From the NCBI GenBank assembly GCA_034687125.1, contig JAQGBZ010000058.1:124001-188000 (forward strand): DNA of 64,000 bases, read 5' to 3'. The notes under the pieces were generated by a model. That model saw nothing but the letters and a program-made list of their open reading frames with translations, was not told where the DNA came from and did not search any database. This DNA is from Neelides folsomi. Taxonomy: Eukaryota; Arthropoda; Collembola; Neelipleona; Neelidae. The position numbers and the translations under genes are program-made. Each line of letters opens with the position of its first letter. Positions within the stretch are counted from its first letter, which is position 1. Shown here in pieces: positions 1-64,000 of the stretch.

Positions 1-177
1 GAATCTGGCACGATAATACTGCGGGTCCTCAGGAAGAAGATAAAGCCAAAATGCTCCTTGGTCTCCCAGTAAGTTCATATTTTTAGCCAATTCAATTAAA
101 TATTTTACCAATTTATTTAATTGTGCATTCTTCAGGGTGAATCAAAAGGAATTAAGAAATCAATATTCAAAAAATGA
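1..177 (+). CDS. C-terminal end of an unidentified gene (two terminal exons, 5' truncated by window)
   Basis: Reading frame 3 is open from the window edge to position 68 (… residues WHDNTAGPQEED then KMLLGLP), followed by a good donor (gtaag at 69). An acceptor (ttcttcag) at 135 joins in the same phase to exon 136-177, which adds GESKGIKKSIFKK and a TGA stop at 175-177. The short lysine-rich tail and clean splice phase support a real gene end, but there is too little protein to recognise a family. It lies on the same strand as MED13, 2.6 kb upstream. It could equally be a spurious join; the donor/acceptor pair is the main evidence. Confidence 0.4.
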
Positions 178-2379
178 GATTTATTCAACATTCCATCGTT
201 CAACTTTGTAACAACTTGTTAGTTTAATAATTTCATCTTTTCTCATTTGAATTTTTACCAATGTACCCTGTTCTCTCACATATAAATTATTACTTATTGG
301 TATTTTAACAATGCTTTATAATTGGATCACTGAAAATGGAGAAGCATGGAGATTTGGTCTATCGTTAATAATAATGCTATATATGTTTAATTAATCTGTT
401 TCAATTAAAATCTATTATAATTTCTATCTTAACTTTTTACCAAAGAAATTGCAAAGTATTATTGGAAGGGAATCAATGGTGGATTGTAAGAGAGAATAGG
501 ATTACAAACCTGTTGAATAAACTAAGTTAATAAATAAAAATTGATTGTAACATGAAGTATTATATAATCATTATACAAAATTGTTTTCGTTTAACCATTT
601 TACAATATATAGTATAATAAATAAATTAAACGTATAATCAAAAGTTACTATCTAGTTTAACAATGTGATAATTAAATAGGACGAAGTAAGGAACATTAAC
701 TACTAATATTACATAAATGAGAATTCAATGTGTTTGAAATAAAATTAATGAACGCTGACCAAAGTTGATTTTTATTTAATGGATTCATTTCAAGATAATC
801 ATTTTAAGGTCCTACTATCCACATATTAAGGTATGGGCATGACTAACAATAAGTTTGTAATTAAGATATATATTTATTTGGCAATGTTTGTGTTACGATG
901 ATTAAACTGCATATAGCACTCGCAGGATCAGTCATTAAGATAATTTTTTTCTTATATAAGCACTTTAACAATAACATTCGTCTTCTATTATAGTCTGCAA
1001 ATCTTCATCGATAACAAGAGTTTTATCATCCACTGTTTGGACTCTGCTGATGTGGCTTTTTCTCCCTCAGTCCATAAACTATAAATAATATTGTTCATAT
1101 CTCAATTCCATACTAATTTCTTTCATATCTACTTTTAACTTAACTATTATTCAAACTTTAAGCATCACACATGTAATATGAAATCTACGTACATGCATGT
1201 AAAGAAAACGTTGATTGGAACGGAGAGTTCAGTGTAAATATAAACTTGGTGGTGTGCATTTGGTAGCAAACGTTGTGCATGAATTGGATCGTTCGATCTT
1301 ATTTATAATCTACCTACCTATATAAAGGTTGGTTGTATATTGTAAACAGGTGTGTCTGTATTGTGTATTTCTATTTCTCTGTGCTGTGTCACACAACTTG
1401 TGTGACAGAAGGCAGAACGGTGGTTCATTGCGGGAAGGAATTTGAAAAAAGGTAAAGCGACGTTCCTACCCATTTTGCCAGTTTCGCCCATTGGAGTTTC
1501 CGAGTTTGGGGAGAGATCAGACCCTGACGAAGAAGTTCCCACTGCAAATTACGATGAGGATAAAGATAATATTAATAAAAAAGAGGACAATGTCAAAGTA
1601 CAAGTCGAGAGGCATCGAAGGGGTTGTCCTCTCCTCCCGTCCAAGACGCCTTCAAGATTCCCCCGAGAAGGAAGTGGTTCACATGCGTGAAGAGTCCTGC
1701 TCCTCCATGACTCTCCAGACACCCGGTAGAGTTGAGGACGAAGTGGCGGCTCCCGAGAACCAAATTCTCGTCGAGGGCCTCATGAATAATCGAGCCGGCT
1801 TCCTCCTCAACTCGACGCATGGATTCGGTCGGTTCGGGACGAACCAAGACTCATTCGGGCTTTCCTCGTTCCGCACAGCCAGGCAAGGTAAGCCAAAAGA
1901 GAGACGCGTTCCCATTCATCCTCCACGAGGAGAGAGGGAACGGATGAAGAATGGAGTCCAATACATGAATCATGATCCTGTACATCTAATCGCATTTACT
2001 TATTATACCTAGATCTCCTAATCGCATTGACATTATCCGGAATGGGCTTTACACCTATTAGTAACCTGTAGTTGACCCAAGCGTGGGCTTTTCCCCACCA
2101 TGAGCCTCCATGAGTGGATGGCTACAATGAAGCTTGCATTTAGAAGCGTCTCTTCACATACAGATGCACAGGTACTTGATTAATAATTAGCAAATTACCA
2201 TTAATTAATATTAATGCTTTGTTCGCCACTATTCCTAATGATGTGCGTATAGAGTGGTCGTGCGTTGGTGGATCGTCATAATTCCACCTACTTGAGATGA
2301 GATGAAATATGAGAGGGAATCCTGTGAGTCTGTGAGATGTGAAAGTGTGTTGGGATCTCCGCCTTCTGCCCCATTGCCG
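178..2379. other. intergenic region upstream of MED13
   Basis: Mostly AT-rich with no recognisable gene from 178 to about 1440. From about 1440 to 1900 base composition rises and two overlapping + frames are open, described separately. From 1900 to 2380 I see nothing I can assign. Confidence 0.6.
1593..1887 (+). CDS. possible first coding exon of an unidentified protein
   Basis: An ATG at 1593 opens a frame of about 98 codons that reaches a strong donor (AG then gtaagc) at 1888. The frame starts MSKYKSRGIEG and contains PGRVEDEVAAPENQ and STHGFGRFGTNQDSFG; it resembles no family I know. GC content is clearly higher than the flanks, as in the confirmed exons nearby. The frame also runs on unspliced to a stop at about 2012. 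I could not find an in-phase downstream acceptor before MED13, and an overlapping frame (1442-1690) is also open, so this may be a non-coding promoter or leader exon. Confidence 0.25.
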
Positions 2380-2787
2380 CTTCTACACCTGAGGCCCAGG
2401 TTTCTTCTTGGGCGATTGGATCGGCGGGACGGAACGCCCCTGCCCTCCCCGACCTACCATGGATGAGGAATGCGGGGAAGGGGGAAGAAGGGCCCAAGGA
2501 CCGTCCGGGCCCCTTGTTGACACCCTGACCGGGTCATGGGTCCATGGAGGGGCGGTAGGGGTGAAGGGCGTGAGATGGGGCCACGGGTCCGCGGGATTGG
2601 GAGGTGGAGGGAGACCAATGAGGGAGAGGGGCTCGGGAGCTTGTTGTCTCCGTCAGCCATCTTCGTCGCCATTGAGAGGAGAGTAAATCCGAGTGCCCCT
2701 GCTATTTTTCGGGTCTACTCGTTGGGGTCCTCCCGGACCATGGTAATTGATGCTGGTGGAATGGAACTTAATTAGTTGACCTTCATT
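2380..2787 (+). promoter_or_regulatory. GC-rich promoter/5' UTR region of MED13
   Basis: A sharp GC- and CpG-rich island of about 350 bp directly precedes the MED13 start codon in an otherwise AT-rich sequence. At 2655-2673 it carries two close CCAT cores (AGCCATCTT and GCCATT; on the other strand AAGATGGCT), the form of YY1/pleiohomeotic sites typical of TATA-less housekeeping promoters. No TATA box is visible. Open frames on both strands here are a by-product of high GC. Confidence 0.5.
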
Positions 2788-5700
2788 ATGAACCCGAACA
2801 ACGGAGCGACGTTGGAAGACTGCCACAGCAACTTCTTCGCACTCGTGAGGACACTATTTACTTGCTCCTATTACTTCTAACCCAATACACACTTTGACAT
2901 GTGACAGGGACCCTTGGGTTCCAAGTGGAACTTTGACCTCCTCTGGTCCCACACATGTCTCCTTACATGTGCCTCGGGTCAGAAGGACCTTAATTATTTT
3001 TTTGTTTATTTAGACCGATCTGTGCGGGATCAAATGGCGTCGGCTCGTGTCGGAAGGGACCGCTGGGCACGGGGGTCATTCCCACGGGCCTCTCGACGAC
3101 CCTGTGCTGTCCTCCTATGCCCGTTGCCTTGCAGCCGATGTTTTATGTGTCTGGCGACGAGCACCGAGCCCAAAGGCACCGCCGCCATCACAGGACTCAT
3201 TCGGCGGTCAAAGCGGGGGCTTCATGGGGCCGGCCGGCGGGCCCATCTTACAACCGCCGTTTATGGGCTCTCACATCGGGATGGGAATGGGACACGGGAT
3301 CCCATTCCCGCCTGGGCACATGAACCCCCAGGGGAACATCCACATCCCGCCACCAAACCCTTCCCTCAATGGTCCAAAGGAACTATGGATCTTCTGGTAC
3401 GGCGAAGAACCTGACCTCACCGCCCTCGGAGTTTCGTCTCAGCTTCTCAAAGGAGGTTAGCATCCCTTTCTTTCTCCCAATAATTGTCAACATGTGTCCA
3501 GTTCATTTTCAAACGGAAGTTAAAAATTTAAACCCCGTCGGTAATCAACTTTCTCCGTTTTCACTTTTACACCTTCATTTATTTTTGAGAGGGAAAATCA
3601 GCAATTGGAATGTTTTTCATTATATTTCTACTTTAATTCCATTCTTTAATTTGTTATAACATTTATCAATACAATAGTAAATGTGTTATTCAATTTTATA
3701 AATAATGTTGATACTTAGAATTTTTATTGAATATAAGTTTAAGTAAGTTTATAACGAGAAAGAAATGTGTAAATACGTATTTGTATATTCGTGCATATTT
3801 CCAATTAATTTCTTACTAAATTATTTGTTCCAATTGGCTTTTTGAAAATTTCAACTCTTTTTTTATCATTCAGATGCCGATCAAGGTTCGTGGGAAAGTG
3901 GACTTTCTTACGAATGTAGAACACTCTTATTTAAAGCTTTGCACAACTTGATTGAAAGGTAAGAAACCTTTAGTGAATTATTTATTCATTTATTTAACAA
4001 AACACATCTTGTTTCTTGTTAAAAAATTTAAAATTATTATTAAATTATTAGGAATTGTTGTTGAGTCTTGAATATTATTTCAGATGCCTCTTAGCACGAG
4101 ACTTTGTGCGCATTGGAAAATGGTTCATTCAACCCTGTGAGGATAACCAAAAAGTAGGCGTTAAAATGTAAGACATTTTTGAATTCCTGTTATTCGTTGT
4201 TAAATTTATTATCTCCCCGTGTTCAGAAGCATGTAAATCCTTGAGCATTTTGTAAATGAATATCTACAATTATATCTTCAGACTCACTTCAAATGTCTGT
4301 TGATTGATGTTATCATATACGTTGATATTCAAATGACAATTTTATTCAAGATAAATATATTCAGTTGTTATTTTGTTATTTTAAAATAATACTCTTTAGT
4401 TATTTAAATTTTACTTTTGTTCACTTAGAAATTTTGCTTGATTCATCTTTGCATCTCGAATGACAGCCATTTTCTTTTGTTGTCGAGTAGGAAGTTTCCG
4501 ATGCAGTTTTCCTTCACCTTCGCCTTCTTCGTCCACGGAGAAAGCACAGTTTGCATGAGCGTGGACGTTCGGCAGCATCCATCAATTCGGCGAGTTGGAA
4601 AACAGCATCTTGCAGCGTGTCAATCCCCCAACTTCAGCCTGCCTGTCCTTCTCGCCCCTCATGGCCTCGCAGGGAGTTTGACGGGCATCGGATTCAGACT
4701 CTCGGAACAACCAACTCAAAAGCTCCTCGAAGAATGGAAACACTTCTATCCCGTCGAGGCAGCGATGAAAAACTCCCGTACGCACCCCTCGGACCTCCTC
4801 CCTCCAGTAGTAGAAGTGATTGTCGGAGGAGTGAGGATGAGATATCCCTCTTGCTACGTCCTTACCACCGAAATGGACGACCTTCCCCGGATCGACCCAC
4901 CACCGACGGCTCCGAAGACCAAAGGTCCCTCTTTTCCTCTCGACTCGGAAACCGCCGCGTGTCCAACCGGGCATCCTGGCAAACCTCAAGGTTCGCTCAC
5001 TCCACCGGTCCCTCGCGTCCGCCAACGTCCACCGTCGCCTCCGAAAGTAGAAGGGGTCGAGGGCTTGCTTCCCGAACGGGTCTGGCAAGAGAGCATTGTG
5101 GGGAGGGCTGAACTTTCCCCGGCTCCCACCACTGATTGCCCATGGGACTTCACCGACCCCACGAAGAAGTCTCCATGCACTTGCTCAAAGTAAGCCACAT
5201 TTCGACTTGGGTCACCCTCGGAATTTGTTATTACTCTTTTTGTTTACTCCCTTTTCTTTTTTTGTTGGGGTCCACAGATGTAAGCGTTTGTCATCGAAAG
5301 TGGTGGTTGGGGGGAGTGGTAGTCAAAGTACAAAAGGAGGTACAAAGTTGAGGCGGAACATGTTCCACAAGCGAATCTCTCAGCAAAATTCGTTAGTCGA
5401 GAGCTGGGCGAAGCTTTGGGGCCTAACCGAAGACTCAAGCCCCAATTCGGGGAACTCGGGGACGAGTAAGGGAGAAACCCTTCACCCACAGAGGTGAGTC
5501 ATGGGTTGGGGAAATTTCATCCACCAGCCATCAAACTCAACTTTCATCATTTTGTAGATTAAGTGGGACGCCGGGAACACCGATTGAACCTTCGTCGTAC
5601 AAGGGTCCTTCTTCTGCCGCTCCGCCGACCGATGGACCATCACCAGCCTCCGTCGCACCCTCACCTTTACCAACGCCCAAGTCACAGCCAGCTTCCATTC

Positions 5701-8700
5701 CTCAACAGGTGAGGAAATTTTCCATTTACTCATGGTCTTAAATTTCCATTGTTTTTAATATGCTCACTTTTATTTCCATAGGATCCTCCGATGCCGACGT
5801 TGAGTCCACAACCACCAAATGAGAAGCCGCCTTCGGGAAACCCTGAAGCCACAGCTCCTAAATCTGTCTCATCACTTTCCAACCAGGTAACATATTTTTC
5901 CCATTTTTTAAAATTTTAATGTTTAAATCTCAACTTAAATGTCTTTTTTTTCTCTAGATGTATTCTCCTCTCTTGAGTGGGGATGGTGCTAAGGTTGAGG
6001 AAATGTCCGGAAGTCTCGCGCCACCAGATTCCGAAAATACAGGAGGAAATTTATCAGGGGGAGAAAAGGGTGGTTTGCGACCGCCATCACTGCCTAGTAA
6101 GGATTATGAACCTCTGCTCGTGGAAGAAGGAACATCAAAACTCTCTGATATCATTTATGACAACACTAGTTTTCAAGCATGGTAAGATTCCCGCTCATAC
6201 ATTCCCCATACTAAAAATTGATTTGTCATGATGAGTGCATAGTTCAGCAGAATTGTTCTTGACGAAATACACAAATGTTCTTTCGCTCCTATCTGAGGCT
6301 TCTTATTCTCCTATATATAACTAAATGATATTATATGATGAAAGAAATCTAAATTGTTGACGGAATTTCAGGTTGAACTATCCTGTTAAGAAAATGAAGT
6401 TGATGTATGGAAATGAGAAAACCACAGAGTACAATTGGGGATTTGGAATGAGGAAAGATTGCGGAAACTTTTCAGATTCATCTCCATTTTTTAGGAATGG
6501 ACCAAGACAAAGGGATCCTTATCATTTTGATGATGAGAATCATGGAAATCATAATGGAGATGGGACGAAAAGAAAAGAAAGAGTGAAGGTCCGACATTTT
6601 AATTTAATTTTTCATCTAAATTTTGACAATATTTTAGAAGTTTTTGAATGTGTTAATAAATATCTATACTTTATAATTTAGGAGGAAGACAAGAGTTCTT
6701 ATCCAAACGAGAGTAATGGAAACAAGGGGAATATAATGACAAATCTATTTACAATCGAGGGACTCCAACCTCATATTAGTGACCTGGACCAAATGTTCGA
6801 TAACTCGGATTCATCCGGCGATGAAATCGTAAGAAGAAATTTTTTATCTTCACTTTTAAATAATTTAACTCTTTATTATTTTTGTTAAAGTTTCAAGCAC
6901 CAACCCCGCCTGGATCTAATAAACCGATTGGGAGTGTGGAAGAAATGGGGAATACCATCCTCACTAGCGGAAGTAAAGGGCAGACCAAAGGATTAGGAAG
7001 CCTTCGACCAGAAGAGCTATCAAAGATGTTTCCAACTCCACCTTCTCATGAACATCCAATTGCTTCACCCTGTGGTCAACCTGAGACACCATCAATGGAA
7101 ACAGTATCGGACTCTTCATGTATGCGAAGACCTCCCGATCATTACCCAGGGCTTGGTAGTCCACCTGATGAGCCAATTGACGTAATTTCTATTTATTCAA
7201 TTGATTAGTATTTTCTTTAAATTCTTCTTCACATGATGTTTGCATAGTTCATCTGATTGATGATGACTCTTTTTATTCCCTGATATTATTTTCAAATTTC
7301 TTAATTGACATATGGAGGAGATGAAAAGATTAAAAAATTAAATGTTGGTTATTTTTCTAATAGGATTGGACGTTTGTGTACAAATCACCTCCAAAGAGTA
7401 AAGTTTTAGGTTCTTCGAAATACGCGTCTTTGCCTATTCTTCCAAGCCAACACCATGGTCAATTGGTCTTCCCATCACCTAGCGTGTACAAGCCAAGTTG
7501 GCAATGTCCACCAACTCCTCCGCCTGTAGTTCAACCACCACCAGCCCCGACGCTTCCTCCTCCACCCTATCCGCCTATTCATCATCCAAATATGGGGAAT
7601 CAAATGCAGCTTAGACCGGGACTCTCGCCCATCTCTCCTGTCCCTAATGCGATTCGAGGTGAGTTATGGTTTACAATATTTCAATGGAAATAAGATTATA
7701 TGAATCTTCAAGGATTATATTTTGAAGAATGTTTTAGGGGATTTTGCCTAAATGCTTTTGTTTTCATTTAGGACCGTCTGGATTTGATCTTGGGAGTCCT
7801 CCGAATGGGAATGTGTACCTGAAACAGGGACTACCAATGGTTTCTCATGGCCTGTTTAGTGTGAGAGGGCAAGAGGCACATGCCCTTGTGGTCAACCTCT
7901 CACTCTCCGACTCTGTCATCAATTTATTCCGGGATCATAATTTCGACAGTTGCACGATGTGTGTCTGCAATGCTGGGTCAAAGGTTGTTGGGAACATTCG
8001 CGGGTCAGAAGTTGGAGTTTACATAACTGATTCATCTCCCGAGGAAGATTTCATTAGGTGTAATTGCGGGTTTAGCGCCAGTGTGAATAGAAGGTAAATG
8101 AACATTAGATTTTTATATTCAAATAATTCCCAATTATTCAATTAATTCCTTATTAATTATTAACTATATTAATTTATATTAACTATTTAACTATATTAAA
8201 TGCTAAATTGAATTGTATTTTGATTAGACTCGCTCATCGAGCTGGACTCTTTTATGAGGATGAGTTTGAAGTAACAACTGGAGCGTTGGCTGCTCTCCTG
8301 CTTCCACAAGATGAATGGTACGAGAAGAAGAAACCTTCTTTTCTGCTTCTCGACCCAAAGTATCCTAACCCTGCGGCAATTGCGGCTGACAAAGAAGCCA
8401 TGGCTGCTGCAGCGATCCTAGACAACGTACCACAGAGTCTCATTGAGATGCTGAGAGATCAATGTCTCCTCCTTGGTGCTATCGTTGCCTCAAGATTCAC
8501 CGGCGATGTTTTCCATCATAGGTACTTTTTAGTTTAAATGTTAAGTTTCATATCTCGAGACTTGATTGATTTTTAATCCAAATTATGAAAAACGTATTCT
8601 TTGAATCTGTTGTAAATATTTATTTATTATTATTGTATGTGTATGTAAATTATTAAGTGGATCTTATTTCTTTAGCCATTTTTAATTATTCAATGTGAGA

Positions 8701-11700
8701 GTCATTTTCGAATTATTTTTAGATGGACGGAACGAACGTACAATTTCCTTGATTACTTTGACGGAAACCGGGCAGCTCAAACTGCACTTGAGCACGGAAG
8801 AACAGTAATGCTTGAAGCCCGAAATCGCATCGGAGACTATCCGCGGATTCACGAAGACGTCCCTCAGTTAAAGGGGAATTTTATGCATAAATGGCCCTAT
8901 TTGTGTGCTCGAGGGCCAAAGTCAAGCCAGGTGAGAGAATTGAGCAATAGATTGTGAATGAATTTACCAACGAGTGAATTGAATTTAACTAAAGAGAAAT
9001 ATTTTATTATTTTATAGGTGATGCAAGTGATGCGTCTTTTGCTTCCTCTCCTTCAAGACGCTGTTCATGCAAAGTCCTGGGAATCGTTACAACAAGCTCG
9101 GAATACTGTTGCTGGGCCGCTCACTTGGCGTCAATTCCATCGCCTCGCTGGAAGAGGTAATTTATTCCCTTAATTTATATAAAATATTTTAATTTTTATG
9201 GTTATGATGAGTGCATAGTTCAGCAGAATTGTCCTTGACGAAATACACAAATGTTCTTTCGCTCCTATCTGATGTTTTTAATAATTAATTATTATTATTA
9301 TGTGAATTATTCGATTGAATATAATTTAAAATACTAAATTTACTTTTAGGGACGGAAGATCGATGTGAACCTCAGCCAATCCCTTCTATTCTTGTTGGAT
9401 CTGAAAAAGATTGGGTTTCTCTATCTCCGCTGGCGATCAAATTTTGGGAAAAACTTCTTCTTGAACCTTATTCATATCCGAGAGACGTTGCTTACATTGT
9501 TGTCGCCCCTGATAATGATTTCATTTTGCAAAAAGTTCGAACTTTCTTTCGAGAACTGTCAACAATGTATGAGGTAAGGGTTTCATGAGGATTTAAAAAA
9601 ACAGTATTGAACTTACGAGTATGACTTTATTTGTTCATGTTTTGATGAAAAATGTTTTTTTATTTTGAAGGTGTGCCAGTTGGGAAGGCATTGTGCTATT
9701 TCAAAAATCCTTCGTGATGGAATATTAAGAGTAGGAAAAACAGCAGCGTCTCGTATTGGTTCTGAACCTGTTGACGAATGGTTCACCCTTCTCCCTGACA
9801 TTCCAACTTCATCGACCCTCAAGCTTTACGCCCAAGTGTGCCGCCATTACCTTGCACCCCAACTTGCTGCAATGTCTCTTGACCAATCAATTCTTGAATC
9901 AGCGAGTGGAAATCCTCGCCCAGAGCGTCGAGCTCCAAGTCCAAAGATGCCTCCACCAACGACAGACTCAATTTCAGGAGCACCTCAAAGACCTCCAACA
10001 CCAAAGAGTGAATACGACGGTGCAGGACAAGAACCTCTCGAGGATGACGAAAGAGACCCACCAGCCCTTGTTATTTATTTAGTTGAACCTTTTGGATTTG
10101 GATCGGATAGTAAAGATCTTCATAGAATGGCCAATTTGGGTCTCCTGCGTTGCTTCTCCTCAATGTCACTTCCTGAAAATGTGAAGAATAACATCACAGT
10201 CCAAGTATGTTTTTTTTATCATTCAAATGTTTATTAGTTTATTTATTTTGGGATTGTTTAATTTTACAATCATCTTTTTTGCGCAGGTGGTCCCTCTCGA
10301 GGATATAATGAATCTCGGAAACTGCGCGTTAGAGAGTCGATTTAAAAATGATCAATTGCGTGCATTATCACTTAACGTCTACTCTCAATGTCGAAGACTT
10401 CTCATACATCAAAATAACGTAAAGTCGCTGACAGGTTTCGGCCCTGCAGCAGCTTCTGAAATGTTTCTCAAAAACAAAGAGGTAAATTTTCATTTCCTTT
10501 TTTTTATTATTCAGCTCAATGACTTGTATCAGCCAATATTAAATCTATTTTTGTCGTTTGCAGAGGAAGACAGGGTACAAATTGTATGGTCCTCCATTTG
10601 TTCTGGCTCCAACAAAAGATAAAGTGTCAGAAGGGTCCGAATGGCTTGGAGGAATTCAAGGTCATACCATCGGAGGAATGGTGAGCAGTGGAACTTGTCA
10701 AGCTGGTGGATCTCCTCCCTCTGCCTCCTCTGTTCTCTACGTATCCTATTGCATATCCGAGGATCATCGATGGCTCCTTGCGGCAGCAACGGACGATCGG
10801 GGGGAACTCCTTGAAACCACTTGCATCAACATTTATATCCCAAATAGATCAAAGAGGAGAAAAGCATCAGCTAGGAAACACGGCCTTACCAAACTTATGG
10901 ACTTCATTCTTGGCATCATGTCTTGTGGGGTTTCTCCATGGCGTTTGGTCGTTGGCCGAGTGGGTCGAGTTGGCCATGGAGAATTAGAAAGTTGGAGTTC
11001 TCTTTTGAGTAGAAAATCTCTGCTGCGGGCGAGCAATCAGTTAAAGGATGCTTGTCGACAGTGTTCGCTTCAATATCCTGCAGATACTCCTTGTGTGCTT
11101 TCAGCCTGCCTCGTCTCGTTAGAACCCGACAGTTGCCTTCGGCTCCTCCCCGACCATTTTACCCCAGACGAGAGATTCGGGACGGGAGGACCAACAATGA
11201 ATCTTTCAACTCCTCAAGATATTTCTTGTACTCACATCCTTGTCTTTCCAACTTCGGCTACCACACAGGTATTTTTTTAACTTTTAAGACACATTATTTA
11301 ATTATTAAATTGAATGAAACTTTTATGAAATGAAATTCAAATAAATTTTAATTTCTTTAGTCTTCACAACATGCCTTTCAAGAACAGCATATCAATGGCC
11401 CTGAACCCGGCGACGACGATCTTCTCTTCATTAACATCAATGAAGATATGGGAGATATGGGCGAAGGAATGCCGGTACGTTTACCGTTACTTTTATTACT
11501 TTTGTTGTGGAATTAGAATGCAAATTCTATTGTTTAACACTTTTGAAAAATTGATGGAATCCTTCCCATTATAGGAGTTGCATCTTGGAGATATTTTCAA
11601 TTGGGGTGACCAACCAGGAGCCACCAGCCCTTCAGGAAGTCCTAGAAGAGATTCTACATCACAACCTGGTAGTCCTGGAATTGGAATTTCTGGCCGACAA

Positions 11701-12348
11701 TCGCCTTTTCAATCAGGAGGACAAGGACGAGTAAGAGGATTTAATAACCATTTAAGTCCCCCCAATTAATTGTCATTGAAATGGAAATTGTGAAGGCTAA
11801 TTTTTAAATATAATTTTTAGATTGGTGCAAGGGGAGATGGGGACGAGCTTGGAACTCTTTTGCAACAACCGTTGGCTCTCGGGTATTATGTTTCTACAGC
11901 ACCAGCTGGACCACTTCCTCACTGGTTCTGGGCATCATGCCCTCAACGAGCTGCTGAGAAAGGCAGTGGGGTTTTCCTCAAATCCGCCCTTCATCTTCAT
12001 TCACATAGTGTACTTCACAACTTGGAAAATGACTTACTTCAACAGCAATCGAACGGCAAACAACATCCGCTTGATTCTCAGTATACTACTGATGTCCTTA
12101 GGTAAATTTGAATGAAAACAATATAAAATTTAACTATTTTGTTAGTTTTCACTCACATTCAGAAATTCATGTGTTGGACTAGTTATTCATTTTCTTTTAT
12201 TATATATAATTTAAGGTTTGTGCTGGAAGGATACAATGCGCTTTCTTGGTTGAGCCTCGACCCAACTACTCATGATAGGAAGTCTTGTCTTCCAGTCCAC
12301 ATTCAAAAACTTTTACAGTTGTACGCTACAATATCAACCCTTGTGTGA
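2788..12348 (+). CDS. MED13: Mediator of RNA polymerase II transcription subunit 13 (MED13/skuld), complete, 25 exons
   Basis: MED13 is the large subunit that tethers the CDK8 kinase module to core Mediator in the nucleus. Exons: 2788-2844, 3014-3455, 3874-3958, 4084-4167, 4491-5189, 5278-5493, 5558-5708, 5782-5886, 5958-6181, 6372-6588, 6682-6828, 6891-7181, 7364-7658, 7772-8093, 8228-8521, 8723-8930, 9018-9156, 9350-9573, 9671-10204, 10287-10481, 10564-11268, 11361-11474, 11575-11730, 11821-12101, 12216-12348. The joined frame has no stops and gives about 2105 aa (human about 2170). The Med13_N domain spans about residues 8-460 ([46 protein letters not shown]). LTPP at about 392-395 matches the FBXW7 phosphodegron position. 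A proline/serine-rich linker follows; [10 protein letters not shown] begins the MID-like part, and the PIWI-like C-terminal domain ([32 protein letters not shown]) ends the protein. The start ATG fits the family N-terminus. Exon 10 uses a weak donor (gtccga). Introns 9, 12 and 17 host snoRNAs. Confidence 0.96.
6223..6300 (+). ncRNA. SNORD80: box C/D snoRNA, SNORD80 (U80)-like, copy 1, in MED13 intron 9
   Basis: C box ATGATGA at 6228-6234 and D box CTGA at 6293-6296 enclose 69 nt. The D' guide CATAGTTCA precedes a CAGA D' box and is complementary to 28S rRNA TGAACTATG. A C'-like box TGACGA lies at 6260-6265. The D guide TTCTTTCGCTCCTAT pairs with the 28S segment ATAGGGGCGAAAGA over 14 nt with one U-G pair, placing the fifth nucleotide from the D box on a G. 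Both guides match vertebrate U80, which directs 2'-O-methylation of 28S A1521 and G1612 (human numbering). It lies 75 nt upstream of the intron's 3' splice site. No clear terminal stem is visible. Confidence 0.88.
7231..7287 (+). ncRNA. box C/D snoRNA, SNORD77 (U77)-like, in MED13 intron 12
   Basis: C box ATGATGT at 7233-7239, D' box CTGA at 7253-7256, overlapping C' box candidates TGATGA at 7258-7266 and D box CTGA at 7280-7283 are in the correct order and spacing for a short (about 50 nt) C/D snoRNA. The D' guide TTGCATAGTTCA is complementary to the same 28S TGAACTATGC segment as the U80-like copies and puts the same adenosine in the methylation position, the site shared by U77 and U80 in vertebrates. 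The D guide (ACTCTTTTTATTCC) has no target I recognise. It ends 80 nt before the 3' splice site. Confidence 0.72.
9199..9276 (+). ncRNA. SNORD80: box C/D snoRNA, SNORD80 (U80)-like, copy 2, in MED13 intron 17
   Basis: From C box (ATGATGA, 9204-9210) to D box (CTGA, 9269-9272) this copy is 69 nt and differs from the intron 9 copy at one base (C instead of T in the AATTGTCCTTG stretch). Both guides, D' box CAGA and C' TGACGA are identical, while the flanking intron sequence is unrelated. It ends 77 nt before the 3' splice site. Confidence 0.88.
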
Positions 12349-14880
12349 GGAATACCATCCAACTTGAACCTACAAAACCTTTGAAGGGGACCTACGCTGC
12401 TGCATAGTACAATAATGATCTTTTCAAGATTTTAAACTATTAATTTACACCTAAGATATTTAGAATTTGAGAATGAATTTGAAATTGGTGTTTCGACAAG
12501 CATTCTATAAACCAAATATAGCTAAAGGTATATATTCAGAACTTATATAAACATTCGTGTGAAGTAATACCTATACAAGCATTCACATTTGTGATGTTAC
12601 AAATTTATTATTAACATTGAAATCTATCAATGAAATAGTATTTATTGTCCGTTTATCGGTCATTATAGAAAAGCAAATTCTGTTAATTTGTGTCAAAATC
12701 AAACTAGGAGAGGCCAAGTGGAAGATACACTCATACAAAATAGCACTGCGGTTCACCTCCGATGTTGGGCATATCTCAACACTTATAGAAATAATGTCGT
12801 GTTTTATTTTATAAGTGCGAGCCTTTTCATATTTGTATTTTACGATAACTGTTGGTTTATCTCAAAATCACGGTTTTCATCACATTTCCCATTTCTGATA
12901 GAAAAACCAAACTTGGAATTTATTTCCTTTTGAATACAATATTGACCGAGTGCGAACCTTTTCATTTGTACTTTCGATGACTGTGGTTTATCTCAAAACT
13001 ACGGTTTTCATCACATTTCTGAGAGAAAAAAAATCTAAACTTGAAATTTATTTTCTTTTGAATACAATATTGACGAAAGGCTTTGTAAAACATCTTGTTT
13101 CATAAAACGAAATTGTAATTATTAAATGTAATTATCTTAACGAATTGAAAGCTATAGATTGTATAAAAAACACCTTTAAAAATGTATTTGATTGGAAACC
13201 AAAATTGTAATGTTAATGGGAGTACATTACTTGAAGGGAGATATAATTTATAATTGTTTTAAGAAACAATTCAAGTCGGAACAAGAAATTTTGAATGGCG
13301 ACCCATTCTCTGTAAATGAGAACTGTGTGAAGTAATGATTAAGAAAAGAGACATGATCCTGAGAAGATATATTTTCAATATTCATTCGAAGGATCCAAAC
13401 GTTGTACCTTAACGTGAGGTCTGAAAAAAGGTTTCATCTTCTCTCTTTCAAAACGAGAAGTGAAGAATTTCCTACAAGTCAAGGAATTATCATTCAAAAG
13501 TGGCAGATAGAACCCCTCAGTGAAAACTAAATACAAAAAAAATCGCTAACGGGTTCACCTGTCCTTTTGAACTTTTTCCTTTCAAAAACCTTAATTAATT
13601 AAAAATTGCAAAAAAAGTTTCGCGGAGGTTTGTCTCCTCGTTTTACAGCCCTTTTTCCCTCACAGTATAATCTGCTAATTGGTAGTTGAAGTAGAAGTAT
13701 GCTGAGAGTTTCAAATGCGGTTTAATTATGTGGGGTGTGTAATATTAGGATTTTACCTAATATGAATGATCATTTTAAATAATATTTCTTACTGATGTTG
13801 ATGACGTGTTCTTTTTTTTCTCTTGACTTTGAGTCGTTCAGACTCATAGTACATTTAACATGCGTGTTTGTACGTGTAATAGATACTCCATAAATTACTA
13901 CATATTCGTTGTTATTACGTATATTTTTATTTTGTTCGGAAGATTTTCATTTGAAAGGAAGGTGCTTATTGTCAGTTATATTATTAACTAACTACATACA
14001 TATACATCGCTACGTACATTATATATTTACAAATAATTAATACATACATACTTATATACCTACTACACCGTGTAATTGTCAAGTACGACGTGAAGTAAAA
14101 ACGATAATTTATACACATATATACATTTAAGAATACTTGCAATAAACGTTTAATATGGAAGCTTCGGAAATTTACATCACACTTTACATCACCGCTCGTA
14201 CCTTCGGTGAAATGGAGGACGAGTTCGGATTAGTTTTAAGATTTTTATAGTGAGAAACTCGGGTGTGAATTTATGAAATGAGTAATGATATTCTTCTTGA
14301 ATTAAATGTTGACAAGATGAGACTATGGATGTGAAGAGAATATTTAAACTCGCGATGTGTGAATGGGTCTTTGATACACAAGCGAAGAATGTGAATTCCT
14401 CGCATTTTTCAAGGTATGAAAGAATCAATATTTTCACCTATTTGAAATTCTTGTGAAATGGTGAAAAATAAATGTTTTTTATCTCATCGTCAGTAGCGGA
14501 TACCGGGTTTTTAAATATACTCAATGAGCTGCTCCTTAGATTGTAAGAAATCGATTGTTAAACTTCGTACTCTACTAATAAAACTCTACTTAGATTTGAG
14601 CATTTAACCAATGTGGAATCAACAATTGTATCACTGTTTGTTTTATTTCTGTATAGTCCTTTTATTCCAATTACACATTATATTATCATGAATACTCGAA
14701 GAGTGAATGAGAAAAAAATAAAATTGAAGTGATGGTTATCAATGATTCCAAACAATGAAGAAATGGCCATTAATTTTTTTCATCTATTCATCATCATTTC
14801 ATTTTGACAAAGTTGTGTTTCAAAATAATGTTCTCACAATCAACGTCATTTAACTTAAAGTTAGATATTTAATAAGCATT
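12349..14880. other. intergenic region between convergent MED13 and DHCR24
   Basis: AT-rich, with no supported gene. It holds the 3' flank of both convergent genes and a diverged tandem duplication at 12815-13075. Short open frames here have no family signature. Confidence 0.6.
12815..13075. repeat. two-unit diverged tandem duplication (about 135 + 126 bp)
   Basis: Unit 1 (12815-12949) and unit 2 (12950-13075) share in the same order GTGCGA..CCTTTTCAT, GGTTTATCTCAAAA, ACGGTTTTCATCACATTTC, AACTTG(G/A)AATTTATTT and CTTTTGAATACAATATTGAC. The differences are point changes and small indels. Confidence 0.8.
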
Positions 14881-17472
14881 TTAAGCCATCCGTCCTTCTT
14901 CTCTGGCTTGGAGGGACACTTTGTTGTAGACTTCTGGAAATGCTCCTTCGCAGTTATATTTTTTCCGCAATTTGTCATACAAGTCGTGGTTGAACATTTC
15001 TCGGAACTCGGGTTTGGTCATGTATGTGTCCGCATATAGCATTTGATACCTGTGTAAGGAGTTAATGAAGTTTTTGTGCGTTCATTTTCATTTAAAACTT
15101 TGCAGAGAGCACATGGACATTTAAAGCAAAATAAATCTCACCCTTTAACTCGTCTCACAAAACTTTCAATTTTCCTCGTTGTTGTTCTTGTCTCGTACTT
15201 ATCTGATTTGGGGACACCATAAACTCCAATGTCGATGAACATTTCCTCCTCGGACTCCCTCAGCATTCCTTGGCTCTTGGGATTTTTGTAGGGGCATAGC
15301 CAAATTGGGTATATCTAGAATCCAGTTAAAAGATATGAAATGCAAAAGATAAGGGAATAGTTAGTCTAGATGTCAAATTACATAATGCATTTATGTTCTT
15401 AAGTATTTTGATTGCAAATTCGTTGTCAGCCTTTTCTAATATCAGGCTAGATTATTTATATCATTTGTTATAGGATAATTGTTATTATTATGACTAGAAG
15501 ACCTTGGCTTCTTGATGAAAGAGCTCAATGGCTTCCTGGAGTTTGCTAAGTGGGACGAGCATATCTTGTATCATGTGTTTCGTCTCATAAAGCTCCTTTA
15601 CGGCCTTTGGCTGGCTCAGTTTGAGCAGGGAAACTTTGGGTGGAACCATCCAGCCTAAAATCCACCGAAAAATCAAATTGTTCCCAAATGGGACGATTTC
15701 TTCCATTTCCCAGAATAAGCTCTTTGAATGGCGATGATAATATTCTCTCAATGGAATATACTCAACTCCTTTGGAGCAACTATTGAGGTAACTCTCGGCG
15801 TGTTTGAAGAACCAGGGCTTGTACCATTTCCCAATCTCGTTCAACTAATTAAAATATTCCATATAGATGAATATTCGTGAACATGAACTTTGAATTAACC
15901 AATTGGCGTTTTTTGTATTAATGTCTGTCTGTAATGTTAATGAAGGTAATTTTATTACTTTTCCTGGCTCAGCAGTCGTGCTCATATTTCCAACAAGGAG
16001 AACTCCTTTATCCTTTCCATATAAAATTCCTTCCACGAATTCGTTCCCATCTGTCATCTTTTCCTTCATTAAGGTTGAGACCTCGTCGAGAGACTCAAGA
16101 GGATAATATTCCAACCGCACAAATCTAAAATCCCATTCAAGAACAGGCCCAATAAAATAAATCCTAAATATTGATAATAATACAAAATGTAATGTGTGGT
16201 TAACCTTTTTGCAGGAATTATTTTGATCTCAACGGCCGTTAAGAAACCAAATGTTCCATATGACCAAGGGATGCAATTGAACAAGTCTTCATTCTCATCC
16301 TACGATCAATTTAAAATTTATATTAAATATATACTTGTAGAATTAAATACTTGTTATGACCTTTGAACATTTGATGACTTCTCCGTTGGCAAGGACGAGT
16401 TCGTATGAAAGGCAAATGTCCTGGAAAAGCCCATAGATATGAGACGACGTTTCAATTCCAGTTCCCATCACAAGACCACCTTACCAAGATTAGTATTTCA
16501 TTTATATATATATATATAATAAAAGAGGTTTAGTTAGAAATGAAAAGTTTATTACTTACCAACTGTGAGATCATCGAGTTCAGGAACAACAGGGATTGTC
16601 CATCCAAGAGGTTCAAGAGTTTTCGTTAATTGCCCCATTGACACCAATGGTTCAACTCGGACTCGCTAGCATTAAGAAATTCATTTATATCTTTGGTAGT
16701 TGAATGGAAATGAAATATTATTTCAAAATAACTATTTTACCTTTGAAATTAAATAACATTTTGCATTTAACACATTTTGCTATGTTAAATACAAAAAATG
16801 TTAACACATATGTTAAATAATTTAAGTTAGGTCAATTTACGTTATTTGGACAAGAAACAACTTACCATTGTGTTTACGTCGAGGTCAAGAATGTCGACAA
16901 GATTTACTCGAACATTATGGAACTTTTCTTTGTATTTTTGGACGCGAAAACTTACAGTTTGCCATCCTGGACGTGCTGTGCACATTTCCTTTTCTCGCCC
17001 ATTTTTGATCCATTCTTTTACCTGTTCAATAATCAATTGATTAATCTCCTTTCTCTGGCTAAGAACGAATAAAACCTATTATACTACTTTCTCTGGCTAA
17101 ACGGATTATTGGCTTACACCGGATTTAGCTTTACGTTAATAAATATAGAATTAAAATAAATATGGAGATTTCCTATGCTATATTTTCTACTTTATCACAT
17201 TCTCATATTCCATGTGGATAAGTTATAATCAATTCATGAAAGAAAAATGAATGTCAAATATAAGTGGAATTTTAGCGGAAATTGTGACTTGCCTGGTGCT
17301 GAACAGCTTTCACTTTCCTATCGTGGGATTTCGGAGCGGAGTTGAGTTTGAAGACAATCCAGGTGCGGAAGTAGGAGTAGCAATCATAGCAGAGAGAGAG
17401 CGGAAGAAGGAAGAAAATCACAAGCACCCATCGGTACTCAATCAACAAATGCTCAAGTAAACTTCGGTTCAT
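14881..17472 (-). CDS. DHCR24: delta(24)-sterol reductase (24-dehydrocholesterol reductase, DHCR24/seladin-1), complete, 9 exons
   Basis: FAD-linked reductase of the sterol side-chain delta-24 double bond (desmosterol to cholesterol), an ER membrane enzyme. Exons in order: 17472-17293, 17021-16866, 16665-16560, 16479-16361, 16299-16205, 16124-15959, 15844-15503, 15314-15142, 15049-14881; the protein is about 501 aa (human 516). The N-terminal anchor is [19 protein letters not shown] at about residues 12-30. The FAD-binding domain includes [35 protein letters not shown] and [19 protein letters not shown]-terminal signatures are [54 protein letters not shown] and QMLYADTYM. The ATG at 17472 is chosen because its frame enters the anchor directly. 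Intron 1 begins with GC rather than GT. In sterol-auxotrophic arthropods the likely role is dietary sterol conversion (inference). Confidence 0.95.
16503..16519. repeat. (TA)n microsatellite in DHCR24 intron 3
   Basis: Uninterrupted TA dinucleotide run directly downstream of exon 3 on the minus strand. Confidence 0.8.
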
Positions 17473-18481
17473 AGTTCAACTCTTTTTTCCTCATTAAAGA
17501 GAGAAATGGGATTGAAAGGAGTTTGGATCGTCTGTGTCGAATGAAACTGAGAAACCCAAGACCTTGAAACTTGACTTGCTCACATCCACGGCAGCGGCGA
17601 AGTGATATCAAAAGTAGCATACATGCGAACACCTGCATAGACTTGTCGAACTCAAGAGGCGACTTCTATGCCAATTATTCATATCATCTAAATTCCTCCT
17701 TTACGCGTAGATATAAACCCATATGACTCCTATTATTTGAACTTCATGAGTTATCTCATGATTTTGTAATGGTCTTTTAAAAAATGCATCTCACTAAATG
17801 TAAACTGATAAAAACTTACCTCGACATTGTCTTGTATCAAACCAATATAATTTATATATGAAATATACATATATCTATATTGGATATTTATAAATAGATA
17901 TTTAACTACAGATATAATATGTATATAGCTTCTCATTTTTGTAAGCCAGTATGTAAGGTATGGTATAGCTACTCACTTTGAGTAGCTACAGTACATAGCT
18001 GTATTTTACATAACTAGTATTGTAATACATTGGTATTATATGAATCAGGAAGAGCTGAGTAGATGAATTAACTTACACATTAATCCCAATGAGAGAGATC
18101 AAATGAATCAAAGTGGCATGTTTCATGTATAAGCAGATTCACTTTTTATTTCGTGTTATGTAAATAGTAGCTAAGAATGAAAAACACGAGAGATTCTCAT
18201 TTCGCTCTCTTTTCCGGATCGAGCCATGATGCATTTTGAGAAAAGTTTTGGTGTGAGTATTTTCATCTTGGCTTCTTACTTAACTTAGATTCCATGTGGA
18301 ATTTTCTTCCAATAACCTCCAATAACCCAAGATTTAAAGATTTGTTAATAAATGAAAATTTTGATTCTAAAATCAATACGGCCGTTCTTTATTTCCTCTC
18401 ATTTACACGTAGGTACATGATGCCGCACGAGAGCAAAGGTTGAACCATAACCACAGACTATACTATACATATCAACATATA
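17473..18481. other. upstream flank of DHCR24, no gene seen
   Basis: AT-rich sequence. The presumed DHCR24 promoter lies at its left end. An open frame at 17453-17638 on the minus strand overlaps the DHCR24 start in another phase and is taken to be leader sequence. Confidence 0.5.
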
Positions 18482-19256
18482 CACTGGACCTCGGATAAGA
18501 TCAACTTCACGGGATACACCAATTTTGGTGATCTTAACCGAGGTTGACACTAACCGAGGTTGATATATGTCATATAATTACACATGTAGGTATTTATATT
18601 ATTGAAAATTAAATAATTTAATTCACATATTGTGCAAATTATAGTATACGTATATAAGAATGTTGAATTTGTGTAATGCCATTGGAAAATAGATTGATCT
18701 TGAAGCTTTTGACCATTTCGAGAAATATTTAAATAGGTTGACCTATTCTTATCTACCTGTATATTCAATTTGTAGTATAAAAAGTAAAATTTCTGTATTT
18801 TAGGCATTGTCGGATAAAATAGAATAATATACGATTTTAATTAAAAGAAAATTAATCCATTTATCATATTTGATAAAAAATAGGATAATAAAAATCATGG
18901 AACAAGACGTAATTTTACCTAAAATAGCGATTTTTCAATTTTGATAGGTATTTTACATGTATTATAACTCTAAAATCACACCAATATGTATTCTTGGATG
19001 AACAATAACTGTTTATCATTTCATTTCACCTCTAATTTATAAAGTCGAACAAAATATTAAGGCGGTAGAAACAAGAAGTTGATCTTATGAGTAGTTGACG
19101 TCCCACGGGAACAAAAAATTTGGTGATCTTAATCGAAGTTGACATTAACCGCGGTGAAACTATCCGAGGTTTAAAGCATTAGAATTCCTATACCTAAGCC
19201 GGGAACATAGAAAAAGGTGATCTTAACCGAGGGGTGATCTTAACCGAGGTCGAGTG
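18482..19256. mobile_element. non-autonomous Tigger/pogo-like DNA transposon with TA target duplication
   Basis: Flanking TA dinucleotides at 18480-18481 and 19257-19258 bracket terminal inverted repeats: left CACTGGACCTCGGATAAGAT, and the right end on the complement CACTCGACCTCGGTTAAGAT. These are the CACT..CTCGG..TAAG ends of Tigger elements. Subterminal copies of the motif (GGTGATCTTAACCGAGG, TTGACACTAACCGAGGTT) recur near both ends. About 775 bp; the interior is AT-rich and I recognise no transposase. Confidence 0.8.
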
Positions 19257-19781
19257 TAATGTATAAATACTACATAAGACACATGTACGAGGATTTTAAA
19301 TTGAAGTGTATAAATATGTGACTTTTATCATTTTATTGATATCAAGCTGAATGAATTCATACATTTGTTTTCAGGTTTATTCAGCTATGAAGATTAAATT
19401 TATCTGGATATATCACTAATATAGCACTTGAAGGTACGCAATATTTAAAACTAATTTTACTTTTAAATGATATAGATAATACAAATTGTATTATAAATAT
19501 CTTATCTTACAAAAATCATTTAAATTGCTTAAATACAGAAACACCGAATAAGAGCTTTAGGTAAGTGTAAGTATACGCAGATACAATTTTAGGTAGCATG
19601 TTAGAAATGTAAAATACATTTTAGTAAATATATTTAAATATGTATATCTGATAAATTAAATTAAAATGCAGAAGTAGAAATCGTAGTCAATATTTTGATA
19701 AGGATCATAATAAATAAATACATAATGGTTGATTTGATTTGAAAGAAACTGAGAGGATCACAGAAGTTTTAGCGTTGTAGG

Positions 19782-19787
19782 TTTATT
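19782..19787 (-). terminator. polyadenylation signal AATAAA of the C12orf56-like gene
   Basis: AATAAA on the minus strand, 63 nt downstream of the stop codon. Confidence 0.5.
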
Positions 19788-19849
19788 ATAAATTCAAATC
19801 ATAAAAGACAGTCATTTGACAATGTAAGCGGTTCATTAAATCATCATTA

Positions 19850-22800
19850 TTATTTCAAGGGTTCGCCCTTTGAAAAGGGCAAGGGCAAATCACTTTTTTC
19901 GATGATTTCTCCACGGAGTTGGTCTGAAGTGGTGAGGAGTCTTGACTTGACAGGAAATCGATCCGGAATTTTCATATTCACTCTCTTCAGACCAACAAAG
20001 TACCTGAAATGGAGAATATTCCAAATGACTTTCCACATATTACCTATTTACACGACTCAATTTCCAATCGATTATCTTTCCCTTCTCATTCATATTTTAT
20101 TCAATGGAGTCATTAAAGGCGAGCGACCAAAAGGAAAGTCTCTTCTTTCATTAATCATCTTTTTGCCCAACATGGAGTTAATGAGGCTCATGTTTATAGG
20201 ATCAATTATCGATTGTATGACTTACTGGAATTCCTCCGTGTAGAAGGATTGGATGAATTCCTTGACCGAAGGGATCCAATTGGACAAAGACCTCAACACG
20301 AAAAGGTGTCTGTACAACAAAACCGTTTGACTCCCTTTCATCGCCCGACGACTGCACCATAAGAGATTGATGACCTGAGTCACACTCTGCTTCAAATAGC
20401 TTTCCTGGAAATTTAAAGGAAATAAAAATTAATTAATTTCAAATAGTTCCCTGAATCATTCAAATATCACACTTTTGGTGGCCTTTCATTTATAATATTG
20501 AAATATTACATTTTGTATTATGTAATTTGTTGCATGATGAAGGTAAGTGTACACATGTTGTTTTTCTACTTATTTATACACATAAGAATAGTGACAACTA
20601 ATGCCGTTATAATTTTGCGAATCAATTGGCTGAAATAAGGTTCATTACTCCATTTAAATCTATCTTCTTTTTAATTAGGCAATGCTCGTCATGTTATCAA
20701 TATTAATAATTACTGATTTGATTACCCAATTTCATATCTTATAAATATTTAACTTTCTTTGCTTAATAGAGAAATGAGTTCAAACGGTGTTAATTCTTAA
20801 TAAACAATTAACAAGACATGGGAGGACGGGAACGCAAGTATATTTATATATTATTTATTGCATAGTTATATAACATAGATCTGTATAGTACAAGTTAACT
20901 ATCACACATAATAAATATGCCTTTACAAAAATTGAAATATATATGTAGAACATGCTTACCAAACTATAGTGTGTGTATGTAATATATTACTAAAATATAT
21001 AAATTTTACTATTTATTTATATGTACCATATGTAGTAAATAATATTTAATGTCTTTACCCAAGTAATCAAACTCTCAACGGAATAGGTAAAGAACAAAAT
21101 GAAAACCAATGCAGGTTCTTTAGCTTTATTGCATATCCTGATATGAAATAATATACCGGTTTGGTTCGATTTTTATCCCTTGTTCAAATTATATCCCTTC
21201 TCGATCTATATCCCCCCCTTGAAACTCTAGATTTTATTTTTATCCCCTGTTCGATTTTTGTCCCCCCCCTAAATTCCATTTCAACTGTCAAACTAAAAGT
21301 GGAACCCGCGTAATATTGAATATGTAACGCTTTGGTGTCATTTCATTTCTCTAATTCTCTATAATTCTCAAGTCAATTAACACGTTTAAATAAAAATGCC
21401 TCGTCAGCATCACTCAATTAACTTTAGATTAAAAGCTTTAAGATATGCCGAAAGTCATTCTCAACACAAGACTGCTGAACATTTCAAAGTATCAGCAAAA
21501 CAAATTCGTGAATGGAAGAAACAATTTTAACAGAATGGGTTAAAAGCGCTTGGAACTCACTTTCAGCTGAATTGATCAAAAATTGGTTTAAATACTGTGG
21601 CATCACTACAATGAATGACGGATCTGAAGACAACTTGATTCATTGATTTAAGGAAGGGGAAAGGTATGCAGAAGGACGAAATCTACTCCAAAAATTTCGA
21701 GAAAATACCTTAAATGTACCAATTTCACTGACTGAAGAGGAGGATCGCAATGAAATAGACACGAATGAAGTAGCTATTTCTGAATCTGAAGATGAAGTAC
21801 CAGAAAACGACGCTATTTTCACTGAAAGCGATAGCGAAGAAAAAGAAAATTGAAAATAAATTTCTTTTAAAATATCACTTAGTCTAATTATTTTATTTTA
21901 TCCCCTGTCGAATTATATCCCTTCTCGATTTAAGCCCCCCTTGAACCTCTAAATTTTATTTTTATCCCCGGGATAAAAATCGAACCAAACCTGTATGTAT
22001 ATTTACTGCCCGATTTCCTCATTTTCATGTTACAAAATGCTGTCTTTATTTGTGCATAAATAATATTTCCGTGCGTGCTGCAACGGTGGGTTTATCTTCA
22101 TTTTACTTGCATTAAATATTTAAAAAGTTATAAACTGACTGAGTAAGTGTGGGATAAACAATGAGTCCTTTTTATGTTTCCCCTTCGTGCATTGAGTCAA
22201 CATGGAAAGGGCTGCGGAATTCCTTACCAGCCGATATTTATTTAAGAGGAGAACAAGCCCACGCCGATCATTTTCTCTTGGAGAGAGAGACACGATATTG
22301 AGAATTTCATAAAGAAGTCCAACGCTCGAATTGTGGCCAATGCTCACCAACTTCACTATCTAAAACAAAAGTCCTGAATTAACACCAATCCAATATTAAC
22401 TATAGGTACCTACTAATATATAGTTATGTATCTACTTAAGCAATAAGTATACTTTTATATATATACATATGGTATGGATGAATATGGATTTTATGTGTGA
22501 GTGGTCTTGGGTCTTGGTTTCCAAATAACAGTTAGTGGAGAAGAATTACCAGAGAAATTGAAGGATCATTCATCCATTCCATTTTGGTGTAAGTCTCTGG
22601 GTCTGAAATGAGCCTTTGGATTCTCTCCGAATGCTCCGATTTGTTCATTAGGTTTTGTGGGTGGGAGAATATGGAGGCTAAGATGAAGTCGAGTTGGTTA
22701 TCGGCCCTCAGTCCACTGGCTCCCAGGCCTTCAAAAAGGATCCTGAGAATGTCGAAGAAAAGTGGAGGAAAAAGCATCGCTTCCTCGTTCAATTCCTCTT

Positions 22801-25800
22801 CCCTCATCTCGTCGAAGGGTTTGAAGAGCAGGGGTAGGAGAGACGGGTCCTTCATTAAACATTTATGATCAAGGATTGGTTCATTTATTAAATATTCCTT
22901 CCTTTATCTCCCTCATTCTCCAAGAAATCGAAAGATTAATTAACCTGCCAAAAAAGCCTCTTAAGCTGAGAGTATTTGAGCAGACTCTTGTGGAGGTAGT
23001 AGAGCGAATCGAATTTCTTTCCCTTCTCCACCCGCTTTTCCAAAAGTCGGTGAGAAAGGCGAGAGAGAATTTTCTGACCAGCACGTAAACTATGATTTTC
23101 CCCACGGCCTCCACATACTTCCTCAACATCCAAAGTTCGCCTCTGGAAAGAAGGAATATCAATTAAACTTGTGTGGTTGCAATTCCCACTTTCCCAATCC
23201 TCAATTCGTTCATTACACGATTACACCTGGCTATGGGATAAGGCCCCATTAGTCTTCCCCATATGCGAGAAAGGCGAGAAAACGCCAAGCAATCATTTTT
23301 CTGCTCATGTAAATGTTCAAGTCCATCGAGCATTGAGGAAATATCAAACCATAGTCGTACATTTGGTATATTTTGTAAATGAGACTTAAGAGTACCAAAT
23401 TGTCCATAGTTGGAAAACTGGTATATCAAATATATCAAATTTGTCCACTTTTATGACATATATATTGCTTGAGCATTGTGAGTTTCTTTACGGCACCTTG
23501 ACACGAATGAGATGATGAGTGGATTTAAAATCAAGGTTAACTAAAGATAATTAACCTCAACTTTCTTTATGTGGTCAATATAACGTTTAGAATATAATAC
23601 CCTTGTTTCCTATATATAAATATTATATTAACTCTGCAAATCCGGATATGAGTAATAGAAATGAGCACATTGTTCATTTCCAATCTTTTCAAACTTTCTC
23701 CATTGGCATTGAAATTCTTGAAAATAAGATTAGCTCATTTATGTTATTTGTAAGTAAATTCTTTCCCACAAATTCCAAATGTGCGTGTAATTCTCAACAA
23801 TGGATTTTACTTTATTTTCTATGTTTAGGATACATAGTATGATGTTTGTACTATAAATTATTATTATAAATTAGAAAGACTGTTAAACGGTTTTTATAGG
23901 TACTACATAATTGTATAGTATGTATTACTATCATATGCCCATTTCATGATTGAGCCTTAATTGGTTAAAAAAACTTCGAATTTTGTACTTTATCACTATC
24001 TATCGGTACGGATTTATTTAGTATATAGGTATTCATATGTTAGTAAATTACAATAAATTTGAAAACTTGACAAGAATTAAAGCTATAGGATGGGAAATAA
24101 AACTTACCAAAATTCCTCGACTCCAAATGAGAAAAAGCTCATTAAGAAAGTAGGAGTTTTTCTGATACAAGTAGAAATTGAATTGTTTTCTTTCCTTCTC
24201 ACGACTCACTTTGTACTTTCGTCGAGTGAAGTATTTGGGAAGGACCATACGAAATTTCTTTTTCTCCTCTCCCGACTTGGAGGATGTTTCCGAAGAGTCG
24301 GAATTTCTTTGTGAAAGTTCTTCATCCGCTTCCCAAGCTTGTTCCCTTGTTCCATACTCTTTCGCGGAAAAAATTGGCTCGCATCCCTTTACTTCCCCGT
24401 CCAACTCATACGCACAAGGGTCACAATGAAGGAGGAGAGTTTGGGGAAAGCTCTTGGTCGACTCCTTCGAGCTGAGGGAATAAGAAAGAGTTGAACTGCC
24501 CAAGGACATTGCCGGGCTCCAGTACTTTGTTGACAAATGAACATCTTCAAATTCGACTCGAATGTGCTGGGACGTGTAGGGCCCATTGGTCTCTTTGATC
24601 AAAGATCCCCGATCCGCGACCTAATTTTAGCACATTATATGACATTATTTATACTGTTTTTACATTATTACTCCAGAGAAGAAAATCATGTCCTCAATGA
24701 GAACAATGTTGCAAGTTAAATGTGAAATGACTCGCGTCACGTCTCTCGTATCTTATAAATATGATCGGTGACAGTCAAGTGTATTATGTATAGTGAAAGC
24801 TATAGGGCACGCTAGGAAATAATTAAGGTTGACTGACGCACACGGGTTAAGGTTATTTTCGACCAGAGGAAAAAAGATCCTTTTAGAGGATCTTACATAG
24901 TAAACATATATGTATTTATTATAAATGTTATATGATACATACATATAAACATGTAAAACCATATATTTATAAATTATAAATGTTTGTTAATACAAATGTA
25001 AATAATGTGTGTATTAAATTTCAAGAAATCTGTTCAAGCAAGAAACCCTTTTGAGAATATTTATATTTTTTAATATTATCTACATCTCTTTTCTTTATTA
25101 AGTAAAGCAATTACTTATATCTGTAGTATCAGTTATAATTATTCGCTTATCTAGTATAGTATTTTATATTAATAATCTCATTTTCAAAATTATTCTGTTT
25201 ACAGCCACTTTCCCATATTTGATCTCATTGCAGAATTTCAACACCTTCGTATACTTTAAATAAACATTACATTCTTGTGCAATTGAATCCATTAAAGGTT
25301 AAAATATCATTCATGGTATGGAGTTTTAATAAATTGGCTATTTTGGTCACTCATTAGTTCTTTTGAACATTGAGGTTTTTAGGGCAATATATCGAGGGAT
25401 CATATAGGTCATGTTTCACGTGTGTGTTTAATTATCTACTTTCCCTCTCTTTAATCCCTAGCCAATTGTAATAAAATGAAAATAGGTGTAAGAAACTCAT
25501 TTCATGTGTGTTTGAATGAAAGTAATGGAAGAGCCATGCTATTTGTAAACTATTTTTTACATGTGCATTTAAGCTTCTTTTTTTATATTTCAAAATACGA
25601 GTCTTACGAGTAGAATATATGTGTGTACTATATTGTGTATATATGGTGCATTCGAAATCTATTAGAGTAGCTTTTATTTTATACTCTTAAAGCCCCTTAA
25701 TTCATATTTAGTATTATTGAGTTGCTTAATGCTGATATTTTATTTACAGCAAATAATAAATATTAAATGGGTATGTAAACAGACCCATTTAAATACTTTT

Positions 25801-27469
25801 AGTTCATTGAATGAACTTTTTAAGATGTGCATTTGTATATTCTGAACATTCGTGCTTGTTTGATTGTTGAACAAATTAATTTATCACAGTTCTAAAATAC
25901 ATATCCACATCAAAATAAAAAAAGCATAAGAGAGTCATAAGCAAATAGAGTACATTCATCAGCATCAGCATTTTGGAAAGGCATTGGGCTACATATTGGA
26001 TTCATTTGTGCAAAAGAGTATCAATTGTAACTTTACATTATATGTATTAATGGAAATCAATAAAACTTTAAACCAACGATTATTATTTCTTTCTTCCTCT
26101 AAATCAATTTTGTATCAATTATTCATAATTATTAATACTTGGCTTCAAGGTTAGGTCTTCAACTTGAACTCGTAGTCATAAACATGACTCCCAGAGTTTC
26201 CTCTATTAAAGTTTGAATTCAAATAGAAGTACATACATAGGTAGGTATGTATGTACATAACAAAAATGTGCAGAAAGTGTCTCTATTTAATTGCTTAATT
26301 GTTATTATTCCTAATACTAATAAATATAATATATGATGATGGCCAAGTCACTTAATTCAATAATTCGATCTATTCTTCTCTTTATTCTTCTAAATTGCTA
26401 ATCAATATCAACAATTAACTTTTATATTTACTAATAAAACTAGTAAACAATAAGTCATATTTAAATAATACTTACCTAATACCATACCATGTATACCATG
26501 TATACTTATAAGTATTTAAATATATGTAATAATATACCTATTTATTATGTTTATATACCTTGCCATATTTTTAAATTTATAATGATGGGATGGTGATGTG
26601 ATAAACTGCCTAAAGGTAAGAACAAGAACCCCGTAGGTAGATTGATACGTAACTTTATAAATATATATTAACTACAAGTAGGTATGAATTATAGATCATT
26701 GTATACTCACAATTTGAATATCTTGAATTTGTGAGAAGGTTAAGGAAAATAATATTTTCCTCGGGGGATTTTCCGTCACAAGGAGGGATTCATCGGTCAA
26801 AATGATGTATCGGAGCTGAAGGGTTCCTTTCTTCTCGACAACGCACACTTCGTAGTATCTGTGTACACAAATGGAACAATGTCATGAAAAAATAACACGC
26901 ATTCTCAACAATACTTTTACGCAAATTGAATTTCTTAATCCCGTCCTCATATCTTACCGATACAATAAAAACATCTCATTGGCCTAAATATTCATACAAT
27001 CTTTATCTTTATTGGAAATGCAATGGACAATTAGTTTAATGAAAGGTTTGTTGTGGTCCAACTCTTTTATTTACATAATGTACCCTACGTCTTTAGACTC
27101 AAAGAGTAACAATAAAACAAGAAATCAAAAATGGGTTAAATCTTACTTCAATTAGAATATATTAATTATTTTTTAAACGCCTTTCCTTGCATGCCTACTC
27201 TATCTGATTTACATTTATTGTTAGCATTATACAAAAACAATGCAAGATAGAAAAAAAATTATTAAAGTTAGTGTGTTGCATTATAAAATCTCAATTTACG
27301 TTTAACTATTTAGTAAGTAAGGGTAAATATTAACAATTTATAAATTACAAAGGTTATTTTACCTTAAAGCTGCTCTTTCTTTGTCTCTGAGATTTTTTCT
27401 CAAGAAGCTCTCCAACTTGCTCACTCTCACTGGCAACTCCTTCCAAAGTGTCTCTTGAGTCATAAACAT
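19850..27469 (-). CDS. C12orf56-like conserved protein of unknown function, complete, 9 exons
   Basis: Exons in order: 27469-27363, 26858-26711, 24620-24108, 23384-23169, 23142-22945, 22849-22550, 22359-22228, 20404-20226, 20003-19850. All phases agree and give about 648 aa (human C12orf56 about 620). The N-terminus (LESFLRKNLRDKERAALRYY, EVCVVEKKGTLQLRYIILTD, LVTENPPRKI at about residues 22-76) resembles, from memory, the PH-like start of C12orf56 with its characteristic TENPP motif. A serine-rich linker (about 190-215) and a basic KKFRMVLPKYFTRRKYK segment follow. The remainder is predicted helical (EEAMLFPPLFFDILRILFEG; VINLLWCSRR). No catalytic motif or membrane segment is evident. Exon 4 ends at a weak donor (gtttaa). 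The 1.8 kb intron between exons 7 and 8 holds a pogo/Tigger relic. The family assignment needs a database search; the gene model itself is solid. Confidence 0.7.
21156..21993 (+). mobile_element. internally deleted pogo/Tigger-family transposon in a C12orf56-like intron
   Basis: TA dinucleotides (21154-21155 and 21994-21995) flank 24-bp inverted repeats that differ at one position (CCGGTTTGGTTCGATTTTTA on the left; CAGGTTTGGTTCGATTTTTA on the right complement). About 838 bp. Subterminal copies of TATCCC(T/C)TTCTCGAT and of a C-run motif lie near both ends. The interior carries pieces of a transposase, listed separately. It is antisense to the host gene. Confidence 0.88.
21396..21853 (+). pseudogene. 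pogo-type transposase remnant: N-terminal HTH and C-terminal tail, DDE core missing
   Basis: The ATG at 21396 opens a 45-codon frame (MPRQHHSINFRLKALRYAES, then KTAEHFKVSAKQIREWKKQF and a stop), a Brinker/CENP-B-like helix-turn-helix. After a frame change it jumps straight to AWNSLSAELIKNWFKYCGI and DGSEDNLIH, which in pogo/Tigger transposases lie after the third catalytic acid, then an acidic tail ending SDSEEKEN and TGA. The whole DDE catalytic core is absent, so this copy cannot encode an active transposase but might be mobilised by a full-length relative. Confidence 0.82.
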
Positions 27470-28110
27470 TTTCTTACCGTTCGGTATCTCTGTGAGAACA
27501 TTTACACTCCTTACTTAGGTCACCATGTATGTCGAATCGGTCTTAACTGGTACATATTCCAAATATTTCCTTGTGCATGGAACGAGAAATGTTGATTGGG
27601 GAAGAAGAAGGAGAAGAATGCCGAATGGGGCTTCGAGAGTCGAAACAGAAGGTGAAGCTCTTGCTATCCTTCAACATGCGCTCCTTTGCCTTTCCTTCCA
27701 CTTTCATTCCCAACAAGTAATAAATCTCATGAACACCGTAAAAAGTCACACATTTAATGACTTGTTGAAATTAAAATATTAATGAAATAGATGCAATATA
27801 CGCCAAATGGTCATTAATGGCTAGGTTCATAAATTGAGTTTGTGAAGGGATAAAAAAACGTTTGCACATCGCATCGTTACTTTTGGTAAAATGTTCCGGA
27901 ATGAGAAATATTTGTAAGCTGATGGCTATTTGTAGGTTCGATTTCATCCTTGATTTGTTGGACCATGGCTCTTTTACTTCTCTCGTGCTGTGAAAAGAGC
28001 CGGAATTTATTGGCGGCGAATTAAAGTCGCTAGTAAATTCTTTTTGCAAATTGGATTCTGGACTTGGATTTGGATTTAGTTGGACTTTAAAGAAATATAA
28101 AGCTATCCAA
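27470..28110. promoter_or_regulatory. 640-bp divergent promoter region of the C12orf56-like gene and SAMM50
   Basis: The two start codons face away from each other across 641 bp. The segment 27520-27680 is less AT-rich and contains short open frames on both strands with no family signature; these are probably 5' UTR. No TATA box is placed suitably for either gene. Confidence 0.45.
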
Positions 28111-30276
28111 ATGAGTGGAGCCGAAGACAGGGTAATTAATATTTCATTTCTGTTAATTATTTATTTATGGGCCATGTTTTGACCAGGGGTTCGAGACGAG
28201 GGATCAGAATCAGACGATCGTCGTCAATGGAGGGATCAGTTTGGCTCAAATTCCAGTACGGGTGGATCTTGTCAACATAGACGGAATATGTCGTACCAAG
28301 GATGATTTCGTTAAACGGAGTATCGCTCAAGTATTAACAGCGACAAACTTCGATGAAGTAAGTGGAATTTTAGTTTAAAATATCCAACGTGATATGATGA
28401 AATTTTTCCTACTTTATTCAATACATACGTTAAAATGTTAATATAACGCAATTACTTTTGATTGAAATAATTGTGAATGGGTTAGCTAATAGAATTAATT
28501 GGTTTTTATTACTCTAGCTCGTGTTTAAAGCGACCGAAGTTCAAAAGAATCTTGAAAGAATTGGGTGTTTTAAAAAAGTTAAAATACTAATTGACACTAA
28601 TAGGAGAGTTGATGCCACGGAGGATGGCTACGAAGTAATTGAAAAATTTTCTATTTAGAATAATTTATCAATATTGGTAATTTTCTAGGCTGTGTTTTGA
28701 TTGATGAATTTAAACAACTTGATTTGATTCATCCATTTCTTTCTTATTCCAGGTGACATTTTTAGTCAATGAACTTGGAAGGTTCATGGGTGGGATCAAT
28801 ACAATGATTGGAGCGAATGAAGGGTCAGTTGTTTTTGGATTCCGACTTCCAAATCTCTTGGGCCGAGGAGAGAAATTTACCCTTGAACACACAATGGGGT
28901 CTAATAAAGACAAAAGCTCACACATTTCCCTCTCAAAACCACTGCCTGGGATTCGGTCTGGAGAGTGAGTGAATTAATGAACAATGCCCATATTTTATTA
29001 ATTATAATTTATATATGTTAATTGTCCTAACTATAAAATATTGATTTGAGAACATGGATTCATTTTCAGAATCTCTGCTACTTTGTTCCACAATCGAATT
29101 CCAAACAGTTTTTCTGGGTTCAATCTGATCGGCACCGGTGGTCTCCTTGACTTCACCTTCGAAACCGGCCATCAAGTAACACACGCCACTTTGAAATGTG
29201 ATCTTATTTGTGTCCTTGGTTTATTGGTTAGGTTCGCCATAATATGCAATGGGAGGGGGTTTGGAGGGAATTGGAAGCAGCGTCGCGAACTACTTCTTTC
29301 GCTGTGAGGTCTCAGTGTGGGCATTCGTTCAAATCTGCCCTTCGTCACATCCTCACAATTGACTATCGCGACGAGCCAATTTTTCCAACTAGTGGTGGGC
29401 TGATTCGAATGAGCCAAGAGTATGCAGGTCTTGGTGGGGACATCGCTTATGTCAAGCACGACTCGGAAATTCAATACAACATAGCTCTTCCCTTTGAAAC
29501 TGTAACAATTATATTTGATTATTACTACCTATTATATTAATTAAATTATCTTTTCTTTATTAATTTATAATTCAACTTATTGTTAGGTGTTTCAAGGATG
29601 TTTCCGTCTTGGGCTCTTGCGTCCACTGGATTCCAAGTCTAGCAATTATAATATCAGTGACTTATATTATCTCGGAGGACCTCAGACCATCAGGGGTTTT
29701 GAAATGAAGAGCATTGGCTCCAGGAGTGAAAACGACATGTTAGGAGGAAAGGTAAAGTGAATGAAATATGAATGTTTATGTTAATTTATAATAATAAATA
29801 TCATTAAATCTTTTGATCTTACACATATTTTGAAAATCTTATTGTTATAGGCTTATTGGGCAACAGGACTCCATATGTATGCTCCACTTCCTTTCGGTTT
29901 CGGGAGAAAAGTATTCGATGAATATGTGAGGACTCATGCATTCTTCAACGTCGGGAATATTAGTCAACCTAGTACTGGAAGTGAGTATAAATTTAATCAC
30001 AAGGATATAAATAATTTGTTTAGTGAAAATACTTTGATTGATTGAAAGCTGTTTCTTTCTTGACAAATGTAAAATAAAATTATTTCAGGTGATGATTTGA
30101 GTGAATGTCTGAAAACCCTCATGACGGATGTGAGAGCTTCCTACGGACTTGGAATCGCAATTCGAATTGGACAAGCAGCCAGAATTGAATTCAACTATTG
30201 CTGGCCACTCAGATTCATCAAGGGAGACAAATTAGTCAAAGGTTTTCAATTCGGCCTTGGCATCGAATACTTATAA
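28111..30276 (+). CDS. SAMM50: sorting and assembly machinery component SAMM50 (Sam50/Tob55), complete, 9 exons
   Basis: Mitochondrial outer-membrane BamA/Omp85-family protein that inserts beta-barrel proteins and joins the MICOS bridge. Exons: 28111-28131, 28187-28357, 28518-28634, 28753-28964, 29070-29175, 29232-29501, 29587-29751, 29851-29980, 30089-30276; about 459 aa (human 469). A short N-terminus leads into one POTRA domain (VRVDLVNIDGICRTKDDFVK to VTFLVNE, about residues 30-115). The Omp85 barrel follows: GSVVFGFRLPNLLGRGEKFT, WEGVWRELEAASRTTSFAVR, the substrate-recognition segment YYLGGPQTIRGFEMKSIG, LGGKAYWATGLHLYAPLPF and the terminal strand FQFGLGIEYL. The initiator exon encodes only seven residues (MSGAEDR), so an alternative upstream start cannot be excluded. 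Confidence 0.95.
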
Positions 30277-30295
30277 TTGTATCCAATTAAGAGTG

Positions 30296-30301
30296 AATAA
30301 A
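30296..30301 (+). terminator. polyadenylation signal AATAAA of SAMM50
   Basis: AATAAA begins 20 nt after the SAMM50 stop codon, implying a very short 3' UTR. Confidence 0.55.
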
Positions 30302-30793
30302 TGTAACGTTTAGATTTTAAATAGAACTTATTTTAAAAAGTACCTTCACGCAATGTCATTTCCTAGTTCCTGGAAATAAATAAATTATGAATAAACCATT
30401 CAACTGCCATTTATTTATTCAATTTATTACCAATTTATATATAAATACCTACAGATTTGACAGTACTCGATCGCAGTGTTCTGATTAACTAACGATAATA
30501 TTAATACTTATCATTTTATCATTATTAAAAGTTAATTTATTAATTTCGGATGCTGGCGTAAGATGAATCAGGAAATGCATTAAACTGTTTTTTATCTGTT
30601 TTAAAAACGTTATTTTTATTGTTCAAATATTTTCATAAAAAAGTACTTAAAATTCTGAACATTGGTGTAGGATGTTAAACAAAACATAGCAACGAGAGGT
30701 GGACTAGAAAGAAAAATGTCTTAATATGGTTCAAATTTATAAAACATGTTTTTCATTATGGAGAAGCTCGGTAGTATTTGGTCTTGTTTGGTT
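30302..30793. other. intergenic region between convergent SAMM50 and the cuticle gene
   Basis: AT-rich, no gene seen. It contains the 3' ends of both convergent transcripts. Confidence 0.6.
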
Positions 30794-32092
30794 TTAGTAT
30801 CCTTCTGAAACGACGGCCTTGGCGGCTACTGGAGCTGCTGCAACAACTTGACCACCAATGCCAGCGTGTCCCAGAGCATAACCAAGTCCTGGAGCAGCGT
30901 AGGTAGTGGCGAAATGACCATGAACTGGAGCTCCATAGGCACTTACTGCTGGTCCTTTAATAATACAAAAGTCTAAATTGTAAAATCTGTATACCTATTG
31001 TGAGCCAATCCTAATATTGTAGGAAAATATGGCTAATTAATTGAACAATTAAATTGTCTTAATACCTCCGAAAGCATGAATGAGTGGAGCGGCATAAGCG
31101 TGTTGAAAGTATGGGTTGTGGTATTGAGGTCCGAAGGCACCAATTGGAGCTCCATATCCATGAAATTGGGGATGGAGATGAGGATGAGCATATCCGACTT
31201 CCTTCACAATTGGAGCAACCGGAGCACTGAAAAATTAACAAAAGTTAACAAACTGAAAACCATATTATCTAATTGTACGAGTTATAAACAAGAATTTACC
31301 TATAGCTGACAGTTTTGACAGCGGGGGCATTGAGAGGTGCAGTGATTGTTCTGAAAATTATTTAAAATTATTATAACATTTTCACCATGATATTACATGT
31401 TATGATAATTAAATTTGTAATATAATTAAATTTTTAATATTTAATTAGCTATTGTACCTAGTAATGGTCGTGGTCTTCTCAATTGAAGGAGCTGAAACAT
31501 AAAGATCAAAATAAATTAATTCCCCGATTGTTCATCTTAATTGTAAGAAGCGGTCATGCTTTAGAAGAAATTGCAATATTCTACCAGAATAAGTCTCAAC
31601 AGATTTGGTAACAGTTGGCCCGGGGTAAGAGACCTGGAAATGAAGTAAAATTGACTTATTACTTGCTGGAAATTTACCAATTTTACTTTAATTCTTTATA
31701 ACAATGTAAAATATAAATTCATGCAATGCAAAGGTGTTTTTAACACATTAGTAAAAAAATACTGAAAACATAATATCAAAACGAGTTCTTACTTTCGCGA
31801 CACTGGGGACATTGTAAGTGACAGCTTTGGGCGGAGGAGCCTCGTGCCCTGCATAGGCTAGAGCGAATAGAGCGAAGAGTCCAAAAATCTTAAATACGAT
31901 ATTATGAATTAATTCCTTTAAAATAACCAACTATGTTATATGTATCATAGTGGTTATGGAGTTAAGCAAGAAATATAAAAGCAAGAAAAGAGAAATGGTG
32001 AGAATTAAAAAGATTTTAAAATGTTGTGAAACATGTTTATGAGAATTTGACGTAGAAAAAACTGAGAATGGTTGTCTTACTTTAGCAATCAT
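30794..32092 (-). CDS. secreted cuticle protein-like, AP/YGAP-rich, complete, 7 exons
   Basis: Exons in order: 32092-32081, 31888-31793, 31633-31585, 31491-31458, 31350-31300, 31226-31066, 30954-30794, giving 187 aa. A signal peptide (MIAKIFGLFALFALAYAG) is split by an intron after only four codons, a structure common in arthropod cuticle genes. The mature protein is low-complexity, rich in Ala, Pro, Tyr, Gly, His and Val, with recurring Y(S/G/A)AP motifs (TVSYSAPVAP, GYGAPIGAFG, SAYGAPVHGHF, TTYAAPGLGYALG) and ends VVSEGY. No Rebers-Riddiford chitin-binding consensus is present, so it fits the low-complexity/AP-rich structural cuticle class. Likely extracellular and expressed around moults (inference). 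Homology searches will be biased by composition. Confidence 0.88.
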
Positions 32093-32142
32093 TTTAAAGG
32101 TAGTTTGATGACAAGTTGTAAATGTAACGGCAGTCGAAGTTG

Positions 32143-32177
32143 TAATGAGGCAAGGAGATGAATGCATGTCTTATATA
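32143..32177 (-). promoter_or_regulatory. TATA box and initiator of the cuticle gene
   Basis: On the minus strand TATATAAG (32177-32170) is followed about 31 nt downstream by an initiator-like CTCATTA (32149-32143), the canonical TATA-Inr spacing. The start codon follows about 55 nt later. This is the only clear TATA promoter in the window, as expected of a stage-specific structural gene. Confidence 0.7.
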
Positions 32178-34954
32178 TTCCTCCGAAGGTACCAGGAAGA
32201 GAGGGAGAGGGTGGTGGAAGTCTCTTCGGCGACCCGCCGGAATGAGGGACAAACAATCTTTATCCCTCTCTGTACTCCCTCCACGTGAGGCATATTTTAC
32301 ATAATATGTACATATCTGCATATGATACAGATGCATCCAACTTTCCTTCGACCATCTGGGATGAGATCTCGAGGATCAGTTTCCTATCTTATTAACATGC
32401 AAGTCGATCCTCACATTAAGACGTGGTTGAGGGGCAGACGCGTGTCGAGCCCAATATTTCCGGTGGTGGTTGTAGATGATCTACCACCATCGATTATTAA
32501 TTGCAAATTGTTCCCCAGTTTCCCTCTCACAGTATTAATACAATATGAATCATATTATTAAGGTTCCCACCAGAGTCCATAACTCATCTCAAAATTCACT
32601 TTCTAACTTCCAATTCTCCCAATGGGTGTTACGCAAGAAGTAGAAAACTCATCCGGTATCCCTCATCAATATTACAAAGTTCAGAAGTAGGCGAGTGAGT
32701 CCCAAATGGGCCAACTAACAAAATTGAAGGAAAAGTAGTTCGATGGCCCTTTCATTTAACATCGTTCTTTGATCTAACACTTTTAATTGATAATGTCTTG
32801 AGGGAACTGTTTTTCGGCTGCTTCTTTCAACTCGTTTCTTTCAGATCACACTCTGACCCCTCGAAATCTCTTCCTTGTCATTATTCAAACACATGTTAGG
32901 TGTAGAACAAAGATCCTTTAGTTCCTCATCATTCTCACCTACCTCATTTACGCGTCTGGCACGCCCAGTTAAAAGGAAAAACAATAGTGCAAATTTGCTA
33001 GCTAGACATGCAATGACAAGTTTCATTTTCATTCCCAAATGAGATAATTTGTGATGGTGATGCAAACTGATTTTATGCTCTCATGCATTATTATAATGTC
33101 TGATACATATCAAATGTAATGTAATGGGCATTTTATACTTGTTATACATTAAGCAAAGCATTTAAAGATTAAATATCAATGAGGAATCATTTTTAATATA
33201 TCTCATTTTCAAGAATCGACTCATAATTGATTGCTTATTAACTAAATCCTAAGGCATATGATCTTTTCTCCAAATTATATACCTAGGTAGTCTATTAAAT
33301 TTAATGATTACTTTAATGCGCGACATGCAACAAATTTATATGAATTAATCACTTCGTATTCATCTAATAATTTAGGTCCTTCATTACTCATGTTTAAAAA
33401 AAGTAAGATTACTCATTACAAACTCAGGTTAAATTTTAATGACATTATGAGATTGTTATTAAATATATTCTAAAAATCTTATTTGGAGTAATGTTATGTT
33501 TTTAAGGAAAAGAAATATAAGTATCTACCACTTATCACGTATCACATTTATATAATGTACAATTAATATGGGTTTTAAAAGGTTATTATTGCAAATTTAA
33601 CTTAACTCATTAAATTAGATTTAAAAGAATTCAGTATGCCAATTATGCAGTATTAGCGATGCATGTACATATGTAGGATACATACCTACATATTTATACT
33701 TTTAAAAGGGAAAATGCATTTTGCAAATAAGTTTAACATAATTAGGTACATTCATTAAATTTAAACAAACAAGTGGTCTAGTATAATTTGTATATTGGGG
33801 TTTTTCTATTCCAAAGAAACTTGCGCAATTGTCATATATATTGTAAGTACTGATATATTTAAGTAGTTTAGCAGCTGCTCATGACAATGACACTTTTGGA
33901 AAACTTTCCCATTATGCAGCATTCGAGGCCAAGAAAATCTTCAATTGTAGCTATTTGTAATGGGGTGATTTGTCGGTTTGAGCGAAGAAAATGTCAATGT
34001 CAGTGGTGAAGGAATAATAAATACACACCAGAACATACATCTTTTCATATCTCTACCTGTATGCATCCTGTGGAATGGAAATAATTAATTAATTAAGTGA
34101 ATGGTAATTCAACCCTGCAGGCTCTGTGTAAAGTGATGTTTTGGAGTTGTGAAGGAGAGAAAAGAAATTACTGTGAGTAGAATGACCACCTTCCTTTAAA
34201 GCTGCCAGACGACATTTGTCAATTCATACCTTATAATATATCCATATAATATATCCATATACCAATGAATAAAACAAGTGAAATGTTATTTATTTAAACT
34301 TTTAACCACATTCGTGGATCGAGTTACGAATTGGCATAATGTCACTTTCAAACAAACATATAATGAGATCTTGTTTAGAAAATTTTCCAATTCTCGTTAC
34401 GAGAGCGAATACTTTTACTTGTTATATCCCTATATTTATTGTATCACTATTATGTCTTTCCATTTTAACTAATAAGTAAAATACAGATGTAACATAACTT
34501 GTATTTATTACGTACGATCATTAATTAGCACATAATATCCCAAATTGATTTAAAATGTGTAGGTATACAAATGTATTGAATAAATATGTTTGATATTAAA
34601 TTGTATAAAAATATAATATTGTGTAGATAAATTCTTTATTTGTGTTACATTCAAAGAATTCATAAACCATTAATATATACTCTATATACCCGACCCGGGC
34701 GTTTTGAAAATTTTTACGTTCCGATTTCGGCGGACTTCACTTTTCCAAATTCCGTTCCGATTCCGGTGGCCCCCCAATTCTCGAATTCTGATTCCGGTAG
34801 TTCCGATTCCGTTCCGACGCCCAGGTCTGCTCTAGGTATACTAAACAATCTAAAAGTAAGTAGTGATAATTTGAATAACGAGAACAATTTTCATTTGAAT
34901 TCATTATCATTATATTATAGCCTAATTGAACCACATATTTTAAAATAATTACAT
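32178..34954. other. intergenic region upstream of the cuticle gene
   Basis: AT-rich with no supported gene. The segment 32178-32600 is somewhat more GC-rich and may hold cuticle gene regulatory sequence. A hAT-like MITE lies at 34689-34830. Confidence 0.5.
34689..34830. mobile_element. hAT-like MITE (142 bp)
   Basis: A GC-rich island in AT-rich DNA. The terminal inverted repeats are CCCGACCCGGGCGT and, on the complement, GCAGACCTGGGCGT (11 of 14 match). Flanking 8-bp sequences TCTATATA and TCTAGGTA match at 6 of 8 and fit the hAT-type target site. The interior is built of repeats of TTCCG(A)TTCCG. It is too short to code. Confidence 0.6.
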
Positions 34955-34960
34955 TTTATT
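34955..34960 (-). terminator. polyadenylation signal AATAAA of the NXT1-like gene
   Basis: AATAAA on the minus strand, about 29 nt past the stop codon. Confidence 0.5.
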
Positions 34961-34988
34961 GAACTTTCGGTCGCAGGTGTGATCGATT

Positions 34989-35807
34989 CTAAAGATTAAT
35001 TTGTTGCCATCTGAAAGTATCCGAAGCGATTTTCCACTTATTGCCAACAGCAGTTATAAGAAAGACTTGATGAAAAGGTTTCGAGTCCTTTTCCTTCTCA
35101 ATTAGAACATTCCCTGATATTTGTATAATAAAAGCCTTTCGGTCCTGGACTACGAATTCTGAAATATAAATAATATATGCAATTAATATTTGTACAACGG
35201 TCTCTGATTGGTCGTTCATGTTCAATAAAATTATCTTTTGTTTTCAAAACAAAAAAAGAAGACACGGAAATGGAGGAATACGTCACAATATAAAGTTTAA
35301 ACATGTTGAACTACCAGGAAATGGTTGAATATCGACTGATACAATTTTGTGAGTCGTTGGTGGATATTCCTCGTAAAATTTTGCTATAGATTCAGCTGTA
35401 TTCATCGGAATTCCATTCCATACAACTATAGCTTCATCCATGTAAAGTTTGGACAGGAGCTGGAAGTAAAATATAAATTATTTTTTCTTCAAAGGATTCA
35501 AAAATTCTATTGTAAAATTCAACTATTAAGAAAATATAATAAATGGTAAAACCTTTACACAATTCTCATTGAACATATGCCGAAAACATGATACTTTTAA
35601 AGGTATTAAATATATTATTATATTGATATAAAATGAAATAATTAAAAGAAAAATACGTACATGACGTCTTTTGTCAACGTGGTCATAATAAGCTTTGTAA
35701 AATTCTTCGGCAACTCCATCCATCTGCCCTTGGTCCATCCCAGATCTAGCAATATTCCGACTATTATGATTTGACGTGTGATTGGACAATTGGTTTGTAA
35801 TCGTCAT
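34989..35807 (-). CDS. NXT1: NTF2-related export protein (NXT1/p15-like), complete, 3 exons
   Basis: NXT1 pairs with NXF1/TAP through an NTF2-like fold to export mRNA through nuclear pores. Exons in order: 35807-35661, 35459-35315, 35158-34989, about 153 aa (human NXT1 140 aa). After a polar N-terminal extension of about 25 residues the NTF2-like fold begins (AEEFYKAYYDHVDKRRH, LSKLYMDEAIVVWNGIP, IAKFYEEYPPTTHKIVSVDI) and ends with VVQDRKAFIIQISGNVLIE, FHQVFLITAVGNKWKIASD and TFRWQ, the closing strands typical of NXT proteins. The Asn-rich stretch after the first methionine suggests translation might instead start at the internal Met in SGMDQGQ. Divergent from the rhinoceros gene. Confidence 0.92.
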
Positions 35808-36072
35808 TTTTCCAAGCTCGTTTGTATCACACCAATTGGGAAGTATTTAAATATATTTAAGATAGGCGTGACTAAGAATACGTTTAAATAATATATATTT
35901 TTTAATATTGAGCAGAAAAAGGTAAATTACATCTCTTGTCGATGTATCTAAATCGTGGCGCTGTGAGTGATCAATTAGTTTAATGGACAAATTCTTAATG
36001 TAAATGAGGTTGAGTGTTGAGACGTTCCTTGGTTTGACGAAGATGTCGTGAAGATGCCCGGAATTGGGACCA

Positions 36073-36091
36073 ACTGCGCACTGTGCGCAGT
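36073..36091. promoter_or_regulatory. palindromic NRF1/Erect-wing-like site between NXT1 and rhinoceros
   Basis: ACTGCGCACTGTGCGCAGT is a palindrome of 9-nt arms around one base and contains two TGCGCA half-sites, the core of NRF1 (Erect wing in insects) sites found in TATA-less promoters. It lies 266 bp upstream of the NXT1 start codon on the opposite side from rhinoceros exon 1. Confidence 0.55.
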
Positions 36092-37562
36092 GTTCGTTCG
36101 AGATCTTCTCCAACGGAGGCTGAGCCTCGGTTTTATTCCCCTTCCGACTTCGCCTGCGTCCCCCCACATTCCTCCCTCACACCCTTCCCTCAAAGATCGT
36201 TGCCAAATGCAAGATCAAGTTCAACTACTCGGCCTCCCAGGTTTTCACCAAAACATCTAAATGTGGATGAGGAGTGCGAGCTCTTGATGGCTTCGCAATC
36301 CTCGTTTCTTTTGCCTTCGGAAGTGAGGTATAAATTCCGAGTCAATTGATTTCTCTATTATGCGGTGTCTCCCCACTGAAAGAGTTAATGAGAGGAACTG
36401 ATGGGATGTGGACGGCAGGGGCGTATGAAAGGGGCATATGAATGGGGTATGAACATAGATGGGCATAGGCATGTGTGAGGGTCTTAAGACTTAAGGACGA
36501 AACACACTATGTGGAAACATTGGGTTAAAGGCATCAAGAAGTTAATGGCAATGTGATGGACATGAGATGATCCGAGTGTCAGGAAGGAGGAGAGAGATTC
36601 GGGGAGAAGAACCCGCGATCGATGAGAGCCGGGAACGAACTTGGCAACTGTCCTCCGAATTTCTTGTTGAGGAACCACGTGAGGCCTCTTGAGTACTTCA
36701 CGCCTCCGAAGATGGCACCAATCGTTGTTGTACAGATTTGTGATAAAATGTCGCTATAAATGGTGCAAAATATCCCGTTTGAGGACGAAAAATATGGTAT
36801 TTGGGGCCGAGTGTCCCAAGTGTCACCCGACTTTCGCGATGGACGGTAAGTGAAAGTGATTTAAACCCCGAGTTTTACGTGATTTCCCCGAAACTCGTCT
36901 CCGCCCCGCCGATCCGCGGCTCAACTTCCGTTTAATTTCCAAGTGGCCCCCGCCCTTACCCGCCGCCCTTTCCCGCCTCATTTGTGCCCAGGATGGTTCT
37001 CAATGGCCCCGAAAACGCCCAGGGACCCTTCCCTGGGTCAAATTATGTCAATTAGATCGTTTTTAGTTCCGAGCGAAGGTGGTGCCATCTGTAAATAATC
37101 AAATTTTTTCAACCAAATTATTTACTAAATTTCACAATTTTTAATATTTTTCATCTTGGAGGTCGTTGAGGAGGTCCCTGGGAAGGGGTTAACGGCTTTG
37201 GGTCCTGGGTGAAACCTGTAAATGGGGCGAATAAGGCGAAACCCACTTTCCTATTTTCCACCATTGGAGGGTCGATGAATGTAAATATATACCCCCGATT
37301 TCTGCGACGTGCGAAAGGGTTAATTTTGAACCCCTTTAATCTTTCCCGTTTTGGGCCGTGTGCGGATTGGAGATGAGTGTTCCCTATTCCAGTGACGTGG
37401 AAATGTGTTATGCTTTCATAGGGCTCCACTTTCTGCCCGGATTCCTCATTTCTATCCACATTAATGTGTCCCCACACGATGCGTGTTAAATGTTAATGAA
37501 TTAATGTCCGATTTAGAAGCACTATGAAGGAGAAATGATCTGAGAAGTTGTTCTCCACAACT
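36092..37562 (+). promoter_or_regulatory. promoter, 5' UTR and first intron of the rhinoceros-like gene
   Basis: GC-richer than surrounding DNA. A strong donor (gtaagtg, GT at 36846) ends a probable non-coding first exon. AAGATGGCACC at 36709-36719 is a YY1-like site near its start. The putative first intron contains an inverted repeat CCCAGGGACCCTTCCCTGGG at about 37018. An acceptor just before about 37530 would start the coding exon. Short open frames here have no family match. Confidence 0.45.
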
Positions 37563-40500
37563 ATGTCACAAAGAGTTAAGAAACCAGGGCGTTCCGAGAC
37601 GGAGGCTCAAGGTTTAACAAATTTCTATTTATTTTTTATTCGTTTGACATCGACATGACAACTGTATTTGTTTACTTTTTCCTCCTCTCATTTCGTTTCA
37701 AATTTGGTTTTGCAAATTTAGCGAAGCGCCGTCGAAGACGCCCAAGTGGTTCTGATTGTGATGAAGACGGAACAAGGTCTGGATCAAACTCTGGTGGCAA
37801 CGGTTCTTTAAGTGGCATGTGGACACCAAGACACTTGAGTGATCTCAAAGTCTCATCTATTTACAACCGAAATTCGGCCGAGGCTCCTGCTGAGGTTCGC
37901 TCACTTAACGAATTAACATTTTAAAATATATTGATTTATTATTTTAGATCCTTCACTTATGAATCTATTATTATTCTTTACTCATTTAGTTCGTATTACC
38001 TGACAAGAAAAAATCTGCAGTTTCACTCTCTGTAAAGTCTTATTTTTCGTTATCTTTCATTAGACTGCTATTCATACGCTATTAATTATATAAAATAAAT
38101 AATTATATTTAGTTATAATTTATTTTTTAATTGTTTGTCATTTGTTTCAATTGTTTCAACATATCGCCTATTTTGTGAATTATCATCTTAAAGAAGCATA
38201 TTTGATTGTCCAATGGCTTTTTAAATTTTTTTAAATCAAAATTATTTTTATATTTGATTTCAAATATTTCAAATATTAATTTATTCAAAGAATGCTGCTC
38301 GTGCAATAGATTAATTTTTTTATTAAAATAATCCATTTTGAAATAGCCGTTTAAACATAGCGAATATATTACACATAAAATCAAATATAAATATTTACTT
38401 ATAAATGCTGAAGCGGAATCATATGGGGGAAATTTCTCTGCACTGTAGTATTTTTCTAAGTGTCTTTGTTTTCTCAGCTTTACCGGAAGGACCTGATCAG
38501 CGCAATGAAACTCCCGGACAGTGAGCCACTCGTCAATGATGAATACTGGCTCATCACTGATCCCTGGAAACAGGAATGGGAGAAAGGCGTCCAAGTAATT
38601 TAAACTTAAATACAACTCAAATACTTACCTATATTAATTCCCAATCAATGGTTTATTAATTATTAATTCACTGTTTATTAATTCATTTTAAAGGTTCCGG
38701 TGAATCCCGAGTCACTTCCTGAACCAGAAGTTGTCCTCATATCTCCAGTAGCTGAAAGAAGTCGTGATTTTAGACTGTGAGTTGTCAATAAGCAACTAAA
38801 TATTATAATTATATAAACACCGATGCTGACACATCAATTTATATACAAAATGACATGATAGAAACAAACGACTCAAATATTATTTACTAATTTTGCAGGC
38901 CGAAAAAGAAATACGTCCGTGTAACGCATGACGATTTCTTCAATCCTGGCTACCATCAGCTTGTCTCGACTGCTGCGAGAGCAGAAAAAGTGTGCAGCTA
39001 CGACCTTGATGATGTTGATGCAGCTTGGCTCGGTTGTTCCAATGCCGATCGTGGGATGGGGAACCAGCCAGTCATTTCCGAGTTTCTCATGGAACAAGTG
39101 ATTGAGGAGTTGGAGCTTCAATGCTGGGAGCAAGTTCAGACGATACTCAAGTCCCAAGAGGGGCTCGGCATCGAGTACGATGAAAATGTCATCTGCGATG
39201 TTTGCCGTTCCGTAAGTTCAATCTCCCTTAAATCTATGTATATGTAGGATAATTGAGTAAATAATTAATTATTTCAAAGTTAATTTTAGTATCTTTATAT
39301 GGCTTGGGAATTTATTCTATCGTTTTTTTAAATTTAGCCTGAATCTGAAGAGGGAAACGAGATGGTCTTTTGTGATTCCTGTAATATATGTGTTCACCAA
39401 GCGTGTTATGGGATTACAACAATTCCATCTGGATCATGGCTATGTCGAACTTGCAGTAAGTGTTTTATCCTTTGAAATTTAATTCCATTTGAGATTGATG
39501 AATTAGAACTTAAATTAATATAATTCTTTTTCTATTCAAGCTATTGGGATTCGACCTTCTTGCATCTTATGCCCCAACGTTGGAGGTGCAATGAAGGCAA
39601 CAAGATCAGGTCACAAATGGGCCCATGTCGCATGTGCCATTTGGATACCGGAAGTCTCAATTGGATCCGTAGAGAAGATGGAACCTCTAACGAAGATATC
39701 TTCAATTCCTGTACGATTACGATTTCATACATGTTTCTTAATTTATTATTTTTCGTTATAATATTGGCAAACTCATTTCTCATTTTGAAATGTATATACA
39801 GCAAAGTCGATGGAATCTCGTTTGCGTGCTGTGTAAAGAGAAGACAGGGGCTTGCATCCAATGCTCAGTTAAGACATGTAAAACGGCCTACCATGTCACA
39901 TGTGCTTTCAAGAATGGTCTCGAAATGAAGCCGATTATCGTGGATGAAAATGCTGAAGACGGAATCAAATTAAGAGTAAGAGTCTACTTGAAACTTCTGC
40001 TTCTATTAATTAATGTTTTCTTGCTATAATGAAGATATAGCTCGACTGTTTTATTTCCAGCATGTGGAAATACAAATAATTTATTTTATCATGTTTCTAG
40101 TCATACTGCCAAAAGCATAGCGTGAATACGAAGAAGGACAAATCAGCGGCTTCCGGCTCAGAGGAAGAGAACGAGAAAAAGAAGGTGAAAGCGATGACAG
40201 CTGAAGAAAGAAATCAAGCAAGAGCTGAAAAGTATGTTAAATTTTTTTAATAATTAATTTAAACACATTTATTTTATGCTTGAGGTTTAAATAAATTTTC
40301 AATTTTTAGGCTTCAACAAATTGAATCCGAGTTTTACAAATATGTGAGGCTGAAGGATGTCTCTCAGAATCTCGCAGTTGACATGGACATTGTTAACCTC
40401 ATCTTCAATTATTGGAAATTGAAAAGAAAAGTAAGTTTTTGCCAAGAATTTACACTGTAAACTAATTGTAAGAGCTTTTAATATTAATAAATGTTTTATC

Positions 40501-43500
40501 AGTCACTGAACAATCGACCCCTCGTTCCTCCACGGCCGGAGACGACCCAATTACTTACCCAACAGCAAGAACAGGATTTGGAACAGATGAAGATGTTTGT
40601 TCAACTTCGGCAAGACCTCGAGAGAGTTAGAAATCTTTGTTACATGGTGAGCAGAAGAGAAAAACTCTCAAGGACTTTCTTCCGTCTCAGAGAACAAACG
40701 TTTCAAAAACAAGTAATGGCAAATGTTCATTTATCCCATCAATATAAGAATAACTAAAGTAGGAGAATATTGAAAATTTTTCGATTGCCTTCACATGTTT
40801 TTTATCATTAAGGTGGCCATCTTGACGGAGAAGTCCTTTGATTTGGATTCGCTGAGCACAGCAGAGCGGGGTGCGATCCTTGACGCGAACCATGGCCCAT
40901 CTATCTATGACCAATTTTATTCTCAACCTGGAAATGTAAGCAGTCAAAAGGACTACGAGACACTCATAACTCTCATCGGGGGAAGTCTTCCGACTGGTCC
41001 GAAAAAGAAGGGTAAGAAAAATCATTTGGGAAAACTCAGATTTTGTAAAGTTGCATATAAAATTTACAGATAGATTTAAAATATAGAAATATTTCCATTT
41101 CTCGTAATGAATACCTCCAATAATATATTAAATAGGTATATTGTAATGATCTATGTAAAACTGTTGACGCTTTTGTCAACAGGTTAACAGTACCATAATA
41201 TCCTCGAAAAGTTTTTAAATACAATATTATTCTTCAGGTTCGAAAAAGGACATGAACCCGTACAAAAAGAAATTTGTCAACGGGACAAGAAGGAGAAACA
41301 GTCTTGTTGGTGATTCCTCTCTCAGCGAAAGTGAAGTTTCTGCCGAGGAGACGAAGGGACCTAGACCACGGAAACCCTTGTCTTATCTCTTTGATACGGA
41401 CTCGAGCGAAGGTGGAAGGAAAAAGAACAAAGTTGTGCCAGGTTCCTCTTCCGACTCAGATCTCGATCTGCTGCCCATGGTAGGAAACAAAAGCAAGCCC
41501 GGAGCGTCAGCTATTTACTCCGACACGGACACGGAGAGCAAGAAAAAGGTGGTCGTGAAGGAGAAGAAGAAACCGATGCCGAAGAAGGACATAGGGAAGA
41601 AAGAGCCGGTGGGTAAAGGGCGTGGAGGCAGAAAGAAGAAAGACTTCAACCCAGAATTCCTCGTTCCTCAAAGGGAGGCGGCCAAGAAGGCCACGGAGAG
41701 CATTCGGTCAGTGAAGGGTCGGAAGGAGGGTGAATCGACTGTCAAAGACGCGTCTCCTCAAAAGGTCGAAGAGATCATCAAGAAGGACGTGAAGAAAAGT
41801 TCACCGGAGAGGAAACCACCCAATGTGAACATGGTTCGGAAGCGTGGGGAGGATGATGAAGGAAATCCCAAGAACGTTTCTTATGTTCCTCAACGTCAAG
41901 CGGCCAAAAAGGCAGCTGAGCACATTCGCAGCGGGTTGTCAAACATCGTCGCAGCCCGGCTGATCATCGAGGACGAAATGGAGGCCGCGAGGAAGAAATC
42001 GAAAGGAGGAGACAAATCGCCGAAAGCGCGACCGAAAACTCCTCCGCATGACATTTTCGATGAATTGGTGGCCAAAAAGGCGGAGAACCTTGCATCTGTG
42101 GCTTCACCCAACAAACCGAAGGTCAAGGCGGCTCCAAAAGGTACTGGTTGGGTAAAAGAAGTTCCTGCTCTTGATTGCCTTGCTTGTTTCTCAGGAGGAG
42201 AATGGCGCAAAGGCCCCGACTCGCCCTTTCTTGACAAGGGGTCGCAGTCGCGAAGGAGCCGGGAACGGAGTAGCAGCTCGAGCAGCAGTAGCAGTGGGAG
42301 CAGCAGCAGCGGTTCCTCCTCCTCGAGCCGTTCCTCCTCGTCGTCCTCCTCCTCTGCGTCCCCGGAGCCCATCGTGTCCCGGAAGAGCCCGCCGCCCCTT
42401 GACCACCTCTCCTCGGGCCCAGGTAGGAAGCTTAAAACTTCTGAGCGGTGCCCGAACGGCGGACTTCGGGCCACGGCTTCTCCGAGAGCAAAATCTCCCC
42501 CCAAGGGTCGTAGACCCGCAAAGCCTCGACCACGGAGAGGTAATTTATTCCATTTGGTTAAAAGTCTTTTTATGTAAATTTTATGTAATAAATTAATATA
42601 CTATTTGAATTAATGTAGTCAGATTTAATTAATAATTAATGATTAAATAATTAAAGGTTCAGCTGCAAGCGCACAACCGTCTTCTGCGGAGCGTTCCCCG
42701 ACTCGTAAGGTCCGAAACGTCCCTTCTCCAGACCGTCGTGGAAACGCGAAGGATGGAACCCCTAAGGGGAAGCCCCAGGAAGCGAAAAGCCCACGAAGAA
42801 ATCGAAAACCAAAAGTCGAGGAAGCTGAGGCGCGAAGGAAAGAATCGGCAGCTGCGGCCAAGGCGCTAATCAAAGCTGAACTTCATCTCTCGTCCGATTC
42901 AGAACCGGAACGAAAGTCCCCGGCTCGAATTCGTTCCCGAAACGCTTCCCTTCGACCTTCTGACATTCGTAACAAACCCATGCCGAAGACGAAAAAGAAA
43001 GAACTGGGAATCCTCTCCGACTCGGAATCAGCGGAAGAAAAGGAGAATTCTCTCATTCCCCAGGCCGAGCCAATGAAGAAGACTCCACTTGTTCCTTTAA
43101 CTCCAGCAATTGAGAACAAAGATTCAGAGCCGGAAATGAAACGGCCAAGACTTGAACCACTCCCAGAATTTCCTGAGCCCCACACGTCTTCTGACACACT
43201 TGTTATTACTTCTCCTCCAATGGTTTCTGATCCATTGCCATGTTCAACGGCAGTCACAACACCGACTCCGGCCTCTTCGCCAATCAAGACCACCTGTCCA
43301 ATTCCAAATGTTCCGTCGGTAACGGTGAGTCTGGGCGTATCAACAAGTACCAGCAACACGCTCACGATCTCATCCGGAGTTGGGGAAACGTGCAAGAAGG
43401 TGATTTCTCCACGGCCTAGCATTTCTTCTGTTCCTCTAGTACTCCCGATTCCACTCATCAGTCCTATTGGATTGCTAAGTGCTGGCAGGTCCCTCTTCTC

Positions 43501-46417
43501 ACCACGATCTTCTAAAGAAGGGGACATGCTCGAGTTTGGGGACCAAGACCTCTATGACCTCGCACGTTGTGTAAGCGAAGAGGCCTTGCACGAAGAAGAA
43601 GCTTCCAATTCCCTCTCCTTCTCCTTCTCAAAAGAATTCCTCTCACGGGAAGACAACAAAGAGGACTCGGCAAGAGCCACGCTGAACCTGGTGGAGAAAC
43701 TGAGGCTCCAACATGCAAGGAAGTCAGGGACGATCCATCGAACCTCCACTGAGAACCCAGAAGAGGAAGAAAAGGAAGAATCTCCACCAAAGGAAAAAGA
43801 AGAACCGCCATCATGGGGAGGAAAGAAGGGAGAGGAAGAAGTGGCGGTGGTGAGGACAATGATGAGCCCGCCGCTCCTCACCTTGCCTGGTTTACCATAC
43901 GGAGCTGGATCCTTACGACCCATGTTCCATCCTTCCATGGCTCCACCACTTCCTAACATGGTCATCCCGCCCTACTTCCCCATACCGAAAGGATCCCCGA
44001 GCCTGGTGGGACCCCTCAAGACTTCACCTCTTCTTTCTCCGCCCTTTCCTCATTTCCGTGCCGGTGGGAATCTCAGGAGCCCGAGTTCAAGTCCGGGCCA
44101 GAGGGAAGTAGGGGAAAAGAACGTCAACATGGCCCCGCTGTCCAAACCACCGCTCACATCCCCCTCGCTCATTCTTGCCCCGAGTAATGTGAAGACAATG
44201 ACGCCCCCGCCGCAGTCCACCGTTGCTCAGATCATTGAGAGCGTCGTGAACAATCACTCAGGTGGGAAGAGTACAAATAGCGGGAAAGGACATTCCACCC
44301 CAGGAAAATCTCCACAGACAAGGGCTGGGGAAGTGTCAGACTTCTCTGCCATCTTGTCCAACAAGAACACGGAGAATATCATTGTTCCCAAAGGCAAGGC
44401 ACCGGCTCCCCCGCCGCCCCCCATTGTCACTTCACTCAGTCCGAAAGGGTCTGGACGGGGGAGGAGACCGACGACTCCGCGGGTGAAGAGCGAACGAATT
44501 CCGGAAGACGCCTCTCCACGTGGTAAAGGGCGAGGAGAGAAGAAAACGTCTACATCGCCAGGGAGGGGGAAAACAACACCAAGACGCGGAGGAGGTCGAG
44601 GGAAAGGGAAGGGCAAAGCGATCATTGGAGTTAGGAAGGATCTGGCTGGAACGGTCTACGACATTGACTTTGATGAATTTGAAGAGAACTCAGAAGAAAA
44701 GTTTGATCTCCGGATGCTGAGAGAGAGGAGAAAGTCGGCTGACATCTTTGGTGAAGGGAGAAGGGCCGAGGCGGCAATTTCAAGCCCGCCGATCCTCCCC
44801 AAATGTTCTCCTCTAAACATCGAGGACGGAAAAGCTCCACTCTTACTCCCAGTCGACATGCGAACTCATGGATGGGAAGATGTAGAGACGGCTCCGTTGG
44901 AACCCACATTATCCGAAATCCCCCAGCTTCTTCCCGCCACCCAAAGTAACCATGTGATAAATTCCCAGCGAAATACTCACTTCCCAGTGATGATGCCTGG
45001 TGGGGAGGGGAGGGGGGAGGAACTTCGCCCCTTTGACCCCGACTCGAGAAATCAGCTAAAGTTCAAAATCAAAGGACCCTTCCTGGATGCTAATTATGGG
45101 CTCAGCTCTTCTACGAGCTCATCCTTCCCTCCTCAACCCGACCCGCCTATCTTCAACACGGCCCCGAGCAACTTGAGACGAATGCGAAAGAAAGAACTCC
45201 TTCGTCAGTATTGTGCCCAAGACATGAACATGGATTCTTCTAACAGCTACAGCTTTGAGGTTCAAAATCCCTCTCACCCTCCTAATAGGTCCGTGATCAC
45301 CATACCAAAGGCCGTGGCGTCGATGGCCATCATCCCGACTAAAGACGACTATCGGATGGATGGGACACCGACGAGTGAGGCGGCCGAAGAAAGCCCCAAC
45401 CCTCAACCGCCAACGATTGAGAAAAAGCGGAGGAATCGCGGGGTGTCAAGAGAAATCGCAGCTTTAGGAATTCAATCGGAAGGACCGCGGGAGAGGAGAA
45501 GAGAAAGGACAATGCCAACTCTCACGCCCGAAACTACAAATGGGAGGAAAAGAGGTCGAGCTGGGCCGAACAACAAACCAATTGCTGGACGGTCAACTTT
45601 CATTCCACCAACACTTGTGGAAGGAGATGAGAATCCAAGTGTTAGCTCCATTCCTTCATCGGCAACTCATCCAACTCCAAAGCTGAAGATCAAATTTGCC
45701 GACCTGTCTGGAACCATCAATAATAACAACAACAGCAACAACAACAACAACAACAATAGCAACAATCATATGAATTTCGGTGGTACAAGCAGCAACAGTG
45801 GGGCAAATCATTTAAGTGACTCTGACAAAGAAAGTCCGAATAAAAAGGCCAAAGGTCGCCCTCCCAAGAAACGCGGCCTCACCGACATTCCTCCTCCTTG
45901 CCCGCCCACCATGGAGGAGCTCAAGCGACAAAGCATGAAATTTAGAGAAAAGATCATGGCTAACTTTGTAGAGCAGGAAAAGAGGGATATTTTGGAACGG
46001 AGTGGGACGAGGAAGAAAAGGAAGAATAAGAAAGGAGTCGACTCAGAGACGGATGATTCCAACAGGAGCAAATCCCCTGAAGTAAAGGTCATCACCGATT
46101 CGACCTCAGGGCCCAAGCTGATCCTCAGATTCAATAAGAAGCCCGACGATCCTTCGGATGCCCTCGGTGACCTCAATGGCCCAGACCACGATTCAGGGTT
46201 TACAGGAAGCAGCGAAGGGAGCTCTGTGGGTTCAAATCCCATCGATCCGCCGCTGGAAGTCCCAGAAGTGAAGAAAGAAGAGGAAGAGTTTGACGAGTCC
46301 AAATTGATGCCCATCCGACTCAAACTCTCCCGATGCTATGAAGGGTACTCACTCCAAAAGAAAGAGGCAGAGAGAGAAGGAGAAGCTCCAAAGCCACCAG
46401 ACTGCGAAGTCAGGTGA
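37563..46417 (+). CDS. rno: PHD finger protein rhinoceros-like (JADE family), complete, 14 exons
   Basis: Nuclear chromatin reader; in Drosophila rhinoceros restrains EGFR signalling and JADE relatives are HBO1 acetyltransferase scaffolds. Exons: 37563-37611, 37722-37894, 38478-38594, 38694-38776, 38899-39211, 39338-39455, 39541-39710, 39802-39975, 40101-40231, 40310-40430, 40503-40712, 40813-41011, 41238-42539, 42657-46417; about 2306 aa. MSQRVKK matches the rhinoceros start. An EPL1-like region ([32 protein letters not shown]) spans about 60-140. PHD1 (ICDVCRSP…[14 protein letters not shown]…WLCRTC) lies at about 237-285 and the extended PHD ([13 protein letters not shown]…[13 protein letters not shown]…[14 protein letters not shown]…[11 protein letters not shown]) at about 287-400. 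The long C-terminus is disordered, with basic [24 protein letters not shown] repeats, a Ser run (42268-42360), Pro-rich segments and an Asn run (45717-45770). A 54-nt in-frame segment in exon 13 may be an intron. Length resembles fly rhinoceros rather than vertebrate JADE (about 500-850 aa). Confidence 0.93.
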
Positions 46418-46475
46418 ATAATTCCTCAACTACAATCGTACAAAACGAGGCGAAGAGTTAATACAAGTGCGAAAG

Positions 46476-46502
46476 GGTGTGTAGATTCATAATCTACACA
46501 CC
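46476..46502. other. perfect 27-nt hairpin in the rhinoceros 3' UTR
   Basis: GGTGTGTAGATT and AATCTACACACC form a perfect 12-bp stem around a CAT loop, 59 nt after the stop codon. It could be an RNA structural or protein-binding element; no known family is recognised. Confidence 0.6.
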
Positions 46503-49500
46503 TAGATAATTATTAATTATTAAATTAGGTAATAATATTCGCGTTCAATGTGGCGTCAGAGGCAAGTCAAAGTTTCGACAAGAAAGGTCGAATTGAGAAA
46601 CGGTAAAAAAATTGCAAAAAAAGTGCGGTGGAAATTTTACTTGTCTTAAGGTGAAATTTTACATTGTTAAGTGTGTAGGGACGTCGTTGCATGAATGTTC
46701 TCCCTTCACTGTATGGTGAGAAGTATATTAGGAATATGTTTAACGATGACATTTCGGTTCCCTTCCCTTCCATTAATTTAATTAATAGTGTTATTTTTCA
46801 ATATTTAGATATAAATGGTCAATTTTAACTTTTTTTTAATCCATTTTTTTCTAATGTGTGATGAAGGTCGTTTAAGGTATTCAAGCAAGGGTGGAGAGAC
46901 GGAGAGATTCACTGGATTTGCCTGACAGGATTCTATTTATTAGTACTCTTATTTTAATATTCATTCTTTAACTCACTCTTTAAAAACCTCGAGTTAGTTC
47001 ACATTCAACTTTAAATTATTAATAATCAAATATTATTGTTTTGATTCCCATTCGAATTTTAAATGTTTGTAAAAAATTTTTGTGCCAATAATTTAAAAAA
47101 ATGTTGCCTGTATTAACTTTTAAGTATTTAATTTGATAGTTTATAGATTTCTATTGATTCTAAATTAAACAAAATTCTTAGAATTTTTAAACATATTACC
47201 AGTTGTTAGTTATAAAAATTGTGGAGAATTATCGGTAAATAATAATTCTTGATGAAAATGAATTTATAAGATTCGAATTAAATTTGTAATTAATTATCAA
47301 TTGACCGTTTTTAGTAGGTTGAATACATAAACTTGAGTCTGCTTTTTCAAATTATTATTTTAGATCATGTAGACTTTTTAGTTTCTTCTTCGTCTGCATT
47401 GCCCATGCAATATGTATTCTAAGTCAATCGTATATACATATAATTTGTGTATGTTGGTATACTAGGTTAATATATTTTATTCTATTTCCTCACTTATTTT
47501 TATCACCTGAGTTGAGATCCTTTTTTAACTTCGTTGTTATAAATTTAAATTCCAATTCAATGGCCCAAATGTCAATTTTATGGATAAGTATTTATTTTTT
47601 TAAATTATCGTGTGATTGCTAACTAATATGAGATAAAGTTCAAATGCTACATATAAGATTTAACTCTCAATTCACTATTTAAAGATAACGAATAAATGAT
47701 ATAATGTATAGTTTCTTCTATACGAGTGTGGTTTATGTCGTTGTATGGATATAATATATATATATATAATCTTAAGAGTTCAGTTTAGTTTTTTATGTAG
47801 TTGAGCTTGTCGATTTAAGTTAAAATAAATTGTTATCCACCAGACTCGGAGAATTCCCTAATTAAATAATTGTAGTCAAAGTTTGCTGTGTGTGATTGCA
47901 AGTAGGAAATATATAATTTAAAATGTGTGATTGTGAAATATTTTAAACTTTGATTTATATATATATATATATGAATATTATATTAAACGAATTAACAAAA
48001 TAATGGTTTCATCTCCGAGTGTCATTTTCTCACTGTGTATCAACGTTGTTGAAGATTTTTCATTGTTATGTTATATTTAACTAACTTGAGATATAATGTA
48101 TATTCATTCAATTACCTTTCGTTACAATATGGATCCTCATCTTATTACGCTAGAAGCCGCGCACGACACATTACGAATGTATTAAATAAGCTGAAGATGT
48201 TTAAGAATAAAATATAATCTACTAATACATGGTAGGTTAAGTTGGTTTAAGTCGCAGGAACAACAACAACCCATTGGGTCATTCTTGAGGACAATGTTGT
48301 ATGAGAAATTTTACAATATTTACAATTATCGAAGTAATATTGTTCATAATGTCATCTTAATAATGTTATGTAATTTAAAATCATCATTACCAATCTTGTA
48401 ATGGTTTAGAAAGAAATAATGAAGTTATAAATAAAAACCTACACTATATTCAAAGTGTTTAGATGCTTAGAGATTTACTTGTAAAACTAAAGTTAATATA
48501 AATTAAATTAATATATTGATTAACTACATGTGTATGTCTGTACAAGTGATTTTAAACAAGGACATTATTCATACAATTTAAAAGAAGTAGTACTACGAAT
48601 TTGTAAAGGTAAATTTACTGTATAAAGCATCATCAATGAATAATTTAATATTAATAATAATAAAATAATAATAATGAATTACATTTCCATACTTTTTATT
48701 TTCATCAAATACAACATTGGCATGAATTCTTTTCCCACATCCAATATTCATGCATACCAAATACGTTTAAAATGATAGTAAATGATACCATATGCATATA
48801 CCTATGTATATACAAAATACATAAGTCTAAAAATTTTGTTCTTTTCGGAAAGAATATAAATATAAATTAACAAGAAATTTTATGGTGGTTATACTTACAA
48901 TAAGTAAATCTTAGGTTGGGGGAATCCTATATCGAATAGAAAGTGCAACGAGAAAGCGCTATATATATTTAGTAAATACGTATGTATTATGGTATGTATA
49001 CGTATTGACTATAATATTACTTTGATCTCTTGAATGAATGGGAATGTTTCAAGCGTCTCAGTTTGCGGAATTGAAGTGACAATTTAATTCAAAGGTGCAA
49101 TGAGGATAGCCTTCAGCTATGGACATTTCCCAACATTTTCGCCATTCTCGTGAAGAAAAATGAAATCCCGATGTTCTGGTCCTTTGATTTTCTTCCTTTC
49201 TTCTCTTCAATTTCTCCATTATTAAATTTCGTTCTTGGAAGAGAGTTCAACATGTGCTTTGAAAGTCATCGAGACGAACCATTGTAAATTCAAATGAAAT
49301 GACCATGTTTCTCGGCAATCAAACTCCAAACCTCAACTATCAAGCTTTCACTTTATATAATGTAGCTGTACATAATTCCTTAAATCCCTCAACTTTATTT
49401 CCTTACTTCTCCGGGTATCTTATTTTAGATATTAGGTAGTTAATATTAGGTAGTCAATTTAAAAAATTTGACCTTATAACATCTTTAAATCACTTCTTTA

Positions 49501-50650
49501 AGGAGTGGAACAACAATTAGGGCATAGCGAGTACAATTAGAGTAGATTTTTAGGTTTATTTTAGTATATTTTTAATGCGTGTACAAAAGTAAAAATAGAG
49601 GTAAAAGTCAAATCTCAAATCACATTATCTTTATTATTATTTATGTAGCAATAGCCTTCAAATGATCTTTTACAAATGAAATTTAACTTGTGACAGATCA
49701 CGAGTCGAAGGCTAATTAACTATTTAATTAACTGCAATTCATCATCTTCAAATCTCCCCTTATCTCAGCAGTGCAAATATTGGTCATTTGTCTATATGGT
49801 ATATAATGAACAAATATTTCAAGCATCAAACATAGATGAGTGAGCTACTATTACTAAAAATGAGTTTGTACATAATATGTACATTTAACTACATTTAACT
49901 ACAAACTACTTACTGTATACAGTACGTACTTTAAAAATAAGACTACTTATATTTACAAATGTTTTATATCCATTGATTCAAAGTACTTTTTACATCCTGA
50001 GCTTCACCACTTGAAATTGAAATCAATCAATCAATACTTTGTTCAAAATACTTTGTTCTAGAATTGAATTATAAAATAAACATTGATCATCAATAATCAA
50101 ATCACGAACATACAGGACATTGTTAAAAAAAACTGACTCATTGAAATATATATACCTGAAGTGAATAAGACAGTAGTAGTTAAAAGTAGAATTATCTGAT
50201 AGATCTTTTTTTGTAAAGTTGTAACATTCTCACTTATTTAATGTTAGATTAACCATAAATTTTCTCTTATCAATTCCTAATAATAGAATTCAATTTTGCA
50301 AAATAGATTAGACTTGTTTTTGTCTCTATGTAGACTTTAACAAATGCTAAATGGTGAACTTATACATTCATGTTAATCGTATGTAAAAGTATGAAACGGT
50401 ATGCAAACTCTGCAACCTCACTTTGTTCACTGATTCACAGCCATAAATTCTTTCCAATTCCCTTATTATAGCTTTCGCTACATATTATCATTCTTTATGC
50501 ACTGTACCTACATATGTATGATATTATGTAACGTACTTAATTACAATTACTCTACATATCTCATATATTTTAGATACACACTTTAACAGCAAGCATTCGT
50601 AGAGTTGTTGTTCATAAATTTATCTAAAAGTAAATACATACATTAATATA
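46503..50650. other. AT-rich intergenic region downstream of rhinoceros
   Basis: No supported gene, RNA or promoter. It holds the remaining rhinoceros 3' flank, T-rich stretches at 46810-46860 and TA microsatellites near 47755 and 47956. Confidence 0.6.
47956..47972. repeat. (TA)n microsatellite
   Basis: Uninterrupted TA dinucleotide run. Confidence 0.75.
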
Positions 50651-51143
50651 CCGTTATTGCCTCTGTTCGAAAGAAAGCCCTGTTCGAAAGAGAGCCCCCC
50701 TTTAAGCCAAATTTTTTAAAGAGAGCCCCCCTCGTATACATATACCCAATTGTACAGGGCTTTAATTCAAATACTTTACATGTCGAATTGATTGTTATTT
50801 ATTTAATTGTTATAATTATCTCTATTTTTAATATATTCTATATTCCGGAAAAACAATTTATTTCATTTAAATTTAAGGTTTTAAAATACTCAGAAAATCA
50901 TTATGGACATAAATAAAGATTCCAAATGGAATAATAAATTCAGAGGAAGAAGAAAATGAAGCAAACGAAGTTATTATTTCTATCAGTGAAGATTAAGGAG
51001 TAAGGAAACTGATCCTCTAGCAGGGACGAAAATTATTTTTTTGTCAATTCATGAAATTAATTTGATCTAATAAACAGTAGTTATTAAAATTATTTAAAGA
51101 AAGCCTCTGTTAGAAAGAAAGCCTCTCTTTCGAACAATAACGG
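50651..51143. mobile_element. pogo/Tigger-like MITE with TA target duplication (493 bp)
   Basis: TA at 50649-50650 and 51144-51145 flank inverted ends: left CCGTTATTGCCTCTGTTCGA, right complement CCGTTATTGTTCGAAAGAGA (the first 9 bp identical, then TTCGAAAG in both). Units of (T)GTTCGAAAGA(A/G)AGCC are repeated directly inside both ends. A short acidic coding scrap near 50945-50995 (NEVIISISED then stop) resembles the acidic C-terminal tail of the transposase remnant at 21396-21853, suggesting a related ancestor. Confidence 0.75.
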
Positions 51144-51145
51144 TA

Positions 51146-53139
51146 CACCCATTCTGCAAGTATTTTAATTTAAAATTAGATGCAGCCTTTATTAGTTAAA
51201 GTTCAAAAAGATAAAGTCAGGTGTTTATTAAAAGTTGCCTCCATGGACTCCAAATCGATACAAATAGTTAATCTTTACATTATTTACATACTTAATACAA
51301 TAATGTACAGGTATATATGGAATACAATATACATAGGTACTTATTAGTATACTAAATGTAAGTATGTATGTATGGTCGATGTGACTAATATTGATGTCAT
51401 TTCGTTAATTATCTCTGTTATTTCTAAATTCATGTAAATTTAATCATGAAACGTTGTAATTCTGTATATTATTTTTAGATTAAAAGAAATACACTTTCGA
51501 TTGCACCTTAAACTTTAATTGTTGATTAGATTTGAACGGTATTGTAATGCATATAGTAGAGGAGATAAAAATAAATTTAATTGTAATCTTCCCATGTAAA
51601 TATAGTTAAAAAATAATTTTATTGAAATTCGTATTAGATTGTTTGTAAAATAATAAATGTACATTAAATTAACATTATATTATAAATTATAAATAATAAA
51701 TAATAAGAAAATTAGAATGAAGTTACCTACTGTATAGTATATGTAAAATAAATGCTTTACGATATTTTGAGAAGTTGACAAAGCTTCATATTTGACATTT
51801 TATGGCATAAGTACTTATATGTATGTATCTGAACGTCTCTCATCTTCAAAGAGTGTAGGTTACATAAAATGTAAGTAGAAGTTTATACAGCGTGGTGTGG
51901 TTTTAACTTTTTATTACCAATATCCTGATCGTTTCTGTATTTAATGATCAAAATGATGAAAGCCACATGAGACAACTTATACAAAGTGAAAATTATGACA
52001 TTTATTATGCTCAATTTTCTTATGTATACCCATTTGTTAAAATAGTTGTTTGGCTTCTCTACGTCACATCCTTACATAACATATCTTAGTATTGTCATTA
52101 TAATCAAAATAAACATTAAATAATAATGCACATAATGGAAAATCAATGCGATAATCCATAAATTCGCACGTCAATTTTATTCTATTCCCAATTAAATATC
52201 GTGGTCTGTGGTTCTTGCTAAACTATAAGTTCGATGGTGGGCAAATTTAATCTTTGTAACATGAGTGAAGATATGATTATACAAAGATTACCATAAGCTA
52301 CTACTAGCGAAGATATATAATATTTTAATATACTTTTGAGTACAATGAGTACAATAAGTACATGAGATAAATACCCTCAAATATTTACCTGAGGGTATTT
52401 ATTTGTTACATAATACAAGACAACTTACATTATACTTACAAATATACCTCTAACAATAAGTACAAGTATACACGTGATTAACAATGAGCGAAAACGTTGA
52501 TAGGATTATTTTAAGTTTCATCAATCGATTAAAGAAAGAACTGAAATCAAACATGGGAAAGACGGGAATGAAAGTGGACATAAATATCATTGAATTAATA
52601 AAGTGAAGTCTTTTCTTTTCTCACTTCAATTCCCACTTTCTAACAAAGAAAGGGAAATATGCATTTAGAAACTCCCACCTTATTTTTATATCACTACTCA
52701 CATCAAACTGTCTGACTATGAAGAAGTACAAATAATGATTGAAATGAGCATATATAATTCGTATCAAACAATGGGCATATAAGATACTTAATAATGAGTA
52801 TTTTACTCGTATATGCACTATACCTGTATAGGTGTATAACATTCAAAGTCAAAGGATGCAAGCTGCTGACATAACTAAACAAAGATGAATTAGTAATATA
52901 TTTATGCATTAGTAGTATTAGGTATATATATCTTTCACTATTCGCATGGTTGAATAGTTTGGCAAAAGCTGAGCGAGTGTGTATTCAATTCCTTGTTTTT
53001 TTTATCTCTCTCCTTTTCTTCATGTTGACACATCTCGAACGGCGGTCATGGCACTTTCTTAAGTGTTGAGGAAATGGAGAGTAATTACATATTACCTTTG
53101 AAAAGGAAATAGGTATATAAAGAAAGGATCGATTCTCTG
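51146..53139. other. AT-rich intergenic region
   Basis: No feature I can support beyond low-complexity AT sequence and short random open frames. Confidence 0.6.
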
Positions 53140-53852
53140 TTAAGTGAACATGTGGAGAGCGTCGACAGGAACGACGCTTCTTTTCCCGGCTCATCAGTCA
53201 GTGTGGGAAAGGCGGGCGAGGACGACGGCGGCGACTCTCCAACCTCCCCTCGGCTGTTTTCCTATTCATTCGATGATTAATCTCAAGAGGAATGTGGGAT
53301 TTATTTATCAATTTTATCACTCTAATACAACCTATGAGATAAGTGAGGAGCGCTAAAAGTGATACCGATACATATATTATTATTATTGGTCCTATCATGG
53401 CCTATCTCTCCCCATGTCCAACTGGGTTTATTCCTGCAATAAAGGCAGGAATAACCCTTGAAGTATGTATATCCGTCTCGTGTTGTAAAGGACGGTCGGT
53501 GGAGATTTACATACCCAATGAAAAAATATCATTTCACCGCGTGAAGTGCGGAGGAGTGAGTGAGTAGTTTCAATTTCCTGCACTAATTCCCTTTATTAAA
53601 CTCCTAAATTTCTTTTACAACAAGTGTTTCCCACAAGACCGAGTCGGGAGACAGAGTGGCTGAGAAGGTAATCTCCTTCCCTTCACCGGCTATTCACCGG
53701 ATTTGAACCTCAGGTTTGAACACACGCATGGCTGACAACTCCAGTTAGCCTCATGAAAGAAGAGAGACGTTTAAAACGGTTCCTCGGCTTTTCGAAATGA
53801 ATCAATCATAAGAGTTGAGTGATCCGAGAGTGATCGAGAGTTTGATATTGCC
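53140..53852 (+). promoter_or_regulatory. probable promoter and 5' leader of the receptor guanylyl cyclase gene
   Basis: A GC-rich patch at 53140-53270 with an arthropod initiator-like TCAGT (within CATCAGTCAGTG at about 53190) precedes the first coding exon by about 600 bp. A strong hairpin lies at 53424-53457. Open frames here carry no domain. The exact transcription start and any upstream intron cannot be placed from sequence alone. Confidence 0.4.
53424..53457. other. inverted repeat with AATAAAG loop
   Basis: GGGTTTATTCCTGC and GCAGGAATAACCC pair over 13 bp with one bulged T, enclosing a 7-nt loop AATAAAG. It lies in the probable leader of the guanylyl cyclase gene. Confidence 0.6.
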
Positions 53853-56800
53853 ATGAATCTCTCTTCTTTCTTCATATTTCTCCTGGTCCGGGAAGCCATC
53901 GGGAATACCCTCTCACCGATCATCATTCCTATGAAGAGGACGGAGCATGCATTGAGGATACCCGAAGATGATCTCCCGCTCAACGTTACCATCCTATTAC
54001 CCTTTGATTCCACCGTGAGCTCTTAATACGCATTTTCACAAAATTACCCCAAATGTACTCTTGTTTGCACACGTAGTGAATCTATCACGGAGAATCTACT
54101 ATGGCCCTGCTAGTGTTTAATTTCTCCTTTACTCATATTTTAGTATATGCCGTCGGTGATGAGGGCCGGGCAGGGAATCATCCTTGGATTTGAGATGGCA
54201 CAAGAACTCGAACTTTTGAACCGAGACGTTCGGATTGAATTTCGCGACTCCAAATGCTCACTCGTGTACTCCATGGTGGTGAGTTGAACCAACTTTTCAA
54301 CCCCTCACTTTCACTCCTATTTGATCCAATTCAAGTTTACGGAATTGCTCAATTCTCATGGCGACCTGCTCCTGTCAAAATTTTAATATCTTTTTCAAAT
54401 CCCTTCTTTAAATTACCGGAATTATATAGTTGGGCTTCTTATGCGAATTAAGTTTTAAAAAGGAAAATGAATGGGTAGTTCTTGTATTATTTTAACTTTT
54501 AAAATTATTTCAGGAAGGAATCCATTCATTAATGAACAAAGTAAACGTTTTCTTCGGGCCTTCCTGCGAGCTCGCAGTCGGTGAGTTTGTTTGCTCTTCT
54601 ACTCAATATGCAAATTTTCAAATGAGATGATTACTAATAACGCGCGGAGAATTTCAATTCATTTATCATACTTTTTTCATTTACATTACAGAATCATATA
54701 AGTTATTGGTTTAACTGAGGACGTGTTATATTTGATTTACTTCTTACTAAGTTTCCACTCAATGTGTAACTGACAAAGCATTGTAATTTAAACGTGCAGC
54801 TTCCCATGTTACAATTTATGAACGTGATAGAATTCACTATATGACTAATATACAAATATACTGTAGTTTGTTGATTCAACAAAAGGAGAAAAGGGATCGT
54901 CTCACTAAATTTAAGTTTTCTCTATTTCCTATATAATTTTTACTTTTATTCTTCTGTGCTGGAAAGTGAGTAAAAGTTCGCATGTCATTTAAATAGGATT
55001 TGTGGAGAATTTAAGGGAGAAGTCGTCGAGTAAATTCTATTTTTTTCGTTTACAAACAGTTGGGAAATCTCTCAAAAGTAAGGTATTTATAAATCCTAAC
55101 AAGATTTGAAGAAGCCTTATGCACATCCAGACGGTATGATACCAAGATGTATATATAGCCATTGTGTATAGATTCATCATTTATTTTTAGTTCTATCCAC
55201 TCTTTATGGATGGATGTCAGTCTTATTACTGTATATTTGTGTATGATGGACGTGACACACATATGGTATGTTTATGTACATAATGTGTGTGTACATATAT
55301 ACATTTGAATAACAATCATAAATATGGTTATAAAGTGTAGATGTTATAAAATAGAGGACCAATGCATACTTAAATACAATCATAGTATGGGTAAAATTAA
55401 AAATTCAATTGCACATAAAGTGCATTAAATATACAGCGTGTAGGATAAAAAGAATAAAAACACCCATGTTTTAGGATTAAATACCTTTGAAACTTTCTAC
55501 TTTACTAAATTGAATCCTTAAGAGAATCTTTCAAAATCGCTTGCATTTGCATTGTATTTTATAAATGAATCTGTTGAATATTAATGTAAGTTGGTTTTGG
55601 GCGAAAACCAAATTCATGGGACAGGATGGGCACATATTTGATATTTATGTATAAAGGATAACGGTGTCTTTAATTTTTGAACAATTTCAACCTCGAACTT
55701 TATCTTCCCTTTTAAATCGCACTTTTCACATCCCATGTGACATTCCATATTAAGAGAGACAAAATGCAAAAATCAAATTACGATTTATAGTAGTCACGCA
55801 CAATATTCTTATTCAATATTATAATATCCTTATTTAGGAAACTTATGTAGTATACCGAGTATACGCTATACGCTGGTACAGTAGTTTGGAGTATTTCTTA
55901 GTTTGTAGTATTTAGTCCACCCAATTTAAAATATTAAGCAGCTACTTTAAACGTCTAATTAATTAGACGTTTATTCGTATATTATTATATATATTCTTAT
56001 GGTTAGCTTGATGGTTTCAAATATATTTAACATAAAACGTGGGATTCTTTATGTAGTGCGTTGTACTGTATGCATTTGTATTTATTTGAAGAATAAAATC
56101 GATAAATATTCAAATGTAAAGGTATGTATGGTATATGGTACACTGTTGTAGGTACATAAATATGAATAATTTTTATAATAAATTTTTGTCATATTACATT
56201 TGAGATTATTGATTAAAAGAGATAAACCATTCCTATCTGGAAGTAAAAGGATCTTGAAGAGTTGAAGAGTTTCAACAATAACACTTTCTTTGAGTGAACT
56301 CTTTCACATTTTCCCGTTTTTTTATTTATGCAGTTTGCAGTTCACATAGGTATTGAATATATGTATACTCTATGTATTATCAAATCCTTTCACCATTCAT
56401 GGGAGAAATGAATAGTTTAGAAGAATTGGTTCCAAGAAGTCACTTATTTGCTTGTAAGGATGCTCAAATAATCGAAAATGTCCATTAATTCACATTGGTT
56501 CCCTAACCTCGCTACATGTGATAGAAGGTCTAAATAGAAAAAAATCAATTTAATTAAGTTTCAACCTAACCTATCAAATCTGCTATAACGTTGTAGTATC
56601 CGTAACGAGGTTAATTAAATTTATGACCAACAATAGTTATACATAGTTCTTAATTTTCAAAGAGAAAAAATGTGAAAGTTTATTTCACAAATTATATTTC
56701 CGAAATTGTCAAATTCATCATCCAAGTTCCAGAACTTTGTAATCAACTTTATTTTAAGCACGCATATTAGATATCAGAGGATTCGAAATTTCGTCGTCCC

Positions 56801-59800
56801 CATCATTTTGCACTTACAACGTCGTGAAGCTTTCATTTACCTAGACAAGTTTGTAATGAATTGAACCAAATATGCTAATATTAATTCGTATTTAACGTTT
56901 TGGAGTAATTTAAGAAGGAGGTTGAGAATTTAATTGAACAACTTTTCCGGTGCTTGGAGAAGAAGTCAGTTGGAAGGCTGTTGAGTTTATTAAAGAACTC
57001 TTCCTGTCCTTTTGAGATAAGTTGGAGAGTAAATGTTTACACTAAAATCGACCTCAAAAGATTTTATTTTAGATCGAGAGATCAAATAATCCTTTTATAC
57101 ATGGTGGAATTTATCCTCTTTCACTTATCCCCGACCGGCTTTGAAAAAATTGTGAGGTTATTGAAAAATCTGAGAATTGGAGACGAATTGTTCCTTTTTA
57201 TTCCTTATCCTAATTTAATTCGCCTGAGAGTTCCCCTTAGCAATTCTTTTCACTTGTTTGATTTTCTTTCATCTCCTTAGGATGGTGACTATCAAGTTTC
57301 TCCACCCATGCTATAAATCCCCCATAAGACATCTCCAGATTCACCTACAGACAGCTTTAGCATTCCATTCATCCCACAAACCAAAGAAAACTATCCAAAG
57401 CTCGACAAAGATTATTAAATGAACATTTCCAAGTGTCGGAAATCCTCAAGGGCTTTTTATTCCAATTTTCACAACATTTTCCGCCGTGCTAGATAATTAT
57501 TCAATCTATTCAGTAGGGAACCAAAGAAAACATAAATACAAAAACAAGCGGATTGGAACTTTAAGAATATTATTATTAAACAACTTTAGAAATCTCCCCC
57601 TTCCTCGTAAAACGTGATGCCAATTTTTGGGATATTAAGGTTTATAATAATATTTTATGCCATATAGTATGTATATTAGACATAAAATTAACATGGGTAA
57701 AAGGAAAATATCTTTAATGTGGGATCAATTTATAAAGAATCGCCTTATTTAAAATAATATTATTAACATTAGATTATGAGTAGTTTTATCTTATCAAGCT
57801 CGTATTTCGTATTTCATTTGTATAGGATATATATTATATACTTAACTTAATATGCTCAGGTATATTGGTAAATTTTTAAGCATTAGAGTCTTTAAAAGTA
57901 ATTGGTATTAAGGAGCTGTGAAAGTCAAGAGCCAAAACTTTACAGAACAGCGGCGATGGGCACATATACAAGTGATTTACATGTGTAATTTTCTGTCCTC
58001 ATCGTGTTTACAAGATATCACATTGTTTACTTTCTTTTCAAATCTTTACCTTCATTACAAACTTTTAACATTTATTGTCATACTGAATGATAGATGAACA
58101 AACATTTGATAGTAAGATCAAGTGGTTATTCTTTGCTATTCTTCACATTAAGAAATATCTATATATGCCAAACATATCTATAGCTATGTGTTTAAGACTT
58201 GTGTTCACTATTAAAATATAATATGCACATTTTTGTAATAAGTACCAATACGCTTAATTCTTCACTTTGATTACTTTTCTGAAGAGGCGCGGAACATTTT
58301 ATGGAGGCCAATGCCCCAAAGGAATGGGTTTTCTATTACCATATAATTATTACGTATTTCATAAATTTTTTAATGGCATCAACAAAGTAGTAATTATCCT
58401 TTGTACTAAACGTTAATCATGTAATTAAAAATCGATCTTCAATTCCCTATCGACCAATGGCTTTCATCTCCCAAATTTCAAGACATTCCTTGAGAAAGTT
58501 GAGAATTTTGAGAAATGATGAATTGGAATTTATTTGAGTAGGAAAATGAGAGAGAACTTAAGGAAAATAAAGGGAATAATAGAAGGAGGTGAAGAGCTAT
58601 TTTAATAAGAACGGTTTCCCTTCTTTGACTTCAAACCAAAAGCATTCAAAGGGAAGTCAGTTGTCATTAACCAAACAGAAACAGTGAAAAGGAGAAGTAT
58701 ATTAAGTAAATTGGATTTTCTACATATTAAATTACATCCTTTCAACACCTCATCAATCTTATTCAATGAATTGATCGTCTTTCATTCATATCAATACCAA
58801 ACTGGGAATGCTTTTCACTTATGAAATCGAACCCTTGAGGACTGGGCTTATTTACTTATTATTACATTCATCATTCATTTTTTATTTTATTCTTCATCCA
58901 TAAATAAATTTTGAGGCATTTTCAAGATTGTTGGAAATTCATTTTCCAATCAAACGATTCGAAAACTTAGAAATATTTATATATGTAGTCTATAATTAGA
59001 TACTATACTTAATATTTATACTTATTACATAAATATTAATCTAATTAAATAACAAATTTATAATTGATTATTCTAAGAAATATTTGTTAATGTTAGATTC
59101 AATCTTCTATGTGTTAATAAATATTATTCTAAATATTGGATACCAATTAAGGACCCAGTTAAATAAATAACTTTCCCAGGATAAAAAAAGTAAATTTTCC
59201 AGTTGATACCTTTACCAGGATGATCAGTAAAAGTTCCCAGTATAAAATTGTAACATTGCCAGTCAGTAAAGTAAAATGTCACAGTATGTATTTTATTATA
59301 AAATAATAACGTTTATATACATATCAGGATGATATGATAAGATAAATCACGAGATATACATTGACACGCCTTAATAATATTTTTTAAATCGCATTGAATT
59401 CCTGCTAAAAAAGCTCTGCTTGTTCAATAATTATATAATTCAGTTAATTTTTTAAAATATTAAACATAATGTTTAATTAATTTAATAAAATATTTTTTAT
59501 TATAACTGCTGGCAACAATAATTTATTAACTGGTAAAAAATATTTGTTAACTGGTATTTTTTAAATATCATACTGGGAAGATTACATGGAAAAAGTAATC
59601 TATTCTGGGATAGTTATTAGACTGGGAGAATAATATAAACCCATATTAATTTATTACATGTATTCATACCATACATTTTATAATTTCGATTAAAGTTTGG
59701 AAATTAAATTTGTACAGCTCCAGTGGCTAGATTATTGAGGTTTTGGAATACTCCGCTTTTGACCGCAGGAGCCATGACGTCCGACTACAATCTCAACAAG

Positions 59801-62597
59801 ACCACCAATGAAACTCAATATTTCTTGACGACGAGAACCGGAGTGAGTTTCAAAGACATGACGGGCTTCATACTCGACCTCTTTCAAAAGTGAGTCCCGG
59901 AATAATAACATAAATCCAATTGAGCGAGTTGAAATAGACCGAGTGACCAGACACAACCTTAATCGAGTCACGAGTGTTCGAAACAAATAAGAGAACGATC
60001 TATAGATATTGAGGTGGGAGTCAGCCCATGTTTCCTACTCACCAAATCTCTTTATGATCCCTTGTAATTGAAAAAGTTGAGCTCAGGGACCGACATAAAC
60101 TTCTCAAACTCAACATTAATTAAATTCTTATTTAAAAATGAAGACTTTTTCAAAACTATCGTTATTGCTCAAGGGCCCTTTGTATGATGTGAATACCATT
60201 TAGAGGATACTAATGGGACATGATTTTATTATTTAAGTTAATATACACTGTTTGTTATACATATATGAAATACCTACCTTGTGCAAATAATCTAAGTATA
60301 AATAAATACATGGATTAAGGGATGCTAATCCATGCTAAAATTTGGTCTAAATTAACATTGTATTAAATATGCGTATTATATCGTATTGGAATAACTAGCT
60401 CTATAAGTTTTGTAGTCTTAAAGTATTGACTATACTTCGAATTGATTTTATGCTCCATCCACAATAATATGGTCTCATATTAAATAGTTACTTGTTGTAA
60501 ATATTATAATATAATAGTTAAAACTTTGAGAAGCAAACTATTTTTGTAAATAGCAAAGTTTTCAAATTATTGGGTATGAAAGAAAAGTTTTCCGTAAGAA
60601 AATATTAACCATAAGTTGTAAAATTTTGTAACTCAAAGCTTTATATTGTTTATATGAAAATTTAATTAGTTAATTTATTAGCAACTACAAATATCGCATT
60701 ATTTTGTTTAACCCCTTTAACAAATTCTATGGCCTTAACTATCCTACTCTACATCTACAACATTAATAGGGATTAGTTTTTGTCAAAGGTCTATATAGAC
60801 AATGAAACAGCAGGCGCACATAAATTAACCCATTAACTAACTCCATATTAAGATATACTACATAATATTATATAGTAAATCTCGAAGCAGTAATCAATTT
60901 TATACAAAAATTCATGAGTAAATTATTAATGGTATTTTTTTTTAAATTATTAAAATTATTATTATTCCACTTTTGTTCATGTTGACTACTTTAGACATAC
61001 TATTGTAGTACATATTTGTAAGCTTGTTACCTATAAGTTATTTAATTACAATAACTTATACACACTCTACATTAAACATGAAATTGGTTAAACAGGCTTT
61101 GTAAGTTAATTCTTTATACCTTGTATCATTTTACAAGAATGTATAATACACTACATATTTAGATACATATCAGTATATTGCTTTTTACAATACTAGTAAA
61201 CTAGTATATAATAAATATACTAAAATATTCGAGTTTGATTAATACAGTGGCACTCGGATACAATGAACTCGGTTATAATGGAATCTCGGTTATAACGAAC
61301 AGGGGGAACTACCCCTGGCATATAGATAGGCCATGTAATGTATTTGACTCTTCTTATAATGAGCTCGGCTATAACGAACAAATAATTATTAGTGCTTCTA
61401 ACATTTTTTATAGCGAACTCCCAATCTAGTTACATTTTCATTATTTCAATATGTACTCAAAATATATTCCTCATATGAAAATCTCAATATCTAGACAAAA
61501 AGGACTCGTGTATCCCTTCAAACAATATTGACAAACAATTTTCATTAAAATGTATTACCTTTATGCCTAATATATGTACCTATATATTCTTTAATCCATA
61601 TGATTGTAATTGCCTATCATGAAATTATATACCTCGGCTACAACGAACCTCGGATATAACGAACCAAATTCATTGGTCCCTTCAAGTTCACTGTATCCGA
61701 GTTGCACTGTAATGTACATAGGTACACATGTGAGCACTTTTGTTTAAGTTTTTCCAGCATTAAAAGGATTGAAAGAGCCATGAGGGGACTTCAAGTTCTT
61801 TCGGGCTTTATGACTAGAAGAAAGTTTGAAATTGACATTTGACACTTCTTAGAAATTCAACCACTTTTCACATTATTTACACTAAAAGGAATGATTCAAA
61901 TGTCTATCAAATACCCTTTCAGAATCAATCATATACAAAACTTGAACTCAACATCATTTTAAGATTTTTCTTTTTCATATTATTTTTTAATCTATCTTTT
62001 CAAATACAAATAAATGCAGGCCACTTTTCAAAATTGGAAATTCAATCAATAATTACAAATTTTTATGTACCAAGCAGATATACCTACATACATAATAGTG
62101 ATAGAAGGATTCTGAAGTGTTGTTTATTTTGAAATTATTTAAAAAAAGACATAAACGAGTGTTTAATTATTTCAATTTGTCGGTTTAAATATACGTTTAC
62201 ATATAATAAATATACTCGATATTTAATATATCAAGATAAAATATCAATAATTCTATGTTGACAAAAACGAAGCGTAAACCACATGGCGATCGACACATTT
62301 CGTGTACATGGGAATATTTAAACGTGCTGAATACATTATTCATTTTATACTTTTTTTATATTTTGACATTGATGTTAATCAAAACTGTTTTTAGATTCGG
62401 TTGGCGTAAAGTGATGTTAATATACGAGAAAGATGGAATGCATGAAGTATCCGGAGAACACACGTGCAAATTTATAATGTCCTCAATGGTTGAAGCATTG
62501 AGGGGATTGTCGTATGGAACATTTGATCTTGAAACAAACAATGTCAACGCATCCATTCAAGAAAACTTGGCAAAAGAACTTGGAACCAAGTATTCAA
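53853..62597 (+). CDS. receptor-type guanylyl cyclase / natriuretic peptide receptor-like, N-terminal ectodomain part (3' truncated by window)
   Basis: Exons 53853-54014, 54144-54278, 54514-54580, 59718-59889 and 62395-62597 join in phase to about 246 residues; the last ends at a gtaag donor, so the gene continues past 64000. The protein starts with a signal peptide (MNLSSFFIFLLVREAIG) and enters a periplasmic-binding-like ANF receptor domain: LPLNVTILLPFDST, GQGIILGFEMAQELELLN, VNVFFGPSCELAVAPVARL, FWNTPLLTAGAMTSDYNLNK, FGWRKVMLIYEKDG. The order and the FGP.C..A.APVARL..FWN.PLLTAGA block are diagnostic for membrane guanylyl cyclases and NPR-type receptors. Transmembrane, kinase-homology and cyclase domains lie outside the window, so a cyclase-lacking clearance-receptor form is not excluded. 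Introns 3 (5.1 kb) and 4 (2.5 kb) hold MITEs. Confidence 0.87.
54581..59153. other. large intron 3 of the guanylyl cyclase gene (part before the MITE)
   Basis: AT-rich, no supported feature. An open frame at 56954-57280 has no recognisable domain and is not flanked by convincing splice sites. Confidence 0.55.
59154..59628. mobile_element. candidate MITE of unassigned superfamily in guanylyl cyclase intron 3
   Basis: The left end CCCAGTTAAATAAATAACTTTCCCAGGATA resembles the complement of the right end CCCAGTCTAATAACTATCCCAGAATA. Copies of CCCAGT/CCAGTTAA recur inside both ends (for example CCAGTTGAT, CCCAGTATAAAA, AACTGGTA). No target duplication is clear. About 475 bp, non-coding, ending about 90 bp before exon 4. 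Confidence 0.55.
61245..61709. mobile_element. Tigger-type MITE in guanylyl cyclase intron 4 (465 bp)
   Basis: TA at 61243-61244 and 61710-61711 flank inverted repeats beginning CAGTGGCACTCGGATACAAT on the left and CAGTGCAACTCGGATACAGT on the right complement, the classical Tigger end (CAGT…CTCGG.TA). The internal motif CTCGG(T/C)TATAACGAAC is repeated several times near both ends. Non-coding. Confidence 0.85.
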
Positions 62598-63770
62598 GTA
62601 AGTGATCCAAACTCCCCTAATTTGATCAATAGATTACTAGAGTACTTATGGACAGCTTTAATTGTCTCTTTTGTTCATTGCCGCTTTTGCAGAATTTGGG
62701 GGTATCAGTAAATATAAAAATAGCATAGCAAGCATTCACATATAAATATTTTTTATATGTATTTATATTGAAATTTAGGAATCTTCTCTTAAGTTGAAAT
62801 ATTCTTATGATTATGCAATAGTGCAATATTAGAATTCTTGGTAATAAAATCGTTTTTGAATGACTATATCTAAGATATTGCTGGTGATGTGTAATACTAT
62901 ACCACATTATTAAACTGATGGGTTCATAAATGAATATGCCTACTAAACTACCATTAAGTGTGAATATTATATTATTATCATCGAATTTATAATACATATA
63001 TTTATATTATATTCAGGAGTTACAAGATTCTAGGTATTAAGCGTTTATAGAATGACACAATTCATGAGATTGAATATCCAACCCTGGCATTGATTAATGA
63101 TCTTTAATTAGAGAGTTTGTATAAACTAAAATAAATGGCTAAAAAGACTTGGGTTATAAATAATTCTTTCATCATCTTCCTCTAGTTTATTAAAGTTTTC
63201 AGATTACTTATTGAGTCCGAAGTTATATTTGTATATTAAGAACAAATCCAATAATAAATTGTTTTCCTGGGATTTTATATTTTAGTCCACGTACATTATG
63301 TACGTATCTACATATGTAATTACAATGTATTATTTATTTTAGCAAATATTTTGTATACATGTGAATTATTTTATTATATACTTATATGATTGTAGAATGA
63401 CAAAAGCTTACATCTAAAGTATAGGTATTAGGTTTATATTGTACTATGTACATATAATACATAAATACATACCTATATGGTAATACTAGTATATCTTAAA
63501 TTTATTTTATTGTATCCTCCAATTTCATATCATGATTCAATTTGAAGTGTATTTATTCACTAAATCTGAGGATTTGATATAACATAAAAGCCTTGCTGCT
63601 CTGTAAGTGCCAACGATCTTATTGTATAGATGAAATATGACTTCGGGATAAGAACATGAAAAAACTTTTAGGTTTGTTGGTCTATTTTAATCATGCATAA
63701 AGACTTCACGTAGTACAATATTAATATTTTTTGGATTTAAATCACAATTTTTAAACGTGTACTGTGTATG
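62598..63770. other. guanylyl cyclase intron 5 (start), no feature seen
   Basis: AT-rich intronic sequence with no additional exon I can support; the next exon is presumed beyond the window. Confidence 0.5.
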
Positions 63771-64000
63771 TACAGGGTGGGCTTCTAAGTTTTGAGCATT
63801 TACAATTGACTCTAATTTTTATGTTTATGAACGAATATTTATCAAAATTTAATGATACACTCTTTAAATATCATGTTATAAGAGGCTAAATTTTATTTTA
63901 AGATTTGGTCTCCGTTGACCTCAATGCAGCGCAATATCGGAAAATTCGAAATATTTAAGTAGATGAATTTCTATAAATTTCAATGGTAGCAAACGCTTCA
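63771..64000 (-). mobile_element. end of a degenerate mariner/IS630-type transposon (truncated by window)
   Basis: The terminal sequence TACAGGGTGGGCTTCTAAGT is typical of a mariner-like inverted repeat with its TA target. On the minus strand the last open codons before a TAA stop (63895-63893) read LRCIEVNGDQILK, the conserved C-terminus (C(I)..NG) of mariner-type DD34-37D/E transposases. The same frame contains stops further upstream (TAG, TGA within 63960-64000), so this copy is degenerate. Confidence 0.72.

Follow-up and report, generated by a model that had tools for sequence, protein, structure and literature searches.

Two U80-type box C/D snoRNAs and a probable, diverged U77-like relative in separate introns of MED13 in Neelides folsomi

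The stretch of Neelides folsomi DNA analysed here (64,000 nucleotides, hereafter the window) contains part of MED13, and three of the ten introns modelled in this gene bear snoRNA sequences of the box C/D type. The features are the following:

5958..10199, plus strand: part of MED13, 11 exons placed by frame continuity, 963 codons
6182..6371, plus strand: MED13 intron with U80 copy 1, 190 nt, phase 2, GTAAGA/TTTCAG, flanking exons in one open frame
6228..6296, plus strand: U80-type box C/D snoRNA copy 1, C box to D box, 49.9 bits with RF00309
7182..7363, plus strand: MED13 intron with the third member, 182 nt, phase 0, GTAATT/TAATAG, by frame continuity
7233..7283, plus strand: third member, a probable diverged U80 relative, boxes located, sub-cut-off score of 24.2 bits with RF00309
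9157..9349, plus strand: MED13 intron with U80 copy 2, 193 nt, phase 1, GTAATT/TTTTAG, by frame continuity
9204..9272, plus strand: U80-type box C/D snoRNA copy 2, 47.4 bits with RF00309, 68 of 69 bases identical to copy 1

The original prediction named MED13 as the host and, indeed, both domains are found by Pfam, MID_MedPIWI on the joined exons (E 1.8e-41) and Med13_C on the downstream open reading frame at 10543-11280 (E 4.5e-57). One modelled 5' splice site of the gene is atypical (GTCCGA at 6589).

The near-identity predicted for copies 1 and 2 holds with exact coordinates, the sole difference being T at 6257 in copy 1 against C at 9233 in copy 2. In copy 1, the C box ATGATGA at 6228 is followed by the D' guide GCATAGTTCA at 6237, a D'-like box CAGA at 6248 (the canonical form would be CTGA), a C'-like box TGACGA at 6260, the D guide TCTTTCGCTCCTAT at 6279 and the D box CTGA at 6293; the box assignments and box limits are our own. 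The predicted C, D', C' and D boxes and two guides stand at the right spacing in both copies, with D' (CAGA) and C' (TGACGA) degenerate; the two guides, the C box and the D box are undamaged in each. The proposed check of U80 identity against the SNORD80 model also came out in its favour: with the covariance model of the U80/snR60 family (Rfam RF00309), both copies score above the gathering cut-off of 41 bits, and by their sequence they belong to this family. The C, D', C', D order and the guides GCATAGTTCA (D') and TCTTTCGCTCCTAT (D) are the same in the family consensus; different are the host, here MED13, and the D' box, which is CAGA against CUGA-like letters in the Rfam consensus. The terminal stem is weak in the U80 copies, most of all in copy 2, as seen from mismatches in the RF00309 alignment.

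The guides were paired with a 144-nt metazoan 28S stretch, a generic sequence picked for holding both known sites. With this generic stretch, the D guide forms 14 base pairs (one G-U), a result equalled by 1 of 500 shuffled guides, and the D' guide forms 10, equalled by 4 of 500. The sites of human U80 are A1521 and G1612 (PMC3511168, in excerpt), and those of chicken U80 are A1469 and G1560 (PMC2653536, in excerpt). In the assembly there was no match to a 144-nt 28S piece (a search run without a positive control), to a 28S pattern with the yeast-type CTGAAC, or to 5.8S rRNA (RF00002, with 39 of 2293 candidates scored). Considering that neither 5.8S nor a conserved 28S piece was found, the assembly may lack the rDNA.

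Only two copies had been predicted in MED13. Both are real, but a third related sequence in an intervening intron, at 7233-7283, had been overlooked. It is 51 nt long from C to D box and has a C box ATGATG(T) beginning at 7233, from where the sequence reads ATGATGTTTGCATAGTTCAT, the D' guide GCATAGTTCA of the U80 copies, a canonical D' box (CTGA, 7253-7256) after this guide, a C' box TGATGA at 7258-7263, and a D box CTGA at 7280-7283 preceded by CTCTTTTTATTCC, which replaces the D guide for the G1612-type site. Its D' guide forms 11 base pairs (one G-U) with the generic 28S stretch, equalled by 0 of 500 shuffles; for CTCTTTTTATTCC, 348 of 500 shuffles pair equally well with that stretch. We call this sequence U77-like for its C and D boxes and its D' guide for the A1521-type site of the generic 28S stretch. 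The RF00309 match at 7224-7288 is far below the cut-off of 41, so the sequence is treated as a relative and not as a U80 member; its E value is 3.8 when 16 kb are searched, 4.2 genome-wide, and 0.052 when 221 bases are searched, the last with one lower-scoring same-clan match at the third member dropped from the output. No Rfam family reaches its gathering score at 7233-7283, and the cut-off of the U77 family (RF00591, the accession tabulated in PMC3511168, in excerpt) is not reached there either.

The score of the third member alone is no better than chance, because locus L005 on contig C52, judged by eye on reading to be a chance match, reaches 24.8 bits with the same model. Its kinship is argued from the pattern search and the location, not from the score: the pattern TGATGN{2,10}GCATAGTTCA has 3 matches in 75 Mb, all of them in MED13 and on one strand; the backward control has 0. 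The first 20 nt agree with copy 1 at 17 of 20 positions, the next best place in the window at 14 of 20; some comparisons of the third member (likeness and flanking words) used the start 7229, which is 4 bases off 7233 and leaves the guide slice unaffected. We infer that the third member is kin to the U80 copies, and it is possibly decaying.

Further copies were sought in the whole genome. A DNA search with the 121 bases around copy 1 returned copy 2 alone (E 1.7e-27). With RF00309, among the 60 of 18,833 first-look candidates that were scored, seven matches have E<=10, three of them the MED13 members, and copies 1 and 2 are the only ones above the cut-off; loci L007-L009 reach 22.6-23 bits, below it. 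Of the 14 prokaryote genomes used as controls, 8 also have sub-cut-off RF00309 matches. When up to 2 mismatches are allowed, the D guide has 34 matches in this genome, more than the 19 of the backward control. Thirty-two of the 34 lie outside the U80 copies, and eight of these, including all four with one mismatch, were checked for an upstream C box and a D' guide. A C-box-like word was seen in one of the eight (L026), which looks like chance, as 190 of 1000 inner shuffles align equally; it has no Rfam match at E<=3. Viral contigs scanned with the U80 and 28S patterns gave no match, and a scan of a genome-contig collection gave two bacterial records, presumed to be chance. A SNORD18 search had no match, its control likewise having none anywhere.

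The three MED13 members are placed alike in their introns. From copy 1 through the third member to copy 2, the distance from the 5' splice site to the C box is 46, 51 and 47 nt, and from the end of the D box to the 3' splice site it is 75, 80 and 77 nt. Most C/D snoRNAs lie at a conserved place before the acceptor, ideally some 50 nt from the branch point (PMC8162545, in excerpt), and the MED13 distances fit such a position. To treat a protein-coding host, or a pair of copies within a single gene, as out of the ordinary was an overstatement, judging from excerpts of three papers: C/D snoRNAs are embedded in introns of protein-coding hosts (PMC8162545), the association of snoRNA and host is not stable across eukaryotes (PMC3511168), and chicken has two U80 copies, GGgCD36a/b, in introns 4 and 5 of a gas5-like gene (PMC2653536), a paper that names intragenic duplication as the main source of new chicken snoRNAs. 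The chicken pair is likewise made up of two U80 paralogs within one host; however, its host is non-coding and its introns are adjacent, whereas the MED13 copies lie in non-adjacent introns of a protein-coding gene. No report of MED13 as a snoRNA host was found in the titles and abstract starts of the papers retrieved, and a literature search on SNORD80 in Drosophila returned none.

Two other loci of this genome bear on the placement and likeness of the MED13 copies:

Contig C23, about 63400-68400, minus strand: multi-snoRNA locus (L019, L020, L021), all matches below the Rfam cut-offs
Contig C82, about 1509-1561: L018, a snoR38-like RNA, 42.0 bits against a cut-off of 45

The C23 locus, reached through an RF00213 search, matches SNORD31 at three places, SNORD29 at three (one seen in both overlapping loci), SNORD15 at three, snoR38 at one, and SNORD27 at one by Rfam and a second by a seed search. 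We take it to resemble the SNHG1/dUhg type of multi-snoRNA host, with which it shares U27-, U31-, U29- and SNORD15-like copies and splice-site-like sequences around them; unlike MED13, it has no RF00309 match, and some of its flanks are still partly alike. Splice sites at C23 were assigned without transcripts, by a consensus score of our own (5') and by acceptor words read by eye (3'). In 10 of 12 copies the top-scoring 5' splice site is 39-66 nt from the C box, and in the other two it is 107 and 126 nt away; the distance from the D box to the 3' splice site is 67-88 nt in the seven copies measured, and a second CTGA in each U27 copy would make it 24-25 nt. L018 lies in an intron between exons that read, by eye, like a PP2A-A-type HEAT-repeat protein, with 158 nt from the 5' splice site to the C box and 108 nt from the D box to the 3' splice site. 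Since placement at C23 is similar, that of the MED13 snoRNAs is not special in this genome, L018 being an exception.

The C23 copies also show how snoRNAs of one locus may resemble each other. The SNORD31-type cores agree at 67/78, 71/76 and 68/78 positions, with 70-nt flanks at 55-74%, and the longer SNORD15-like cores at 168/175, with flanks at 65%. The SNORD29 cores agree at 54-55/55, and their similarity extends downstream (61/76, 61/76 and 65/70), so the RNA probably extends past what Rfam matches; upstream of the two U27 copies, about 38 bases are the same by eye. The cores are more alike than the flanks, as in MED13, but the C23 flanks, though diverged, are still alike in part; the resemblance of C23 to MED13 is real and inexact. 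The copying proposed for MED13 stands, then, beside a similar pattern in the same genome that the earlier reading had overlooked.

As predicted, the sequences flanking the two U80 copies are unrelated: on the upstream and on the downstream side, 36% of 500 shuffles reach their alignment scores. Ungapped in-register identity is 20/46 upstream and 29/75 downstream (49/121 together), and by a gapped measure the flanks agree at 33/56 and 49/84, random 70-mers reaching 51%. The copies would have arisen by duplication within MED13, and their mode of copying, too, is a reading of the sequence. We propose that the two U80 copies may have stayed alike because homogenisation acted within the snoRNA only, or because nothing but the snoRNA sequence was copied. 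Another explanation is an old duplication, after which only strong purifying selection acting along the full snoRNA kept the copies alike, gene conversion playing no part. The boxes and guides match a family that spans yeast to human (PMC3511168, in excerpt) while the flanks have fully diverged, and selection would also account for the SNORD31-type copies at C23, which keep their cores among flanks that align at 55-74% (random 51%). However, 23 of the 24 positions outside the boxes and guides are identical in copies 1 and 2 as well, and the third member, in the same gene, is strongly diverged. The 68/69 identity also exceeds the 86-93% of the SNORD31-type copies, the SNORD29-type and SNORD15-like copies being equally alike. 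We regard this explanation as unlikely, though it deserves some weight.

Retroposition of a mature snoRNA into another MED13 intron would explain why the identity ends at the snoRNA ends, but the 40 nt downstream hold no A tail (longest A runs of 3, 3 and 2 at the three members) and at none of the three do the flanks share a word longer than 7 nt; decay may have erased such traces, and we consider this route improbable. The alike splice-site distances might instead mean that an entire intron, together with its snoRNA, was copied into another place in MED13; the three different intron phases (2, 0 and 1) speak against copying of an exon-intron unit. A shared placement rule suffices for these distances, because 10 of the 12 C23 copies also lie 39-66 nt from the 5' splice site, yet three other copies lie further off (107, 126 and 158 nt). 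The flanks, moreover, are without similarity, and transposition of the intron appears quite remote. That the U80 copies are non-functional relics is scarcely credible: the weak terminal stem would suit it, but neither copy shows damage in its guides or in its C and D boxes, and among the RF00309 candidates scored no other locus above the cut-off could do the job.

The sequence, the family match of the two copies, the host, the placement in introns and the copy number in the assembly are established. Very probably, MED13 holds a small intragenic family of U80 (snR60) type, two U80 copies and one diverged U77-like member in separate introns, which are spliced out, matured and used to guide 28S methylation. 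Following established C/D biology, each snoRNA would be trimmed from the debranched intron after splicing of the MED13 pre-mRNA and would assemble with C/D proteins, including fibrillarin. The U80 copies would guide 28S 2'-O-methylation at the equivalents of human A1521 (D' guide) and G1612 (D guide), and the third member would retain the A1521-type guide only. Expression, processing and methylation are thus predicted from sequence. Such snoRNA copying is known from other animals, the new details being the MED13 host and the third copy, and intragenomic snoRNA mobility is described as ongoing (PMC3511168, in excerpt). The locus adds a multi-copy case of a deeply conserved guide snoRNA outside vertebrate GAS5, with a partial-guide derivative.

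The third member invites comparison with vertebrate SNORD77 (U77), which likewise has the A1521 site in common with U80. According to excerpts, A1521 is a site of both human U77 and human U80, which are said to serve as backups for one another (PMC6856654), and U77 is suggested to derive from a U80 copy in mammals (PMC2653536). Compared by eye, the third member and the human U77 primer ATGATGGTTGCATAGTTCAG disagree at 2 of 20 bases, and the 3' part of the third member does not agree with the reverse primer for human U77 (both primers from PMC6856654, in excerpt). The third member and vertebrate U77 are likely of independent origin; if so, one guide was lost in parallel after duplication. A more speculative reading, which we find doubtful, is that U80 entered MED13 and re-created there a U80/U80/U77-like trio as in gas5-type hosts of vertebrates, and that gene conversion reaching no further than the snoRNA homogenised the two U80 copies. 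If this were true, MED13 splicing would govern the level of two 28S methylations and so link a Mediator subunit to the modification of ribosomes.

Elsewhere in the window, two long plus-strand frames open from stop to stop, 41219-42577 (452 aa) and 42647-46417 (1256 aa), lie in a stretch of higher G+C and have no Pfam match at E<=0.001. In weak support of an arthropod origin, the cox1 of this genome (COX1 by Pfam) reads in the invertebrate mitochondrial code, and the frames beside it we take to be nad2, cox2 and atp6, in the usual arthropod order.
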